Program-made: the position numbers and the translations under genes
DNA from: Hydrotalea sp.
GTDB taxonomy: Bacteria > Bacteroidota > Bacteroidia > Chitinophagales > Chitinophagaceae
Direction of reading: 5' to 3'
Assembly (NCBI GenBank): GCA_022402565.1
Contig: JAKRSC010000024.1
Span: 170,042 to 234,041, forward strand
DNA: 64,000 bases
The notes under the pieces: model-generated
Databases searched by the model: none
Told to the model about the DNA's origin: nothing
What the model saw: only the letters and a program-made list of their open reading frames with translations
Part shown: positions 1 to 64,000 of the stretch, piece after piece
Position numbering within the stretch: the stretch's first letter is position 1
Layout of the letters: each line of letters opens with the position of its first letter

Positions 1-39
1 AATGTTTGCTCCTTGTATCGAAACCACTGATTCTGCCAT
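1..39 (-). CDS. ftsE: N-terminus of a probable FtsE-like ABC ATPase (partial)
   Basis: An ATG on the minus strand at 39 opens a frame that leaves the window after 13 codons, reading MAESVVSIQGANI. This resembles the first strand of ABC-transporter ATPases, and from memory the FtsE proteins of Bacteroidota start in a similar way (inference from a very short stretch). FtsE works with FtsX in the divisome. No Walker motif is inside the window, so the identity is tentative. The gene lies 53 bases downstream of the lipoprotein gene and in the same direction. Confidence 0.4.
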   Translation of the reverse strand, partial: MAESVVSIQGANI

Positions 40-92
40 AAACTCGCTTTTTGCAAATAAACGAAATAATTAAAGCAATTTCAACCCTTTCC

Positions 93-1238
93 TTATTGCC
101 AGTTAACAGTACGAATCCTTTGTACCAAAGCTGGAAAAGACTGCTGGTATAATTGCTGATATACAATGGCTCTATTAGGTGCTTGCACATTGCCATTAGC
201 TTGCACCAAACGCCAATCATCTGGACCCAATGCTTGCTGGTCGCCAGTAAATGTTGCATACTCATGTAACCAAGAATACTGTGAAGGAAAATTATCCCAC
301 ATTAACGGAAGCATAGACCCAGCTTCTGTAACTCTACATTCAAGATTTCCATGTGCTTGTAAAGTTAATCGTGTGATTTGTAACGTAGCATACACAGTCT
401 TATAAATAGGTTTTGCGGGAATCGATTTTGTTTCACCAGTTTTAATTTGCTTACTTACCGTTCTTGTGAATGTTTGTCGGTTTACAGGCTGAATAAAAAT
501 GTCAGTCCAACGTACATCTACCACACGATCTGGGTGAATGCGATTCATAAATGCTTCCTGATCTGTAAAAAATCTTACAAAGTTGGAATTACTCCATGTC
601 CTTAGCTCACGAACAAGCTCTCTTTGTAAAAGGTCTTGCTGCATACCCCAATATTGAAAAGAAAAAGAATGATAGTTAATGGGATTCACCATCACTTTCA
701 AGATGGCGCTTTCTTCGGCCATACGCATCATAGAAATGACATCTTTATAACCAGGCAATAAGCGATTTACTCGTTGAAACAAGTCGTATGCTTGTGCAGC
801 ATAAGAACGCTGGTTGTATCCCATAAAAACAATTGCCTGATTATAATAAGCGTCAGCAGCTTGATTACGCATTGCCTCAATCTCTCTATCATAAAATGGC
901 TCATCCACCCAACCCGCTGCAACGGGAGATGACTCAATGGCTTTAGCCAAATTATTCAGCAATTGATAGCGTGCCATCATTTTTTCAAAATTCTCGCCAG
1001 ATGGATAAGCAGAAAGTGCATCTATTTGTCGTAAATGATTAGACTTCGCCAAAGAGTAGCTTGTTTTTAGCATTTCTTTGGCCTCATAACCTTTCACCTC
1101 CCCTTTGTTAATTTGATCCAAGAGTGTAAAAACAGCTTGATCCTCACCCGGTACTTTAGATAGTTTTCCAGAAGATCCACAGGCAAGTAAGCCAATAATT
1201 AAGGCTAAAAGAAGCGTGTTGCACCATCTATTGCTCAT
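93..1238 (-). CDS. Orphan lipoprotein, function unknown
   Basis: The product is 381 residues. It begins with a lipoprotein signal: a hydrophobic stretch at residues 8-19 ends in LLAC, with Cys20 as the likely lipidation site, followed by GSSGK. The middle (about residues 100-185) is helical, with a stretch around AAQAYDLFQRVNRLLPGY that looks like a tetratricopeptide unit. The C-terminal half is probably beta-rich. I do not recognise a family. The longer frame starts with GTG at 1247; the ATG at 1238 is preferred because it puts the signal peptide at the N-terminus. The likely location is the periplasmic face of the inner or outer membrane. The probable ftsE follows in the same direction. Confidence 0.75.
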   Translation of the reverse strand: MSNRWCNTLLLALIIGLLACGSSGKLSKVPGEDQAVFTLLDQINKGEVKGYEAKEMLKTSYSLAKSNHLRQIDALSAYPSGENFEKMMARYQLLNNLAKAIESSPVAAGWVDEPFYDREIEAMRNQAADAYYNQAIVFMGYNQRSYAAQAYDLFQRVNRLLPGYKDVISMMRMAEESAILKVMVNPINYHSFSFQYWGMQQDLLQRELVRELRTWSNSNFVRFFTDQEAFMNRIHPDRVVDVRWTDIFIQPVNRQTFTRTVSKQIKTGETKSIPAKPIYKTVYATLQITRLTLQAHGNLECRVTEAGSMLPLMWDNFPSQYSWLHEYATFTGDQQALGPDDWRLVQANGNVQAPNRAIVYQQLYQQSFPALVQRIRTVNWQ

Positions 1239-1309
1239 TTCATACACCGTTTGTCAAGCAAATTATGGAACATGATGGATTATTCCTATTTTGCCTAAAA
1301 CTGTTTTAT

Positions 1310-1834
1310 ATGAAAAAAATATTCCAAGTAGGTTGTGTACTACTATTCTCTATGATCTCAATGCAAGCTTTTAGTCAACAAGATAAAAGCAAAAGACCTA
1401 GCCCACCAACTACTTCACAAGCAACACTTAGCAATGGTACTCAAGTTCAAATTCAATATGGACAACCGTCTGTAAAAGGAAGAACTATTGGCGACAACCT
1501 AGAACCTAAAGCAGGTAAAGTTTGGAGAACAGGAGCCAACGAAGCAACTGTGATTGAATTTTCTAAGGATGTTAAAGTGGAAGGCAAAGCCCTTAAAGCA
1601 GGTAAATATGCTCTATTCACCATTTGGGATGGTAAGGATGGATGGACTGTTATTTTTAGCAGCAACACTGGACAGTGGGGAGCATACGATTATAAAGAGG
1701 CAGAAGATGTGTTGCGCATTCAAGTAAAAGGCACAAAAAGAACTTTTTCGGAAAAACTACAACTAAATGCGAACAACAGTGGAAAAGTGGATGTGAACTG
1801 GGGCGATTACACGTTTTCTTTTTCAGTACAATAA
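1310..1834 (+). CDS. DUF2911 family secreted protein
   Basis: The product is 174 residues. A signal peptide (MKKIFQ, then a hydrophobic run ending in QAFSQQ) is followed by a beta-rich domain. The motifs YGQPSVKGRTI, WRTGANEAT, LKAGKYALFTI and WGDYTFSF match my memory of DUF2911, a common periplasmic family of Bacteroidota with no established function. A longer frame opens at the ATG at 1265, but its first 15 residues precede the signal peptide, and a TATTTTGC box lies at 1288-1295, so the ATG at 1310 is preferred. A hairpin terminator follows at 1863. Confidence 0.8.
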   Translation: MKKIFQVGCVLLFSMISMQAFSQQDKSKRPSPPTTSQATLSNGTQVQIQYGQPSVKGRTIGDNLEPKAGKVWRTGANEATVIEFSKDVKVEGKALKAGKYALFTIWDGKDGWTVIFSSNTGQWGAYDYKEAEDVLRIQVKGTKRTFSEKLQLNANNSGKVDVNWGDYTFSFSVQ

Positions 1835-1862
1835 TACTTCATTCAAAAAATATCATTCTCAG

Positions 1863-1885
1863 AGCTGCCAATGGCAGCTTTTTTG
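1863..1885 (+). terminator. Rho-independent terminator after the DUF2911 gene
   Basis: A perfect 7-bp stem, AGCTGCC paired with GGCAGCT around an AAT loop, is followed by a T-rich run. It lies about 30 bases after the stop codon. Confidence 0.8.
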
Positions 1886-1929
1886 TTTTTTTGTGCAACA
1901 AACCTACATTGGTATTGTTGTAAAGGTCC

Positions 1930-2724
1930 ATGGTACAAGCATATCACTTTTTAGCCAGCTGGCAGTTGTTTCCCGAAAAATGTGTGTTCGAAAAAGGACT
2001 GGCTCCCAAAAGCGGCAATTATAAAATTGAAACAGTTGAAAAAGGCCAATCTCTTCAATGTAGTATCAACTGGGTTTCTTTGGAAAATGAAGCTTTTTAT
2101 AGTCAATATACCGTTCGCCCCAATGGCGAACTGCAACCTATTGAGGAGCAAGATTGGGCAGATTCTATTCGTTGCGAAATTCCAAATGCTTCTACACTAT
2201 TAGTTGAGTGGTTCAAACAGGATGAAATGGTACTATCTGTTCAGCATGAAATTCTGCCGAATGGTTTTATGCGTGTTTCTCAAAAAGGAAAACAGGAAGA
2301 TGGTCAGCCTTTTACCAATACCGAAGTGTATCATAAACAATTGAGCGTATTGCCTTATGCTTCTTCAGTTGGAAGTGTTGCTATTCGTCCAACAAAAGAA
2401 GGTGTCATTAAGCACAAAGCATTGAGTGCGATGGAAGACCAAACCAATATGCAGCTCAACCAGATTAAAGAACAAATTGAATTACTGGCTCGACAAGCAC
2501 AGGAAATCAGAAAGAGAAAAGAATTGAGTTTAATGATTTATGAGGCGAAGCTGAATTTCAAACCGCAGATTGGACAAACATACCATCTCTATGAAAAGAG
2601 AGATGGCAGTCATATTCTTTCATTGGTAAGTCCTGCAGAATTTGGAGGCGGCGGAGGTCCCTATAAGAATTTCATCGCCAGTGTGCAACTGTTAGCAGAC
2701 CACACCTGGAGGGAAATTTCTTAA
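1930..2724 (+). CDS. DUF2452 domain protein with an extra N-terminal beta domain
   Basis: The product is 264 residues with no signal peptide. Residues about 155-264 carry the features I associate with DUF2452: RPTKEGVIKHKALSAMEDQT, then a long helix (QLNQIKEQIELLARQAQEI), then YHLYEKRDG and a C-terminal FIASVQLLADHTW. Residues 1-140 are a separate beta-rich region (HFLASWQLFPEKC, INWVSLENEAFYSQYTV) with a lipocalin-like look; that assignment is only an impression. Function is unknown. The stop codon overlaps the end of the convergent UbiD-family gene by four bases, and there is no terminator between them. Confidence 0.7.
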   Translation: MVQAYHFLASWQLFPEKCVFEKGLAPKSGNYKIETVEKGQSLQCSINWVSLENEAFYSQYTVRPNGELQPIEEQDWADSIRCEIPNASTLLVEWFKQDEMVLSVQHEILPNGFMRVSQKGKQEDGQPFTNTEVYHKQLSVLPYASSVGSVAIRPTKEGVIKHKALSAMEDQTNMQLNQIKEQIELLARQAQEIRKRKELSLMIYEAKLNFKPQIGQTYHLYEKRDGSHILSLVSPAEFGGGGGPYKNFIASVQLLADHTWREIS

Positions 2725-4565
2725 TCAAGAACTCCGTATAAGCTTCCACCTTTATCAAACAAACGGTCAATTTTCTTTTCAACCGCCGGATCTTTTTCAA
2801 CGGGTGGAGCATGGTGTTTTTTGATCCTTGCATCTATCACCAACGGACCTTTACAGCCCCAATGCTTATTTTCTTGAAAGCTTTCTATTCCGTACATATC
2901 GTGAGATGGATTACACCTTGTATAGGTCACCCATAAATAATTATTCATGGTAGCCGATACAAAGCTTGCATCATCTGCAATCACCAAAATGGGAACGCCT
3001 TCTAATTCTTTGAGTTGATGCTTTAACTGCTCATTCAACATGTCCATTTCAGATTTTGCTGAAGTGTAATCAGTAAATGCTGCAGTTTGGAGAGCAATCA
3101 CACCCGGCATACATACGCTTGGATTTTCAAAATGCTTTAATGACTGCAAGACTGATGGCACTTCGCGACAAAGTTCTCTCTTCTTTTCTCCAAATGCAGC
3201 CAACACTACTTTACTTCCCGAATTCAATCCTGTTCCACTGTAATCCAGTGTATCAATGGTGGTTTGTGTATGGAAATGAAGATCGCGTGTCAAATCAATT
3301 CGTTCCAGCAAATACTCCATGAACTTATCTACGTGATGCGTAGTAAGTTGATTCGTTGGATCTGCAGTGATGAATAAAAACTTGGCCAAACTTAATTGAC
3401 CTGTTCCCAAAATATGATTGGCAATAGTCAGCAATTCAGCAGGATGCTGCGTAGGCAAATAAGGCGTGTATCGCTCGCTGCCTATAGCTAATAAAAGCGG
3501 ATGCACCCCAGCAGCATCTACTGCATGCACTTCTTTAACTCCTGGAATTTCCTGCGGAATAGCTGCTCCAGTTAATTCATGAATGAGCGCACCAAAGCTG
3601 GTATCTTCCTGAGGAGGTCTTCCCACCACAGTGAATGGCCAAATGGCATTCTTTCTTGCATATACGCGCTGCACACGCATTAAAGGGAAAGGATGCGTGA
3701 GACTATAATAACCCAAGTGGTCACCGAATGGTCCTTCGGGTTTGTTTTCTTCTGGATAAACCAATCCAGTAATGACAAAATCTGCGTCGGTACTTACACA
3801 TTGACCTTGATCGTCGTATGCATATCTAAATCTTCTTCCTCCCAACACTCCAGCAAAAGTCATTTCACTCATTCCCTCCGGCAAAGGCATCACCGCACTC
3901 AGGGTGTGGGAAGGCGGACCACCCACAAAGCAACTTACTTTTAATGGCTGTCCTTTTTTATTGGCCTTGGTTTGATGCACGCCAATACCTCTGTGTAGCT
4001 GATAATGAAGACCAATCTCTTCATCCATCTTATACTCATTACCAGACAACTGAATTCGATACATGCCCAAATTCGACTTCATAATTCCTGGTTGATCTAT
4101 ATCTTCTGTATACACTTGCGGAAGGGTAACAAACGCACCACCATCCATCGGCCAGTGCTGAATCAAAGGCAAATCAGAAATTTTGATTTGCTCATACATG
4201 ACAGGTTTTGAAATAGGATTCTTTAGAGGCAATGCTTTTGCTGCAGCCAATCCGGTATTGATATATTGCCAAGGCTTTTTAAGCGCACGCATTGGGTCTC
4301 CTTTTAGATCAATTAACTGCTGAACCAATTGAAATGTATCTCGAAACATGAATTTGCTTCTATCAATAGAACCAAACAAATTGGAAGCGGCTCTAAAACG
4401 ACTGCCTTTCACATTTTCAAACAAAAGTGCAGGTCCACCTGCCTCATACACACGCATATGAATAGCCGCCATTTCAAGATGAGGGTCTACTTCTTCCTTA
4501 ATTCTAACCAAATGCCCATGCTTCTCCAAATCCAATAAACATGCTTCCAAACTACTGTATGCCAT
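2721..4565 (-). CDS. UbiD family decarboxylase
   Basis: The product is 614 residues and belongs to the UbiD family of prenylated-FMN-dependent decarboxylases, which act on aromatic or unsaturated acids. Family signs are the N-terminal alpha/beta region (DPHLEMAAI, GPALLFENV), FGDHLGYY preceded by PEGP, and FTVVGRPPQEDT. Bacteroidota members of this length are usually annotated as menaquinone biosynthesis decarboxylases; the substrate is not proven here. The cofactor maker UbiX is not in the window. The longest frame starts with TTG at 4574; the ATG at 4565 (MAYSSLEAC) is preferred. The gene overlaps the convergent DUF2452 gene by four bases. Confidence 0.85.
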   Translation of the reverse strand: MAYSSLEACLLDLEKHGHLVRIKEEVDPHLEMAAIHMRVYEAGGPALLFENVKGSRFRAASNLFGSIDRSKFMFRDTFQLVQQLIDLKGDPMRALKKPWQYINTGLAAAKALPLKNPISKPVMYEQIKISDLPLIQHWPMDGGAFVTLPQVYTEDIDQPGIMKSNLGMYRIQLSGNEYKMDEEIGLHYQLHRGIGVHQTKANKKGQPLKVSCFVGGPPSHTLSAVMPLPEGMSEMTFAGVLGGRRFRYAYDDQGQCVSTDADFVITGLVYPEENKPEGPFGDHLGYYSLTHPFPLMRVQRVYARKNAIWPFTVVGRPPQEDTSFGALIHELTGAAIPQEIPGVKEVHAVDAAGVHPLLLAIGSERYTPYLPTQHPAELLTIANHILGTGQLSLAKFLFITADPTNQLTTHHVDKFMEYLLERIDLTRDLHFHTQTTIDTLDYSGTGLNSGSKVVLAAFGEKKRELCREVPSVLQSLKHFENPSVCMPGVIALQTAAFTDYTSAKSEMDMLNEQLKHQLKELEGVPILVIADDASFVSATMNNYLWVTYTRCNPSHDMYGIESFQENKHWGCKGPLVIDARIKKHHAPPVEKDPAVEKKIDRLFDKGGSLYGVLD

Positions 4566-4636
4566 ACTGTTCAATTTCTGAATAAAGATACTTGAGATGT
4601 AACAAGCAAAGCGCGCAATTGTTATCTTGTAGCTGC

Positions 4637-6097
4637 ATGCGAATGACTAATTTTTTGTTATTAAAGTCAGAAAAAGAGAAGATCAAGCTTTTTCTGTTGC
4701 TATATGCTTGTATTATGTTCTGTACCATGCTTGTTGCAAATGGTACAGGAGATGAAGGCGATAGTGTGTATCATTTTTTATTTGCGAAATATGCTGGCCA
4801 ATATCCGGCGCACTTTTTTGACCACTGGGCAAAACCTTTATACGTATTGTGTGCTTTTCCGTTCGCGCAAATTGGCTTTACTGGAGTTAAGCTCATGAAT
4901 ATTGGCTGGTCTACTCTATCGGTTTGGAGATCTTATCAAATTGCACAGCATGCAAAAATTGCTAACGCATGGATGGCACCTTTGCTATTGTGCAGCATGC
5001 CTATGTTTAATTCGCTTACATTAAGCGGACTAACTGAACCTATGTTTGCTGCTTGTTTGAGTTCTGCACTTTATTTTTTGTTGAAGGAGAAATGGAAACC
5101 AGCCATCTTATTGCTGTCATTTCTTCCATTTATTCGCTCTGAGGGCTTGTTGGTAGTAGGATGGGTGATGCTGTATCTTTTATGGGAAAAACAATACCGA
5201 TTATTGCCACTACTGCTTGTTGGACATATAACATATGCATTAGCGGGAAGTTGGGTGCATGGAGACGTTTCATGGGTATTTACTAAAATGAGTTATGCTA
5301 CCTGGGACAGTGCTTATGGAAAGGGAACATGGTTACATTTTATTGAACGCTTACCAGAAATTGTAGGCAGTCCACTTGCAATGCTGTTCTACGGTGGACT
5401 TTTACTGCTTGTAGTTCAAGTTTGGAAGTTTATATTTAGAGAGCATACCAGGCAAGAAGGCATCTTTGTATGGCTCATATGGGGAACATCCTTTTTATAT
5501 TTTTTTGCTCATACAGCATTTTGGGCATTGGGTATTTTTAATTCCTTTGGTATGTTGCGTGTGATGGTTGGGATTGCTCCTCTATTAGCTGTTGTGCTAC
5601 TTCAACAAATTCAATTCCTGTTTGAATGGATAGAACAGCCGAAAATAAAACAATGGTGTTTATACATTTTGTTTGCAGGTATTGCTATTTATCCTTTTAC
5701 TGGTCATACTTATGCTTATGCTTGGAAGCGAGATTTTATGCTTCGTGCCGATCAACAGGCACAGTCTTCCATTCCGAAATGGCTGAAAGAAAACAGACCC
5801 GACTATGCAAAGAGGCGATTCTTCTATGAAGCTTCTTATTTGAGTGTTTTGTTGCAGCACGACTGGTGGAATCCAAACCAACACAGGCGTATAAGAGGCG
5901 CTTTTGAAGTGAATGATTTTAAAAAAGGCGATATGCTCATTTGGGACGATTGGTTTGCTGTGGTGGAAGGGCTATGTGAATGGGAGCCTTTGGAAAAAGA
6001 TAAAAGGTTTCAGCTCCTCTATACCACTTCTGAGAAAGATCCTTGGAACAATATCAGAACGACGAAGGTTTTGGAGTTTATGGGTGATGGAAATTGA
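4637..6097 (+). CDS. Polytopic membrane protein, probable GT-C type glycosyltransferase
   Basis: The product is 486 residues with about ten hydrophobic segments. Just after the first membrane segment comes TGDEGDSVYHFLF (acidic residues near positions 39-42). An acidic motif in the first outer loop is typical of GT-C glycosyltransferases such as the PMT and ArnT types, which move sugars from lipid carriers on the periplasmic side. I assign the fold by layout, not by a specific family. A soluble C-terminal tail (about residues 390-486) ends with HDWW and WDDW motifs. The longest frame starts with TTG at 4592; the ATG at 4637 or 4643 is more likely. The gene is probably transcribed alone, with pdxJ following after 41 bases. 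Confidence 0.6.
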   Translation: MRMTNFLLLKSEKEKIKLFLLLYACIMFCTMLVANGTGDEGDSVYHFLFAKYAGQYPAHFFDHWAKPLYVLCAFPFAQIGFTGVKLMNIGWSTLSVWRSYQIAQHAKIANAWMAPLLLCSMPMFNSLTLSGLTEPMFAACLSSALYFLLKEKWKPAILLLSFLPFIRSEGLLVVGWVMLYLLWEKQYRLLPLLLVGHITYALAGSWVHGDVSWVFTKMSYATWDSAYGKGTWLHFIERLPEIVGSPLAMLFYGGLLLLVVQVWKFIFREHTRQEGIFVWLIWGTSFLYFFAHTAFWALGIFNSFGMLRVMVGIAPLLAVVLLQQIQFLFEWIEQPKIKQWCLYILFAGIAIYPFTGHTYAYAWKRDFMLRADQQAQSSIPKWLKENRPDYAKRRFFYEASYLSVLLQHDWWNPNQHRRIRGAFEVNDFKKGDMLIWDDWFAVVEGLCEWEPLEKDKRFQLLYTTSEKDPWNNIRTTKVLEFMGDGN

Positions 6098-6126
6098 ACG
6101 CATGAAGCACTCCGCCGGCCATTCCC

Positions 6127-6136
6127 TAACTTTGCA
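6127..6136 (+). promoter_or_regulatory. -7 box of the pdxJ promoter
   Basis: TAACTTTGCA matches the Bacteroidota -7 consensus TAnnTTTG. It ends two bases before the pdxJ ATG, so transcription from it would give a leaderless or nearly leaderless mRNA. No clear upstream TTTG is seen at the expected distance. Confidence 0.45.
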
Positions 6137-6138
6137 GA

Positions 6139-6864
6139 ATGACTAAATTATCTGTCAACATCAACAAGTTCGCCACAATTCGTAACAGTCGTGGTGGCAA
6201 CAACCCCAACCTCATACAGGTGACACAAGATGCAGAAAGATTCGGAGCAGAAGGAATTACTGTGCACCCAAGACCCGACGAACGCCATATTCGTTATGCT
6301 GATGTTCGTGCAATACGACCTCTAATTACAACCGAATTCAATATTGAGGGCAACCCAACTGAACAGAAATTTGTAGACCTGGTGCTTGAAGTCATGCCAC
6401 ATCAAGTAACATTGGTTCCGGATGCATTGGGTCAATTGACCAGCAACCACGGTTGGAATACCATTGAGCACCAGGAATATTTGAAAAGCATCATAGCCAT
6501 ATTTAAAAAAGCTGGTATTAGAGTTTCAATTTTCGTAGATCCCATTCCTGAAATGATCATTGCTGCTGCATCTACAGGTACTGATAGAATTGAACTTTAC
6601 ACAGAGCAATATGCAAAAATGTTTGAAGAGGGAAAGCCGGAAGAAGCCATAGCACCTTATGTGCAAGCAGCCAAAATTGCGCAAGAACATGGATTAGGAT
6701 TGAATGCAGGGCATGATTTAGATTCAAAGAATTTGGGTTATTTAATAAGGCATATTCCTTGGATAGATGAAGTAAGTATTGGACATGCTTTGGTCTGCGA
6801 CTCACTGTATTGGGGCTTTGAAAATACCATCCAGATTTATCGCAGGGCTATTTCCAACAGATAG
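6139..6864 (+). CDS. pdxJ: Pyridoxine 5'-phosphate synthase
   Basis: The product is 241 residues, the usual size for PdxJ. The enzyme joins 3-amino-2-oxopropyl phosphate and 1-deoxy-D-xylulose 5-phosphate to make pyridoxine 5'-phosphate, the last ring-forming step of the DXP-dependent vitamin B6 pathway. Family motifs are VNINKFATIRNSRGG at the N-terminus, GITVHPRPDERHI, TTEFNIEGNP, QVTLVPD, and the C-terminal GLNAGHDLD and VSIGHALV. It is a cytoplasmic TIM barrel. purE follows 29 bases downstream in the same direction and may share its transcript, although purE has its own promoter-like box. Confidence 0.96.
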   Translation: MTKLSVNINKFATIRNSRGGNNPNLIQVTQDAERFGAEGITVHPRPDERHIRYADVRAIRPLITTEFNIEGNPTEQKFVDLVLEVMPHQVTLVPDALGQLTSNHGWNTIEHQEYLKSIIAIFKKAGIRVSIFVDPIPEMIIAAASTGTDRIELYTEQYAKMFEEGKPEEAIAPYVQAAKIAQEHGLGLNAGHDLDSKNLGYLIRHIPWIDEVSIGHALVCDSLYWGFENTIQIYRRAISNR

Positions 6865-6893
6865 CATCTGATTGAAAAGTTGTAATTTGCCTC

Positions 6894-7412
6894 ATGGAAA
6901 AAGCCGCACAAGTTGGAATCATCATGGGTAGCGACAGCGATTTACCCATCATGCAGGAAGCTGCAAAATTCTTACAAGACCTCGATATTCCATTTGAACT
7001 TACTATTGTATCTGCACACAGAACGCCACAACGTTTAATGGAATATGCATCTAAAGCAAAAGAAAGAGGGCTACAAGTAATTATTGCTGGTGCCGGCGGT
7101 GCTGCACACTTACCCGGAATGGTAGCATCTATCACTCCATTGCCTGTCATTGGCGTTCCTATAAAATCTTCTAATAGCATAGATGGATGGGATTCCGTTT
7201 TGTCCATCTTACAAATGCCCAATGGCATACCCGTTGCAACAGTAGCTTTGAACGGAGCAAAAAATGCAGGAATTTTAGCTGCATCCATATTGGGATCATC
7301 TAACGCCGATATACTCCAAAAGGTAGCTTCATACAAAGCAAAGTTGGAGCAACAAGTGCTCGACAAAGTACAGCAAGTAAAAGAAAAAGGCTGGCCGAAT
7401 AGCTTCGATTAA
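6894..7412 (+). CDS. purE: N5-carboxyaminoimidazole ribonucleotide mutase
   Basis: The product is 172 residues and is a class I PurE. It moves the carboxyl group of N5-CAIR to carbon 4 to form CAIR in purine synthesis. The signature motifs are GIIMGSDSDLP near residues 8-18, SAHRTPQRL near 41-49 with the catalytic His, and IAGAGGAAHLPGMVAS. The partner PurK is not in the window. A TAATTTGC box lies at 6883-6890, just upstream of the ATG, so a very short leader is likely. The gene ends eight bases before the stop codon of the convergent bshC. Confidence 0.96.
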   Translation: MEKAAQVGIIMGSDSDLPIMQEAAKFLQDLDIPFELTIVSAHRTPQRLMEYASKAKERGLQVIIAGAGGAAHLPGMVASITPLPVIGVPIKSSNSIDGWDSVLSILQMPNGIPVATVALNGAKNAGILAASILGSSNADILQKVASYKAKLEQQVLDKVQQVKEKGWPNSFD

Positions 7413-7419
7413 AACTTCC

Positions 7420-9030
7420 CTATATATGCACAATCGTAAACTCTTGCTCTAATCCCAGTGAGTTTCTATGAATAGCATGCATCCATTCAGTGCCATACTT
7501 TGCAAAAAAGTAAGAGAAGTTTTCTTTTCTCTCCTGCAATGAACCACCCGGAAAAAGCTTTGCTCGCAATGCGGTAAGCTGCTGTAATGCGTCCGACATA
7601 GATCTTTTTTCAGCACGCAGCACCTTTTTGGATACACCTTCCATTTTATTATTTGTCTGCTGAGCGAATGCTGCAATATGCTGAGCCAATGTAGGATCTA
7701 CATCTAGTATGTTTTTTCCCAACCGTTCAAATAGGTTTTGCAATTCAGCCTGATACTCCTCTACTCTCCAAGTTCTGTTGGTATTTCGATTCACCCACCA
7801 TACTTCCTGATCATGCGCAGATGCAAACAATACTTGATTGGTAAGGCCGGTTTTACGTTGTAAGGCCACATCATTTTCTTCCATGCACAGGAATGAATTT
7901 CGTAACACCAATATGGGATAAAACACATTAGCTGCTGCAAATACTTGCTTCAACTCCATCCAATACGATAATTCTGCACCGCCTCCAATGAAAACAAGAT
8001 TAGGCAAGATTGTTTCTTGATATACACCTCTTAGTATAACGTTTGGACTAAAGCGTTCCGGATTGGAATGTAGCTCAGCCTTTAAGTCTTCGAAAGACCA
8101 TTTTTTTCCTGTATCAACTGCATTGTACACTCCATCATTGAATTCAATTCGCTCCCTCACATGTTCATGCAAGTAAAAGAGATTGATAGGCCTTCCTGTA
8201 ACCTGAACCTTGTATTTTGTAGAAAGTAAATCGATACTGGGCTGCAATGCTGATGCAGAAAACTGTTCTTCCAACTCACGCAGCATCACTGCGGCAAACT
8301 GATCTTTCAATCGATGGTCATCGGGAATCAATACCAAAAGTCCATATTCGCTGAATAAATCTTGCATCAAAATTAGGGTTGCCTGTTGAATGGTTCTACC
8401 CTTTTGATAAGCTTTCGAAAAAAGACCCATCAAATGTTGACCATGCTCCAAAACAGATAGCTGTCCCTTCATTGAGTCAATTTCCTTCAAAAGCAAATCA
8501 TCCACAGTCATTCTTCCCACTGCACCTGTTTGGTCGGTATTCCATTTTCTGCCGTGGCCCTGGATAGTCCATGTACCTAACTCGTCGAGGTCCGCATCCT
8601 CACTCCCCATGTAATAGACCGGAACAAAGGAATAGCCGGAATGTTTTTCAGATAAGTCTTTCGCCAATGCAATGGCATGAAAAATTTTATAGATCACATA
8701 CAGTGGTCCTGTAAAGAGATTAGGCTGATGTGCGGTAGTAATAGTAAAGCAGTTGGGGCTCAAGAGATTTTTCAAATGCGCTTCCTGGGCATTTGAAGGA
8801 TGCAGTCCCGCTTCTTCCAGCTGACTTCTCAACACATCTACCAACAAAGTTCTGTTGGTAGTAAATTGTTGACGTTGCTCAATTGCTTTCTCTATTCCCT
8901 TTGCATCCGGAGTGAATGCATAGAACTGTTTCAACCATTCATTACCATTCAGATAATCTACTACTTGCTTTGTAAAGTATCCTGTTTCTGCGTATGTAAT
9001 TCTCTGGCAATCGTTGTTCATGGCATGCAT
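7420..9030 (-). CDS. bshC: Bacillithiol synthase, cysteine-adding enzyme
   Basis: The product is 536 residues, close to the size of Bacillus BshC (YllA). BshC is assigned the last step of bacillithiol synthesis, adding cysteine to glucosaminyl malate. Seen motifs include TTAHQPNLFTGPLYVIYKI near residue 97, YMGSEDADLDE, VTGRPINLFYLH, and a C-terminal helical region with KKVLRAEKRS. Some Bacteroidota make this thiol. BshA and BshB are not in the window. The gene follows rimO directly with no spacing, so the two are likely co-transcribed. A second ATG at 9021 (MNNDCQ) is an alternative start. Confidence 0.9.
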   Translation of the reverse strand: MHAMNNDCQRITYAETGYFTKQVVDYLNGNEWLKQFYAFTPDAKGIEKAIEQRQQFTTNRTLLVDVLRSQLEEAGLHPSNAQEAHLKNLLSPNCFTITTAHQPNLFTGPLYVIYKIFHAIALAKDLSEKHSGYSFVPVYYMGSEDADLDELGTWTIQGHGRKWNTDQTGAVGRMTVDDLLLKEIDSMKGQLSVLEHGQHLMGLFSKAYQKGRTIQQATLILMQDLFSEYGLLVLIPDDHRLKDQFAAVMLRELEEQFSASALQPSIDLLSTKYKVQVTGRPINLFYLHEHVRERIEFNDGVYNAVDTGKKWSFEDLKAELHSNPERFSPNVILRGVYQETILPNLVFIGGGAELSYWMELKQVFAAANVFYPILVLRNSFLCMEENDVALQRKTGLTNQVLFASAHDQEVWWVNRNTNRTWRVEEYQAELQNLFERLGKNILDVDPTLAQHIAAFAQQTNNKMEGVSKKVLRAEKRSMSDALQQLTALRAKLFPGGSLQERKENFSYFFAKYGTEWMHAIHRNSLGLEQEFTIVHI

Positions 9031-10341
9031 TTATTTCACCACTTCTCCTTCCAAATCATAGTCGTATGCTTTGGTAATCTTCACGTTCACAAAACTACCG
9101 ATCGGCAATTTTTTATCACTGTGAATCACCACTTCATTATCTACTTCTACTGAATCAAATTCAGTCCTTCCCAAATACCTTCCAGCTTCCTTCTTATCCA
9201 CCAACACCTTAAAGGTCTTTCCTACTTTTTCCTGGTTCTTTTCATAGCTGATTTCTTGTTGCACTTCCATGATTTCTTGTGCACGCTGTTGTTTCACTTC
9301 TGCTGGAACATCATCCACCAAATCATATGCAGAGGTATTTTCCTCATGACTATAGGTAAATATGCCAACCCTATCAAACCTATGTTCTTGTAAAAACTGC
9401 TTCAAAGACTCTACATCTTCTTCGGTTTCACCAGGGAAACCAGCAATAAGAGTAGTTCGCAAACAAATACCAGGCACACGCTCGCGGATAGTATGGATCA
9501 ATTCATCCATTTCAGCACGCGTAATTTGACGCTTCATAGCCTTCAACATACGATCACTGGCATGTTGCAAAGGCATATCGAGGTACTTACAGATATTATC
9601 GCGCTCACGAATGACATCAAGAATTTCTAACGGAAACTTACTGGGGTAAGCATAATGCAAACGAATCCATTGCAAACCAGGAATATCAGCCAGAGCATGC
9701 AACAGTTCCGGAAGACTTCTCTTTTTGTAAATATCTAACCCATAGTAAGTGAGCTCCTGTGCAATGAGCATAATTTCCTGCACACCTTGGGCGACTAATC
9801 TTTTGGCTTCATCAACCAGTTGTTCTATTGGTCTGCTAACATGCTTTCCTCGCATAAGCGGTATGGCACAAAACGAGCAAGTTCGGTTACAGCCTTCGCT
9901 GATTTTCATATAAGCATAATGCTGAGGCGTGCTTAAAAAACGCTCACCCAATAATTCAGCTTTATAATCGGCTTCGAATTGTTTTAGAATCAGAGGCAAT
10001 TCCATGGTGCCGAACCATGCATCTACTTCAGGAATTTCCGCAGCTAAGTCGCCTTTGTATCTTTCACTCAAACAACCTGTAACGTACACTTTGTCGAGTT
10101 TACCTTTCTTCTTTAATTCCAACTGATCTAAGATGGTTTGAACGCTTTCCTCCTTGGCTTTATCAATAAAGCCACAGGTATTCACTACAACAATGTTATG
10201 ATCTAGCTTGGTGTTTTCATGCACCACATCAATTTCATTGGCCTTCAACTGGCCACTCAACACCTCACTATCCACTAAATTTTTACTACAGCCTAGTGTA
10301 ATAATATTGACTTTGTCTTTCTTCAGCGATTTGGCTTTCAT
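9031..10341 (-). CDS. rimO: Ribosomal protein uS12 methylthiotransferase
   Basis: The product is 436 residues. RimO is a radical-SAM enzyme that adds a methylthio group to a conserved aspartate of ribosomal protein uS12. The N-terminal cluster domain shows its three cysteines in TLGCSKN, VNTCGFID and VTGCLSER. The radical-SAM motif is CNRTCSFC near residue 145. A C-terminal TRAM domain covers about residues 370-436 (GRYLGRTEFDSVEVDNE). The NLVDSEVLSG stretch favours RimO over MiaB. bshC follows without a gap. The strand upstream carries the rpsU terminator, so this gene probably has its own promoter near 10345-10400. Confidence 0.95.
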   Translation of the reverse strand: MKAKSLKKDKVNIITLGCSKNLVDSEVLSGQLKANEIDVVHENTKLDHNIVVVNTCGFIDKAKEESVQTILDQLELKKKGKLDKVYVTGCLSERYKGDLAAEIPEVDAWFGTMELPLILKQFEADYKAELLGERFLSTPQHYAYMKISEGCNRTCSFCAIPLMRGKHVSRPIEQLVDEAKRLVAQGVQEIMLIAQELTYYGLDIYKKRSLPELLHALADIPGLQWIRLHYAYPSKFPLEILDVIRERDNICKYLDMPLQHASDRMLKAMKRQITRAEMDELIHTIRERVPGICLRTTLIAGFPGETEEDVESLKQFLQEHRFDRVGIFTYSHEENTSAYDLVDDVPAEVKQQRAQEIMEVQQEISYEKNQEKVGKTFKVLVDKKEAGRYLGRTEFDSVEVDNEVVIHSDKKLPIGSFVNVKITKAYDYDLEGEVVK

Positions 10342-10402
10342 ACTTGCTCAAAGGTAAACGTAAATAGAAAAATGAAACAGTTGTTATGACAAGAGGTTGA
10401 AT

Positions 10403-10434
10403 AAAAAAAGGTTGTTCCGTTTGAAACAACCTTT
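10403..10434 (-). terminator. Rho-independent terminator of rpsU
   Basis: Read on the minus strand, AAAGGTTGTT and AACAACCTTT pair around a short loop and are followed by a T run (plus-strand A run at 10403-10409). It lies 28 bases after the rpsU stop codon and makes rpsU a single-gene unit. Confidence 0.85.
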
Positions 10435-10461
10435 CTGTATATCATCTACCAAAGATGCGGC

Positions 10462-10659
10462 TTATAGCTCAATAGTGCCAGCAGCGATCTTTTGCTTGTA
10501 GATTGCCTTCAGGATTTCTCCTCTGCGACGAACAGATGGCTTGGTGAAAGCCTGACGCTCTCTTAACTGCAACAAAGTCTTGCTCTTTTCGAATTTCTTT
10601 TTGTACTTCTTCAGAGCTTTGTCGATGTTTTCGCAATCTTTGGAATCAATAATCAGCAT
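10462..10659 (-). CDS. rpsU: Small-subunit ribosomal protein bS21
   Basis: The product is 65 residues, the usual size for bS21, with many basic residues (KKYKKKFEKSKTL, RRRGEILKAIYKQK). bS21 sits on the small-subunit platform beside the 3' end of 16S rRNA. In Flavobacterium johnsoniae, structural and genetic work links bS21 to hiding the anti-Shine-Dalgarno sequence (established for that species). The gene stands alone, with its own promoter, a strong Shine-Dalgarno sequence and a terminator. That strong ribosome binding site is out of character for the window and suggests feedback control of bS21 synthesis (inference). Confidence 0.97.
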   Translation of the reverse strand: MLIIDSKDCENIDKALKKYKKKFEKSKTLLQLRERQAFTKPSVRRRGEILKAIYKQKIAAGTIEL

Positions 10660-10667
10660 GTTGTTAT

Positions 10668-10676
10668 ACCTCCTTT
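10668..10676 (-). promoter_or_regulatory. Full-length Shine-Dalgarno sequence of rpsU
   Basis: The minus strand reads AAAGGAGGT, eight bases before the rpsU ATG. It is complementary to nine bases of the canonical 16S rRNA 3' end. Other starts checked in the window (gdhA, ddl, htrA, folP, purE, nupC, cphA) have no comparable site. It probably mediates translational feedback by bS21. Confidence 0.9.
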
Positions 10677-10692
10677 AAGTGATTAAATGGGG

Positions 10693-10725
10693 TGCAAAGA
10701 TAGCTTTTCGACCGAAATAAACAAA
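10693..10725 (-). promoter_or_regulatory. rpsU promoter (TTTG, 19 bases, TATCTTTGCA)
   Basis: On the minus strand TTTG (10725-10722) and TATCTTTGCA (10702-10693) are separated by 19 bases, a close match to the Bacteroidota housekeeping consensus. The -7 box lies 33 bases before the start codon, which leaves room for the Shine-Dalgarno sequence. Confidence 0.85.
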
Positions 10726-10800
10726 TGCAGCGCTTATTTTTTTGAAATTGATTTTAGAACAGTTACAACCAAAGCCCCCTTTTGCTTGTAAATTGCATAT

Positions 10801-11400
10801 ATGTTTACAGGAATTATTGAAACCTTCGGTCGGGTTGAAGCTATAGAAATGGACCAACAAAATATGCATTGCTGGGTCAATTCACCCATTAGCCAAGAAT
10901 TGAAAATTGACCAGAGTGTGGCTCATAATGGAGTATGCTTAACTGTGGATGCTTTGGGTGAAGGGAAACATAGGGTGACAGCCGTTGCAGAGACCTTGCA
11001 AAAAACCCAGTTGGGCGATTGGCATATTGGCTCTACAATCAATTTAGAACGTTGCTTACCTATGGGTGGACGATTAGATGGGCATATAGTACAAGGACAT
11101 GTTGACACCACAGGAGTTTGTGAATTGGTTCAAGAAACTGGTGGAAGTTGGCTGTATCAGTTTAGTTTTCCAGAATCATTTGCCGCCTTGGTCATTGAAA
11201 AAGGAAGTATTGCGGTGAATGGAATCAGCCTGACCTGTTTTAACATAACACGACAAAGTTTTCAAGTTGCCATCATTCCTTACACCTATGAACATACCAA
11301 CCTTTCACAGGTACAAGTTGGTCACCGCGTGAACCTTGAATTTGATTTGCTTGGGAAATATGTGCAAAGACAGATGGCGCTGGCTGAAGCGACAAACTAA
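10801..11400 (+). CDS. ribE: Riboflavin synthase, alpha chain
   Basis: The product is 199 residues. Riboflavin synthase turns two 6,7-dimethyl-8-ribityllumazine molecules into riboflavin and a pyrimidine by-product. It starts with the family hallmark MFTGIIE. It has two lumazine-binding repeats: the first runs to about residue 95 (VAHNGVCLTV, LGGRLDGHIVQGHVD-like region), the second follows (GSIAVNGISLT, IPYTYEHTNL). The gene is divergent from rpsU. I saw no FMN riboswitch in the roughly 75 bases free of the rpsU promoter. No other riboflavin gene is in the window. Confidence 0.95.
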   Translation: MFTGIIETFGRVEAIEMDQQNMHCWVNSPISQELKIDQSVAHNGVCLTVDALGEGKHRVTAVAETLQKTQLGDWHIGSTINLERCLPMGGRLDGHIVQGHVDTTGVCELVQETGGSWLYQFSFPESFAALVIEKGSIAVNGISLTCFNITRQSFQVAIIPYTYEHTNLSQVQVGHRVNLEFDLLGKYVQRQMALAEATN

Positions 11401-11474
11401 TCAACCTACACTTTAAGAAAGATGCATATAGAATTGCTATTCAGTATTTTAAATAAAAAAAGCGGCCAACTCGA

Positions 11475-13343
11475 TTAAACCGAGTGATCTAAGGTTTTAC
11501 CTTTCAAAGCTTGCCCTACAGCTTGATCCATTGCCCTTTCAGCGAATGGACGTGTTACTTCATTTAAAGCTTCTACCTTATTCTGAATCAGGTTTTTATC
11601 TTCCATCGTCAAAGCCAACTGAAGTGCTTGCATAGCATCTGCTGTCAGCTTCAATTCATCGCCCGATAATAGGGTTGGATTCTTGGCAATAAATCGCTCT
11701 GTCATCTCCAGAATCTGCTCCCCTTCGGTTCTTGCTTCCACTAAAGCACGCAAAGCAATATCCGTTTTAGCATGCTGAATACTATCCATCAACATCTGCT
11801 CCACCTGAGAATCTGTTAATCCATATTGCGGCTGAATTTCTATAGACTGACTCACACCACTTCTTAGCTCCTTTGCTGAAACCGACAATATGCCATCGGC
11901 ATTGATCAGGAACTGAATGTCAACCTTTGGCAATCCAGCCGGCATAGCAGGAATCCCCGTGAGGTTAAATTCACCCAACTTCCTGTTATCCTTTACCATA
12001 TCCCGCTCACCCTGGAAGACTGAAATCCTGATTCCCGACTGCCCATCTTTTTGAGTGGTGTACTGTCGACCTGCTTTTGTAGGCACTTTTGAATTTCTTG
12101 GAATCAAGACATCCATCAGTCCGCCCATCGTTTCAATACCCAAACTCAAAGGTGTAATATCCAGCAACAGGGTATCCTTATTGTTCCCCGCTAATATATC
12201 TGCTTGAATAGCAGCGCCTAAGGCAACTACTTCATCCGGATTTACCTCATCATGTACCGACTTACCAAAGAATGCACTGACCGCTTGCTTCACTGCCGGA
12301 ACACGGGTGCTTCCACCTACCATCACCACCTCATCAATATCACCAACCTGCACACCGGCATCCTTTACTGCCATTCGACAACTCTCCAAGGTCTGATCAA
12401 TCAGGCCTTTTACCAATCCTTCAAAAGTTGCTTTAGTAATACGCAACGAATCGCCGTTCCACTCAGTTTCGAATACATCCTCACTACTCAAGGTTTTCTT
12501 CGCCTTCTCAGCCAACAATCGCAGTGACTGGACCAAATTGGGGTGCTGCTTCAACTCTTCTCGACTAATCCCACCCTGCTCCAACCAATAATTCATAATG
12601 GCCCTGTCAAAATCATCACCCCCTAGGTAAGTATTACCATGCGTACTGAGTACATCAAAAACACCCTGATGAATCCTTAGGATTGAAATATCAAAAGTTC
12701 CTCCACCTAAATCATACACAGCTATGGTCTTTTCTACCTCCTGATCCAAACCAATTCCATAAGCCAAGCTGGCCGCAGTAGGTTCATTTACAATTCGAAG
12801 AACATCTAATCCGGCCAACTTCCCCGCATCTCTGGTTGCCTGACGCTGCGTATCATTAAAATAGGCAGGTACTGTAATAACCGCCTTAGTAACAGGTGTT
12901 TTTAAAATATGCTCTGCTCTGGTTTTCAGCTCTTTAAGAATATATGATGAAAGTTCTACTGGAGAATAAAAGCGGTCGTCGACCTGCACTTTTACAAGAC
13001 TTTCTGTATCATCATCAATGACTTTATACGAAAAAAAGTCGGCATGATCCTGCACATCCTTATAGCTCTTACCCATAAGGCGCTTGGCACTGAAAATAGT
13101 ACGCTCGGGCTGGAGCTCCATCATCTGCTTAGCTGCCTCACCCACAACCGGCATTCCTTGCGGATCAAAGTAAACGATACTAGGAACTAAGCTACTGGCA
13201 TCATGCTCCTTTAAAGCAACAGGTTTTTTACCATCTGGGTGAAGAATAGCCACCAAACTATGGGTGGTACCCAAATCAATTCCCACAATCATTTCCGATT
13301 GCTGTAAACTCCCAGTCGCTATATTAATACCAATTTTAGCCAT
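11475..13343 (-). CDS. hscA: Hsp70 chaperone of the HscA/DnaK type
   Basis: The product is 622 residues. ATPase motifs are in order: [12 protein letters not shown] near residue 21, [14 protein letters not shown] near 205, and [11 protein letters not shown] near 340. The substrate-binding domain follows from about residue 390 ([17 protein letters not shown]) with a helical lid. The N-terminal extension before GIDLGTT and the short C-terminal tail without a GGM-rich end fit HscA, the iron-sulphur assembly Hsp70, better than DnaK. HscB and Isc genes are not here, so HscA is a probable, not proven, name. The longest frame starts with TTG inside a -7 box, so the ATG at 13343 is used. Confidence 0.85.
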
Positions 13344-13359
13344 AGTACTTTTTTCAGGC

Positions 13360-13369
13360 TGCAAAGGTA
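13360..13369 (-). promoter_or_regulatory. -7 box of the hscA-type chaperone gene
   Basis: The minus strand reads TACCTTTGCA, 16 bases before the ATG at 13343. It overlaps the TTG that opens the longest frame, which rules that TTG out as a start if this promoter is used. No clear TTTG is seen upstream. Confidence 0.5.
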
Positions 13370-13405
13370 AGCGCTGATAAACAGAAAGGCTTCCGAAAGC
13401 AGAAA

Positions 13406-13786
13406 TTAAACCTCTACCACATCCGTCCCACTGATATAATCATGGAGCGTTTTTCCCAAGAAAGGAATGAAAAACATATCAATTAAAATGACTCTTGAAA
13501 TAGAGCGGAGCAGAATTCTTAGAACGCCTGGCTTCTCCCCTTTTGAGTTTACTACTTTGGAGTAACTAAACCACTTCCCCAATGTTCTTCCCCAAATAGA
13601 CTCCAACACAAAATAATACACAACCATAGAGCCAAAAAAGAACCAACCAAAGTTCAGTGGCACCATCCCCCAGAAAAACACATAAAAATTGTACACTTTT
13701 TTAGCAGCAAATGCTAGAATAAATACCAAAATGGTATCCACAAAAAAATTCAGCGCACGTGTTCCTGTTCCTACGGTTGATTGCAT
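13406..13786 (-). CDS. RDD family membrane protein
   Basis: The product is 126 residues with three hydrophobic segments. The family name comes from Arg-Asp-Asp residues in the first segment; here the equivalent stretch is [18 protein letters not shown], where Arg and Asp are kept but the triad is partial. WGRTLGKWF near residue 67 and a terminal Asp-rich tail also fit the family. RDD proteins are inner-membrane proteins of mostly unknown role, some linked to ion transport. The gene lies 42 bases upstream of the chaperone promoter in the same direction and is divergent from tyrS. Confidence 0.75.
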
Positions 13787-13845
13787 GATTCTAATAACAT
13801 TTTGTAAAACAACTTAGTTGTCTGCCGAGTAGCAAAAATAGGCCT

Positions 13846-13854
13846 TACTTTTGC
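13846..13854 (+). promoter_or_regulatory. -7 box of tyrS
   Basis: TACTTTTGC fits TAnnTTTGC and lies 16 bases before the tyrS ATG. A TTG lies 25 bases further upstream, a longer spacing than usual. Confidence 0.5.
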
Positions 13855-13870
13855 GCCAAAGACGAATTTT

Positions 13871-15148
13871 ATGAACTTGATTGAGGAATTGAAATGGAGA
13901 GGCATGATTGCCGACATTATGCCTGGCACAGAAGAACAGTTGCAAAAAGAAATGACAACTGCTTATATTGGATTTGATCCTACTGCAGATAGTTTACATA
14001 TTGGAAGCCTTGTTCCTATTTTATTGCTGATGCATTTACAAAAGGCAGGACATAAACCCATTGCCTTGGTGGGCGGTGCCACAGGTATGATTGGTGACCC
14101 AAGTGGAAAGAGTCAGGAAAGGAATTTGCTGGACAATGATACGCTGCAAAAAAATATTGCGGGTGTTAAAGGACAATTAGAGCGTTTTTTAGATTTCAAT
14201 CCTGCTTTGCCTAATTCAGCTGAAATGGCGAATAACTACGATTGGTTTCAAAAAATTGGGTTCATTGATTTCTTACGTGATGTGGGCAAACACATAACGG
14301 TGAATTACATGATGGCGAAAGACAGCGTGCGCAAACGTATTGAAGGCGAAGTGGGTTTGAGTTATACTGAATTTGCTTACCAATTGATGCAGGGGTACGA
14401 TTTCCTTTGGCTCTACGAACACAAGAATTGTAAACTCCAAATGGGAGGCAGCGACCAATGGGGCAACATCACGACCGGTACTGAACTCATCAGAAGAAAA
14501 GTAGGTGGCGAAGCTTTTGCATTTACTTGTCCGCTTATTACCAAGGCCGATGGCGGCAAATTTGGAAAGACAGAGCAAGGCAATGTTTGGTTAGATGCCG
14601 AAAGAACAACGCCTTATCAGTTTTATCAGTTTTGGTTGAATGCAGGTGATGAGGATGCTACTAAATGGATTAAAATTTTCACTTTTTTAGATCAGCCAAC
14701 CGTTGTTACACTTCTTGATGCACATGCTGCAGACCCTGGCAAAAGATTATTACAAAAGAAATTGGCCGAAGAAGTCACTCGTTTGGTACACGGTGAAGCG
14801 GCATTGCAAACCGCCCTCGAAACCACCGAAAAATTATTCAGTCGCGCTACCGCCAGCATTGAAGAATTGAGCGAGTCTGATTTGGAGCAGATGGAAGGAA
14901 TTGTGCAGGTTGATTTTGACAGAGCACAACTTGCTTCTGGTGTTGATATTGTTAGCTTTTTGGCGGCGACAAATATTTTCCCGAGTAAAGGCGAAGCCAG
15001 AAAAATGGTACAAGGTGGCGGCGTGAGCATTAACCGAGAAAAGATTGTAGCACTGGATGTATTAGTTAATGTGCAGCACCTGCTTTACGATAAATACATA
15101 TTGGTTCAGAAGGGCAAGAAACAATACTTTTTGGTGAAGGCTGTCTAG
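13871..15148 (+). CDS. tyrS: Tyrosyl-tRNA synthetase
   Basis: The product is 425 residues, typical of the bacterial TyrRS of E. coli type. It charges tRNA-Tyr with tyrosine. The class I HIGH motif appears as [10 protein letters not shown] near residue 40 and the KMSKS motif as KFGKTEQGN near residue 237. The tyrosine pocket includes YDFLWLYEH and [12 protein letters not shown]-terminal S4 RNA-binding domain covers about residues 355-425 ([19 protein letters not shown]). The gene is alone on its strand. Confidence 0.97.
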
Positions 15149-15228
15149 TATTTTTTGCTTGCGCGAGTTTGTAAGTCGTGCATGAATATTTTAGGTATGT
15201 ATTTTAGGGTATTCGTATTTTGAAGACG

Positions 15229-15468
15229 ATGATCGGAAAAATGAATGATTGGCACACAGGCTTGTCACCCGTAAAAAGGCTGGTTGTTTCCTTTGCCTTC
15301 CATTGGACCTATTGGTCAATAGCCTGGCTCGTTGCAGAACATTTTATTTTTGAGGAACAGAGATCTTGGAAGTACCTCCTTTTTCATGCAACTTGGATGT
15401 CTGCATGTATGACCATTCCATTTAGCTGGAAGGATTGGAAAGTCATTTTTAAAGGTCGTGCTGAATAA
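15229..15468 (+). CDS. Small hypothetical membrane protein
   Basis: The product is 79 residues with two likely membrane segments (about residues 20-40 and 52-66) and a basic C-terminus (KDWKVIFKGRAE). I do not recognise a family. The open frame continues back to a TTG at 15220; the ATG at 15229 or 15241 is a better start. It sits between tyrS and the alpha/beta hydrolase gene on the same strand, with 80-base gaps on both sides, so it may be a minor independent gene. Confidence 0.5.
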   Translation: MIGKMNDWHTGLSPVKRLVVSFAFHWTYWSIAWLVAEHFIFEEQRSWKYLLFHATWMSACMTIPFSWKDWKVIFKGRAE

Positions 15469-15552
15469 ACAAGAGTTTAAAACTTGCGCTAGCTGAGGGT
15501 TACAACCTCTTGCCAACCAATAACCAGCGCCAATATTGAAAGCTAGTAGCCT

Positions 15553-16215
15553 ATGGAAAGAGTTTACATGATACCTGGACTTGGCGCACAATCTTCGATT
15601 TTTGAAAAATTAAATTTTCAAAATTTACAGATGGTTCATGTAAAATGGATAGAGCCATATCAACATGAAAGTTTATCGTCTTATGCAAAAAGACTCCTGG
15701 AACAAATTCCACAGGATGCATGCAATATAGTTGGTTTATCTTTTGGAGGCATGTTAGCAAGCGAAATGGCTCTAATGCGACCTAATGCAAAAGTGATAAT
15801 TGTTTCATCGTGTAGTCATGCACATCAATTGCCTGCTTGGTATAGAATTGGAAAATGGTTGCCTTTACATCTGGTACAATCAAACAGACTTGAGCAAACT
15901 AGACTTAACATCATGCAAAGAATTCTTGGTATTAGATCAACAGATGAAAAGGCTTTTTTTCAAAATATGTGGAATGCAACCAACCACACTTGGGCCAATG
16001 AGTTTGTACAGATGATTCTAAAATGGGCACTTCAAGAAAAACCAAGAAATGTATTTCATATACACGGAACAAAAGACAGACTTTTACCACATCCAACTTC
16101 TAAGGTTGATCACAGCCTAACTAATGGGACGCATTGGATGATAAGAGAAGAAGCGCATCTATTATCTTCTATTATTGAACACGAAGTAATGACTTCTAAA
16201 AAACATCTGTCATAA
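15553..16215 (+). CDS. Alpha/beta hydrolase
   Basis: The product is 220 residues. The N-terminal YMIPGLGAQSS holds the oxyanion-hole region, GLSFGG carries the likely nucleophile Ser63, and a late HIHGTKDRLLPH supplies the acidic residue. GTHWMIREEAHLL supplies candidate catalytic histidines. The protein lacks a signal peptide and is probably cytoplasmic. The substrate cannot be told from sequence. Its last 20 bases overlap the 3' end of the convergent cphB, and it lies next to the cyanophycin genes, but a functional link is only a guess. Confidence 0.85.
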   Translation: MERVYMIPGLGAQSSIFEKLNFQNLQMVHVKWIEPYQHESLSSYAKRLLEQIPQDACNIVGLSFGGMLASEMALMRPNAKVIIVSSCSHAHQLPAWYRIGKWLPLHLVQSNRLEQTRLNIMQRILGIRSTDEKAFFQNMWNATNHTWANEFVQMILKWALQEKPRNVFHIHGTKDRLLPHPTSKVDHSLTNGTHWMIREEAHLLSSIIEHEVMTSKKHLS

Positions 16216-17086
16216 CAGGAGTTGTGGCTGCACCCATTTTCTCTACAAACTTTCTTTCATGTAAGAAATATCCATTGCCCTTTGCACAAAAATGGACTTT
16301 CAAATTTTCAACACTGATTGGATTTCCTTCTGGTATATCCGCAATATTGCTGTGAACAATATCATGTCCATCTACAATCATTACTAAGCCACTTCCTATT
16401 GCTTCCATCCTATTTCCTTCAGTAATGAGCATGCCAGTATCTTCTCCTAGTCCAATACCAATACAGCTTGGATTAGCAGATACAACTTGCGCCAAACGAG
16501 CAAACCTTCCTCGCTTTTCAAAATGCGAATCAATAATTACTTGATCTAAAAAACCTAGTCCAGTTGTAATTTTCACTTCCCCTTTCAGATGCGCACGAGT
16601 AGCATTCCCTTCATAAATCATGGTAGAACTCATGGCCATTGCCCCGGCACTGGTACCTGCAACCACAAAATCTTCTTCTTGATATCGCTTAGCAATCATT
16701 TTCAAAAAAGGTGTTCCTCCAAAAATTGATGATAAGCGCATTTGATTTCCACCACTAAACATAACCCCATCGCATGTACTAATACGTTCTAAATAATCGG
16801 GGCGAGCAACATCTTCTCTTGTCCTAATATGCAACAGTCCCACATTGGTGCAACCAATTTTTCCAAAAGCATCTAAATAGTTATTTCCAACTTCAAAAGG
16901 TATGGTAGATGCAGTTGTTATCACTTCAATTCTTTGGTGAATTCCGCCAGTTTCTTGCACAATTCTTCTTAGAATACCTAATTCAAAAAAGTTGAGGTTA
17001 TTACGATGAATTTCACCAGTCTCTAAATCAGTTCCTTTGTCTTCAGCACCGCCTATTGCGATGAGTTTTCCTTTGGGTACAGCCAT
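16196..17086 (-). CDS. cphB: Cyanophycinase
   Basis: The product is 296 residues, slightly longer than cyanobacterial cyanophycinases. These peptidases cleave cyanophycin, the poly-Asp backbone with arginine side chains, into beta-Asp-Arg dipeptides. The serine nucleophile is in GTSAGA (Ser146), preceded by a strand VVAG. DSHFEKRGRFARL near residue 190 matches the substrate-binding stretch of the family, and GIGLGEDTG follows. No signal peptide is seen, so it is likely intracellular. The longest frame begins with GTG; ATG at 17086 (MAVPKG) is preferred. It is divergent from cphA, which makes the polymer, so both halves of the cycle sit together. Confidence 0.92.
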   Translation of the reverse strand: MAVPKGKLIAIGGAEDKGTDLETGEIHRNNLNFFELGILRRIVQETGGIHQRIEVITTASTIPFEVGNNYLDAFGKIGCTNVGLLHIRTREDVARPDYLERISTCDGVMFSGGNQMRLSSIFGGTPFLKMIAKRYQEEDFVVAGTSAGAMAMSSTMIYEGNATRAHLKGEVKITTGLGFLDQVIIDSHFEKRGRFARLAQVVSANPSCIGIGLGEDTGMLITEGNRMEAIGSGLVMIVDGHDIVHSNIADIPEGNPISVENLKVHFCAKGNGYFLHERKFVEKMGAATTPVMTDVF

Positions 17087-17106
17087 GCGCACGTATTAGA
17101 TTAGGA

Positions 17107-17139
17107 CAAAAATAAGGGAATTGAACTGCGAAGAAGCAA
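17107..17139 (-). promoter_or_regulatory. Promoter of cphB
   Basis: On the minus strand TTG (17139-17137) and TATTTTTG (17114-17107) are separated by 22 bases. The -7 box lies 20 bases before the cphB ATG. The divergent cphA start is 58 bases from the upstream element, so shared control is possible. Confidence 0.5.
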
Positions 17140-17196
17140 TAATCTGGCTTATAAAATGCATCTATTTTCCTATCTTCCAACCCATAATGTTGAAAG

Positions 17197-19818
17197 ATGA
17201 AAATTGTTGAAATTAAAGTCCTTCGTGGCCCCAACTACTGGAGCATTCGTCGTTCTAAGCTCATTCAAATGAAATTAGATTTGGAAGAACTGGAACATCG
17301 CCCAACCAATGCTATAGAGGGATTCAAAGATCGCTTAGAAGCCATGTTTCCAAGTATGTACAGTCACCGCTGTAGTTACAGCGAAGCTGGCGGCTTTTTT
17401 CGTCGCGTGGAAGAAGGCACCTGGATGGGACATGTGATAGAGCATATTGCGCTAGAACTGCAAACGCTTGCTGGCATGGATTGCGGATTTGGAAGAACCA
17501 GGGGTACTGGAAAAGAGGGAGAATATTTTGTGGTATTTAATTACATGGAAGAAGAAGCCGGTATTTATACTGCAAAAGCTAGTGTAAGAATTGCTCAAGC
17601 TTTGGTAGATGGGGCTGATTATAATTTAGAAGAAGACATTCAAGCATTGCGTGAAATTAGGGAGGATACTCGTCTTGGCCCTTCTACAGGTTGTATTGTG
17701 GATGAGGCTGCTAAGCGTGGCATACCATACATAAGATTGAATAAACACAGTTTAGTGCAATTAGGATATGGTGTTCATCAAAAAAGAATTCGAGCTACCA
17801 TTGCTTCCACTACATCTAATATTGCTGTTGACATTGCTTGTGATAAAGAAGAAACAAAAAACCTCCTGGAAGCTGCTGAAATTCCCGTGCCTAAAGGAAC
17901 AGTGATTCGCACAGAAGCGGGATTGCAAGATGCTGTGGAAAAATGGGGCTACCCTTTGGTTATCAAACCGATTGATGGTAATCATGGTAAAGGAAATACC
18001 ACTAACATTACCACTTGGGAACAAGCATTGAAAGCATTTGAAGCAGCTAAGCAATACAGTAGATCTGTTATTGTTGAGCGCTTTATTACTGGATTTGATT
18101 TTAGAATTTTAGTCATCAATTCAAAATTCATTTGTGCTGCTTTAAGAACACCCGCTTCTGTAATAGGCGATGGTGTTCACAGCATTCAGTGGTTAATTGA
18201 CCAAACCAATTTGGATCCAAGAAGAGGTTATGGACATGAGAAAGTGCTAACTCAAATTACAGTAGATCAGTTCACCCAAAAGATGCTGGATGAAAAGAAC
18301 TACACACTAGAAACAATTCCTGCTAAAGGCGAATTAGTTTTATTAAAACCAACAGCAAATTTATCAACTGGAGGAACTTCCACAGATGTAACAGATGAAG
18401 TGCATCCAGCCAATGTGTTCATGTGTGAGCGAATCGCAAAAATCATTGGACTTGATATTTGTGGTATTGATATTATGGCACAGGATTTAAGAACTCCCAT
18501 CACAGAAAATGGTGGCGCTGTTCTGGAAGTGAATGCCGCTCCGGGTTTCAGAATGCATATTGAACCTGCTGAAGGATTACCAAGAAATGTAGCTGAACCA
18601 GTCATTGATATGCTTTTCCCCGACAGAAGCAATGGACGGATTCCTATCATTGCCATTACTGGAACCAATGGTAAAACAACCACAACCAGACTAACCGCTC
18701 ATATTGCGAAAGCTGCAGGAAAAAAAGTTGGCTATACAACTAGTGATGGGGTGTATATTCAAAACCAACTCATGATGAAAGGCGATTGTACTGGGCCTAT
18801 TTCATCGCAATTTGTTTTAAAAGATCCAACGGTTGATTTTGCAGTACTAGAATGTGCTCGAGGTGGAATACTAAAATCGGGCTTGGCTTTTCAACATTGT
18901 GATGTGGCTATAGTAACCAACGTTGCCAGCGATCATATTGGTCTAGGTGGAATTCATACCATTGAGCAAATGGCACAAGTAAAAGCAGTGGTTCCAGAAA
19001 CGGTATTTCCGCATGGCTATGCAATCTTGAATGCAGATGATGAACTGGTTTATCAAATGAAAAAGTCACTGAAATGCAATGTGGCTCTATTCTCCATGAA
19101 TGAAATGAATCCGCGTATTCAAAATCACTGCCAAGCCGGAGGATTAGCTTCTGTATTTGAAAATGGCTATGTCAGTATTTTAAAAGGAACTTGGAAAATT
19201 CGTGTATTGGCTGTAAAAGATATTCCACTTACTTATGGAGGAAAAGCACAGCACAATATTGCAAATACATTACCAGCAGTTCTTGCGGCCTATTTATTCA
19301 AAACAATTTCTATTGAAGATATCAGACAGGCTCTTCAAACTTTTGTACCATCTTCTGTTTTAACACCAGGCCGTTTGAATTTCTTCCATTTTAAAAAGTT
19401 CACCATGTTGGCCGATTTTGCGCACAATCCACACGGACTGGCTTTATTAGGAGATTTTGTAAGTCGATTAGATTATCCAGTTAAAGTGGGTGTTATCAGT
19501 GGAACGGGCGATAGAAGAGATGAGGACATCAGAGAATTAGGTGCAATTTCAGCACGCTATTTTGATGAAATTATCATTCGTTGCGATAAAAACCTCAGAG
19601 GGAGAACTGCCGATGAAATTATTGGATTGCTTCAAGAGGGAATTAATAGTGTAGATGCTACCAAACCCACCTCAGTTATTCCAAATGAAGACCAAGCATT
19701 AGAAGAGATTTATGCTAATCCAAAAGAAGGGGCGCTTTATACCATTATGTGTGATGTAGTGGCTGGAGCACTTGATAAAATAAAAGAATTAAAAGACCGT
19801 GAGGATCAGGGTTCTTAG
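17197..19818 (+). CDS. cphA: Cyanophycin synthetase
   Basis: The product is 873 residues, the usual length of CphA1. The enzyme builds multi-L-arginyl-poly-L-aspartate, adding Asp and then Arg with ATP. Domains are an N-terminal region (residues 1-160, with VIEHIALELQTLAG), an ATP-grasp domain (about 215-480; VIKPIDGNHGKGN near 256 and the metal-binding end VLEVNAAPGFRMH), and a Mur ligase-like domain (from about 485; GTNGKTTTTRL near 488, NVASDHIG, and FAHNPHG in the C-terminal part). All three active-site regions look intact. The neighbour cphB breaks the polymer down. Confidence 0.95.
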   Translation: MKIVEIKVLRGPNYWSIRRSKLIQMKLDLEELEHRPTNAIEGFKDRLEAMFPSMYSHRCSYSEAGGFFRRVEEGTWMGHVIEHIALELQTLAGMDCGFGRTRGTGKEGEYFVVFNYMEEEAGIYTAKASVRIAQALVDGADYNLEEDIQALREIREDTRLGPSTGCIVDEAAKRGIPYIRLNKHSLVQLGYGVHQKRIRATIASTTSNIAVDIACDKEETKNLLEAAEIPVPKGTVIRTEAGLQDAVEKWGYPLVIKPIDGNHGKGNTTNITTWEQALKAFEAAKQYSRSVIVERFITGFDFRILVINSKFICAALRTPASVIGDGVHSIQWLIDQTNLDPRRGYGHEKVLTQITVDQFTQKMLDEKNYTLETIPAKGELVLLKPTANLSTGGTSTDVTDEVHPANVFMCERIAKIIGLDICGIDIMAQDLRTPITENGGAVLEVNAAPGFRMHIEPAEGLPRNVAEPVIDMLFPDRSNGRIPIIAITGTNGKTTTTRLTAHIAKAAGKKVGYTTSDGVYIQNQLMMKGDCTGPISSQFVLKDPTVDFAVLECARGGILKSGLAFQHCDVAIVTNVASDHIGLGGIHTIEQMAQVKAVVPETVFPHGYAILNADDELVYQMKKSLKCNVALFSMNEMNPRIQNHCQAGGLASVFENGYVSILKGTWKIRVLAVKDIPLTYGGKAQHNIANTLPAVLAAYLFKTISIEDIRQALQTFVPSSVLTPGRLNFFHFKKFTMLADFAHNPHGLALLGDFVSRLDYPVKVGVISGTGDRRDEDIRELGAISARYFDEIIIRCDKNLRGRTADEIIGLLQEGINSVDATKPTSVIPNEDQALEEIYANPKEGALYTIMCDVVAGALDKIKELKDREDQGS

Positions 19819-19846
19819 CAATGATGCTAAAAAAAATGATTTTTTG

Positions 19847-19880
19847 TTTGGATGCATTTGTCGGACACCCTATTTTTGCA
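19847..19880 (+). promoter_or_regulatory. Promoter of tRNA-Gln (TTTG, 20 bases, TATTTTTGCA)
   Basis: TTTG at 19847-19850 and TATTTTTGCA at 19871-19880 are spaced by exactly 20 bases, among the best matches in the window to the Bacteroidota consensus. The tRNA starts 28 bases after the -7 box. Confidence 0.9.
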
Positions 19881-19907
19881 CCCCGTTCAGAGAATGAACA
19901 GTAGGAT

Positions 19908-19978
19908 TGGTCCATGGTGTAACGGTAGCACTACAGATTTTGGTTCTGTCTGTTAAGGTTCGAATCCTTATGGACCAA
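19908..19978 (+). tRNA. tRNA-Gln (anticodon TTG)
   Basis: The 71-base gene folds as a cloverleaf. The acceptor arms TGGTCCA and TGGACCA pair perfectly. The anticodon stem is CAGAT..TTCTG-like with TTG in the loop at CAGATTTTGGTTCTG. The T arm contains GGTTCGAATCC. The discriminator base is A at 19978; CCA is not encoded. It has its own promoter and terminator and is a single-gene transcription unit. Confidence 0.97.
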
Positions 19979-19980
19979 CA

Positions 19981-20007
19981 AAACCCGACAATTGTCGGGT
20001 TTTTTTA
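19981..20007 (+). terminator. Rho-independent terminator after tRNA-Gln
   Basis: AAACCCGAC and GTCGGGTTT form a perfect 9-bp stem with an AATT loop, followed by a T run. It begins three bases after the tRNA. Confidence 0.92.
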
Positions 20008-20056
20008 TTGCCAACATATAAAAATTCCTTTAATTTGTAGTGCTAACTGCTACAAA

Positions 20057-21202
20057 TTGAAAATAGAACAAAGGCTTTATACCCCCAATAATGGTTGGCA
20101 AACAATCATTCCTTCAATACAGAACCATTCCCCCCAAATGGTTCTTGTATTTGGGAATAGAAGCCTGATAACAAATCCACAACATATTGCAGAAATTGCT
20201 GATGAGTACCCAAGTGCGATTCTCGCAGGATGTAGTACGAGTGGAGAAATTGGACAAGGATTTGTAAAAGACCAATCTATTATAACTACCGCTGTATTTT
20301 TTGAGAGATCTACTATTCAAACAGCATTTATAGAGCTTGAATCTGCACAAAAAAGTTTTGAAGCCGGGGAGGCATTAATTCAACAGCTCGAGAAAAAAGA
20401 CTTACGACATGTGTTAGTATTATCAGAAGGACTATTAGTTAATGGGAGTCAACTTACAGCAGGCATTCAAAATGCCCTTCCAAAGGGTGTGACTGCTTCG
20501 GGTGGGTTAGCAGGAGATGATGACTTTTTTCAAGAAACAATTTTACTCAATACAAGATTCACTGCTGCGGGAAGAGGTTTATATGCAATTGGGTTCTATG
20601 GAAATATACAAGTAGGCTGTGGTTCATTTGGAGGGTGGGATATATTTGGTGTAGAAAGAACAATTACAAAATCTAAGGATAATATCATATACGAAATAGA
20701 TCATCAGCCAGCATTAACGTTGTACAAGTCATTTTTAGGTGAATTCATACATCAGTTACCTGCATCAGCTTTACTCTTTCCTTTAAGTGTGCAAATTGAA
20801 GGATATGATGAACCAGTTGTTCGTACAATTTTAAGTATCAACGACCATGATCAATCTATGGTTTTTGCTGGAGATATTCCAGAAGGAAGCAGGGCAAAAC
20901 TGATGAAATCAAATGTAGAAAGATTAGTGAATGGTGCCTCCATTGCAACTCAAAGAGCCTTGCAAAACTTAGAAGGTCTTCAGCCTGAACTTGCGCTTCT
21001 TGTTAGTTGTGTTGGACGTAAACTGGTAATGAAACAATGGGTGGAGGATGAAGTTGAAGCGGTACAAGAAGTAATTGGAAAAAGAGTTCCTATAACAGGA
21101 TTTTATTCATATGGAGAAATTGCATCTTTCGGGCAAGGTTCTAATACTTGTAGTTTACACAACCAAACCATGACAATTACTTTATTTCGAGAAATCAATT
21201 AA
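20057..21202 (+). CDS. FIST domain sensory protein
   Basis: The product is about 381 residues and matches the FIST_N plus FIST_C architecture of small-ligand sensor proteins: an N-terminal half with ILAGCSTSGEIG and AFIELESA, GVTASGGLAGDDD in the middle, and a C-terminal half with LLVSCVGRKLVMKQ and GFYSYGEIAS. Members usually act as input domains. Here no kinase or GGDEF domain is attached. The longest frame runs back through the tRNA and terminator, which cannot be coding, so a TTG at 20057 (KIEQRLYTPNNGW follows) is the likely start. The gene is alone on its strand. Confidence 0.8.
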   Translation: MKIEQRLYTPNNGWQTIIPSIQNHSPQMVLVFGNRSLITNPQHIAEIADEYPSAILAGCSTSGEIGQGFVKDQSIITTAVFFERSTIQTAFIELESAQKSFEAGEALIQQLEKKDLRHVLVLSEGLLVNGSQLTAGIQNALPKGVTASGGLAGDDDFFQETILLNTRFTAAGRGLYAIGFYGNIQVGCGSFGGWDIFGVERTITKSKDNIIYEIDHQPALTLYKSFLGEFIHQLPASALLFPLSVQIEGYDEPVVRTILSINDHDQSMVFAGDIPEGSRAKLMKSNVERLVNGASIATQRALQNLEGLQPELALLVSCVGRKLVMKQWVEDEVEAVQEVIGKRVPITGFYSYGEIASFGQGSNTCSLHNQTMTITLFREIN

Positions 21203-21222
21203 AAAATAATCGGTTGCTTTAA

Positions 21223-22104
21223 TTAGTATCCCAATTCAAGCATACAAGCCTTCAATCGTTCTTGCCAATCTTTAATTGAAATTTGAAAATCCTCTTCAAT
21301 TTTTTTCAAATCCATTACGGAATAGGATGGTCTTTTTGCTGGTGTTGGAAAAGAAGAAGACGGGATGGGATTCACTTCACAATTTAGTCCTGCGTTATCT
21401 CGAATAGCTACTGCAAAATCAAACCAAGAAATATTTGCTGCATTAGAATAATGATAAATTCCTCCAGGTTTGCTTCCATCATTTACGGATGCATGCCCCA
21501 TTTGAATTAAAGCCTCAGCCAAATCAGCGGCATAAGTTGGCGCACCTACTTGGTCTGCTACAACCTGAATAGCTGTTCGCTCTTTCATGAGGCGTAGCAT
21601 CGTTTTCACGAAATTGTGCCCATGACTGCTATACACCCAAGAGGTTCTTACAATCCAGGAAAATGGATCTTCTGTTAATGCCATTTGTTCACCAACCGAC
21701 TTCGTATAACCATAGTAATTAATTGGATCAGTTGGCTGATTAACCGGATATGGTTTTTCTGATTGCCCAGGAAAAACGTAATCGGTAGAAATTGTAATCA
21801 ATCGTGCTGATTGCTTTGCACAAATACGTGCGAGTTGACCAACTGCTGCAGCATTTATTTGAAATGCTAAGTCTTGTTCAGACTCAGCTTTATCAACTGC
21901 TGTATATGCCCCAACATTCATTACAACATGCACTGACCTATTCAGGAAAAAAGCATCTATGGACTCAGGATTCGATAAATCTAATTCAGTTCTATCGGTA
22001 AACACCCATTCGATAGCAGGATAATTTTTTGAAAGACGCTGCAACTCCCATCCTACTTGTCCATTCTTTCCAGTTACTAAAAATACAGGCCTACTTTGTT
22101 CCAT
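21223..22104 (-). CDS. rfbD: dTDP-4-dehydrorhamnose reductase
   Basis: The product is 293 residues. RmlD/RfbD reduces dTDP-4-keto-L-rhamnose to dTDP-L-rhamnose using a nicotinamide cofactor. The Rossmann motif is TGKNGQVGWEL at the N-terminus and the active-site YxxxK is YYGYTKSVGE. A longer frame extends into the upstream gene; the ATG at 22104 (MEQSRPVFL) falls after the upstream stop with a 10-base gap and is used. It is the last gene of a four-gene nucleotide-sugar operon. RmlA, RmlB and RmlC are not in the window. Confidence 0.88.
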   Translation of the reverse strand: MEQSRPVFLVTGKNGQVGWELQRLSKNYPAIEWVFTDRTELDLSNPESIDAFFLNRSVHVVMNVGAYTAVDKAESEQDLAFQINAAAVGQLARICAKQSARLITISTDYVFPGQSEKPYPVNQPTDPINYYGYTKSVGEQMALTEDPFSWIVRTSWVYSSHGHNFVKTMLRLMKERTAIQVVADQVGAPTYAADLAEALIQMGHASVNDGSKPGGIYHYSNAANISWFDFAVAIRDNAGLNCEVNPIPSSSFPTPAKRPSYSVMDLKKIEEDFQISIKDWQERLKACMLELGY

Positions 22105-22114
22105 ACAATTCAAA

Positions 22115-23098
22115 TTACTTGATTGAATTGAACTCTTTAGGCTGCTTGAATAACTCTTCGTGTGGTAAAGCTTTGAAGTAATCATAGGTTTTTTTCAGCC
22201 CTTCTGCCCTATCCACTTTAGGTTCCCAGCCCAATATTTCTTTTGCCTTGGTAATGTCTGGCTTCCTTTGCTTAGGATCATCAACTGGCAAGGGCTTGTA
22301 AGTAATTTTCACACTTGAACCAGTCAACTTCAAAACTTCCTCTGCAAAATCTTTAAGAGATATTTCATTAGGATTGCCAATATTCACAGGCATAGCGTAA
22401 TCGCTCATCAATAAGCGATAAATTCCTTCAATTAAGTCGTCTACATAACAGAAACTACGTGTTTGACTTCCATCTCCAAATACTGTTAGATCCTCACCCC
22501 GCAAAGCTTGCCCAATAAATGCAGGCAATGCTCTACCATCATTCAGTCGCATACGCGGGCCATACGTATTAAATATGCGCACAATACGCGTTTCAACACC
22601 ATGAAATGTATGATATGCTCTTGTAATAGACTCCATGAAACGTTTAGCTTCATCATACACACCTCTTGGGCCAACAGGATTTACATTTCCCCAGTACTCT
22701 TCTGTTTGAGGGTGCACCAATGGATCACCATAAATTTCACTTGTTGAAGCAACAAGTATTCTAGCATTTTTTGCTTTCGCCAATCCAAGACAGTTGTGTG
22801 TGCCGTGTGCCCCAACTTTAAGAGTTTGGATAGGAATTTTCAAGTAATCGATTGGACTAGCAGGAGAAGCAAAATGCATGATATAATCTAATTCGCCTGG
22901 TATGTGTATAAACTTTGTTACATCATGATGATAAAACTCAAATTGCTCTAATGCAAACAGATGCTCAATATTACGAAGGTCACCCGTAATAAGGTTATCC
23001 ATACCAATGACATGGAAGCCCTCTTTAATAAAACGATCACATAAATGAGACCCTAAAAATCCTGCTGCTCCGGTTATGAGTACTCGCTTTTTTGACAT
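22115..23098 (-). CDS. UDP-glucuronate decarboxylase (UDP-xylose synthase)
   Basis: The product is 327 residues, an extended SDR. It should decarboxylate UDP-glucuronate to UDP-xylose. The NAD-binding motif is [11 protein letters not shown] near residue 8, the catalytic YxxxK is YDEAKR near residue 149, and the family stretch [12 protein letters not shown] is present. The upstream gene makes its substrate UDP-glucuronate, which supports the assignment. The gene is preceded by ugd with a 9-base gap and followed by rfbD. Confidence 0.92.
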
Positions 23099-23107
23099 AA
23101 AAATTAT

Positions 23108-24409
23108 TTAAGGACGACCAATGCTTTCATAGTAATAGCCCATTTCACGCATCTGAGCTACTTCAAATAAATTTCTTCCATCAAAGATGGCTTTGTTCTT
23201 CAGACTTGCACCAATCTTATCAAATTCTGGTGTTCTAAATTCACTCCATTCTGTTGCAATAATCAATGCATCTGCACCTTCTAGTGCTTCATACTGATTA
23301 GTAGCATACTTAATTTTATCGCCTACAACTCCTTGAACATTTTTCATAGCTTCCGGATCAAAGGCTGTAATGGTTGCTCCCGCTTTCGTTAATGCTTCAA
23401 TCAAGTATAAGGCTGGAGCCTCGCGGATATCATCTGTATTAGGTTTGAATGCCAATCCCCACAATGCAAAATGCTTCCCCTTCAAATCATTCTTGAAGAA
23501 TGCTTCAATCTTCGGCATCAAGTGAAGCTTCTGCTTCTCATTCACTTCTTCTACCGACTTCAAAATAGCAAAGTTGTAAGATACTTCTTCCGCTGACTTA
23601 ATTAAAGCCTGTACATCTTTTGGGAAACAGCTTCCACCATATCCTATACCAGGAAATAAAAATCGCTTACCAATTCTTTCATCGCTACCTATTCCCCTTC
23701 TCACCATATCTACATCTGCACCCAAACGCTCGCACAATTGTGCAATTTCATTCATGAAGGAAATCTTAGTTGCCAAAAAAGAATTAGCTGCGTACTTTGT
23801 TAATTCAGCCGATTTTTCATCCATGAAAATCACAGGATTTCCTTGACGAACAAAGGGAGCATACAGCTCTCCCATTAGCTTACGTGCTCTATCGGAACTC
23901 GCTCCAATTACAACGCGATCAGGCTTCATAAAATCGTCTACCGCTACCCCTTCGCGCAAGAACTCAGGGTTACTTACCACATCAAATTCTCCGCTATAAT
24001 TTGCTGCAATAGCTTTTCTTACTTTTTCAGCCGTACCAACAGGCACGGTGCTTTTATCTACGATCACTTTATACGACTTCAACAATTTCCCTAGGTCGTT
24101 CGCAACGCCAAGGATATACTTTAAATCAGCAGAACCATCTTCTCCAGGAGGGGTTGGTAACGCCAAAAAAACAATCTCAGCATCTTCAACGCCTTCCGAC
24201 AAATTGGTTGTAAAATGAAGACGATTTTCACGGAGGTTACGTAAAAAAATCTTTTCTAAACCAGGTTCATAAATGGTGATTTCACCATTTGAGAGCTTAT
24301 TGACTTTATTGACATCAATATCAATACAAGTTACCTTGTTACCTGTTTCGGCAAAACAAGTTCCGGTTACCAATCCAACGTATCCGGTTCCTACAACTGC
24401 AATTTTCAT
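23108..24409 (-). CDS. ugd: UDP-glucose 6-dehydrogenase
   Basis: The product is 433 residues. It oxidises UDP-glucose twice with NAD to UDP-glucuronate. The Rossmann motif is VVGTGYVGLVTG at the N-terminus and the catalytic cysteine lies in GGSCFPKDVQAL near residue 262. FLREGVAVDDF and the C-terminal WSEFRTPEFD also fit the family. It supplies substrate for the UDP-xylose synthase encoded next. The gene lies 12 bases from the upstream aminotransferase gene. Confidence 0.96.
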   Translation of the reverse strand: MKIAVVGTGYVGLVTGTCFAETGNKVTCIDIDVNKVNKLSNGEITIYEPGLEKIFLRNLRENRLHFTTNLSEGVEDAEIVFLALPTPPGEDGSADLKYILGVANDLGKLLKSYKVIVDKSTVPVGTAEKVRKAIAANYSGEFDVVSNPEFLREGVAVDDFMKPDRVVIGASSDRARKLMGELYAPFVRQGNPVIFMDEKSAELTKYAANSFLATKISFMNEIAQLCERLGADVDMVRRGIGSDERIGKRFLFPGIGYGGSCFPKDVQALIKSAEEVSYNFAILKSVEEVNEKQKLHLMPKIEAFFKNDLKGKHFALWGLAFKPNTDDIREAPALYLIEALTKAGATITAFDPEAMKNVQGVVGDKIKYATNQYEALEGADALIIATEWSEFRTPEFDKIGASLKNKAIFDGRNLFEVAQMREMGYYYESIGRP

Positions 24410-24421
24410 GTTTTATTTAGG

Positions 24422-25546
24422 TTAGATATACGATAAAACTGTTTGCGTAATATACGCCAGCTGTTCCTCATCCAATTCGGTGTGCATAGGCAAAGAAATC
24501 ACTCTTTCAGTTAACCAATCTGTTGTTTCCAAATTGTATTGTGGCAAACCAAAAGAATCAAACATTTTTTGCCTGTGACCCGGCACAGGATAGTATATCA
24601 TCGAGGGGATTTGGTGCGCTGCCAAATGTGCATTCAGGCCATCTCTGTCAACGCCGTGCAATATTAAGGTATATTGATGAAAAACGTGACCCGCATAAGC
24701 AGCTCTTTGAGGTGTTTGGATAGCTCGGCTATTTGCAAAAGCAGCATCATAATAGTCCGCAGCTTTTCTTCTTGCATCTATATATTGATCTAGGCGTTTC
24801 AATTTAGCTTTCAACACAACAGCTTGAATAGTATCTAAACGAGAATTACAACCTACCACATCATGGTAATAACGCTTACTTTGCCCATGATTGGCTATCA
24901 TACGCATTTTATCGGCCAGCGCATCATCGTTAGTACAAATTGCTCCCCCATCGCCATAACCGCCTAAGTTCTTTGATGGGAAAAATGAAGTACACCCAAT
25001 ATGTCCAATAGTACCTGTTTTCTTTACTGTGCCATCTTTAGAAGTATATGTTCCACCAATTGCCTGCGCATTGTCTTCAATTACGAACAAATTATATTCT
25101 TGAGCAATTTGCATGATTTCATCCATTGGTGCAGCTTGTCCGTACAGATGAACAGGAACAATAGCCTTCGTTTTAGGTGTAATTGCTTTGCGTACCGACT
25201 CAGGATCCATACAGAAAGTATTACGATCAACCTCAACAAATACTGGCTTTAATCGCAATAGGGCAACAACCTCGGTAGTTGCTATATAAGTAAAGGAAGG
25301 AGTTATAACTTCATCACCTGGCTGTAAATCAAGCGCCATCATGGCAATTTGCAGAGCATCTGTTCCATTGGCACATGGAATCACATGTTTGGCACCTAAA
25401 TATTGAGCAAGGTCAGTTGTAAATTCTTGAACAGGTTTTCCGTTAATAAAAGCTGCCTGATCTAAGACTGCTTCAATACCGGATAGAATTTCTTCTTTAA
25501 TTGGCTGATATTGACGCTGAAGATCAACCATTTGTATTGGCAACAT
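24422..25546 (-). CDS. DegT/DnrJ/EryC1/StrS family sugar aminotransferase
   Basis: The product is 374 residues. These PLP enzymes aminate keto-sugar nucleotides. The PLP lysine is in FFPSKNLGGYGDGG near residue 192, with a glutamine-containing DNAQAIGG near 162 and a CANGTDALQIA phosphate site near 58. It heads the four-gene operon on the minus strand. A TACCTTCGC box at 25562-25570 lies upstream and may be its -7 element. The keto-sugar donor is not evident in the window, so the product is open. Confidence 0.88.
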   Translation of the reverse strand: MLPIQMVDLQRQYQPIKEEILSGIEAVLDQAAFINGKPVQEFTTDLAQYLGAKHVIPCANGTDALQIAMMALDLQPGDEVITPSFTYIATTEVVALLRLKPVFVEVDRNTFCMDPESVRKAITPKTKAIVPVHLYGQAAPMDEIMQIAQEYNLFVIEDNAQAIGGTYTSKDGTVKKTGTIGHIGCTSFFPSKNLGGYGDGGAICTNDDALADKMRMIANHGQSKRYYHDVVGCNSRLDTIQAVVLKAKLKRLDQYIDARRKAADYYDAAFANSRAIQTPQRAAYAGHVFHQYTLILHGVDRDGLNAHLAAHQIPSMIYYPVPGHRQKMFDSFGLPQYNLETTDWLTERVISLPMHTELDEEQLAYITQTVLSYI

Positions 25547-25650
25547 AAAATACTATTTGCCGCGAAGGTAGTAAAAATGATGAGGGAATATATTTCATTA
25601 GGTCAACTTTAGACCTAACTTAGCAATACATCTTACACCAACATAGAACC

Positions 25651-26901
25651 GTGGTTTTTTTGTATACAATAATTATTCGTTTTTACCAAGCTGCCATTAT
25701 TCTAGCTTCCAAATGGAATAGAAAAGCTTACCTATGGTATTCTGGAAGGAAACAGGTTTGGAAAGATGTACAAAGCCACCTCGAAAACAACCAACAGCCA
25801 GTCATTTGGTTTCATACCGCTTCTTTGGGTGAATTTGAACAAGGTAGACCACTTATTGAAGCATGCAGAAAGCAATTTCCCAAATATCAAATTATCCTTA
25901 CATTTTTCAGTCCTTCTGGTTATGAATACAAGAAGGATTACAAAGGCGCACAATGGGTTGGCTACTTGCCTATAGATAGCAGATCTAATGCTGAAAGATG
26001 GTACAATTTGTTACAACCTGCAATGGTTGTTTTCATCAAATATGAGTTTTGGTATTTCTACTTAGATCGAGCACAAAAAAGAAATATTCCTCTTTTTTTG
26101 GTTTCAGCAATTTTTAGAAAGGACCAGCCTTTCTTCCAATGGTATGGTTCCCTGCATAGGAAAATGTTGCAGACCTACTCACATATATTTGTTCAGAACC
26201 ATCGCTCTTTGCAACTCATAAGGAGTTATGTAGATGAAACTAAAGTAAGTGTAACAGGAGATACCCGCTTTGATCGGGTTGAAGAAGTTGCTAAAAACCC
26301 AAAGCCGCTAGAAGATATAGTAAGATTTTGTGGAGCATACAAAGTTGTTGTTGCAGGAAGTACGTGGAAGGCAGATGATGAGATGCTTTGTCACTTTGCC
26401 AATACGAATGACCACTTTAGATTTATAATTGCTCCACATGATGTAAATCCAGCAAGAATTGAAGAGATGCTTTCTTTATATCATACTGCGCAAACTTATT
26501 CTTCATTTTTAGTTGAACCAGATTTATCGAAGCATATACTCATTATAGATACAGTAGGTTTATTAAGCCAATTATATCGGTTTGCAACCATTGCATGGAT
26601 TGGCGGGGGATTTGATAAAGAAGGCGTGCACAACGTTTTAGAAGCTGCTGTTTTTGGTAAGCCAGTAGTAATGGGGCCTATTTACGATAAGTTTGCTGAG
26701 GCTATTGAACTGCTTGAATGCGGCGGTGCTACCATTGTTAATGACTCAAATGAAATAGAGTTAAAGCTTTTGCATTTACTCAATAACGAAGAAGATTATT
26801 TTAAACAAAGCATGGCAGCAGGACTTTATATTAAAAGCAAAACGGGCGCAACCAAACGTATTTTAGATTACTTTGAAGAGAATCGTCTTCTTACTAACTG
26901 A
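25651..26901 (+). CDS. waaA: 3-deoxy-D-manno-octulosonic acid transferase
   Basis: The product is 416 residues, a GT30-family Kdo transferase. It adds Kdo to lipid A precursors at the inner membrane. Motifs are WFHTASLGEFEQGRPLIE near residue 47, FSPSGYEYKK, VSVTGDTRFDRV and GGFDKEGVHNVLEAAVFGKPVVMGP near 320. The start is a GTG at 25651; the N-terminus FLYTIIIRFYQAAI is a membrane anchor. The last 34 bases overlap the 3' end of the convergent gene. Confidence 0.93.
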   Translation: MVFLYTIIIRFYQAAIILASKWNRKAYLWYSGRKQVWKDVQSHLENNQQPVIWFHTASLGEFEQGRPLIEACRKQFPKYQIILTFFSPSGYEYKKDYKGAQWVGYLPIDSRSNAERWYNLLQPAMVVFIKYEFWYFYLDRAQKRNIPLFLVSAIFRKDQPFFQWYGSLHRKMLQTYSHIFVQNHRSLQLIRSYVDETKVSVTGDTRFDRVEEVAKNPKPLEDIVRFCGAYKVVVAGSTWKADDEMLCHFANTNDHFRFIIAPHDVNPARIEEMLSLYHTAQTYSSFLVEPDLSKHILIIDTVGLLSQLYRFATIAWIGGGFDKEGVHNVLEAAVFGKPVVMGPIYDKFAEAIELLECGGATIVNDSNEIELKLLHLLNNEEDYFKQSMAAGLYIKSKTGATKRILDYFEENRLLTN

Positions 26902-27512
26902 TCAAATTGTCGAACCAATGGATGTGCGTCACTCCAACCTAGTTTTAATTTTAGTTCACGTTGCATCCAAAACTCTGCTTCTGCCATATTTTCAAAACCA
27001 TTAATGGTTTTAATACTTCGATCATACATCGCTTCATCGCCTTTGAATAATTCTTGCACAAATTGAAAACGATCGTTAATTCCTATAGCTTTCTTTAAAT
27101 CTTTAATAGGTCCATCTTGAAGTTTGGAAGCCAATTCCAACTGTTCTATCCTCAATTTCTCATTCAAACTTTCCACCGGATTCGATAAAACCTCATTCAA
27201 CTCTGCAGTAGGCAGAGGTGGCTGATGTACTAATGTAGGAATAGTTGCCAATGGATCTGACATCCAAATTTGCTCCATAGTAACAGGTGGAACTTCCTGA
27301 CTTACTTTCTTTTCCTCCTTTTCTTCAACAAAATTGGTATTTATAATATGAGCAGCTGGCATAACAACAGCAACCGCATGGTCTGTTTTTTGCTTATTTT
27401 GAGTAGCCAACTCAGCATAAAGGAACTGAACAGTCGTAAATAAGTGCTCTTGAGAAGCTCCTTCTTGCAATTGTTGATTTAATTTCTCGACCAGGGCCTT
27501 TACTCTTTCCAT
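26868..27512 (-). CDS. Conserved hypothetical protein of Bacteroidota
   Basis: The product is about 214 residues with no signal peptide. The N-terminus (MERVKALVEKLNQQLQEG) looks like a coiled coil. A low-complexity middle (about residues 75-120) is followed by a helical C-terminal half with IKDLKKAIGINDRFQFVQEL and AEAEFWMQRELKLKLGW. I recall similar proteins across the phylum without a known role. The longest frame begins with TTG at 27563, next to a promoter-like run; the ATG at 27512 is preferred but not certain. It is divergent from tdk. Confidence 0.6.
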   Translation of the reverse strand: MERVKALVEKLNQQLQEGASQEHLFTTVQFLYAELATQNKQKTDHAVAVVMPAAHIINTNFVEEKEEKKVSQEVPPVTMEQIWMSDPLATIPTLVHQPPLPTAELNEVLSNPVESLNEKLRIEQLELASKLQDGPIKDLKKAIGINDRFQFVQELFKGDEAMYDRSIKTINGFENMAEAEFWMQRELKLKLGWSDAHPLVRQFDQLVRRRFSSK

Positions 27513-27592
27513 TGGAAACGATACTTTTGGGGGGTAAGTAAGAATTTGCTTAAAATTAGACAAAAATTATTGATTCATAAGTTTGAGGCGGA

Positions 27593-28162
27593 ATGTTTAT
27601 TGAACCAAATATTAGCGGAGAAAGAAGAGGATGGATTGAAGTGATCTGTGGAAGCATGTTCAGTGGTAAAACTGAAGAGCTGATCAGACGACTTAAAAGA
27701 GCTAGAATTGCCAATCTGAAAGTTGAAATTTTTAAACCAGCTATTGATGTTCGCTATGATGAACAACAAGTAGTTAGTCATGATGCCAACTCTATACAAT
27801 CTACCCCAGTAGAACATGCACAACAAATTTTGTTATATGCTGAAGGTGTAGATGTGGTTGGCATTGATGAAGCGCAATTTTTTGATGATCAAATTTTGCA
27901 TGTGTGTGAAACACTTGCCTTAAAAGGTATTCGAGTAATTGTGGCTGGGTTAGATATGGACTTTAGTGGAAAACCATTTGGAGCAATGCCCAACTTATTG
28001 GCAATAGCTGATTACATTACTAAACTTCATGCAATTTGTGTGAAGTGTGGAAACATTGCAAACATCTCTTATAGAAAATCAGAAAATAGTTCCCAAGTTC
28101 TTTTGGGAGAAAAAGATGTTTATGAACCTAGGTGCAGAACCTGCTATCATAGTCCATCATGA
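27593..28162 (+). CDS. tdk: Thymidine kinase
   Basis: The product is 189 residues, a class II thymidine kinase. It phosphorylates thymidine with ATP for salvage. The P-loop is [14 protein letters not shown] near residue 20, the DEAQFF segment is present near residue 93, and the zinc site shows CVKCG and CRTCY pairs. The last bases overlap the start of ccmB as ATGA, so the two are translationally coupled. Confidence 0.96.
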
Positions 28163-28821
28163 GTCAGAGAACCCAACATATTGTTGCGCTCGTAAAAAAA
28201 GACTTATTGCTTGAATTACGCCAGCAGTATAGCTTTTACGGGGTATTGTTATATGTTGCATCTACCAGTTTTGTTATTTATTTAACAATGGGTCAACCAG
28301 ACGACGCTGTTTGGAATGCTTTGTTTTGGATTACCCAATTATTTGTTTGCGTGAATGCTGTAGCAAAAAGTTTTTTGCAAGAAAGCAGGGGTAAAATGTT
28401 ATACTACTATAGTGTATCTGGTGCAGTAGATTTCATGATTAGTAAACTCATTTTTAATACAGTGCTCATGCTAACAATGAGTTTACTGACCATGGGATTA
28501 TTTACCCTTCTATTAGGCAATCCAATTACTTACATGTTGAAATTCATTGGTATTGCTTGTTTAGGTGGAATAAGTCTAGGATTTGTATTTACCTTTTTAG
28601 CCTCCATTGCAGCACAAGCTCAACAACAGGCAGCGCTTATGGCTATAATGGGATTTCCATTGATTATTCCTCAATTGTTGTTGCTCATGAAAATTGCAAA
28701 TACAGCTTTTTCAAGCATCATCCAATCTAACCTTACTAACCTTGTGGCCATTCTTGTAGGGATGGATATATTGGTAATAGCATTAGCAATAATCCTCTTT
28801 CCTTTTCTTTGGAAGGACTAA
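28159..28821 (+). CDS. ccmB: Heme exporter protein CcmB
   Basis: The product is 220 residues with six hydrophobic segments. CcmB is the membrane subunit of the CcmAB ABC transporter of cytochrome c maturation system I, working with CcmC and CcmD on the heme handover to CcmE. The N-terminal [15 protein letters not shown] and the middle GALVLxP-like region ([27 protein letters not shown]) fit the family. The gene starts inside tdk (4-base overlap) and its last four bases overlap the convergent AMP nucleosidase gene. CcmA is not in the window; CcmC and CcmD are 3 kb away. Confidence 0.85.
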
Positions 28822-29591
28822 TCGAATACAAGATGACGAACCGTTAAGCCATTGTTTATCAGCTGCTTCAATGAATCAATTCCAATTTTAAGATGGTTCT
28901 CAACATAAGCTCCAGTTACTTTTTTATCGCTTTCCTCTGTTTTAACTCCCTCTGGAATCATAGGCTGATCGCTTACTAACAACAATGCTCCTGTTGGAAT
29001 TTTATTATAAAAACCAACTGTAAAAATGGTAGCTGTTTCCATATCTATTGCGTATGCACGAACTTGTTGTAAATAAGATTTAAACTCCTCATCATGCTCC
29101 CATACCCTTCTGTTAGTGGTATAAACAGTGCCCGTCCAATAATCTACTTCATAATCGCGAATTGTTGTAGATATTGCTTTTTGCAAAGCAAAAGCTGGCA
29201 AAGCTGGCACTTCTGGAGGAAAGTAATCGTTCGATGTTCCTTCACCTCTAATTGCTGCTATTGGAAGAATTAAATCGCCTATTTTATTTCGTTTTTTTAA
29301 CCCACCACATTTTCCTAGAAATAATACAGCAGCAGGATCAATACTAGTTAACAAATCCATTACAGTTGCTGCACCTGGACTACCCATACCAAAATTAATA
29401 ATAGTAATTCCATCGGCTGTTGCACATTGAAAAGGGCGGTCCTTTCCCACTACAGGAACTCCGTGCCAATCGGCGAACATTTGTACATAATTACTGAAGT
29501 TGGTTAACAAAATGTAACGACCAAATTGGTCAAGCGACTGTCCAGTATAACGTGGTAACCAGTTTTGTACAATTTCTTCTTTAGTTTTCAT
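28818..29591 (-). CDS. amn: AMP nucleosidase
   Basis: The product is 257 residues, the short Bacteroidota form. The enzyme cleaves AMP to adenine and ribose 5-phosphate. Sequence features are the phosphorylase fold stretch INFGMGSPGAATVMDLLT near residue 70, the phosphate-region LFLGKCGGLKKRN and the DMETATIFTVGF motif with the ribose-binding Met-Glu. LLLVSDQPMIPEG supplies the purine-binding Asp. It overlaps ccmB by four bases at the 3' end and is divergent from the HsdR_N gene. Confidence 0.85.
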   Translation of the reverse strand: MKTKEEIVQNWLPRYTGQSLDQFGRYILLTNFSNYVQMFADWHGVPVVGKDRPFQCATADGITIINFGMGSPGAATVMDLLTSIDPAAVLFLGKCGGLKKRNKIGDLILPIAAIRGEGTSNDYFPPEVPALPAFALQKAISTTIRDYEVDYWTGTVYTTNRRVWEHDEEFKSYLQQVRAYAIDMETATIFTVGFYNKIPTGALLLVSDQPMIPEGVKTEESDKKVTGAYVENHLKIGIDSLKQLINNGLTVRHLVFD

Positions 29592-29641
29592 AGTTCATTC
29601 CTTTTTCTTAAATCGGCTAAAATATGATTTACTTTTGAATC

Positions 29642-30085
29642 ATGCTACAAATTGACTTTCCCAATTTCAACTTTCGGATTGAAAAAAAGGGCGAAAAGCC
29701 TTTCATTTTTGATCCTGTGAGAAGAAAAATGGTTGCTTTAACACCTGAAGAATGGGTTCGTCAACATTGGATTAGCTACTTGACAGAAGTAATGCAATAT
29801 CCAACAGCTTGCATGGCTGTTGAAAAGCAAATAAAACTATACGGACAAAACAGACGCTGCGATATAGTTGTATACAGTGAAGGTGAACCTTGGATGTTAA
29901 TTGAATGCAAAGAGTCTACAGTTCAATTAAATGAAAAAGTATTACAGCAGGCTATACATTATCACGCCACTCTTCAAGTCACCTATTTAATTATTACAAA
30001 TGGCAATGTACATGCAGCTTTTCATTTTATAGATGGAGCCTACATTATGATCAGCCAAATTCCTAGTTGGCCCAACCAGCTATAA
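29642..30085 (+). CDS. Orphan HsdR N-terminal domain protein (PD-(D/E)xK nuclease fold)
   Basis: The product is 147 residues. It is a stand-alone domain resembling the N-terminal nuclease domain of type I restriction subunits (HSDR_N). Likely metal-binding residues are Asp74 (RRCDIVVYS), Glu88 and Lys90 (MLIECKE), all retained. There is no helicase domain and no methylase or specificity gene near. Stand-alone versions are common in Bacteroidota with unknown function, so it is not evidence of a restriction system. It ends just before a strong hairpin shared with the convergent gdhA. Confidence 0.75.
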   Translation: MLQIDFPNFNFRIEKKGEKPFIFDPVRRKMVALTPEEWVRQHWISYLTEVMQYPTACMAVEKQIKLYGQNRRCDIVVYSEGEPWMLIECKESTVQLNEKVLQQAIHYHATLQVTYLIITNGNVHAAFHFIDGAYIMISQIPSWPNQL

Positions 30086-30108
30086 AAAAAGCCTCCAAAA
30101 AGGAGGCT
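30084..30108 (-). terminator. Terminator of gdhA, possibly bidirectional
   Basis: GCCTCC and GGAGGC form a 6-bp stem around an A-rich loop. The minus strand has a seven-T run after the stem, while the plus strand has only a short T run, so it serves gdhA best but may also end the HsdR_N transcript. Confidence 0.85.
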
Positions 30109-30133
30109 TTGTATGATTTATAAAATGATTCTA

Positions 30134-31552
30134 TTAAGGGAAGATACCTAATTCAGCATAGCTAGTGCCCACCTTATTAATGGCATTCACGTAAGCAGCA
30201 GTGCGCATATCAGGAATTTCGGGATTACTTCTCCAAATATCCATGATTTCACGTGTTGCGCTGATCATTGACTCTTCTAAACCACTGTGTACCAAATCAA
30301 CTTCTTCAGGGCCATGCATAATAAAACCTCTTTCTTTTTCAGAAACTTTTTTGCCAGTCAACTCTTCAATCTGACCTAAAATGTGTCCGTTCAAGTTTTC
30401 AGTAAATCTCTTTTCCATACGTCCGTAGCGAACATGGCTTAAGTTTTTCAACCACTCAAAATATGAAACGGTCACACCGCCAGCATTCAAATACATATCT
30501 GGAATAACTAATACTTTCTTAGCTGCTAATATTTCATCTGCTTCAGGAGTTAAAGGCCCGTTTGCAGCTTCACCTATTATTTTAGCTTTAACGCGATCAG
30601 CATTTTCATGGTTAATCACGTTCTCAAGAGCAGCTGGAATTAATATATCACAAGCTAACTCTAAAGCTTCTTTACTATTCGCAATATTAGTTGCACCAGG
30701 GAAATTTAAAATTGAACCAGTTTTCTTTCTATGCTGGAAGACTTCTTCTTCATTTAATCCTTCTGCATTATAAATTGCACCTTCATACTCAGCAATTGCA
30801 ACCACTTTTGCACCAGCTTCACGGAAATATTTTGCAGAATGGTATCCTACGTTTCCTAAACCTTGAACAACTATAGTTTTGCCTTCAATACCAACCGATA
30901 AACCAAGTCTTTCCATTACATCAGGCATGCTGCACACTTCGCGAACGCCAAAGAAAACACCCAATCCAGTGGCTTCTTTTCTACCTCGTACACCACCTTG
31001 CGTAATTGGCTTACCAGTTACGCAACCCGCAGCATCAATTTCTCCTGGTTTCAATGATTGGTAAGTATCAACTATCCAAGCCATTTCTCTTTCACCTGTT
31101 CCGTAATCAGGAGCGGGAACATCTGTACCTGGCCCAATGAAATTTTTCTTAACTAATTCTGCAGTATAACGACGAGTAATTTTTTCCAATTCATAAGTGC
31201 TGTACTTACGAGGATCAATTTTGATACCACCTTTACCACCTCCAAAAGGTACGTTTACGATAGCGCATTTGTAAGTCATTAAAGCTGCCAAAGCCATTAC
31301 TTCATCCTGGTTAACTTCGATGCTAAAACGAATACCACCTTTACAAGGTGTTTTATGATGCGAGTGTTGAACGCGATATGCTTCAATTACTTCAATACGT
31401 CCATCATCCATTTTTACCGGAAAACGCATGCTATAAATGCTATTACATGCTTTGATTTGCTCTAATAAACCCTTATCGAGTTTAGTGAATTTTGCTGCTT
31501 TGTCGAAGCTTCTCTCAACACTTTGGAAGAAGCTATAGGCTTGATTTGACAT
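30134..31552 (-). CDS. gdhA: Glu/Leu/Phe/Val dehydrogenase (glutamate dehydrogenase type)
   Basis: The product is 472 residues. It catalyses reversible oxidative deamination, most likely of glutamate, with NAD(P). The substrate region is [13 protein letters not shown] near residue 65 and [13 protein letters not shown] near 103 with the catalytic Lys. The dinucleotide fold is [16 protein letters not shown] near residue 230. Coenzyme preference is not clear from sequence. The gene is a single unit ended by the hairpin at 30084. No Shine-Dalgarno is seen. Other amino acids are possible substrates. Confidence 0.9.
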
Positions 31553-31585
31553 GTGAAATTGATTTAATATTTGGTTTGCAATCGT

Positions 31586-31780
31586 TTACTTTTCTAGTTT
31601 GCTGATTTTGCGATCCAGCAGAAATAAATAGAGGAACAATCCGAATACAATTGTTACCACTACAGCCATCACAACATATATTTTGCCATTGCTCATCATG
31701 ACGCTTTCATTATTCGGTTGCGCTTCTACGAAACCAATTAATGCAAACATGGCAAGTAGTAAAAAATTAAATTTTTTCAT
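31586..31780 (-). CDS. CcmD-like small membrane protein
   Basis: The product is 64 residues: a possible signal or first membrane segment (residues 5-19), a short loop, and a second segment (about 33-54) followed by DRKISKLEK. Small size, the C-terminal charged tail and the overlap with ccmC by 14 bases suggest a CcmD-type protein that stabilises CcmC or links it to CcmE. The family is weakly conserved, so the name is supported mostly by context. Confidence 0.6.
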   Translation of the reverse strand: MKKFNFLLLAMFALIGFVEAQPNNESVMMSNGKIYVVMAVVVTIVFGLFLYLFLLDRKISKLEK

Positions 31781-32456
31781 CGTTCCATTTTTTTTCTTGC
31801 AATATGCGCCAGCGATATCGCAAATGTGTTATCCAAACCCCTAATAATGTCCATCCAAATACAGCTGGCCAAAATACAATACGCATAGATGGCGCCAAAT
31901 CGCTCCCGTTGATACCAGGATTTCCTTCACTTCCTTGTCCACCTGGATGTAAACTCTCTGTCAATCGAGGTAAAATCCATATAGTTGGAAATAACATAAA
32001 AAAAGCAAAAATATTATATACAGCTCCAATTCTTGCTTTCTTCTCTTCATCATTCATGGCACCGCGTAATACAAAGTATGCCAAATAAATAAGCAATGCA
32101 ATAGCTGCACCATTTTGTTTTGCATCACCACTCCATGGTGCTCCCCACTGATAATTAGCCCAAATGGCACCGGTTACTAATCCGAGTATTCCAAATAGAA
32201 TCCCTGTATTTGCAAATTCTACTGCCCAAAGATCATTTTGCAGGCTTGGTTTATATAGGTATTTGATTGAATAGACTAAGGAAGTGCCAAATAATAGCAT
32301 CATCCCAAACCACATAGGTACATGAAAAAATAAGTTTCTAATTGACTCTTGTAAACGATCGTCCAAACGAGGAATTTCAACTAAAAACCCCATGGTGCAA
32401 GTGTACATCAAGAGTAAAAAAGCAAGCAATTTCCACCAGTGTTTAACCATGCTCAT
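31767..32456 (-). CDS. ccmC: Cytochrome c biogenesis protein CcmC
   Basis: The product is 229 residues with six membrane segments. CcmC delivers heme to CcmE. The periplasmic heme-handling stretch WGAPWSGDAK near residue 115 is a variant of the WGxxWxWD motif, with Gly where the third Trp is usual. HVPMWFGMM and the late HPGG segment hold candidate heme-binding histidines. The longest frame starts upstream of a -7 box; ATG at 32456 or 32450 (MVKHWWK) is the likely start. The next gene, the CcmD-like one, overlaps it. Confidence 0.88.
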   Translation of the reverse strand: MSMVKHWWKLLAFLLLMYTCTMGFLVEIPRLDDRLQESIRNLFFHVPMWFGMMLLFGTSLVYSIKYLYKPSLQNDLWAVEFANTGILFGILGLVTGAIWANYQWGAPWSGDAKQNGAAIALLIYLAYFVLRGAMNDEEKKARIGAVYNIFAFFMLFPTIWILPRLTESLHPGGQGSEGNPGINGSDLAPSMRIVFWPAVFGWTLLGVWITHLRYRWRILQEKKWNDEKI

Positions 32457-32482
32457 CGGGTTTATATTGGGCTTTGGATGGG

Positions 32483-32492
32483 TGCAAATGTA
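32483..32492 (-). promoter_or_regulatory. -7 box of ccmC
   Basis: The minus strand reads TACATTTGCA, 26 bases before the ATG at 32456. It excludes the start at 32498, which would fall upstream of it. No clear TTTG is seen at the right distance. Confidence 0.55.
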
Positions 32493-32580
32493 GCACAAAG
32501 GGATGCACGAAAAGTAGATATGTGTAAAAATTACCTAATCTTTAAAGAATCACTAACTTGTTACTTTCAAATCATAAGCA

Positions 32581-34266
32581 ATGCCTCAAGAGCCTCTTTT
32601 GGAAATACGAAAACTGAGCATTCAATTCAATGAACAACTCGCATTAAATCAAGTGAATTTACAAGTCCTGAAAGGACAAATCCATGCACTCGTGGGCGAA
32701 TCTGGCTCTGGGAAAACTCTCACTGCTATGAGCATCCCCAAATTGGTTCCTTCGCCCCCGGCAGAATATGTAAGTGGAGAAATTCTATTGCATGAAGGGA
32801 ATACAAGCACTGACTTACTAAAGCTTGATAATGATTCAGTTAGATCTTTTAGAGCTAATAAAATTTCAGTAGTATTTCAAGAACCCATGACTTCGCTCAA
32901 TCCGCTCATGCGCTGCGGGCAACAGATTTTAGAAAGATTCAATCATTTGCCTATTACTTATAATGAAAAGAAGAAAAGGGTCTTGGAATTATTAGAACAA
33001 GTAAACCTTCCCAACCCAATAAGAGCATTTAATGCATTTCCACATCAATTAAGTGGCGGACAAAAACAGCGCATTATGATTGCAATGGCAATCAGTGCCA
33101 AGCCTTCTTTGCTTATTTGCGATGAACCTACAACCGCTCTCGACGTAACAGTACAAAAAGAAGTTCTCTTTTTACTCAAAAAGATTCAGCAAGAAGAAGG
33201 AATGGGTATTTTATTCATTACCCACGACTTAGGTGTTGTTGCTGAAATAGCCGATTATGTAACAGTGCTGTATAAAGGGAAAGTTGTTGAAGAAGGACCT
33301 TGTAAGGTTATATTACAACAACCTGTTCATCCTTATACGCAGGCTTTGCTGCAATGTAGACCAGCTATGCACGAAAAAGGCGAAAGACTTCCTGTAGTAG
33401 CAGATTATTTAGAAGAAAAAAAGATTGTTGAGGAAATAATTCCTTTTAAAACATGCAATAATGATGAATTACTTTTAGAAGTAAAAAATATTTCTGTCCG
33501 TTACTCATCCAAGAAAAACTGGCTAGGCAAAACCGAACAATGGTTCGATTCTGTGAAAAACGTTTCTTTTGAAATCAAAAAAGGTGAAACGGTTGGATTA
33601 GTTGGTGAAAGTGGATGTGGCAAATCAACTTTAGGCAGAGCAATACTTCGGCTAATTGAACCTTCATCTGGCGAAGTATTTTTTAATCAAAGAAATATTT
33701 CAACTGCAAGCTTGCATGATTTGAAGAATATAAGACCTCAGTTACAAATTATTTTTCAAGACCCCTACTCAGCTCTTTCTCCTAGTCAGCGTATTGGTGA
33801 TGCTCTATTAGAACCAATTATTGTTCATCAACCAAATTTGCCAAAAGAGCATAGCAAGAAAAAAGTGATGGATATGTTGGAGCGTGTTGGTTTAGATGCA
33901 GCTGCATTTAACAGGTATCCGCATGAGTTCAGTGGTGGTCAAAGACAAAGAATTGTAATTGCCAGAGCATTAATGTTAGAACCAAAACTGGTTGTTTGTG
34001 ATGAGAGTGTAAGTGCCTTAGATGTGAGTGTGCAGGCTCAAGTATTAAATTTGTTAAATGACTTAAAAGCTACAATGGGCTTTTCTGCCTTGTTTATTTC
34101 TCATGACCTATCTGTAATCCGATATATAAGCGATCGCATTCTAGTGATGCAGCAGGGCGAAATAGTTGAGAGAGGCACTGCTGAACAAGTATACAATCAT
34201 CCACAACATCCTTATACTAAAAAACTTTTAGACAGTATGCCACGTTTGGAGAATGCTTTTGTATAA
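32581..34266 (+). CDS. ABC transporter ATP-binding protein, fused peptide-transport type (DppD plus DppF)
   Basis: The product is 561 residues with two ABC ATPase domains in one chain. The first (1-270) has GESGSGKT near residue 40, LSGGQKQR and the Walker B stretch LLICDEPTTALD. The second (about 300-555) has GESGCGKST near residue 340, FSGGQRQR and VCDESVSALD. In the second domain Pro-Thr of the Walker B extension is replaced by Ser-Val, as in other fused members. Substrates are oligopeptides or nickel-like compounds by family. The permeases are not adjacent; a DppB-type permease lies at 55.0 kb. Confidence 0.9.
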   Translation: MPQEPLLEIRKLSIQFNEQLALNQVNLQVLKGQIHALVGESGSGKTLTAMSIPKLVPSPPAEYVSGEILLHEGNTSTDLLKLDNDSVRSFRANKISVVFQEPMTSLNPLMRCGQQILERFNHLPITYNEKKKRVLELLEQVNLPNPIRAFNAFPHQLSGGQKQRIMIAMAISAKPSLLICDEPTTALDVTVQKEVLFLLKKIQQEEGMGILFITHDLGVVAEIADYVTVLYKGKVVEEGPCKVILQQPVHPYTQALLQCRPAMHEKGERLPVVADYLEEKKIVEEIIPFKTCNNDELLLEVKNISVRYSSKKNWLGKTEQWFDSVKNVSFEIKKGETVGLVGESGCGKSTLGRAILRLIEPSSGEVFFNQRNISTASLHDLKNIRPQLQIIFQDPYSALSPSQRIGDALLEPIIVHQPNLPKEHSKKKVMDMLERVGLDAAAFNRYPHEFSGGQRQRIVIARALMLEPKLVVCDESVSALDVSVQAQVLNLLNDLKATMGFSALFISHDLSVIRYISDRILVMQQGEIVERGTAEQVYNHPQHPYTKKLLDSMPRLENAFV

Positions 34267-34269
34267 TTG

Positions 34270-35646
34270 CTATCTCATCTTTACTGCATTCCCACTCATC
34301 CTACTTTTTTCAGCGGCAAATGCCATTAAATGACTTTCAATGGATGCATCAATAGTAGAAGTTAGAAGAGATGGATCGTTTTTAGAAACAGCCTGAATAA
34401 AATTTCCTACCAAACGCCAATCGCCACCTCCATGTCCATCTGTACTTTGCTTCCATTCTGTTTTTTTTCCAGTAAGAAAATCAGTGTGCACAAAACTCGT
34501 CATATCACCCACTACATCTCCTAAACTACCCATAAGCCTGGTTCTTCGACCGTGATAAGAAGTGAAGGCTTCCATAGAAAAACTAACAGTAACTTGTCCA
34601 TCGAAGCTAATATTACAAGTGTAATGGTCTGGTTGATCATTGTCCATTTTGTAGACACATCTTCCATAATTTGTAGTCTTCAATTGTTGCAACACAAATT
34701 CGGGTTGCGCTGCTTTATCCTCCGGTAAATCAAATACATAATTATATGTTCGATCTCGGTAATAAATTTTTAATGCTGAGTATGGACAACTTTTTTCCAC
34801 AGTACAACCGTCTGTACATCTTGCCGTACTTCCCTGCGGTGCGTTGCCTGAATGAAACCAACTCAAATTACCCAGAGCATGTATTTGTTGGCTCGGAACT
34901 CCAACTAGCCATCTGAGTATATCTAGGTCATGGCAGCTTTTAGCTAAAATGATGGGTGCTGTTTGTCGACTGTTGTGCCAGTTTCCTCTTACAAAGGAAT
35001 GGCTCATGTGAATATGTTCAATAGGTTCGAAATGTTGAACACTCACCAATTTACCAAGTACTCCACTTTCAATGATACTTTTAAGAGCAATGAAATAAGG
35101 CGCATACCTTAAGACATGGCAAACTGCAACAATTTTACCCGACTTTTTTGCTTTTTCTAGGATTTGCTTACACTCTTTTTCGCTAGGCGAAATTGGTTTC
35201 TCTAACAAAACATGATAGCCCATGTCCAGCGCTTTCATACATGGGCCAAAATGCAAATCGTCTGGTGTAGTTATAATAATGGCATCTGCCATTTTAGGTT
35301 TTGCAAACACCTGCTCCCAAGTTGTAAATCTTGCTGCATCAGGAATTTGATGCTTTTTTGCATAACGCTCATTTCTAATTGCAATAGGCTCTGCAACACC
35401 TACAATTTTTAATTGATTGGGATATTGTACTGCATAGTTACCATAGACATTCCCACGATTCCCTGCGCCTAAGGTTATGGCTGTAATAGGTTGATCGATA
35501 TCAATACTTCTCAGTTCATCTAATCCTTCAATAGCTTCATCAAAAGGGTTATATGCAGCCCAATGGTCAGAAGATAAAACAGTAGCACCTGCAGTTAGTC
35601 CAAGAGCTTTTAATAAGTTTCTTCTTGAAATGGATTGTTTTGGCAT
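34270..35646 (-). CDS. Gfo/Idh/MocA family oxidoreductase with Tat signal
   Basis: The product is 458 residues. The N-terminus carries a twin-arginine signal (SRRNLLKALGLTAGA), so the protein probably leaves the cytoplasm folded. The nucleotide-binding domain shows TLGAGNRG near residue 56 and the second-domain motif VLLEKPISPS near residue 152 with the family EKP. A cysteine-rich stretch, RCTDGCTVEKSCPYSA near residue 285, is unusual for the superfamily but I recall it in Bacteroidota members. Sugar or sugar-related compounds are likely substrates. It converges on the ABC ATPase gene, with a 3-base gap. Confidence 0.85.
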   Translation of the reverse strand: MPKQSISRRNLLKALGLTAGATVLSSDHWAAYNPFDEAIEGLDELRSIDIDQPITAITLGAGNRGNVYGNYAVQYPNQLKIVGVAEPIAIRNERYAKKHQIPDAARFTTWEQVFAKPKMADAIIITTPDDLHFGPCMKALDMGYHVLLEKPISPSEKECKQILEKAKKSGKIVAVCHVLRYAPYFIALKSIIESGVLGKLVSVQHFEPIEHIHMSHSFVRGNWHNSRQTAPIILAKSCHDLDILRWLVGVPSQQIHALGNLSWFHSGNAPQGSTARCTDGCTVEKSCPYSALKIYYRDRTYNYVFDLPEDKAAQPEFVLQQLKTTNYGRCVYKMDNDQPDHYTCNISFDGQVTVSFSMEAFTSYHGRRTRLMGSLGDVVGDMTSFVHTDFLTGKKTEWKQSTDGHGGGDWRLVGNFIQAVSKNDPSLLTSTIDASIESHLMAFAAEKSRMSGNAVKMR

Positions 35647-35717
35647 AATGCAAAAGTTGGTTTCATAAATATAAGAAAACCTGCATTATAATGACTGTAA
35701 GAGAAGCTCTATGAAAT

Positions 35718-35739
35718 AAAAAAGGAATTACCCTTTCCT
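35718..35739 (-). terminator. Possible terminator of the rhodanese operon
   Basis: On the minus strand AGGAA pairs with TTCCT around a 7-base loop that contains the rhodanese stop codon, and a T run follows. The 5-bp stem is weak. Confidence 0.35.
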
Positions 35740-36045
35740 ACCAAACTTTTCCTCCCATGCTAAAATTCCACCTTCAACATTAACTGTATTGGCAAACCCC
35801 ATTGTTTCTAAAAACAAACAAGCAGTTGCGCTGCGCTTTCCACTTCTACAGTGAATAATAACCTCTTCATTTTTCCAATCTTCAATATCATCTATTTGCA
35901 TGGTTTGCACTTTCCCAAGAGGTAAAAGCAAAGCACCTTCAATGTTAGAAATAGCATACTCATCTGGCTCACGTACATCTAAAAGATTAATTTTTTCACC
36001 AGCATCTAAACGAGCTTTAAGCTCTTCAACAGTTATTGTTTTCAT
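35728..36045 (-). CDS. Rhodanese-like domain protein
   Basis: The product is 105 residues, a single rhodanese domain without a signal peptide. DVREPDEYA near residue 23 and the active-site loop VIIHCRSGKRSATA near residue 64, with the catalytic Cys, are present. Such proteins move sulfane sulfur; the partner is unknown. The gene follows the PASTA gene with a 9-base gap and is probably co-transcribed with it. Confidence 0.9.
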   Translation of the reverse strand: MKTITVEELKARLDAGEKINLLDVREPDEYAISNIEGALLLPLGKVQTMQIDDIEDWKNEEVIIHCRSGKRSATACLFLETMGFANTVNVEGGILAWEEKFGRKG

Positions 36046-36054
36046 GAGTTGATA

Positions 36055-36873
36055 TTATTGAAAAAGTTCTTGATTGGAAGTTGAATCTACGACTGGTTTA
36101 TTGGGACTAATAAATAAATCAATCATTTGTCCAGGCTTAATTTGATTTGTTTTTGTAACTCCATTTTCCGTAATAAAAGGAGCTGGTGTTTGTCGAACAA
36201 CAAAAGCCATAGCAGTATCCGAAACAGGAACAGAAGCAACAATAGATCCAGCCTGTACCTGAATTGTTGCTAAATAATGAAGTGCTTCCTGCACAGTTAA
36301 TCCCACTAATTCTGGAACAGGTATTGATGCACCAGAAACGCCACTGCCAAGAACAAAACTAATTGCACTTCCTAAAGGAATTTTTGCCCCAGGTGCTATT
36401 TTATTATCTTGAAATAATTGTTCCAATACAGCATTTTGGGCTATATCGGGCTTGTAGGTAATATATCCTAATTTCAACCCTAAGCTTTGCAAATAAATTT
36501 CTGCACTTCTTATAGAAAAGCCAATTAGATTAGGCATCTCAACCAATGGCGGAACAGCTCTATTGATTGTTAAATAAACGGTTCTGCCCGTTTTTACAGT
36601 TTCTTCTTTTTCAGGCGACTGCTTAATTACGGTTAATGGAGGAAGACTATCAATATATACGGAATCTTGTATGGCTACATGAAAACCCATTTCTTCCAAC
36701 ATTTTTTCGGCTGCAATAAATTGCTGTCCCTCTACATCAGGCACTTTTTCATACTTCCCATAACCAGTTATAGAGTTAAGTGATAAGAAAAATAACATTA
36801 TTAGGATTGCGGTTAATCCTATACCAGCCAAAATGTTAACCCAAAGTGGTTTATCAGTAATAAATTTAAACAA
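36055..36873 (-). CDS. PASTA domain membrane protein
   Basis: The product is 272 residues. One membrane helix (about residues 12-32) follows a short cytoplasmic tail. Three PASTA repeats follow: VPDVEGQQFIAAEKML, VEMPNLIGFSIRSAEIYL and VPELVGLTVQEALHYL. PASTA domains bind muropeptides or beta-lactams in kinases and PBPs; here neither a kinase nor a transpeptidase domain is attached. The start is probably TTG (MFKFITDKP), as no ATG precedes the helix. It lies downstream of ddl in the same direction. Confidence 0.85.
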   Translation of the reverse strand: MFKFITDKPLWVNILAGIGLTAILIMLFFLSLNSITGYGKYEKVPDVEGQQFIAAEKMLEEMGFHVAIQDSVYIDSLPPLTVIKQSPEKEETVKTGRTVYLTINRAVPPLVEMPNLIGFSIRSAEIYLQSLGLKLGYITYKPDIAQNAVLEQLFQDNKIAPGAKIPLGSAISFVLGSGVSGASIPVPELVGLTVQEALHYLATIQVQAGSIVASVPVSDTAMAFVVRQTPAPFITENGVTKTNQIKPGQMIDLFISPNKPVVDSTSNQELFQ

Positions 36874-36911
36874 GAGATCGTATTTTAATCAAAAGTAGGT
36901 TTTTCTTGAAC

Positions 36912-37904
36912 TTAAGCGTTTGCAAGAGTTTCATCAATTAACAAAGAATAAAAGTCTTTCAAATCCATTCCGTTCGCTCTAACCTGCATAGGTATAATAC
37001 TTGCTTCACTTTGTCCGGGTACAGTATTCACCTCCAACATATATGGCTGATTCGCAGCCTCATTGTAAATGAAGTCAATTCTTACCATCCCTCTACAATT
37101 GAGCACTTCGTACACTCTAGTAGCAGCGCTTTCAATTTTGTTTTTCCATTCATCGGTTACTTCTGCTGGTGTAATTTCTTTACTCTTACCTTGGTATTTA
37201 GCTTCAAAATCAAAGAAATCATTTTCTGTGATGACTTCAGTGAATGGTAATGTGTGAATCTTACCTTGAGATTTATATACACCAATAGTGAACTCTCTAC
37301 CCTGAATAAACTCTTCAACTAATACCTGATCGTCTTCTTTAAAGGCTTTTTTGAGGGCTTCAGCCAGTTTATCAGCATTGTGTACTTTACTCATACCAAT
37401 ACTACTTCCACCATTGTTAGGTTTCACAAAAACAGGTAATGCTAGGTTCGACAAAATCATAGATGGTTCAATACGGGTATGCTTAAATAGGTGCATACTT
37501 TTAGCTACAGCAACACCGCCAAAAGAAGCAACAGCTACAGTATAGCGCTTATTAAAAGTAAGAGCGGAAGTAGCTGCATCGCAACTCGTGTATGGTAAAC
37601 CAAGGAGATCAAAATATCCCTGTAACCTTCCATCCTCGCCAGGTGTGCCATGAATACATAAAAAAACTGCATCAAAATAAACGGTTTGTCCATTTACTTC
37701 AATTGTAAAGTCTGCTTTGCGAACTTGCGAAGTGTCATTACCTAATTCTTCTTGGTACCACCATCCATCTTTACGAATGTCGATCAGATATATATCGTAT
37801 TTGCTAGTATCTAAATGATTGAATACGGTTTTCACACTCTTATAGCTGATTTGTGCCTCTCCACTGTACCCGCCCGTTAGAAGGGCTATTCTCTTTTTTT
37901 GCAT
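36912..37904 (-). CDS. ddl: D-alanine--D-alanine ligase
   Basis: The product is 330 residues. It joins two D-alanines with ATP for peptidoglycan precursors. The ATP-grasp features are LLTGGYSGE at the N-terminus, CIHGTPGEDGRLQGY near residue 88, FVKPNNGGSSIGMSK near 165 and YMLEVNTVPGQSE near 300. The longest frame starts with TTG; the ATG at 37904 (MQKKRIALL) agrees better with a -7 box at 37926. The PASTA gene follows after a 38-base gap, which suggests a shared transcript for cell-wall functions. Confidence 0.95.
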   Translation of the reverse strand: MQKKRIALLTGGYSGEAQISYKSVKTVFNHLDTSKYDIYLIDIRKDGWWYQEELGNDTSQVRKADFTIEVNGQTVYFDAVFLCIHGTPGEDGRLQGYFDLLGLPYTSCDAATSALTFNKRYTVAVASFGGVAVAKSMHLFKHTRIEPSMILSNLALPVFVKPNNGGSSIGMSKVHNADKLAEALKKAFKEDDQVLVEEFIQGREFTIGVYKSQGKIHTLPFTEVITENDFFDFEAKYQGKSKEITPAEVTDEWKNKIESAATRVYEVLNCRGMVRIDFIYNEAANQPYMLEVNTVPGQSEASIIPMQVRANGMDLKDFYSLLIDETLANA

Positions 37905-37925
37905 ACTGTGTTTCAAAATGGTTCA

Positions 37926-37934
37926 GCAAATATA
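37926..37934 (-). promoter_or_regulatory. -7 box of ddl
   Basis: The minus strand reads TATATTTGC, 21 bases before the ddl ATG at 37904. No good TTTG is seen upstream. Confidence 0.5.
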
Positions 37935-37962
37935 AGGTTGAAAGAGTGGCATTCGAAGACAT

Positions 37963-37993
37963 AAAAAAAGTGAAGATTAAAGAATCTTCACTT
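37963..37993 (-). terminator. Terminator of the ferredoxin transcript
   Basis: An 11-bp perfect stem (AAGTGAAGATT with AATCTTCACTT, loop of four) is followed on the minus strand by a seven-T run. It lies about 120 bases after the ferredoxin stop codon. Confidence 0.88.
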
Positions 37994-38095
37994 CGTTTGG
38001 TACGGGAAATATCACCCGCTTAAGAGGGAACTGTTTTACCAGTTCGATTGTGTATGTAAATTACATCAAATTACTCAAAATAGCTCACAAAAGTT
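37994..38095 (-). ncRNA. Structured intergenic RNA candidate (3' UTR or small RNA)
   Basis: Between the ferredoxin stop and the terminator the minus strand forms two hairpins, AACTG/CAGTT at 38029-38044 and CGGG/CCCG at 38003-38018, separated by CCCTCTTAAGC. I find no coding frame, no tRNA cloverleaf and no known RNA family in it. It could be the ferredoxin 3' UTR or a small RNA with its own start (an AGTAATTTGATG box lies upstream on the minus strand). Unproven. Confidence 0.3.
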
Positions 38096-38114
38096 ATGCA
38101 CATTACACAAGATA

Positions 38115-38462
38115 TTATAAGTGCATTTTTTCTTTCTTCGCCATTAATTCATCAATGGTTTCCTGATACAGTTCATCAGGCACACAGCAGTCAACAGGAC
38201 AAACAGCAGCACACTGAGGTTCTTCATGAAACCCTTGACACTCAGTACATTTATTGGGCGTTATATAATATGTGTCAGAACTAATAGGAGCAAATTTTTG
38301 GTCGGCATCTACTACGGTTCCATCCATTAAAACGTAAGAACCCTTTACAGTTGTTCCATCACTCATTGCCCATTCAACACCTCCTTCATAAATAGCATTA
38401 TTAGGACATTCGGGTTCACAAGCCCCACAATTAATACATTCATCTGTTATCTTGATTGCCAT
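38115..38462 (-). CDS. 4Fe-4S dicluster ferredoxin
   Basis: The product is 115 residues. Two cluster motifs are seen: [12 protein letters not shown] near residues 9-20 and CTECQGF...CAAVCPVDC near residues 72-91. The protein carries electrons in the cytoplasm; its partners are unknown. The two motifs are separated by a beta-hairpin insert. The gene is divergent from the acyl-CoA reductase gene, with a short palindrome between them at 38489. Confidence 0.93.
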
Positions 38463-38488
38463 ATGTTTAATTTTACATTTTAAAAACT

Positions 38489-38502
38489 GCTACAAATGTA
38501 GC
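38489..38502. promoter_or_regulatory. Palindrome over the ferredoxin -7 box
   Basis: GCTACA and TGTAGC form inverted arms around two bases. On the minus strand the same sequence holds TACATTTG, a -7 element for the ferredoxin gene. An operator at this site could control both divergent genes, but this is inference. Confidence 0.4.
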
Positions 38503-38523
38503 GAATACAAGAAATTGAAAAAA

Positions 38524-39546
38524 ATGACTTTAGAACAAAGAATTGATGCTATGGTTCACATAGGCAATTGGATGAAAGCCAATACTCCTGAATGGCAAGA
38601 AGCAAAAAATAGAGCTACCATCTCCAATCCCTGGTTTACGCCCGAGTTTATAAGCTTAGCAGAGAGAAATATAATTGAACAGTTTTTAAATGAAACAAAG
38701 CTGCTAGATTGGGCAGAAAGTTATAAAATACCAAATGAAATTAACAATGCAGCCACTGTTGGATTGGTATTAGCAGGCAATATTCCAATGGTTGGCTTTC
38801 ATGACTTTTTAAGCGTATGGATGAGTGGTCACAATCAGGTGCTTAAGCTATCCTCAAAAGATCAGCATTTGTTACCAGCCATTTTGAAAGAGTTATATAA
38901 TTGGCACATTACAACGCAGAATAGGGTTTCTATTGCAGAACAATTAAAAGGTTGCGATGCATATATCGCAACAGGCAGTAATAACAGTGGACGATATTTT
39001 GAGTATTACTTTGGAAAATTTCCCAACATAATCAGAAAAAATAAAACTTCTGTTGCCATTTTATCGGGTGATGAAAGTAAAGAAGAGCTAGATGCCTTAT
39101 CTAATGATATTTGTTTGTTTTATGGTCTAGGATGCAGAAATGTGACCAAAGTATATGCACCAGATAATTATTCATGGGATCTTCTATTGGAAGCTCTTAG
39201 AAAATATGAATTTTTTATGGATGATCATAGATACAAAGGCAACTTTGATTATCATTTGACCCTGCTTTTAATGAATCAACAATCTTATCTATCAAATGGC
39301 TCAATTATTCTAACTGAAAACCCTTCATTATTTTCACCCATCAGTCAAATTCATATAGGCTATTATTCTAATAAAACTGTGCTAATCTCAGAACTAAAAG
39401 AAAACCAAGATGTTCAATGTGTGGTAGGAAGAGATAACATTCCATTTGGTAACGCTCAAGCACCAACTCTACATGACTATGCCGACGGTATAGACACTAT
39501 GGCATTCTTGATGCGTTTAGAAAACGAAGTACGATTGCCTTCGTGA
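38524..39546 (+). CDS. LuxC-like acyl-CoA reductase
   Basis: The product is 340 residues and matches the LuxC-type acyl-CoA reductase family, which reduces fatty acyl-CoA or acyl-enzyme to aldehyde with NADPH. LVLAGNIPMVGFHDFL near residue 80 and FYGLGCRNVTKVY near residue 200, with a candidate catalytic Cys, are seen. No luciferase gene is present. The longest frame starts at 38452 within the ferredoxin gene; the ATG at 38524 (MTLEQRIDAM) is preferred. It is divergent from the ferredoxin gene, an electron carrier, which may be a functional pairing. Confidence 0.85.
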   Translation: MTLEQRIDAMVHIGNWMKANTPEWQEAKNRATISNPWFTPEFISLAERNIIEQFLNETKLLDWAESYKIPNEINNAATVGLVLAGNIPMVGFHDFLSVWMSGHNQVLKLSSKDQHLLPAILKELYNWHITTQNRVSIAEQLKGCDAYIATGSNNSGRYFEYYFGKFPNIIRKNKTSVAILSGDESKEELDALSNDICLFYGLGCRNVTKVYAPDNYSWDLLLEALRKYEFFMDDHRYKGNFDYHLTLLLMNQQSYLSNGSIILTENPSLFSPISQIHIGYYSNKTVLISELKENQDVQCVVGRDNIPFGNAQAPTLHDYADGIDTMAFLMRLENEVRLPS

Positions 39547-39655
39547 ATCTTTTGTTAAACCCCTGTAAAATGTTATCTGTCATTTCATCAGTTCGTTTAT
39601 TTGTAGAAGAAAAGGCATGAGATTTGATTTAATTAAAAATGAAAAAGAATAACCC

Positions 39656-41131
39656 ATGAGTCAAACAGTGAAACAAATTTCAATCACCGTAGCCATTAGC
39701 GCATGTACTGCTCTTTTAAGCATATGGGGCTACAACAGCTACATGGAAAACAAATATGGTGCAGTTCAAGAAGCTGGTAAATTACCCGTGAACTATGCAA
39801 AATTTTTTGATAATAGTCCAGCTACTGAAACTGCCGATTTTTCAGCTGCTGCAACAGCTGCAACACCCGCTGTTGTGCACATCAAAACAAAAACAAAAGC
39901 ACGTCAAGTAACCAATAATCTTCCAAGAAGAAGTCCATTTTCTGATTTCTTTGGTGGTGATGACCCATTTGAAGAGTTTTTTGGAGGACCAAGGGTTCGC
40001 ACAATTCCTGAGCAAAGAGCAAGTGGAAGTGGTGTTATTATAAGTGACGATGGTTTTATTGTTACAAACAACCACGTAATTGATGGTGCTGATGAAATCA
40101 ATGTAACTCTACCTAATAAGAAGACTTACAAAGCTACCATGATTGGTACCGACCCTAGTAGTGATTTGGCAGTGATAAAAATTGAAGGTAAAGGTCTTCC
40201 TTACTTAGTGTATGGTAATAGTGACGATGTGAAACTAGGTCAATGGGTATTGGCAATAGGCTATCCACTCTCACTGGATGTAACTGTAACAGCCGGCATT
40301 GTGAGTGCGAAGGCGAGAAGCATTGGTATCAATCGCCAACAAAGCGACCGACCAATTGAATCTTTTATTCAAACCGACGCTGCAGTTAACCAAGGTAATA
40401 GTGGTGGTGCTCTTATTAATACCAAGGGTGAATTAATTGGCATTAACTCAGCTATTGCGTCTTCGAACGGTGGCTTTATTGGCTATTCATACGCTATACC
40501 TGTTAACATTGTACGCAAGCATGTAAACGATATCATCAAATTTGGAGCAGTACAAAGAGCATTTATTGGAATATCCTACCCTACTGAAGACAATAATGAA
40601 GAAGGCGTATTGGTACTAGATGTGCCTACCGATGGCGCTGCTGCTGCGGCTGGTATTAAAAAAGATGATATAATAACAAAAATAAATGGTGTAAGTATCA
40701 AAACTGGACCAGAATTACAAGAACAAGTGGCAAGATATAAGCCAGGTGATAAAATTTCAGTTACGTTTAAGCGTGGTGGCAAAGAACTACTTGCACAGGT
40801 TACACTAAGAAATAAAGTAGGTACCACTAACTTGGTAAAAGCTGAGAATATACTTGACAAATTAGGTGGTGAATTAGAGAATCTTGATAAGAAAACTGCT
40901 GCAGCAAATGATGTTGCTGGAGGTGTTGTTGTGAAAAAAGTAGGTGAAGGATTACTGAAGAAATCGAGGATGCAAGAGAACTTTGTAATTACTTCTTTAA
41001 ATGGAACTGAAATTAAAAACATGGATGATCTGAGCAATGCTTTGAAAAATGCGAAAGGGACTGTCATGCTAAAAGGTTTCTATATTGGATATGAAGGAAC
41101 TTATGGTTATCCTTTGAATTTAAGTGAATAA
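39656..41131 (+). CDS. degP: HtrA/DegP family serine protease
   Basis: The product is 491 residues. A signal-anchor (residues 8-25) is followed by a trypsin-like protease domain: the catalytic residues are in TNNHVIDGA (His), SSDLAVIK (Asp) and QGNSGGAL (Ser). Two PDZ domains follow (about 290-380 and 400-490). HtrA proteases degrade or refold damaged periplasmic proteins. The protein carries an Ala/Thr-rich linker after the anchor. A tiny 6-codon frame ends across its start codon (ATGA). A hairpin terminator follows at 41152. Confidence 0.93.
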   Translation: MSQTVKQISITVAISACTALLSIWGYNSYMENKYGAVQEAGKLPVNYAKFFDNSPATETADFSAAATAATPAVVHIKTKTKARQVTNNLPRRSPFSDFFGGDDPFEEFFGGPRVRTIPEQRASGSGVIISDDGFIVTNNHVIDGADEINVTLPNKKTYKATMIGTDPSSDLAVIKIEGKGLPYLVYGNSDDVKLGQWVLAIGYPLSLDVTVTAGIVSAKARSIGINRQQSDRPIESFIQTDAAVNQGNSGGALINTKGELIGINSAIASSNGGFIGYSYAIPVNIVRKHVNDIIKFGAVQRAFIGISYPTEDNNEEGVLVLDVPTDGAAAAAGIKKDDIITKINGVSIKTGPELQEQVARYKPGDKISVTFKRGGKELLAQVTLRNKVGTTNLVKAENILDKLGGELENLDKKTAAANDVAGGVVVKKVGEGLLKKSRMQENFVITSLNGTEIKNMDDLSNALKNAKGTVMLKGFYIGYEGTYGYPLNLSE

Positions 41132-41151
41132 TCAAGCGTAAAGGCAAATAG

Positions 41152-41188
41152 AAAAGGCTGTCTCAATTTCATGAGATAGCCTTTTTTT
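41152..41188 (+). terminator. Rho-independent terminator of degP
   Basis: GGCT/AGCC and TCTCA/TGAGA form a stem with one wobble pair and a 6-base loop, followed by a seven-T run, about 20 bases after the stop codon. Confidence 0.85.
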
Positions 41189-41342
41189 ATAGGATAAAGT
41201 TTAGCAATATTAATTGATGAATGCTATGCCTAATTCATTCTAAAAATACTTCCAACTTGCTAATTGATTTCTAAAGTATGCATGCAGCAAATAATAACAG
41301 AATTTTGATTGGCTGCAAATGAAACTTATTAATGCAATGCAA

Positions 41343-44000
41343 TTATTGATTTGAAAATGTTCTTGCTCTGTTAATTCTTAAATCGCGGAGAATACCCGAT
41401 TTGGGATTAATGGTTATGTTAAATGACCTAAACAAACCAATTGGATTGACATTCACCGCCAATTGCCAACAATGCATTTCACGTGTAATAAACATTGATA
41501 ATTGCTGAATTGCTTTTGTGTTAAAGTCATAAAAACCTGTTGCACCTACCTTCCACTGAGGTGTTAAACTAAAGTCGCCCTGAAAATTTAAACTAGAATG
41601 AGTTATAACTTGAAATCCACTAAAATCAGGTTTTAATTGATTACTAAAATTAAGCGAATAAGAAAGGTTAACGGACCAAGGAATATTAAAGTCGGTAAAC
41701 TCAGCTGGATTAGCCCTTGCAAACTGCAGTTGTCGTTGTTGTTCTTCAGGAGTCATGAAAGGATCCTTAGGTAATCGATCACTATCTTTCCTTTCATCTC
41801 TAGGTTTACTTTGCCATTGTGTTGATACCGCTAAACTTGCATTTGTAATTCTTCCAAATTGCAGTTTCCGAGCGTTCCATCGTATGGTATTTCTCCTAAA
41901 TCCTCTATTATCCGTTTCATACGGATCTAAAGTAGCTGTTGCTGTAATATTAATTTTTTCAAATAGCGTACTTCGGGCATAAATATTAAAGTTACCCAAC
42001 TGAAAACTATCGGCTAAAAAGTTATAGGAGGAGTTAAATCCAAATCCATCTAATAGTTTTATAATTCTATCTTTTTTCTCATCAGTTGTGTCCTTATTCT
42101 TCACTTTCATTTCTAGCAAATTATCAATACCAAAGCTCATCCCACCAAAAGTTCCCTCGGAAAAAGCACCTAGCACACCACCATCAAATCTTGATACCCT
42201 CACTTTTCTACCCGTTGTATCAACTTGTAAATCGTACCAATCCCGACGACTCATATTTGGTCTGTAATTGGCGCTAATGGTTGGTCTAATTTCATGACGA
42301 ACCCCTTTTACATTCCCTTTTTTAAACAAATAAGTACCAAAAATTCGGGTATTAAAGCCGATACCAAACGACATTTCTCTTCCTGTATACAAGCCTCGCT
42401 GAATGACTGTATCTATCCTTTTTGAAGAATCATTCCAATTACGAAGGATACTTTGTCCATACCAACGCTCCTGATACTGAACAGATGGCGCAATAGTGAT
42501 AGGGCCAAGTGAAGGCAGCGATAATGTAATTGGTATATTGTGTTGAGCACCCCATTGAAGCGTGTCTAATATGCGTTTGAAATTAAACTGGTCGCCACGT
42601 ACATTAATTTGATTTTGTAGATTTCCGCTATAAGCAATACCTAGCTTTTCATACCACTTTTCGCTTCCAATTCGATCCTTTTTTTGGAAGGGATACATAG
42701 TAACCACATTAAAATTTGCATTGGGTAAGGTAAGCGTAATAAGCTTTGTATTATTGTTTTGGTTGTGGTTCGCATTCAAAGAAAGATTTGCTTTTCCGTT
42801 GAAATCTTTAGAATAGCTTATTGAAGAAGATAATTGGTTCGTAAAGTTTAGGAATGGATTATTCAGCAAGGTGCTATTAAACTGAGTGCTTCCAAAGTTA
42901 ACATTAGCCGAAAAATTGGTTCCAGGTCTTGCCCTATTATCTCTTGTATGCGACCAAGTTAACATATAGGATCTTGTGCTTCTAAAAGGATCCTTGATAT
43001 TTGGGTCACGGTTGAGCGTTTTTACATTCTGAACCGTTAAATTCATCATACCCTGATATTTATACCTCTTTAGATATTTAGGATTGATATTAACAGTCCA
43101 TCCACCAAATGAATACAAATTGGTTCGTAAGGTAACATCCAAATTATCATTCACCACTTTATAAAATCCTAAACCTTCGAGACCCAATCCAAAATCTTCG
43201 CTCGCAGTAAATTGAGGGGGTAGAAAACCAGAGCTTCTGCCCTGCTTTAGTGGAAAAATAGCGAATGGAAGTCCAATAGGTATTGGAACTCCTTCAAATT
43301 CAGGAGAAGCTGGACCAGAAAATGCCACTTTATTGCTAATCATTTTAAGCTTTCTGGTACGAATAGCAAAATGGGGAGTATCCAAATTACAAGTTGTGAA
43401 CTTGCCCATATAGCCAAAATAAGTGACCTCATCTATCTTCTTTAGTTTTTGAGCATTCACAAACAACTCCCCTTCTTTGTAATATGTATTTTGAGTGAGC
43501 CCCCTTTGTGTTTTAAAATTAAAAGCAATGGTATCACTCAGCGACTCCATATCACCCTGTTTCATATTAGGTTTACTTTGTGGCGATCCAGAAGTATCCA
43601 AAGAACCAAACGCTTTTACCATTTGGGAAGTTTGGTCATATTGAATAGTATTCGCTTCAAGTGACATATCCTTATACAAGGTTTTTGCCTTTCCGTATAA
43701 ATAAAACTTTTTGGCACTAACAACAATAATACCTGAATCTGCCGCCTCATACTCAACAGGAGCGTCGAGTGCATCCTTAGACAAAGTAAGGCTATCCACC
43801 TTTTGCATAACTGAATCTTTCCGAACCCCAGCAGTGTCTTGTTTTGGTTTGGTTGTATCTGCCTGAAATGAAGTGGGATAAAAGCACCAAGCAATTGACT
43901 CAATTTCTGCTGCGCCCAATGCATTTGTTAAAATTAATCCCAGCAACGCTGAAACAATAGCTAGGGTATTTTTTACGTTAAATTTGTGCGCTCCGATCAT
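41343..44000 (-). CDS. lptD: LptD-type LPS assembly outer-membrane protein
   Basis: The product is 885 residues. LptD places lipopolysaccharide in the outer leaflet of the outer membrane together with LptE. A signal peptide (residues 10-29) is followed by an OstA-like N-terminal region (about 80-240, with SAKKFYLYGKAKTLYKDM and GSLDTSG) and a large C-terminal beta-barrel. Cys appears in FTTCNLDTPHF. The barrel includes alternating aromatic strands such as MSRRDWYDLQVDTTG. Bacteroidota members are of this length. It is divergent from the amidase gene and is not followed by other Lpt genes. Confidence 0.82.
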   Translation of the reverse strand: MIGAHKFNVKNTLAIVSALLGLILTNALGAAEIESIAWCFYPTSFQADTTKPKQDTAGVRKDSVMQKVDSLTLSKDALDAPVEYEAADSGIIVVSAKKFYLYGKAKTLYKDMSLEANTIQYDQTSQMVKAFGSLDTSGSPQSKPNMKQGDMESLSDTIAFNFKTQRGLTQNTYYKEGELFVNAQKLKKIDEVTYFGYMGKFTTCNLDTPHFAIRTRKLKMISNKVAFSGPASPEFEGVPIPIGLPFAIFPLKQGRSSGFLPPQFTASEDFGLGLEGLGFYKVVNDNLDVTLRTNLYSFGGWTVNINPKYLKRYKYQGMMNLTVQNVKTLNRDPNIKDPFRSTRSYMLTWSHTRDNRARPGTNFSANVNFGSTQFNSTLLNNPFLNFTNQLSSSISYSKDFNGKANLSLNANHNQNNNTKLITLTLPNANFNVVTMYPFQKKDRIGSEKWYEKLGIAYSGNLQNQINVRGDQFNFKRILDTLQWGAQHNIPITLSLPSLGPITIAPSVQYQERWYGQSILRNWNDSSKRIDTVIQRGLYTGREMSFGIGFNTRIFGTYLFKKGNVKGVRHEIRPTISANYRPNMSRRDWYDLQVDTTGRKVRVSRFDGGVLGAFSEGTFGGMSFGIDNLLEMKVKNKDTTDEKKDRIIKLLDGFGFNSSYNFLADSFQLGNFNIYARSTLFEKINITATATLDPYETDNRGFRRNTIRWNARKLQFGRITNASLAVSTQWQSKPRDERKDSDRLPKDPFMTPEEQQRQLQFARANPAEFTDFNIPWSVNLSYSLNFSNQLKPDFSGFQVITHSSLNFQGDFSLTPQWKVGATGFYDFNTKAIQQLSMFITREMHCWQLAVNVNPIGLFRSFNITINPKSGILRDLRINRARTFSNQ

Positions 44001-44010
44001 GGTATATATG

Positions 44011-44019
44011 GCAAAAATA
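44011..44019 (-). promoter_or_regulatory. -7 box of lptD
   Basis: The minus strand reads TATTTTTGC, 10 bases before the ATG at 44000. The mRNA would have a very short leader. Confidence 0.5.
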
Positions 44020-44069
44020 ATGTTTCGCCAACATTCATGGTCTTTCCTTGACCTTATTAACGAATTGAT

Positions 44070-45020
44070 ATGAAGATGTTACGGTTCTTTTTTTTCACTT
44101 TAGTGGGTTTAATGGCACTTGAAGGGTTGGCAAATGGTGAAAATGACCCTAAAAAACAACCTCGACAAGGCGTTAGGAGAATTGTTATTGATGCTGGTCA
44201 TGGTGGAAGTGATCCAGGTGCAAGAGGGCGCTATTCAACCGAAAAGGATATTTGCTTAGCCATTTCCCTTCGCTTAGAGCAAATGCTGAAGCAAGAAATG
44301 CCTGATGTGGATATATACATGACTAGAAAAACGGATGTTTTTGACCCTGTTACAGTAAAAGCTAGAATGGCCAATGAAGCGAAAGGAGATTTATTTGTAA
44401 GTATACATGTGAACTCAGCAGAAGGAATCAGGCATCGCGAATTGAGTCATTATGAAACAAGAACTGTAAAAAATTCAAAAGGAAAAAAAATAACCAAAAA
44501 AGTTCCTGTTTATAGAACTTGGACATCACCCAACCCTGCAAAAGGCACCGAAACTTTTATATGGGGAAACAACAAAAATGAAGAAAAGCTTGGCGCCATG
44601 CAAGAAAATGAAAATCTATATTTAGATAGTGTTTCAGCAAGAGAACTAGCCGATTTTGACCCGTACGATCCAGTAAAATTTCAGCTATATTCCTTAAAAT
44701 CTAAACAATATTTTGAGAGAAGTGCTTTACTCGCTGTCACAGTAGAAGAAGAATTTCAAAAATTTGGTCGAATCAGCAGAAAAGCGCAACAACGTCAAAA
44801 AGGAATTTGGGTTTTACATGCTGTTGCAATGCCAGCTGTGTTAATTGAAACTGGTTTTATTTCAAATCCTGAAGAAGAAGATTATTTAAACAGTGAACAG
44901 GGGCAAATTGAAATTTGTACAGCAATTGTAAGAGCATTAAAGCGTTATAAGTTTTCATTGGAGAATAAAAGCTCGAATACTCAATCAAGTATTTCACCTT
45001 CTAGAGGTGGACAGCGCTGA
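44070..45020 (+). CDS. N-acetylmuramoyl-L-alanine amidase (Amidase_3)
   Basis: The product is 316 residues. It should cut the bond between MurNAc and L-alanine in peptidoglycan during separation or remodelling. A signal peptide (residues 3-20) precedes the zinc-binding domain: IDAGHGGSDPGARG near residue 36 with the first His, a Glu in the STEKD stretch, FVSIHVNS with the second His, and the catalytic Glu in VLIETGFISNPEEE near residue 265. An insert of about 60 residues follows the second His. mlaD and the OstA-like gene follow on the same strand. Confidence 0.92.
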   Translation: MKMLRFFFFTLVGLMALEGLANGENDPKKQPRQGVRRIVIDAGHGGSDPGARGRYSTEKDICLAISLRLEQMLKQEMPDVDIYMTRKTDVFDPVTVKARMANEAKGDLFVSIHVNSAEGIRHRELSHYETRTVKNSKGKKITKKVPVYRTWTSPNPAKGTETFIWGNNKNEEKLGAMQENENLYLDSVSARELADFDPYDPVKFQLYSLKSKQYFERSALLAVTVEEEFQKFGRISRKAQQRQKGIWVLHAVAMPAVLIETGFISNPEEEDYLNSEQGQIEICTAIVRALKRYKFSLENKSSNTQSSISPSRGGQR

Positions 45021-45040
45021 TTTTAACAGGGTATAACCAC

Positions 45041-45070
45041 TTGGATGCCATTCAGAAACCTTAGTTTTGC
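45041..45070 (+). promoter_or_regulatory. Promoter of the mlaD-OstA genes
   Basis: TTG at 45041-45043 and TAGTTTTGC at 45062-45070 are 18 bases apart, close to the Bacteroidota spacing. The -7 box ends three bases before the mlaD ATG, so the transcript would be nearly leaderless. Confidence 0.55.
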
Positions 45071-45073
45071 TGC

Positions 45074-46087
45074 ATGAAAATATCCAACGAAAGTAAGATT
45101 GGAGCCCTTACAGCCATTGCAATAACATTGTTGATTCTAGGCTTTAATTTTCTTAAGGGACGAAGTGTAGTAAAAACAGGAAACTTTTTATACGCCAAAT
45201 ATCCAGACGCCAAAGGGTTAATGGTTTCTAACCCCGTATATGTTAATGGCTATCAAGTAGGTGCCATTTATGATATCGTGAATGCAGACCCTAACTTAAA
45301 AGAAATTGTCATTACCATAAAGCTCAAAAAGAAATTCAATATACCAGCAAACTCATTTGCAGCTATTGAAACAACACCTTTAAGTCCATCTACCATCAAT
45401 ATTACTTTAGGTAATGCAGAACAAGTGCTTAAATCGGGTGATACAATCAATACTATTCAAAGCAAAGGTCTTTTGGGAGAGCTTTCTGAAAAAATGGGAC
45501 CAATTACAGATGAACTTACAAAAACAATTACCAATTTAAACCTAACACTAGAACAAATTCGTTCTATATTTGATCCACAAGCAAAAAATAATATTCAACA
45601 AATATTATCCAACTTACAAGCTACTACAGCATCTCTTACAAAAAGCTCTGCATCATTACAGAACATGTTGCAAGATCAAACAGGATCCATTGCAATAACA
45701 ATGAATCAGGTTCAGAAATTTTCTGAAAACCTGAATACAAATAACCAGAAAATCAATCAAAGCCTAACAAACCTTGAAAAAACAACTGGTAATTTAGCTC
45801 AAGCAGATATTTCTGGAACAATTAAACAACTCTCTGCAACCACCCAACAACTTCAAACAATATTAGCTGGCTTAGAAAAGGGAGAAGGTTCAATGGGGAA
45901 ACTTATGCAAGATCCAACCTTGTATAATAATCTTTCTCAAACAGTTCGTAGTGCTAATATTTTATTAGACGACTTACGCGTGCATCCAAAAAGGTATGTA
46001 TCTCTCTCTGTCTTTGGGAAGAAAGACAAATCAGGACCTTTATTACAACCTTTATCAGATTCATCCAACCTTGGAGGAAAACAATAA
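45074..46087 (+). CDS. mlaD: MlaD family (MCE) protein
   Basis: The product is 337 residues. An N-terminal membrane anchor (IGALTAIAITLLILGFNFL) is followed by one MCE domain (about residues 35-125, with YPDAKGLMVSNPVYVNGYQVG and TIKLKKKFNIP). The rest is a helical region with repeated LQxxT-type heptads. MCE proteins form ring or tube channels for lipid transport between the membranes. The MlaE permease and MlaF ATPase are not in the window, so only the substrate-binding part is local. The next gene starts directly after the stop codon. Confidence 0.85.
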   Translation: MKISNESKIGALTAIAITLLILGFNFLKGRSVVKTGNFLYAKYPDAKGLMVSNPVYVNGYQVGAIYDIVNADPNLKEIVITIKLKKKFNIPANSFAAIETTPLSPSTINITLGNAEQVLKSGDTINTIQSKGLLGELSEKMGPITDELTKTITNLNLTLEQIRSIFDPQAKNNIQQILSNLQATTASLTKSSASLQNMLQDQTGSIAITMNQVQKFSENLNTNNQKINQSLTNLEKTTGNLAQADISGTIKQLSATTQQLQTILAGLEKGEGSMGKLMQDPTLYNNLSQTVRSANILLDDLRVHPKRYVSLSVFGKKDKSGPLLQPLSDSSNLGGKQ

Positions 46088-47704
46088 ATGAAGTATCTGT
46101 TTGTATGGATATTGTTCATTAGCGGGATTATTGTTCCATCCTGTATTATTGCCCAAAGAAATCCTGATACAACAAGGACTTTCAAAAGGGTTGAAATACT
46201 TTTTGCTGAAAAAGAAACCTATTTAAAAAGCGATAGCAACAAATCATATATCACATATGTGGGCAATGTGCAAATGAAGCAGGATAATACATTGTTCTTT
46301 GCAGATAGCCTTATACTCACACAACAAGAAAACTTAGTTGAAGCTTTTGGAAACGTTAGAATTAACGATGCCGATACTATTCAAGTTTCTGCACAGTATC
46401 TAAAATATTTAGGCAAAGAAAAAAGAGCATTTCTTCAAAAAAAAGTTGTACTCAAAGATGGCAAAGGAATATTAACAACCGATGACTTAGAGTATGATAC
46501 TCAACTAAAAATTGGCATCTACAGAAAAGGAGGAAGAGTTGTAAACAAAAAAACAACTCTTGTTAGTCAAGAAGGATTCTATTACGGTGAAACCAAAGAT
46601 GTGATCTTTAAAAAACAAGTTGTTTTTACAGATCCTGAAAAAACAATTCGTGCAGACACGTTACAGTATAATACTGCCGCTGAAATGGTTACACTACTTT
46701 CACCAACAATTATTAAAGAGGGAAAAAGAACTATTCGCGCTACAGATGGATTATACGATCTAAAGCAAAAAAAAGGCTTCTTCAATAAACGTCCATTTAT
46801 TGATGACTCAACATATACTTTCACGGCTAATGAAATGGCATTTGATGATAGCACAGGTTTGAGCGAATTCAAGGGAAATGCGGTTTACAGAAGTAAAGAC
46901 AGCACCAACGGTGTAGATCTTATTGCCAATCATATCAAAACCAACAATAAAACCAATTCTTTCCTGGCAACTCAAAAGCCCCTGTTATTAATCAAACAAA
47001 AACGAGATTCAGTATTTATTACTGCAGACACATTGTTTTCAACAAGATTAAGTTTGTTTCAAAAAGAAAGAAAAGTTCCTTTTGTAAGAGACAGTTCATT
47101 TTACGGAAAATCTTTGCCAGACAGCACCGATAAGATGTTTGAAGCATTCAGAAATGTTCGAATTTTTACAGACTCTATGCAAGCAGTCGGTGATAGTTTA
47201 TTTTACAGCTTAGAGGATTCAGTTTTCAGGTTATTCAAAGAACCCGTTTTATGGGCTCAACAAAATCAAGTAACCGGCGACACTATTTATTTATTTATGA
47301 AGGATGGCAAGCCTGAACAATTGAGAGTCTTTGAAAATGCAGCCTCAATCCAGTTTGTTGAAAAAGAATATTATAACCAAATTAGTGGCAACAGCATCAA
47401 CGGATATTTCACAAAAGGTAGAATTCAAGTACTAAGAGCTAAGGGAAGTGCCGAAACAATTTATTATGCTGTTGATGAGGAAAAGAAATATGCAGGTGTT
47501 AATCAGGCAACAAGTGATGTAGTTGAAATTTGGTTTGATCCAGAAGCAGATGATAATACTCCTCAAGAAGTAAAACTGCTTTTCGAAGTAAAAGGAAGTT
47601 TACTTCCCATGAACTCCACAGATCATTCTTTATTGCGTATCAGAAAATTTAAATGGCTGGAAGAAAAGCGTCCGAAATCTAAATTTGACATCTTAAGTTT
47701 GTAG
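46088..47704 (+). CDS. OstA-like/LptA-type periplasmic protein
   Basis: The product is 538 residues. A signal peptide (residues 2-22) is followed by several OstA-type beta-jellyroll repeats, seen as DGKGILTTDDLEYDT, DPEKTIRADTLQYNTAAEM and TRLSLFQKERKVPF. In E. coli LptA is about 185 residues; here the longer chain may span further or serve several lipids. Position after mlaD, whose stop codon directly precedes its ATG, suggests that both serve lipid or LPS traffic across the periplasm. No LptA-LptB-LptC genes are next to it. Confidence 0.75.
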   Translation: MKYLFVWILFISGIIVPSCIIAQRNPDTTRTFKRVEILFAEKETYLKSDSNKSYITYVGNVQMKQDNTLFFADSLILTQQENLVEAFGNVRINDADTIQVSAQYLKYLGKEKRAFLQKKVVLKDGKGILTTDDLEYDTQLKIGIYRKGGRVVNKKTTLVSQEGFYYGETKDVIFKKQVVFTDPEKTIRADTLQYNTAAEMVTLLSPTIIKEGKRTIRATDGLYDLKQKKGFFNKRPFIDDSTYTFTANEMAFDDSTGLSEFKGNAVYRSKDSTNGVDLIANHIKTNNKTNSFLATQKPLLLIKQKRDSVFITADTLFSTRLSLFQKERKVPFVRDSSFYGKSLPDSTDKMFEAFRNVRIFTDSMQAVGDSLFYSLEDSVFRLFKEPVLWAQQNQVTGDTIYLFMKDGKPEQLRVFENAASIQFVEKEYYNQISGNSINGYFTKGRIQVLRAKGSAETIYYAVDEEKKYAGVNQATSDVVEIWFDPEADDNTPQEVKLLFEVKGSLLPMNSTDHSLLRIRKFKWLEEKRPKSKFDILSL

Positions 47705-47707
47705 CAT

Positions 47708-48916
47708 ATGATTCTATTTTTGAAAAGACGGTTTTTAAACCCACTCAAGGAATTCATTCATGATAGCCGCGCTATTGGCATCATACTTTTAACTTGTACA
47801 GTTATCTCAATGGTTTTAGCCAATTTGGGACATTTTGGAGAAACGTATATTAACTTCTGGGAAAAACATTTTGATGGTACAAATAGCCATCACTTCCATA
47901 TTGGATTTTTAAGTTTACCGAACTCATTGCTGTTGATTATCAATGATGCATTTATGGCGATTTTCTTTTTTCTAGCTGGACTAGAAATTAAGAGAGAGCT
48001 AAAGATGGGTGAACTCTCCTCAATTAAAAAAGCAGTACTTCCAATTGCAGGTGCATTAGGCGGCATGGTAGTACCCGCTATTATTTATATGCTAATTAAT
48101 AAAGGTACTCCAGAAGCACATGGATGGGGTATTCCAATGGCAACAGATATTGCATTTTCTTTAGGCGTGGCATCACTCTTAGGTAATAGGGTACCATTTG
48201 CATTAAAAGTTTTTTTGACCGCCTTAGCTATTATAGATGATTTGGGAGCTATTGTAGTAATTGCATTGTTTTACGGCGATAGTATACAATGGGGATATTT
48301 TGCTGGAGCTGCTATATCAATAGGATTTTTATATGTCTTGAACAAACGCCAAGTTAGTCTGGGTATATGGCATGCAATATTTGGCGCCATCCTTTGGTAT
48401 TGCACCTTCAATTCAGGTATTCATGCAACAATTGCAGGTGTGATTTTTGCATTTATGATTCCAATTAAGTATATCAAACGCTTAGAGCACGCGCTTCACA
48501 ATTGGGTTTACTTTTTTGTAATGCCCATTTTTGCAATGGCAAATACGGCCATTCCGGTTTCGAGCGAAGCTGCTTCTGGTGTTATGAGCAGCAAAGTTAG
48601 CTGGGGCATAATGCTTGGACTGTTTTTAGGTAAACCCCTTGGCATTTATGCAGCTTGTAAAATTTTGGTACAAGCAAAACTAGCCGACTTACCTAAAAAC
48701 AGCAATTGGTATGGATTAATAGGAGCAGGCATTTTAGCAGGTATTGGATTTACGATGTCTATTTTTATTGCCACGCTAGCATTTAAAGATGTTACCACTC
48801 AGAATATTGCAAAAATGGCAGTCTTATTAGCCTCAATTACAGCCATTGTTGTAGCTATATTATGGCTTAATCGAAATAAACCTACCGAGCCAGAAATAGT
48901 TACAGATGATGAATAA
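47708..48916 (+). CDS. nhaA: Na+/H+ antiporter NhaA
   Basis: The product is 402 residues with about twelve membrane segments. It exports sodium in exchange for protons. The ion-site Asp pair lies in AIIDDLGAIVVIALF near residue 178, and NDAFMAIFFFLAGLEIKREL near residue 79 is the family signature. The gene follows the OstA-like gene by three bases, but envelope lipid transport does not explain it, so the shared operon is probably incidental. A 13-bp hairpin at 48917 ends the transcript and also serves prfB. Confidence 0.94.
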   Translation: MILFLKRRFLNPLKEFIHDSRAIGIILLTCTVISMVLANLGHFGETYINFWEKHFDGTNSHHFHIGFLSLPNSLLLIINDAFMAIFFFLAGLEIKRELKMGELSSIKKAVLPIAGALGGMVVPAIIYMLINKGTPEAHGWGIPMATDIAFSLGVASLLGNRVPFALKVFLTALAIIDDLGAIVVIALFYGDSIQWGYFAGAAISIGFLYVLNKRQVSLGIWHAIFGAILWYCTFNSGIHATIAGVIFAFMIPIKYIKRLEHALHNWVYFFVMPIFAMANTAIPVSSEAASGVMSSKVSWGIMLGLFLGKPLGIYAACKILVQAKLADLPKNSNWYGLIGAGILAGIGFTMSIFIATLAFKDVTTQNIAKMAVLLASITAIVVAILWLNRNKPTEPEIVTDDE

Positions 48917-48949
48917 TTTAAAAGGGTGCATTTATAGCACCCTTTTAAA
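48917..48949. terminator. Bidirectional terminator between nhaA and prfB
   Basis: A perfect 13-bp stem (TTTAAAAGGGTGC with GCACCCTTTTAAA) around a 7-base loop lies between the two convergent stop codons. Each strand has a T-rich tail. Confidence 0.88.
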
Positions 48950-48969
48950 ATTGGATTATTAATAAAAGA

Positions 48970-50068
48970 TTAGTTTTCTGATGCATCTTCTTTTGCAGTC
49001 ATAAGATACGCCTTAATAAAACCATCTAATTCACCATCCATCACAGGCTGTATGTTACCCACTTCAAAATCGGTTCTGTGGTCTTTAATCATTTTATAGG
49101 GATGGAACACATAGCTTCTAATTTGACTACCCCATTCAATTTTTTTCTTTTTGGCATTGGTAGCATTTTTGGCTTCTTCTCTTTTCCTGAGTTCCTCTTC
49201 GTACAAACGGCTCTTCAACATTTGCATGGCTTTCTCACGGTTTCCTAATTGCGTTCTTTCAGTTTGACAAATAACAACAATTCCCGTTGGTAAGTGAGTC
49301 AACATTACTTTTGTTTCAACCTTGTTTACGTTTTGTCCACCCGCTCCTCCACTTCGTGCAGTTTCCATTTTTACCTCTGCATCTTTAATTTCAATCTCAA
49401 TGGTATCATCTATTAATGGGTAAACAAATACTGAAGCAAAAGAAGTATGTCGTCTTGCATTACTATCAAATGGTGAAATACGCACTAAGCGATGCACGCC
49501 ACTTTCTGCTTTAAGAAATCCATAAGCAAAAGCTCCGTCGAATTGTAACGTAGCAGTCTTAATTCCAGCGCCATCTCCTTCTTGAAAGTCGAGTTCAGTT
49601 ACTTTCCAGCCTTGCTTTTCACCATACATTCTATACATCCGAAGCAGCATCTCCGCCCAATCCTGGCTCTCGGTACCACCAGCTCCGGAGTTAATCTGCA
49701 ACACAGCACTTAGTTCATCTTCTGGCTCATTTAAAGTACTCTTGAATTCTGCATCATCAATTTTATTAAGTGCACTGTCATAAGCCTCTTTAGTTTCTTC
49801 CTCAGTTGCATCGCCCGATTTAAAAAAATCAAGTAATACCGCAAAATCTTCGACAGCTGTATATACGTCATCGTACATACGCATCCAGTACTCATTAACC
49901 TTAATTTCTTTGAGAATGGCTGTGGCTCTTTTATTGTCGTCCCAAAATCCTGGTGAAAGCGATAGCTGCTTGTCTTGCTCGTTTTTTATTTGACGGTTTT
50001 CGTAGTCAAAGAAACCTCCTCAGGACCTGCACACGGTCCCTCATATCTTTCAAATGCTCTTGTGTCAT
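48970..50068 (-). CDS. prfB: Peptide chain release factor 2 with programmed +1 frameshift
   Basis: RF2 ends translation at UAA and UGA. The coding sequence has two parts. The first (ATG at 50068) runs 20 codons to an in-frame TGA at 50008-50006. The context CTT TGA C, preceded by AGGAGG three bases upstream of CTT, is the classic RF2 frameshift site, and a +1 shift continues for 345 residues to give 365 in total, the same as in E. coli. The peptide-release motif GGQ appears in [11 protein letters not shown]. Without the shift the protein would be 20 residues. UGA read-through sensing makes RF2 self-limiting (known for this family). Confidence 0.96.
50006..50020 (-). promoter_or_regulatory. 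RF2 frameshift signal: internal Shine-Dalgarno, slippery codon and TGA
   Basis: On the minus strand AGGAGG lies three bases before CTT, followed by TGA and C. The spacing equals that of the E. coli site. The internal Shine-Dalgarno needs pairing with the 16S 3' end, which is unusual for this lineage. Confidence 0.93.
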
Positions 50069-50167
50069 GCGGCAAATGTAAGACTTATACCATGGACAAA
50101 TAAAACTGCAAACTGATTTTTTATGAAAGCATGAAAAGCAGTAACTTTCGCCTAATGTAATCCCTGT

Positions 50168-50662
50168 ATGAAAAACTTATTTGCCTTACTGTTTTGTTTT
50201 ACTGTATCATATTTTGTTGATGCACAGCAACTGATAGTTAAAAAAGACCAGCATGTTTATACATTTTCAAATGGACAAAATGTTCGGTTATACTTTGAAG
50301 TAGATGAGAAAGAAAAGCGAATCAGCGGAAAAATTGCTGAAGTGAATTTGAAATACAACTCTTTAATTATTCGAGGATATAACAGAAATAGCAATTTTAG
50401 AGATACTGTCTCAGTTAAAGAAATAATTGGAATTCGCTCATTTAACAGAACTGGAAGATCATTAGGTGCTGCATTTGGAACAATATTGGCAGTTACAGGA
50501 TCATTAATAGCTTTAGACATTTCTAGTAATGAAAGTACCATGAATTATAGCCCTGCACTTGCAGGTGGACTTATAGCTGCAGGTGCAACTGCCTTTTTCG
50601 CCCCTCAACTACATGGTAAAAAACTTACTCGTGAAAAAGGATTTGAGTTTAAGATTGAATAG
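50168..50662 (+). CDS. Secreted hypothetical protein with glycine-rich C-terminal helices
   Basis: The product is 164 residues with a signal peptide (residues 2-18, ending DAQQ). The middle is beta-rich. From about residue 98 two Gly/Ala-rich hydrophobic segments follow (SLGAAFGTILAVTG and LAGGLIAAGATAFF), a layout like a glycine-zipper hairpin. I do not recognise a family. Its 3' end overlaps the convergent menI-like gene by 14 bases. It is divergent from prfB. Confidence 0.55.
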   Translation: MKNLFALLFCFTVSYFVDAQQLIVKKDQHVYTFSNGQNVRLYFEVDEKEKRISGKIAEVNLKYNSLIIRGYNRNSNFRDTVSVKEIIGIRSFNRTGRSLGAAFGTILAVTGSLIALDISSNESTMNYSPALAGGLIAAGATAFFAPQLHGKKLTREKGFEFKIE

Positions 50663-51098
50663 CATTTGGATTCTTTAGAACGGCCACAGTAAGTCGACTT
50701 ATACAAACCAATTTCCCTCTTTCATCGAAAATTTCAATTTCCCAAACTTGGGTAGTTGCACCTCTGTGCTTGGGCTTTGCTACGCCAGTTACAAAACCAT
50801 TTCTTACAGACCGGACATGATTTGCATTAATTTCTAGTCCAACACATATCCATTTTTCGGGATTAACAGTTAATGCTGCTCCAACGCTTCCCATGGTTTC
50901 AGCCAAAGCAACAGAAGCACCTCCATGTAAAAGTCCATAAGGTTGCTTGGTCCTATGATCTACTGGCATTGTTGCCTTTAAATAATTGGGCCCAATTTCA
51001 CAGAACTCCATACCCAAATGTTCTCCTAAAGTACCCTTCCCTAAAAAGCTTAGATCATCCAACCTCAAGTCGGATTTAAACCAAATTGCTTCAGCCAT
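50649..51098 (-). CDS. menI: Hotdog thioesterase, MenI/YdiI type
   Basis: The product is 149 residues. It resembles E. coli MenI (YdiI), which hydrolyses 1,4-dihydroxy-2-naphthoyl-CoA in menaquinone synthesis. Shared motifs are TMPVDHRTKQPYGLLHGGAS near residue 40 with the catalytic Glu in VALAETMGSV, GLEINANHVRSVRNG and QVWEIEIFDERG. A PaaI-type thioesterase is the alternative, but the match over the whole length favours MenI. The gene is the last of a pyrR-pyrB-coaD-menI array, 2 bases after coaD. Confidence 0.8.
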   Translation of the reverse strand: MAEAIWFKSDLRLDDLSFLGKGTLGEHLGMEFCEIGPNYLKATMPVDHRTKQPYGLLHGGASVALAETMGSVGAALTVNPEKWICVGLEINANHVRSVRNGFVTGVAKPKHRGATTQVWEIEIFDERGKLVCISRLTVAVLKNPNAIQS

Positions 51099-51100
51099 AA

Positions 51101-51574
51101 TTATTTCTTATATAAGTATTGTGCAACTAGATCAGGTAAAAACGGACTAGCATCTCCCCCATTTGCAATGATGTCTCTAACAATGGTAGATGCTACTGAT
51201 GTGTATTTAGGTTCTCCTGTCAAGAAAACTGTTTCAATAGTTCTATCTAAAGTTCTATTTGCATCAGCAATTGTTTTCTCATATTCAAAATCGCTTACAT
51301 AACGAATACCCCTAAGAATAAATGAAGCATCTATTTGCTTGCAGTATTCAATCGTTAATCCCTCATAGATAATAGCTTCTACCTTAGGTTCATCTATAAA
51401 AATTTCTTTCACCCATTTAGCACGCTGTTCTGCACTAAACATTGGCTTTTTTGCAGAATTAGTTCCAATGCCAACATAGATTTTATCAAATAATGGAAGG
51501 GCTCTTTGAATAATATCTACATGTCCTAGTGTTACTGGATCAAAAGTTCCGGGGAAAAGACAAATTCTACTCAT
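51101..51574 (-). CDS. coaD: Phosphopantetheine adenylyltransferase
   Basis: The product is 157 residues. It joins 4'-phosphopantetheine and ATP to dephospho-CoA. The nucleotidyltransferase motif FPGTFDPVTLGHVDII near residue 7 holds the TxGH signature, and RGIRYVSDFEYE near residue 88 and the terminal TSVASTIVRDI fit the family. It lies between pyrB and the menI-like gene with gaps of 17 and 2 bases, so a common transcript is likely. Confidence 0.96.
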   Translation of the reverse strand: MSRICLFPGTFDPVTLGHVDIIQRALPLFDKIYVGIGTNSAKKPMFSAEQRAKWVKEIFIDEPKVEAIIYEGLTIEYCKQIDASFILRGIRYVSDFEYEKTIADANRTLDRTIETVFLTGEPKYTSVASTIVRDIIANGGDASPFLPDLVAQYLYKK

Positions 51575-51591
51575 TTGGCAAGTGTATGTGA

Positions 51592-52521
51592 TTAAGAACG
51601 ATTAGGATTAGACAGTAAAAACATAACTGCCATTCTTACTGCTACGCCATTCTCAACCTGATCTAAAATTATGGAATGTGGTCCGTCGGCAACATCACTA
51701 TCTAATTCTACACCACGATTTATTGGTCCTGGGTGCATGATTGTAATAGACTGTTGAAGCTTTTCAAGCCTAGCTCTGGTAATACCGTAGGCTAAATTAT
51801 ATTCACGTAAAGAAGAAAACAAAGGCTGGTTTTGTCGCTCTAATTGAATTCTTAAAACATTGGCTACATCGCACCATTGCAAAGCCTCTTCTACATTATA
51901 GGTCACTTCAACTTGCAAGGCTTCTACCAAATGTTTGGGAATTAATGTAGGCGGACCGCAAACTTTGACTTTAGCTCCCATTTTCTTAAGCAAATACATA
52001 TTGCTCAGAGCAACTCGACTATGCATGATATCTCCTATAATAGCAACTTTGAGCCCTTTTAAATCCCCAAACTTTTCTATCATAGAAAAAGCATCTAATA
52101 ATGCTTGCGTAGGATGTTCATTGATACCATCACCTGCATTTACTATGGCTGCAGGTATATGTTGAGCTAAGAAATGTGGAGCACCGCTAGCACTATGACG
52201 CATAACAACCATATCTACTTTCATGCTCAGGATATTCCTGACTGTATCTAAAAGTGTTTCTCCTTTTTTAGCAGAACTCGTTGAAGCGGAAAAATTGATT
52301 ACATCAGCTGATAATCGTTTTTGAGCCAACTCAAAACTCATTCGTGTTCGAGTTGAGTTTTCATAAAAAAGATTTACAATAGTAACATCTCTTAAAGATG
52401 GAACTTTTTTAACCGGTCTCTGTAAAACTTCTTTGAATTGCTTTGCGGTCGACAAAATCAATGAAATGTCTTCTTGGTGCAAGTCCTTAATTCCCAGCAG
52501 GTGTTGAACAGCGCTTTTCAT
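51592..52521 (-). CDS. pyrB: Aspartate carbamoyltransferase catalytic subunit
   Basis: The product is 309 residues. It makes carbamoyl-aspartate in pyrimidine synthesis. The carbamoyl-phosphate motif NSTRTRMSFELA near residue 54 is the family signature, and SSAKKGETLLDT, HPTQALLDAF and MHPGPINRGVE are present. No regulatory subunit gene (pyrI) is near. It is 35 bases downstream of pyrR. Confidence 0.97.
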   Translation of the reverse strand: MKSAVQHLLGIKDLHQEDISLILSTAKQFKEVLQRPVKKVPSLRDVTIVNLFYENSTRTRMSFELAQKRLSADVINFSASTSSAKKGETLLDTVRNILSMKVDMVVMRHSASGAPHFLAQHIPAAIVNAGDGINEHPTQALLDAFSMIEKFGDLKGLKVAIIGDIMHSRVALSNMYLLKKMGAKVKVCGPPTLIPKHLVEALQVEVTYNVEEALQWCDVANVLRIQLERQNQPLFSSLREYNLAYGITRARLEKLQQSITIMHPGPINRGVELDSDVADGPHSIILDQVENGVAVRMAVMFLLSNPNRS

Positions 52522-52556
52522 TGAGGAACAAAGTTAATAGAATAAATTAGCTTGAT

Positions 52557-53078
52557 TCATAGAAATTCTACCCGCCCCTCCAAGCTATTTTCTTCCCAAA
52601 ACACTTTCACTTTTTGAGAGAACAGTGAATCAATCGACTTCCCTACATAATCGGGTTGAATCGGAAACTCTCGGCTAAATCTTCTATCGATAAGAACACA
52701 AAGCTTAACACCTGCGGGCCTTCCGAAAGCCAATAGTGCATCAAAAGCTGATCGAATGGTTCTTCCCGTGTACAAAACATCGTCTACCAAAACAACTTGT
52801 TTATTTTCAATAGAAAAGTTCACATCAGTAGCATTAGCAACATGCAATTCTTTTCTAATATCATCACGATAGAAAGTTATATCTAGCTTCCCATAATTGA
52901 CTTGCTTTGAAGGCTCAATTGCTTGAATTGCCTGATATAGCCTATCGCTAAAAAGCACTCCCCTTGGTTGAATGCCTATTAGTACAATTTCGGAAGATGT
53001 TAGTTGATCTTCCAAAATATGCTGTGCCAGACGTTGGACTGTGAGTGCCAATTGTTTACCCGACAATATATTTCTCAC
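52557..53078 (-). CDS. pyrR: Bifunctional pyrimidine regulator and uracil phosphoribosyltransferase
   Basis: The product is 173 residues from the GTG at 53078. PyrR binds pyr mRNA in Bacillus and also makes UMP from uracil and PRPP; in Bacteroidota the mRNA role is not established. IGIQPRGVLFSDR near residue 43 and the PRPP-binding loop VVLVDDVLYTGRTIRSA near residue 95 are present. The longer frame extends into recF, so GTG or the TTG at 53066 is the start. It precedes pyrB. Confidence 0.85.
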   Translation of the reverse strand: MRNILSGKQLALTVQRLAQHILEDQLTSSEIVLIGIQPRGVLFSDRLYQAIQAIEPSKQVNYGKLDITFYRDDIRKELHVANATDVNFSIENKQVVLVDDVLYTGRTIRSAFDALLAFGRPAGVKLCVLIDRRFSREFPIQPDYVGKSIDSLFSQKVKVFWEENSLEGRVEFL

Positions 53079-53153
53079 CTTTTTTTGGATAAAAATAACC
53101 GTTTTCGAGCAACCTAAGTGATAATTAATGCATAATCTGCACCTTTGTGTTCT

Positions 53154-54233
53154 ATGCTTCAGGTAGAGTTGTTGAAACTGGTACAATTCAGAAATTACAC
53201 CCAACAAAATTGGATATTTAATAACCGCATTCAAGCTGTATGTGGGAAAAATGGAACTGGGAAAACCAATCTTCTCGATGCCCTCTATTATTTAGGTCTA
53301 ACTAAATCTTATACACCTAAAAATGATGCTCAAAATATTCAACATGGTCAGCAAGGAATGCGCATTGAAGGGCAATTCAACATCCATAACCAATCCTATA
53401 AAATAGAAGTTATTATTCGCGAAAATGGAAAAAAGGAACTAATTGTTAATGAAGAGCCCATCAAAAAAATCACAAACTATATTGGATTACTGCCCTTTGT
53501 GATGGTTACACCAGACGATACCGCCATCATAACTCAATCAAGTGAGTTGAGAAGAAAATATATAGATGCTCTCATTTCTCAAACTTCATCTACATACCTG
53601 CAAAACCTAATTCAATACAATAAATTTTTAGTACAAAGAAATAGCCTGTTAAAGCAAGCTTGGCCAAATAGCCCCAATAAAGACTTACTAGATATTTTAG
53701 ATGCACAATTATCGCAACATGGCAATGAAATTTATGCTATTAGAAAAAACTACATTCCTCAGCTCATTGAAAAAATTCTTTACTACTATCACTTTCTAGC
53801 ACAATCTAACGATCGCTTGAATATTCAATATGAAAGTAGTTTGCATCAAAAAAATATGCTTCAAATATTACAAAGTAATATTCAAAGAGATCTAGCTGCA
53901 CAAAGAACGACTGAGGGTATACACCGAGATGATTTATTGATGCGTATGGGTGATGAACCTTGTAAAGTAATGGCTTCGCAGGGACAAAGAAAGAGTTTAT
54001 TATTTGCTATGAAAATGGCTGAATGGGATTTAATTAAACAGCATAAGAATTACCCACCCATCTTACTTTTGGACGATGTATTTGAAAAATTAGATATAGA
54101 TAGATTACATCAACTACTTAGCTGGGTTGCATTTGATTGTGGTGCACAAGTTTTTATTACTGATACCGATTCTGAAAGAGTTGATAACCTTTTCAACAAA
54201 ATTGGTGCAACCTATCAAATGAGTTTAGTATAA
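53154..54233 (+). CDS. recF: DNA replication and repair protein RecF
   Basis: The product is 359 residues. RecF binds gapped DNA and helps load RecA. The Walker A motif is CGKNGTGKTNLLDALYYL near residue 30, the signature region is MASQGQRKSLLFAMKMAEW near residue 278 and Walker B is ILLLDDVFEKLD near residue 303. The longest frame starts with TTG at 53145; ATG at 53154 (MLQVELLKL) is preferred. A CACCTTTG box close to the ATG gives an almost leaderless transcript. A DUF721 gene follows. Confidence 0.96.
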   Translation: MLQVELLKLVQFRNYTQQNWIFNNRIQAVCGKNGTGKTNLLDALYYLGLTKSYTPKNDAQNIQHGQQGMRIEGQFNIHNQSYKIEVIIRENGKKELIVNEEPIKKITNYIGLLPFVMVTPDDTAIITQSSELRRKYIDALISQTSSTYLQNLIQYNKFLVQRNSLLKQAWPNSPNKDLLDILDAQLSQHGNEIYAIRKNYIPQLIEKILYYYHFLAQSNDRLNIQYESSLHQKNMLQILQSNIQRDLAAQRTTEGIHRDDLLMRMGDEPCKVMASQGQRKSLLFAMKMAEWDLIKQHKNYPPILLLDDVFEKLDIDRLHQLLSWVAFDCGAQVFITDTDSERVDNLFNKIGATYQMSLV

Positions 54234-54251
54234 TGTTTTAACTTGCATGCT

Positions 54252-54533
54252 ATGGGTGAATATAAGATTGGAGACGCATTGCACAACTTTATTGGAAACA
54301 GTCGACTCAAGAAAGGACTTCAAGCTGTTCAAATAGAAGAAGCTTGGGAAAATATTATGGGAAAAACTGTAAGCAAGTACACCGACAAAATTCAACTGGT
54401 TAACCAGACCTTGTTCATTAATACCCAGGTAGCACCTTTAAAACATGAATTGGTGCTACAAAAGGAAAAAATTAAAGAGCGCCTAAATGAAATTCTGGGA
54501 AGCGGCGCGGTTCAAGAAGTTGTTATTCGCTAA
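54252..54533 (+). CDS. DUF721 (DciA-like) protein
   Basis: The product is 93 residues. DUF721 includes DciA, a loader or partner of the replicative helicase in many bacteria without DnaC. MGEYKIGDALHNFIGNSRLKKG and VQIEEAWENIMGKTVSKYTDKI fit the family, while the chain is short. It lies 18 bases after recF, a common neighbourhood. The TTG at 54243 is an alternative start. Confidence 0.75.
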   Translation: MGEYKIGDALHNFIGNSRLKKGLQAVQIEEAWENIMGKTVSKYTDKIQLVNQTLFINTQVAPLKHELVLQKEKIKERLNEILGSGAVQEVVIR

Positions 54534-54540
54534 ACTAAAA

Positions 54541-54945
54541 TTAATGTGATTGTTTATCTTGAATGACTTCTTGTAGCAAGTCATTTATAGTTAAGACTCC
54601 TTTAAAGTCAAAAGCTTCAAACACAGGTAAATATCCTGTCTTACATTCACTCATCAGAAGCAAACAAGTTTCGGGAGTTGAATCGGTGCTTACCACAGGA
54701 ATTTCATTACTTACAACATCCAAAACGGTTGTTTGGTCGGAGTGACGATTAGAAAGAATCACTTTTTGAGCATAATCGTGTTCCGACATCAAGCCCTTGT
54801 ACTTACCATTTTCTAATACAATCACATAACTTGTATTTTCAGCCTTCATTAATGTGAGTGCATCAATAACTTTTGAATGTCCTTCAACAAAGTTGAAGTG
54901 AGGGCCTTTGCCCTCAATAATTTGTTTTATGGAGCGCATAGTCAT
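54541..54945 (-). CDS. CBS domain pair protein
   Basis: The product is 134 residues, two CBS motifs: VIDALTLMKAENTSYVIVLE near residue 25 and VLDVVSNEIPVVSTDSTPE near 75. CBS pairs bind adenosine nucleotides or SAM and regulate attached proteins; this one has no partner domain. It is the only gene in its direction between DUF721 and the permease. An inverted repeat (ATGACA/TGTCAT, 54998-55011) lies upstream. Confidence 0.85.
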   Translation of the reverse strand: MTMRSIKQIIEGKGPHFNFVEGHSKVIDALTLMKAENTSYVIVLENGKYKGLMSEHDYAQKVILSNRHSDQTTVLDVVSNEIPVVSTDSTPETCLLLMSECKTGYLPVFEAFDFKGVLTINDLLQEVIQDKQSH

Positions 54946-55022
54946 AGATTTTGGTGAAGAATTACTCCAAATTTCTCGTTAAAGAAATAGAGAGAAAATG
55001 ACAAATGTCATTCAACAAAATT

Positions 55023-56072
55023 TTAACGAATTTCTATCCTAGGATCTACCACAGCATACAATAGATCTGCAATCCACTGAACTACAACAAATATGGCGGC
55101 CGCTAAAAGTATACAACCCATAACAACGGGAAAATCTAGTTTTTCAAGAGCATCCACAGTTAACTTGCCTAGGCCCTGCCAACCAAAAATGTACTCCACA
55201 AAAAAAGCACCCGCTAACAGTTCAGCAAACCAACCAGTAATAGATGTTATCACGGGATTGAGTGCATTTCTTAAAGCATGTTTTTTTACAACTTGAAAGG
55301 TGGTTAATCCTTTTGAATAGGCAGTTCTTATAAAATCTTGCTCCATCACCTGGAGCATGGAACTTCGAGTGATTTGTGTGATAATTGCCAATGGCCTAAC
55401 ACCCAAAGTAATGGCAGGCAAAACAATATTCTTCCAATGAATAGTTTTACCTGTAATTGCGTCAATTTCATACAAACTTCCTGTCATAGATAAGCCAGTC
55501 CAACTATTCCAAACAAAACCAAATAAATAAGCTACAACCAACCCAATAAAGAAAGAAGGGGCAGATATACCTAGAACACTTACCATAATAGATGCTCGGT
55601 CTATCCAGGTATGCTTATAAATAGCAGCAACACAACCCAATAGAATTCCAATAATTATGGCAAACAACATGGCTACACCTGCGAGTAAAAAAGTAGGTAA
55701 CAATGCCGATGTAATTAATGAAGCAACTGGCTGCTTACTTTGATATGAACTTCGTAGATAAGGCCATTTAATTATCAGTCGATTTTCGGAACCTACAGAA
55801 TAAATGACCGACATATTTGAGCTTTCCAGTTCAGAACTACTGTAGACAGCAATAGGTGAAAGATCCTTTAAATAATGGAAAAACTGTTGATGCAAAGGCT
55901 TGTCAAGCCCCCACTCCTTTTGCATTTGTTGAATTGTTTTTTGATCCCCTGTTTGTCCAATCATCAACCTCGTGGGATCTCCTAAACCTTGAAATAAGAA
56001 AAACACTAGAACAACAACTCCAAGCATAACGCCTAATCCATAGATGACTTTTTTGAGGAATGCTTGCACCAT
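55023..56072 (-). CDS. DppB-type ABC transporter permease
   Basis: The product is 349 residues with six membrane segments. It belongs to the BPD_transp_1 family of peptide permeases. The cytoplasmic EAA-like loop is TAYSKGLTTFQVVKKHALRN near residue 255. The first periplasmic loop holds an extra region of about 60 residues (YSSSELESSNMSVIY and neighbours). No other permease, binding protein or ATPase gene is adjacent; the fused ATPase at 32.6 kb is a candidate partner. The gene is upstream of the CBS protein. Confidence 0.85.
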   Translation of the reverse strand: MVQAFLKKVIYGLGVMLGVVVLVFFLFQGLGDPTRLMIGQTGDQKTIQQMQKEWGLDKPLHQQFFHYLKDLSPIAVYSSSELESSNMSVIYSVGSENRLIIKWPYLRSSYQSKQPVASLITSALLPTFLLAGVAMLFAIIIGILLGCVAAIYKHTWIDRASIMVSVLGISAPSFFIGLVVAYLFGFVWNSWTGLSMTGSLYEIDAITGKTIHWKNIVLPAITLGVRPLAIITQITRSSMLQVMEQDFIRTAYSKGLTTFQVVKKHALRNALNPVITSITGWFAELLAGAFFVEYIFGWQGLGKLTVDALEKLDFPVVMGCILLAAAIFVVVQWIADLLYAVVDPRIEIR

Positions 56073-56080
56073 ATAATCAC

Positions 56081-57166
56081 TTAAAAAGATAAAGAACTAT
56101 TTGAAGAAATTGGTTTCTTAGAAATAATTCTTCCTTCAAGCAATTCGTACCAAACAGCACTGGTGCGAGACATCGTTTTAATTAATGTGGCATCGGCTTT
56201 TAATAGATGATTTGCTCTTACATAAGGCTGCAAAGACTCCCAATTAGAAGACACAACAAAATATTTTCTTCCCTTCTTTTCAAAAGATGCTGCAATAGAA
56301 GAAAACTCATTCTTCCACCATGTTTCTTCTAAATTTTCTTTAACTACTAGCAACCATATTGGTTCATTCAAACCTAAAATTGCAGATGTAGTATCTGTGT
56401 CTAAAACAGATGACAAGTAGAAGTCTTTTATAACTGGACCACCCTTTCCTTGTCTCACAATTTTATCCTTTCTACCAATAAAAATATAAGAGCTATCAAA
56501 GTCGGAAGGAAACTGAGAAGCTGAAAAACTTACTTCTTTACCGTTTTTTAGATACGTAAACTCAATTACCACACTATCAGGCACAGCATCTTTTGAAGGC
56601 TGCATGAGTGTTGGAATATGATTTCCTTTTTTATATGGCAAACAATCCAAAGCAGGCAAATATTGTAAAGCATACCATTGAAACAATGATGTGAGAATTG
56701 CAGTAGCAATTAGCCAATTTATAGCCGCGTAATTACTTGCCTTCAACCAACCTTTTACATGAGAGAAAATGAGCAAAAGAATCGCAAAAAGAAGAAGTAA
56801 ATCTTTTGTAAACGACTGCATAGCTGTGAGAGGCAAACAATCGCCAAAACAGCCACAGGTTTTTATTTTCCCTGAAAAAACCGCATAACCAGTTAAGAAA
56901 GTAAAAAACAATATTAATACAAGTAAAAAACGTAAAACCCATTTAGGATTCCAATACAATACTAATGCAACACCCGCAACCACCTCAGCCACATTCATGA
57001 CTAATGAGAATGGTAAAGCAAAATCATTTAAGAAATGTAATTGAAACACTTCAAAAAATTCTTGCATTTTATAACTCAATCCAAGAGGATCGTTGGCTTT
57101 CAATAAGCCCGAAACAATAAATAGCAGGCCTACCAAAAAACGGATGATATGCAAAGTAACTTTCAT
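56081..57166 (-). CDS. BT_3928-like DoxX/MauE membrane protein
   Basis: The product is 361 residues. The N-terminal half has four membrane segments of the DoxX or MauE kind (FLVGLLFIVSGLLKANDPLG) with a cysteine-rich loop CGCFGDC near residue 103. A further membrane segment precedes a soluble C-terminal domain that looks thioredoxin-like without a clear CxxC. The gene overlaps the DUF1599 gene by one base. From memory the set BT_3928, DUF1599 and folP is kept in many Bacteroidota. The role may be quinone or disulfide related (inference). Confidence 0.75.
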   Translation of the reverse strand: MKVTLHIIRFLVGLLFIVSGLLKANDPLGLSYKMQEFFEVFQLHFLNDFALPFSLVMNVAEVVAGVALVLYWNPKWVLRFLLVLILFFTFLTGYAVFSGKIKTCGCFGDCLPLTAMQSFTKDLLLLFAILLLIFSHVKGWLKASNYAAINWLIATAILTSLFQWYALQYLPALDCLPYKKGNHIPTLMQPSKDAVPDSVVIEFTYLKNGKEVSFSASQFPSDFDSSYIFIGRKDKIVRQGKGGPVIKDFYLSSVLDTDTTSAILGLNEPIWLLVVKENLEETWWKNEFSSIAASFEKKGRKYFVVSSNWESLQPYVRANHLLKADATLIKTMSRTSAVWYELLEGRIISKKPISSNSSLSF

Positions 57167-57717
57167 TAAGCTCTATGTTTTCCTTCTTCAATCAAGATTA
57201 ATGCAAAGACAGCATAATTAATAATATCAACATAATTAGCATCGATTCCTTCGCTAATTAAGGTCTTTCCATCATTTTGTAAAATTTGTCTGATTCGCAA
57301 AAGTTTTACCAAAATTAAATCGGCAAAACTTTCTTGGCTCATATCACGCCAAGCTTCTCCATAATCATGGTTTTTTTTATCCATGGTGTTTATGGCAAGT
57401 TGGAGTGACTGTTCATATAATATCTGAACAGAATCATGAGACATGTCTTCAACAATTGTATCACCCAAACTTAATTGTATGAGTCCTATTATCCCATAGT
57501 TAACAATCCCTATGAATTCACCTGTTATCCCTTCACCCACTTTACTAGTGCCAACTTCTTGCAGTGTTCTAATGCGCTGTGCTTTGATAAAAATTTGGTC
57601 AACAATAGAAATAGGCCGTAGTACACGCCATGAAGTACCATAGTCTTTTGTTTTAGCTAAGAATATTTCTCGGCATATATTAACTTGCGTTTGGTATTGA
57701 ACACTTGTTTTACTCAT
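57166..57717 (-). CDS. DUF1599 protein with internal duplication
   Basis: The product is 183 residues. It contains two copies of the same unit: KDYGTSWRVLRP and IVNYGIIGLIQL in the first half, HDYGEAWRDMSQ and IINYAVFALILI in the second half. Function is unknown; DUF1599 may be nucleotide-related. It overlaps the next gene on its 3' side by one base and is divergent from folP by 40 bases. Confidence 0.8.
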   Translation of the reverse strand: MSKTSVQYQTQVNICREIFLAKTKDYGTSWRVLRPISIVDQIFIKAQRIRTLQEVGTSKVGEGITGEFIGIVNYGIIGLIQLSLGDTIVEDMSHDSVQILYEQSLQLAINTMDKKNHDYGEAWRDMSQESFADLILVKLLRIRQILQNDGKTLISEGIDANYVDIINYAVFALILIEEGKHRA

Positions 57718-57757
57718 AAAATTTCCTGACTTACTGCAAATTAACTCAATTTAGCAC

Positions 57758-58612
57758 ATGCACACCCTCAACTGCCAAGGAAAACTAATAACAATCTCTA
57801 CCCCACTTGTAATGGGCATCTTAAATATAACTCCCGATTCATTTTATTCTAATAGTAGAATGCAGAATGAAGAGGATTGGATCGCTGCTTCGTTAAAAAT
57901 GGTAGAAGAAGGTGCTGATGTACTGGACATAGGCGGACAGTCAACACGACCAGGCAGTAACCAATTAAGCTGGGAAGAAGAGTGGAATAGAATTAAACAG
58001 CCACTAAAATCCATTAGAAAAAATTATCCAAAAGTTTTGATTTCAGTTGATACTTTTTATAGTGAAGTTGCTGAAAGAGCAATTGATGTGGGAGCTGATA
58101 TCATCAATGATATAAGTGCTGGAAATATGGATCATCAAATGATTGCAAGGGTTGGAAAATTAAATGTACCTTATGTATGTATGCATATGCAAGGTACCCC
58201 CTCAAATATGCAAGACCACCCAAGTTACAATCATGTCACTAAAGATGTTATTAGCTTTTTTATAAAAAAAATTATCGCATGTCGAGAAGCGGGTATTAAA
58301 GATATTATCATTGATCCGGGTTTTGGATTTGGAAAAACCCTTGCTCATAATTTTCAATTATTTGCTGAAATGAAAGCCTTACATATTTTAGATTGTCCAA
58401 TATTAGTAGGGGTTTCAAGAAAATCAATGATCTATAAAACACTAGGAATAACCGCTAATGACGCTTTGTTAGGAACCACTGCTATGCATGCATGGGCATT
58501 ACAAAACAATATAACCATGCTTAGGGTGCATGATGTAGCCCCTGCAAAAGAAGTCATTCGTTTGTGGCAGGAATTAAAAAAAGCCGCTGATGTATCATCA
58601 TCAACGGCTTGA
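57758..58612 (+). CDS. folP: Dihydropteroate synthase
   Basis: The product is 284 residues. It condenses para-aminobenzoate with hydroxymethyl-dihydropterin pyrophosphate in folate synthesis and is the sulfonamide target. MGILNITPDSFYSNS near residue 20 and DIGGQSTRPG near residue 60 are signatures, with ISVDTFYSEVAE, DPGFGFGKTLAHN and GVSRKSMIYK further on. The last codons overlap a hairpin that terminates the convergent FKBP gene. Confidence 0.96.
   Translation: MHTLNCQGKLITISTPLVMGILNITPDSFYSNSRMQNEEDWIAASLKMVEEGADVLDIGGQSTRPGSNQLSWEEEWNRIKQPLKSIRKNYPKVLISVDTFYSEVAERAIDVGADIINDISAGNMDHQMIARVGKLNVPYVCMHMQGTPSNMQDHPSYNHVTKDVISFFIKKIIACREAGIKDIIIDPGFGFGKTLAHNFQLFAEMKALHILDCPILVGVSRKSMIYKTLGITANDALLGTTAMHAWALQNNITMLRVHDVAPAKEVIRLWQELKKAADVSSSTA
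58574..58610 (-). terminator. Terminator of the FKBP gene inside the folP coding end
   Basis: AAGCCG/CGGCTT and TGATG/CATCA pair with one mismatch between and a 6-base loop. The minus strand continues with a seven-T run (plus-strand A run at 58576-58582). It lies 26 bases after the FKBP stop codon and within the last codons of folP. Confidence 0.8.
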
Positions 58613-58635
58613 AACTATTCATGTATTTCAATCAA

Positions 58636-59538
58636 TTATTGACCTCCTGGCATCATAGGAGCAGGATTAGGAGTTGGATTTAATTTCACATCCTCTATTT
58701 GAATATCAAACACCAAATTACTAAAAGGCGGAATAATGGGAGGAGAACCCTGAGGGCCATATCCCATCATAGCTGGAATCAATAATTTACCCTTTCCCCC
58801 TTTTCCAAAATATTTCAAACCTTCATCCCAACCTTTTATCACACTTCCGCTACCAACTATAAAGCTAAAAGGGTCATTTCTAACAGCATCGGGCCCCATA
58901 TTAGCATCAAACATAGAACCATTTTCTAAACGACCAATATAACGAACTGTTGCTTCAGTACCTGCAACGGCCTTCGGTTCTTGACCTGCATTTTCAATAC
59001 AAATCAACATACCCGAAGAATCCTTTACAGTAGTAAGTTTATTTTTCTTTGCATATTCCTCCAACTGCTTTACTTCTTTAGCTTTTTGTTGTTCACCTTC
59101 TTTGTTAAAGTCGGCTGTAACATCATCTTGATTAGTAAACTTAGCCAACACTTCCATTCTTCCAGAAATAATATCGTTGCGCTTGAAATATTCGTTGTAC
59201 TGAAGCTGTCCGAATCTTACCAAACTATCAATACTCATACTAAAAGTCATTTTATCACCCACAGCCAAATCAAGCAACATCTCTGTAAAGTTGTGCTTTC
59301 CAAGTCTTGTCGAATCAATTTGAAAATAAACTGGAATCTTTCCAAAAGAAGAATTCAATACTGAATCTTTTGCTTTTAAGATATATTCAACGTGAAGCTT
59401 GACAAAATCGCCATGCTTTAATTTTTCTTTTTCACCACTTCGTTGTAGCTTATAAGCTAGACCAGACGGGGTTTTTTCATACTGATTGCAAGCAGTTAGT
59501 AAAAAGGCTGCGGTAACAAAACCTAGAATCGCTTTCAT
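58636..59538 (-). CDS. FKBP-type peptidyl-prolyl isomerase lipoprotein
   Basis: The product is 300 residues. The signal ends in LLTAC (Cys17), a lipobox. The first part (about 25-150) resembles a degenerate FKBP-like domain; the second (from about 190) is a canonical FKBP: VRYIGRLENGSMFDAN, VIKGWDEGLKYFGKGGKGKLLIPAMMGYG and FDIQIEDV. It probably helps folding at a membrane surface in the periplasm. A Pro-rich tail ends in PMMPGGQ. It lies in front of the DHH gene's 3' end by 8 bases on the same strand, so the two are likely co-transcribed. Confidence 0.85.
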   Translation of the reverse strand: MKAILGFVTAAFLLTACNQYEKTPSGLAYKLQRSGEKEKLKHGDFVKLHVEYILKAKDSVLNSSFGKIPVYFQIDSTRLGKHNFTEMLLDLAVGDKMTFSMSIDSLVRFGQLQYNEYFKRNDIISGRMEVLAKFTNQDDVTADFNKEGEQQKAKEVKQLEEYAKKNKLTTVKDSSGMLICIENAGQEPKAVAGTEATVRYIGRLENGSMFDANMGPDAVRNDPFSFIVGSGSVIKGWDEGLKYFGKGGKGKLLIPAMMGYGPQGSPPIIPPFSNLVFDIQIEDVKLNPTPNPAPMMPGGQ

Positions 59539-59546
59539 ATTTGATT

Positions 59547-60560
59547 TTAATTATTAAGTGCTGATTGATATTGTTGTATAACTTCTAAAAAGTCCTGTTT
59601 GGTGTCTTCGAGTGATTTGCTGCTTCTTCCCCCAGCAGCATTAAAATGGCCACCCCCCTCGAAATGTTTTCTTGCAAATGTATTAACGTCAAAGTTTCCC
59701 TTACTTCTAAAACTCCATTTCCTTTCTTCATCTCTATCAACTACAATGGCACCTAAACGAATACCTTCAATAGTAAGTAGATAATTCACCAAGCCCTCAG
59801 TATCTCCTGTTTTAATTTCATAATCCAATAAATCCTTTTTTGAAATATACATTAGAGCAGTATTCAACTCATACATCACGCTCATTCTATTCAAAAGTGC
59901 ATGCCCAATAAAACGCAACCTGCTTTCAGAAAAATTATCATAAATCTCTTCATGAACCTTAGAATGCGAAAAACCAGTTTCTTTTAATCTAGCAACCATT
60001 TTGTGCACAGAAGCGCCTGCTGAAGGAAACCTAAATGAGCCAGTATCTGTCATTAAGCCAGCATACAAACATTGAGCTATTGATTCATTAATGAGTTCAC
60101 CATAACCCGACTCAACAATAAAGTCATAAACCATTTCACAAGTGGAACTTTTAGAAGTATTGCTCTCGCCAAAGGAAAAAGCTTCAACTTCTGGTTGTTG
60201 ATGGTGATCAATTAAAATTTTCTGTGCGGAAGACTGTGCAATAGGTTGAGCCATATTCCTAGTTCTACTGAGGGTATTAAAATCGAGGCAAAAGATATAG
60301 CCCGCCGATTTAATGAGCTGCTGTGCTTTGGCCCTATTTGCTTCAAAGTCTAAAACATGTTCACAACCAGGCATCCAGTTCAAAAATCGAGCCCAGTTGG
60401 TAGGAGAAATGACAGTTACATCAGTTCCCAGGGCTTTCAGCATGTGGAATAAGCCTAATGAAGAACCCATTGCATCGCCATCAGGTTTTTGGTGAGTGGT
60501 TATAACAACAGGCTGATTAATAGGTAATTGAGAATAGAATTCTTGAATCGGACGCATCAT
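59547..60560 (-). CDS. DHH phosphoesterase, NrnA type
   Basis: The product is 337 residues. NrnA-type enzymes degrade short oligoribonucleotides and dephosphorylate pAp. Metal-binding motifs are TTHQKPDGDAMGSSLGLF near residue 20, CLDFN near residue 84, ILIDHHQ near 110 and TDTGSF near 160, and the DHHA1 end has GGGHFNAAGG near residue 300. The longest frame starts upstream of a CATTTTTGCA box; ATG at 60560 or 60557 (MRPIQEF) is preferred. The FKBP gene follows. Confidence 0.88.
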   Translation of the reverse strand: MMRPIQEFYSQLPINQPVVITTHQKPDGDAMGSSLGLFHMLKALGTDVTVISPTNWARFLNWMPGCEHVLDFEANRAKAQQLIKSAGYIFCLDFNTLSRTRNMAQPIAQSSAQKILIDHHQQPEVEAFSFGESNTSKSSTCEMVYDFIVESGYGELINESIAQCLYAGLMTDTGSFRFPSAGASVHKMVARLKETGFSHSKVHEEIYDNFSESRLRFIGHALLNRMSVMYELNTALMYISKKDLLDYEIKTGDTEGLVNYLLTIEGIRLGAIVVDRDEERKWSFRSKGNFDVNTFARKHFEGGGHFNAAGGRSSKSLEDTKQDFLEVIQQYQSALNN

Positions 60561-60639
60561 GAGATTGCAAAAATGCATCAAAAGGGGCATGGTTCAAAGA
60601 ATTATTCAATAAAAGGCAAATAAAGCAGTATTTCCATTG

Positions 60640-60648
60640 TACTTTTGC
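60640..60648 (+). promoter_or_regulatory. -7 box of ndk
   Basis: TACTTTTGC fits TAnnTTTGC and lies 17 bases before the ndk ATG. The TTG that opens the longest frame lies inside it and is therefore rejected as a start. Confidence 0.6.
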
Positions 60649-60665
60649 GGCCGAAAACAACAAAT

Positions 60666-61082
60666 ATGAGTAATAGAACATTCACAATGATTAAGCCTGA
60701 TGCCACCTCAAAAGGGTACACAGGCGCTATTTTACAGCAAATTTTGGAAGCTGGTTTCACTATTAAGGCTATGAAATGGACACGTTTGACTACCGAGCAA
60801 GCTGGTTTATTTTATGATATTCACCGTGAGCGCCCATTTTTTGGAGAGTTAGTCGACTTTATGAGCAGTGGACCCATTGTAGCTGCTATTTTAGAAAAAG
60901 AGAATGCTGTGGCTGATTTCAGAAAATTAATTGGAGCAACTAATCCTGCTCAAGCTGAAGAGGGAACCATTAGAAAGCGTTTTGCTGCTTCTGTTGGAGA
61001 AAATGCAGTTCACGGTAGTGACAGCGATGAGAATGCAGTAATTGAGGGAAACTTTTTCTTTTCTCAGTTGGAGAGATTCTAA
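60666..61082 (+). CDS. ndk: Nucleoside diphosphate kinase
   Basis: The product is 138 residues. It transfers gamma-phosphate between nucleoside di- and triphosphates through a phospho-His. [13 protein letters not shown] near residue 4 and the active-site stretch [12 protein letters not shown] near residue 115 with the catalytic His are present. [16 protein letters not shown] also fits. The gene is a single unit, with a hairpin after it. Confidence 0.96.
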
Positions 61083-61096
61083 TAATATCAGAAAAA

Positions 61097-61134
61097 CAAA
61101 AAAGGGCATTCGATTTTCGAAATGCCCTTTTTTA
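61097..61134. terminator. Bidirectional terminator between ndk and the outer-membrane protein gene
   Basis: GGGCATT and AATGCCC form a stem with CGA/TCG stacked above it and one bulge, flanked by an A run on one side and a T run on the other. It serves both convergent genes. Confidence 0.85.
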
Positions 61135-62013
61135 TTAATAAACTCTTTTGGGATTACGCACCTTTACACGATTTCTTGTGCCAGATCCATAGAATGATAA
61201 ATCCCTTCCAAGCTGTAAACCATGTAACCTAAATGAAGCAGTAAGCTGAATTGTATAAAAAGCATCCTTATTTTTCGTGCTACCCCTAGGCCTTGAAGAT
61301 CCGGGGAAAGTATTACCCAATTCATGCCCTCGGTAACTTAATAAAAAACTTGAGGCTACCCAATCGGCCGGCATTAGATTTGGATCGGGATAGGTTTTAC
61401 TTACATCGTCCAAGTAATCAGTAAACAGTTTCCTGAAATTATACTCAAGTGAAAAAGTAATTTCATCGGAATATTCCATTCTAATACCTAACCCTCCAGA
61501 AAGATTTAAACCCATTTTAGAATATGGCTTTCTGTCTGGAAATGCTGGATATCCCTGACCTTCGGTTCGTGCATCTCTTAAGTTTACTTTATTTCCGTTA
61601 ATATCAACAGTTGTTGGATTATAAGTAAACAGCCCAAAGCCCCCAAATACATACGGAACAATAAAGTACTCCTCCTTATTTAAAATGTCATACTCTGCTA
61701 AAAAAGAGGTCTCAAAAACGCCACTACGAAAGTTCAAGTTTCGATCTTTAAAATCTTCTCTTTTATTGTTTTTATCATCTGCACGAACCCTTAAATAGCT
61801 AAACTGCATCCTTGCTTTTAATTGCTCAGTAATATCATAAGCAGCACCTAGTGTAAAAGAGGGAGAAGTTTGATTAAGCAGTGGATAACCTTGCACTAAG
61901 TCGCCATAATATGAACTAACACCTAAACCCGCCCTCATTGACAAGCGCTGTGATTCAGCATCATTTTTCAATAATAATAAGAAAGCAAAAAATAATAATA
62001 CCCTATTTTTCAA
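61135..62013 (-). CDS. Outer-membrane beta-barrel protein (DUF6089-like)
   Basis: The product is 292 residues with a signal peptide (residues 3-20, ending AESQ) and an eight-strand-like barrel: alternating stretches such as LSMRAGLGVSSYYGDL, ARMQFSYLRVRADD and TFSLEYNFRKLF, then YTIQLTASFRLHG. It resembles the DUF6089 group of Bacteroidota. The start is probably TTG at 62013, because the upstream ATG is out of frame. Function unknown, likely structural or channel-like. Confidence 0.7.
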   Translation of the reverse strand: MKNRVLLFFAFLLLLKNDAESQRLSMRAGLGVSSYYGDLVQGYPLLNQTSPSFTLGAAYDITEQLKARMQFSYLRVRADDKNNKREDFKDRNLNFRSGVFETSFLAEYDILNKEEYFIVPYVFGGFGLFTYNPTTVDINGNKVNLRDARTEGQGYPAFPDRKPYSKMGLNLSGGLGIRMEYSDEITFSLEYNFRKLFTDYLDDVSKTYPDPNLMPADWVASSFLLSYRGHELGNTFPGSSRPRGSTKNKDAFYTIQLTASFRLHGLQLGRDLSFYGSGTRNRVKVRNPKRVY

Positions 62014-62189
62014 AGCATTGATTTTAAATAAACCTTAAGGGGGTGAGTAAAAATACTCATTTATGGAAGATTTCCAACAAAGACTGTCATTTTTCAGCCA
62101 AAATGGCCTGAATTACGCCAGAAATTTATCAATCTGGTAACATTTCCTAATGGGGATAAGTCAAATTATCATGTATCCAACAATGGATT

Positions 62190-62198
62190 TAAATTTGC
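62190..62198 (+). promoter_or_regulatory. -7 box of the thioredoxin gene
   Basis: TAAATTTGC fits TAnnTTTGC and lies 23 bases before the ATG. No clear TTTG is seen upstream. Confidence 0.5.
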
Positions 62199-62221
62199 GT
62201 TTTACATTCTAAATTTTAGTT

Positions 62222-62539
62222 ATGGCATTAGAATTAACTGATTCAAACTTTCAGTCAACTGTTCTCGATAGTGACAAATTAAGTGTTATTGATTTCTGGG
62301 CGGAATGGTGTGGTCCCTGCCGCGCTATTGGTCCTGTTATTGAAGAGTTGTCGAAAGAATACGATGGAAAAGTAAATATTGGAAAAGTAAACGTTGACCA
62401 AAACCCTAGCTTAAGTATCAACTACGGTATTACTTCCATTCCAGCAATTCTTTTCATCAAGGGCGGACAAGTAGTTGACAAACAAATTGGCGCTGTACCT
62501 AAAAGTGTACTTGATAAGAAAATTCAAGGTTTGCTCTAA
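62222..62539 (+). CDS. trxA: Thioredoxin
   Basis: The product is 105 residues with the active site WAEWCGPCRAIGPV near residue 28 and the cis-proline in TSIPAILFIKGG near residue 75. It reduces disulfides in the cytoplasm. No signal peptide is seen. A strong hairpin follows at 62558, so it is a single-gene unit. Thioredoxin reductase is not in the window. Confidence 0.95.
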   Translation: MALELTDSNFQSTVLDSDKLSVIDFWAEWCGPCRAIGPVIEELSKEYDGKVNIGKVNVDQNPSLSINYGITSIPAILFIKGGQVVDKQIGAVPKSVLDKKIQGLL

Positions 62540-62557
62540 GGTAAAGCTCTTTAATTG

Positions 62558-62590
62558 AAAGCGATGTGGTTCGAATCACATCGCTTTTTT
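62558..62590 (+). terminator. Rho-independent terminator of the thioredoxin gene
   Basis: AAAGCGATGTG pairs with CACATCGCTTT around a short TCGA-containing loop, and a T run follows, about 20 bases after the stop codon. Confidence 0.92.
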
Positions 62591-62676
62591 GCTGCCAGCA
62601 CCTTTACATTTGGTAGCAGGTTATTTTTTATAATATATACTTATCTTGCCCCTTCATCACCCATTTAACAATTCGT

Positions 62677-63942
62677 ATGGATAGATTTCAGGGGCTGTTT
62701 GGCATCCTACTCATTTTAGGCATCGCCTTCCTTTTTTCAAACAACAAGAAAAGAATTAATTACCGACTCGTTATTAGTGGCATCTCACTGCAAGTCTTTA
62801 TTGCTTTGCTTGTTTTAAAAGTTCCTCCAATTACTGCCTTTTTCCAAAAAATTGGACATGGCATGGAAAAGATTGAAATCTTTGCACGAAAAGGTGCTTC
62901 ATTTGTATACGGTGGCCTAGGTGTACAGCAACTAGATGGTACTATTGGCAATTATGTAAACGGTGGATTTGTATTTGCTTTTAATGTAACTGCAACTATT
63001 ATTCTAGTTTGTGTATTGGTTGCAATGCTCTACCATATTGGATTAATGCAAAGAGTAGTTTCACTTGTTGCGAAAGCTATGAATTATGTAATGCGTGTAA
63101 GTGGTGCCGAGGCGCTAAGCAATGTTGCAAGTGCATTTGTTGGTCAAGTAGAGGCGCAAGTAATGATTCGCCCTTATTTAGCTGGTATGACTAAGAGCGA
63201 GTTATTAGCTAGTATGTCGGGCAGCCTTGCCTGTATTGCAGGGGGAATTCTTGTAGTATATGTAAATATGGGTGCACAAGCAGGTTACGATTTAGCTCCT
63301 AAACTAATTGCTGCCAGTTTAATGGCTGCACCTGGTGCATTGGTTATTTCCAAAATAATTTTCCCCGAAACTGAAGAAAGTCAAACTATGGGAAAAGTAA
63401 AACTTGAAGTTAAAAGCCAATACACCAATATTGTTGATGCAATTTCTCATGGCGCTAGCGATGGATTTAAAATATCAATGAATGTTATTGCTATGCTAAT
63501 TGGTTTTATTGCGCTTATTACCATGATTGACTGGAGTTTGATGAAAGTGGCACATTTATTCAACCCAAATTTTGACTTGAGTTTGAATTGGATATTTGGA
63601 AAAATATTTTATCCAGTAGCCTGGTCAATGGGTGTACCTACTCAAGATGTGAATAGTGTTGCTACCCTACTTGGACAAAAACTAACTATCAATGAGTTTG
63701 TTGCTTTCCAAAATTTAGCTAATAAAAGTGTTCCTATTGTGACTGAAAAAGGTCTTTTAATTCTTAGCATTGCTATTTGTGGATTTGCTAATTTTAGCAG
63801 TGTAGGCATGCAAATAGGTGGTATTGGAGAATTAGCTCCAACAAGAAGAGCAGATTTAGCGCGATTAGGACTGAAAGCTTTACTTTGTGGAACCTTAGCT
63901 TCTTATTTATCGGCTACTATAGCAGGAATATTAATGGGATAG
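62677..63942 (+). CDS. NupC/NupG family nucleoside transporter
   Basis: The product is 421 residues with about ten membrane segments. It belongs to the concentrative nucleoside transporters, which take up nucleosides with Na+ or H+. VGQVEAQVMIRPYL near residue 155 and the later AICGFANFSSVGMQIGGIGELAPTRR match the two substrate and ion-binding hairpin regions. It fits with tdk and other salvage genes in the window. The window ends 58 bases after the stop codon. Confidence 0.93.
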   Translation: MDRFQGLFGILLILGIAFLFSNNKKRINYRLVISGISLQVFIALLVLKVPPITAFFQKIGHGMEKIEIFARKGASFVYGGLGVQQLDGTIGNYVNGGFVFAFNVTATIILVCVLVAMLYHIGLMQRVVSLVAKAMNYVMRVSGAEALSNVASAFVGQVEAQVMIRPYLAGMTKSELLASMSGSLACIAGGILVVYVNMGAQAGYDLAPKLIAASLMAAPGALVISKIIFPETEESQTMGKVKLEVKSQYTNIVDAISHGASDGFKISMNVIAMLIGFIALITMIDWSLMKVAHLFNPNFDLSLNWIFGKIFYPVAWSMGVPTQDVNSVATLLGQKLTINEFVAFQNLANKSVPIVTEKGLLILSIAICGFANFSSVGMQIGGIGELAPTRRADLARLGLKALLCGTLASYLSATIAGILMG

Positions 63943-64000
63943 TCAACTTACAGTCACTATCCGTGTTATATTAAAAATGGAATTCATGCAACTCAACACA

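Follow-up and report, generated by a model that had tools for sequence, protein, structure and literature searches.

Feedback control of bS21 in Flavobacterium johnsoniae and, probably, at the present rpsU

The model of bS21 feedback is said to come from a structure paper, that of Jha et al. 2021. Autoregulation has been shown in Flavobacterium johnsoniae, where wild-type ribosomes make little protein from the rpsU leader and bS21-mutant ribosomes make 3- to 5-fold more (McNutt 2023, PMC9976891); the first-pass annotation of the present locus had stated that ribosomes of that species lacking bS21 favour rpsU mRNA, and this is indeed the published result. The same paper reports that Tyr54 of bS21 redirects the 16S tail, that the F. 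johnsoniae rpsU pairing energy is close to -20 kcal/mol (from a program other than duplexfold), and that exceptionally strong, extended rpsU Shine-Dalgarno sequences (SDs) occur across the Bacteroidota, among the Chitinophagales in about half. Its criteria are complementarity between rpsU leader and 16S over 9-13 bp and an energy below -13 kcal/mol (free_scan). Further criteria are that rpsU has the strongest pairing of all ribosomal protein genes and that its translation goes up when bS21 is scarce or truncated. A UCUCA anti-SD with a matching rpsU SD is described as covariation of the Chryseobacterium type (PMC9976891, PMC8710568). The prfB frameshift site, treated as dependent on rRNA-mRNA pairing, is reported to be absent from the Weeksellaceae, the clade that includes the UCUCA organisms (McNutt 2021, PMC8710568).

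The rpsU site described here is, in our judgement, a member of this published feedback system, with a probability of about 0.85. By analogy with F. johnsoniae, a pocket formed by bS21, bS18 and bS6 would retain the 16S 3' tail in complete ribosomes, so that ordinary mRNAs would start without SD pairing. A 30S subunit without bS21 would have a free tail, able to pair with the rpsU leader in a helix of 11 base pairs (16S A1532-U1542 with AAAGGAGGUAU). Such subunits would initiate preferentially on rpsU, and bS21 would be restored.

The rpsU gene and its flanking signals

The window, meaning the whole stretch of 64,000 nucleotides that was analysed, has the following features around rpsU.

9031-10341, minus strand (as rpsU): rimO, flanking rpsU on one side
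10405..10436, minus strand: terminator-like hairpin 3' of rpsU, with seven U closing its 3' arm (from folding)
10462..10659, minus strand: rpsU, ribosomal protein bS21, an ORF of 65 aa with Tyr at position 54
10666..10676, minus strand: extended SD AAAGGAGGTAT, able to pair over 11 bases with A1532-U1542 of the genome's own 16S
10695..10725, minus strand: promoter of the Bacteroidota type, TTTG-N19-TATCTTTG, by pattern match
10801-11400, divergent from rpsU: riboflavin synthase gene, flanking rpsU on the other side

The product is identified as bS21 by a family search (NCBIfam TIGR00030 S21p, score above cut-off) and by a PF01165 match in a search of its own genome. Its best solved chain in a structure search is 7jil_z, from an entry that PMC9976891 names as the F. 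johnsoniae ribosome. On the minus strand the leader reads ...TATCTTTGCACCCCATTTAATCACTTAAAGGAGGTATAACAACATG, and the promoter ends 35 bases ahead of the start codon.

A clear promoter and terminator had been claimed for the gene. The terminator half of the claim is supported by the hairpin, which has a stability of -16.2 kcal/mol and a z-score of -6.3. For the promoter, TANNTTTG precedes 104 of 132 rpsU copies at a distance of at most 60 nt (a raw count); the pattern TTTG-N19-TATCTTTG, which we take to be the Bacteroidota consensus, is not rare, as the window holds 3 copies where 2.5 would be expected, and a generic scanner called neither promoter nor terminator at rpsU. Overall, rpsU seems to be served by a promoter and a terminator of its own.

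On visual inspection, a CC-containing stretch directly after TANNTTTG (e.g. TTTGCNNNCC) is repeatedly seen in rpsU leaders of the class, whether or not they carry an SD; this stretch (in the window, within 10660-10700) is perhaps a transcription-start or discriminator motif.

An extended Shine-Dalgarno sequence

The first-pass annotation placed a nine-base SD eight bases before the bS21 start. It is present, as AAAGGAGGT at 10668-10676 (minus strand) with the eight-base spacer ATAACAAC to the ATG, but it is contained within the longer match AAAGGAGGTAT. The complementary stretch is eleven bases rather than nine because the genome's own 16S, represented by a single match, ends in GGAATACCTCCTTTTAGAG; the tail AAUACCUCCUUUUA thus forms 11 consecutive base pairs with the rpsU leader. 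In E. coli numbering this tail is A1531 A1532 U1533 A1534 CCUCC (1535-1539) U1540-U1543. The two additional pairs are those of A1532 and U1533; in many other genomes of the Bacteroidia, position 1533 is a C. The segment A1532-U1542 reads AAUACCUCC in the window genome and AACACCUCC in many other families. The anti-SD core is the canonical CCUCC, hence not of the alternative (UCUCA) type.

All pairing energies given here were calculated with duplexfold (ViennaRNA). The rpsU leader pairs at -15.7 kcal/mol with 16S 1532-1544, and at -16.0 kcal/mol with tail 1531-1543. Exact copies of AAAGGAGGTAT number one in the window, where four other sites have one mismatch, and one in 984 kb of the genome.

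Rank of the rpsU site in the genome

For the ranking, 984 kb (the window plus 46 stretches), about a third of the genome, supplied 795 ORFs of 100 aa or more, each represented by its first start; rpsU is below this length limit and was scored separately. It pairs more strongly than all of the sampled starts, the best of which reach -12.9 and then -10.4 kcal/mol against -16.0 for rpsU, and more strongly than rpsR. Pairing is weaker at gene starts in general: 10 starts are at -8 or below, compared to 20 in a mock region. Across the whole genome, matches to AGGAGGTN{4,14}RTG are depleted (86 vs 133 in a reversed control), and GGAGGTN{4,14}ATG (168 vs 209) and AAAGGAGG (99 vs 143) are likewise fewer than in reversed sequence; AAGGAGN{4,14}ATG is not depleted (279 vs 237).

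The first rank is lost when alternative starts are admitted. With starts up to 40 codons inward, five ORFs have a site of -13.4 or stronger, and the strongest, at -17.0 inside the coding sequence of a ferredoxin ORF (38115-38462, so labelled from the appearance of cysteine motifs alone), beats rpsU. A scan of every RTG with GG upstream in about 1.02 Mb found 102 sites at -12.5 or below. Five of these are stronger than rpsU (-16.3 to -17.0), four on the same strand as the enclosing frame and one on the opposite strand; two of the four are one stretch in the ferredoxin ORF (codons EGGV). They were rejected as true rivals of the rpsU SD, as all five lie within longer stop-to-stop frames. A second copy of AAAGGAGGT occurs in the window at 15374-15382 (minus strand), not directly before a listed ORF start; chance alone predicts 0.54 such 9-mers for the window, and two or more turn up in 11 of 100 shuffles. 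The earlier observation, a strong SD at rpsU with none comparable at other starts, is confirmed for first starts in the sampled third of the genome.

In the foremost alternative the SD is simply constitutive: it would give more of bS21, a small ribosomal protein required in large amounts, and feedback would play no part. Strength and regulation are inseparable by sequence alone, and the apparent possession of its own promoter and terminator would suit a gene of this kind. However, rpsR, another ribosomal protein gene in this genome, pairs at only -6.6, which also led to its rejection as a second target; gene starts show fewer strong pairings than the mock region does; and the F. johnsoniae leader responds to the state of the ribosome, its output being 3- to 5-fold higher with bS21-mutant ribosomes (PMC9976891). 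We regard a purely constitutive SD as unlikely.

Still less probable is an RNA switch, in which the leader would mask its own SD by pairing of ACCCCAUUUAA with UUAAAGGAGGU. Most of the SD is indeed paired in the minimum-energy fold of the leader, but the z-score of that fold is only -0.53, and across 38 SD-bearing leaders the pairing probability of the SD is 0.58, compared to 0.53 with the upstream part shuffled. A leader hairpin hiding the SD was rejected, being no better than the shuffled controls.

Conservation among relatives

Only genomes with a readable 16S tail were used. In the order, 50 of 298 genomes had one, in the class 137 of 395, of which 124 were listed, and in one family 23 of 398. 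bS21 was sought in 160 genomes (50, 80 and 30), with matches in 49, 78 and 29. Five of the 124 listed class genomes were already included; of the other 119, 80 spread over families and a further 15 were searched, leaving 24 without a bS21 search, among them three more UCUCC genomes of family f30. The analysed set comprises 160 copies, drawn from 154 genomes in 48 families. It omits G363 and G472 (two different 16S tails each), G564 (a weak second match), five second bS21 copies without a locus, and G074 (UCUCU tail), G494, G348 and G444, all without a bS21 match.

In the family of the window (f1), all 27 members with a readable tail have TAT opposite 1532-1534, and 26 are at or below -13 kcal/mol; the exception, G295, has a core mismatch and reaches -10.5. 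The SD spacing is variable among these members. Among the best 80 of 439 relatives, many of them labelled Chitinophagaceae, 72 combine GGTAT with an energy of at most -13, scored with the tail of the window genome. The remaining eight, Ginsengibacter hankyongi and Parafilimonas terrae among them, have no SD, which makes the site dispensable in this group. There are no intermediates among these 80: the energy is either -14.6 or stronger, or -7.0 or weaker. Elsewhere in the order, both f4 copies have a strong SD, no SD is found in f3 (2 copies), f8 (7), f16 (2) or f19 (1), and 18 of 24 copies in f18 lack one at -9 or stronger. This mixture agrees with the figure of about half of the Chitinophagales given in McNutt 2023 (PMC9976891). 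In the bS21 alignment, Tyr54 is present in 42 of 47 copies with an SD and in 69 of 85 without one; being common in both, it does not discriminate SD presence.

An A/G-rich leader might match the 16S tail by chance or through its composition. The energy rank alone does not disprove this, because an exponential fit expects 0.19 starts as strong as rpsU in the sample and 0.58 genome-wide, but conservation excludes it: the match is kept in 27/27 f1 members with variable spacing and a covarying 16S.

Genes for bS21 also occur on 26 viral contigs. They were set aside because none of the 26 has an SD (best -4.2 kcal/mol with four host-type tails); such genes might escape the feedback of the host.

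Covariation of the rpsU SD with the 16S tail

The covariation set holds 57 SD-bearing copies (at most -9) in 13 family-by-tail units, which are not equivalent to a phylogeny. Short SDs with partial or no pairing at 1532-1534 (f62, one second gene copy of f75, and three of f18) were kept in it. At 1533, U is opposite A in 41 of 43 (f1, f4, f18, f23, f61, f93), and C is opposite G in 8 of 14 (f26, f43, f50, f75, f81), the remainder having T (4) or A (2). At 1532, A is opposite T in 40/53, U opposite A in 3/3 (f23) and C opposite G in 1/1. Within the core, 1535 has C opposite G (50/55) or U opposite A (2/2), and 1539 has C opposite G (51/52), U opposite A (3/3) or A opposite T (2/2). With own tails the Watson-Crick fraction at 1532/1533 is 0.744, and shuffling the tails between units lowers it to 0.467 (p 0.0011); adding 1535 and 1539 gives 0.813 against 0.581 (p 5e-5). 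The rpsU SDs thus track the 16S at 1532, 1533, 1535 and 1539. When each of 47 SDs was paired in turn with 18 tails and these were ranked by energy, its own tail came first for 22, second for 20, third for 3 and fifth for 2, an outcome that favours covariation only in part; the tail that usually wins over it differs at the last base used only.

SD-anti-SD pairing at rpsU, as read from the sequences, is well supported, because of the 11-base match to the genome's own 16S, the 27/27 conservation and the covariation across families. Sequestration of the tail and the feedback step would follow the example of F. johnsoniae. Autoregulation, predicted from the layout of the locus in the first-pass annotation, is partly supported: the pairing on which it builds is strengthened, and the feedback would be as in the F. 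johnsoniae experiments (PMC9976891), given the shared Tyr54, CCUCC core and weak other starts. As a new prediction for this organism it is largely anticipated, strong rpsU SDs having been published across the Bacteroidota and for about half of the Chitinophagales (PMC9976891).

A second user of the anti-SD

The window also contains prfB, with these features.

48970..50068, minus strand: prfB (release factor 2, TIGR00020), 20 codons, a +1 frameshift, then a 345-codon frame
50006-50011, minus strand: frameshift site CTTTGA within prfB
50014..50020, minus strand: SD-like AGGAGGT inside prfB, 2 bases upstream of CTTTGA

The 20 codons end AGG AGG TTT CTT TGA, so that the programmed frameshift site is intact, and its SD-like sequence pairs with the anti-SD at -12.6 kcal/mol. 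Since this site also uses the anti-SD, rpsU is not the sole reason for keeping it here.

Variant anti-SD cores

Fifteen of the analysed genomes have a core other than CCUCC, and GGAGG is found within 25 bases before the rpsU start in none of the 15. Three genomes of one Chitinophagales genus (g79 in f18; G226, G184 and G057) have CCUCU, with AAGAGG before rpsU; this pairs at -11.4 to -11.5 with their own tail and at -8.5 with that of the window genome, apparently a separate, compensated anti-SD change. Two f43 genomes (TGAGATGT) have UCUCA, with TGAGAT before rpsU, at -14.6 with their own tail and -3.7 with that of the window genome. The remaining ten, from five families, have UCUCC (f16, f18, f30, f8, f90) or UCUCU (f8), and none of these has an rpsU SD at -9 or stronger (strongest -7.4).

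A tentative reading, to which we give somewhat less than even odds, is that 16S 1532-1542 in the Bacteroidia evolves as the partner of very few messages, chiefly rpsU together with prfB. Where the SD is kept, changes on the two sides would be coupled, both beyond the core (1532, 1533) and within it (CCUCU/AAGAGG, UCUCA/TGAGA); where it is lost, the otherwise strongly conserved core would be free to drift (UCUCC, UCUCU).

The mechanism itself is already published; what is added here is further covariation between rpsU SD and 16S, of which that at 1532/1533 and that in the CCUCU genus may be new. Neither of these two was found described in passages of PMC9976891, PMC10783764, PMC8710568 and PMC9723584. 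The interacting stretch is widened to 16S 1532-1533. No experiment on rpsU feedback in the family of the window was found in the literature, and for this family the results lend support to the dependence of one message on an otherwise hidden anti-SD. Tail variants that occur in nature, the CCUCU genus in particular, could serve as existing swap tests of specialised ribosomes. Lineages that combine a variant core with the absence of an rpsU SD offer a handle on what keeps the anti-SD conserved.

Comparison with described systems

The rpsU locus of F. johnsoniae and that of the window share the bS21 gene, an extended SD, the canonical CCUCC core, Tyr54 and weak pairing at most other starts. The window rpsU lies within both limits of McNutt 2023, with 11 consecutive bp and -15.7 (from duplexfold, not free_scan). 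It differs from F. johnsoniae in that this 11 bp match reaches -15.7 against a published value close to -20, the two energies coming from different programs. The 16S of the window genome has U1533 and its SD reads GGTAT; f26, f43, f50, f75 and f81 have C1533, which is opposite G in 8 of 13 SD-bearing copies.

The programmed frameshift of prfB, as treated in McNutt 2021 (PMC8710568), resembles the rpsU SD in using the same anti-SD and is likewise present in the window, but it acts in elongation rather than initiation, and its match is shorter. With the Chryseobacterium type, as published, the window genome shares a 16S tail and an rpsU SD that change together, a relationship recovered here in the two f43 genomes; in the window genome, unlike that type, the core is canonical and the differing base lies outside it, at 1533.
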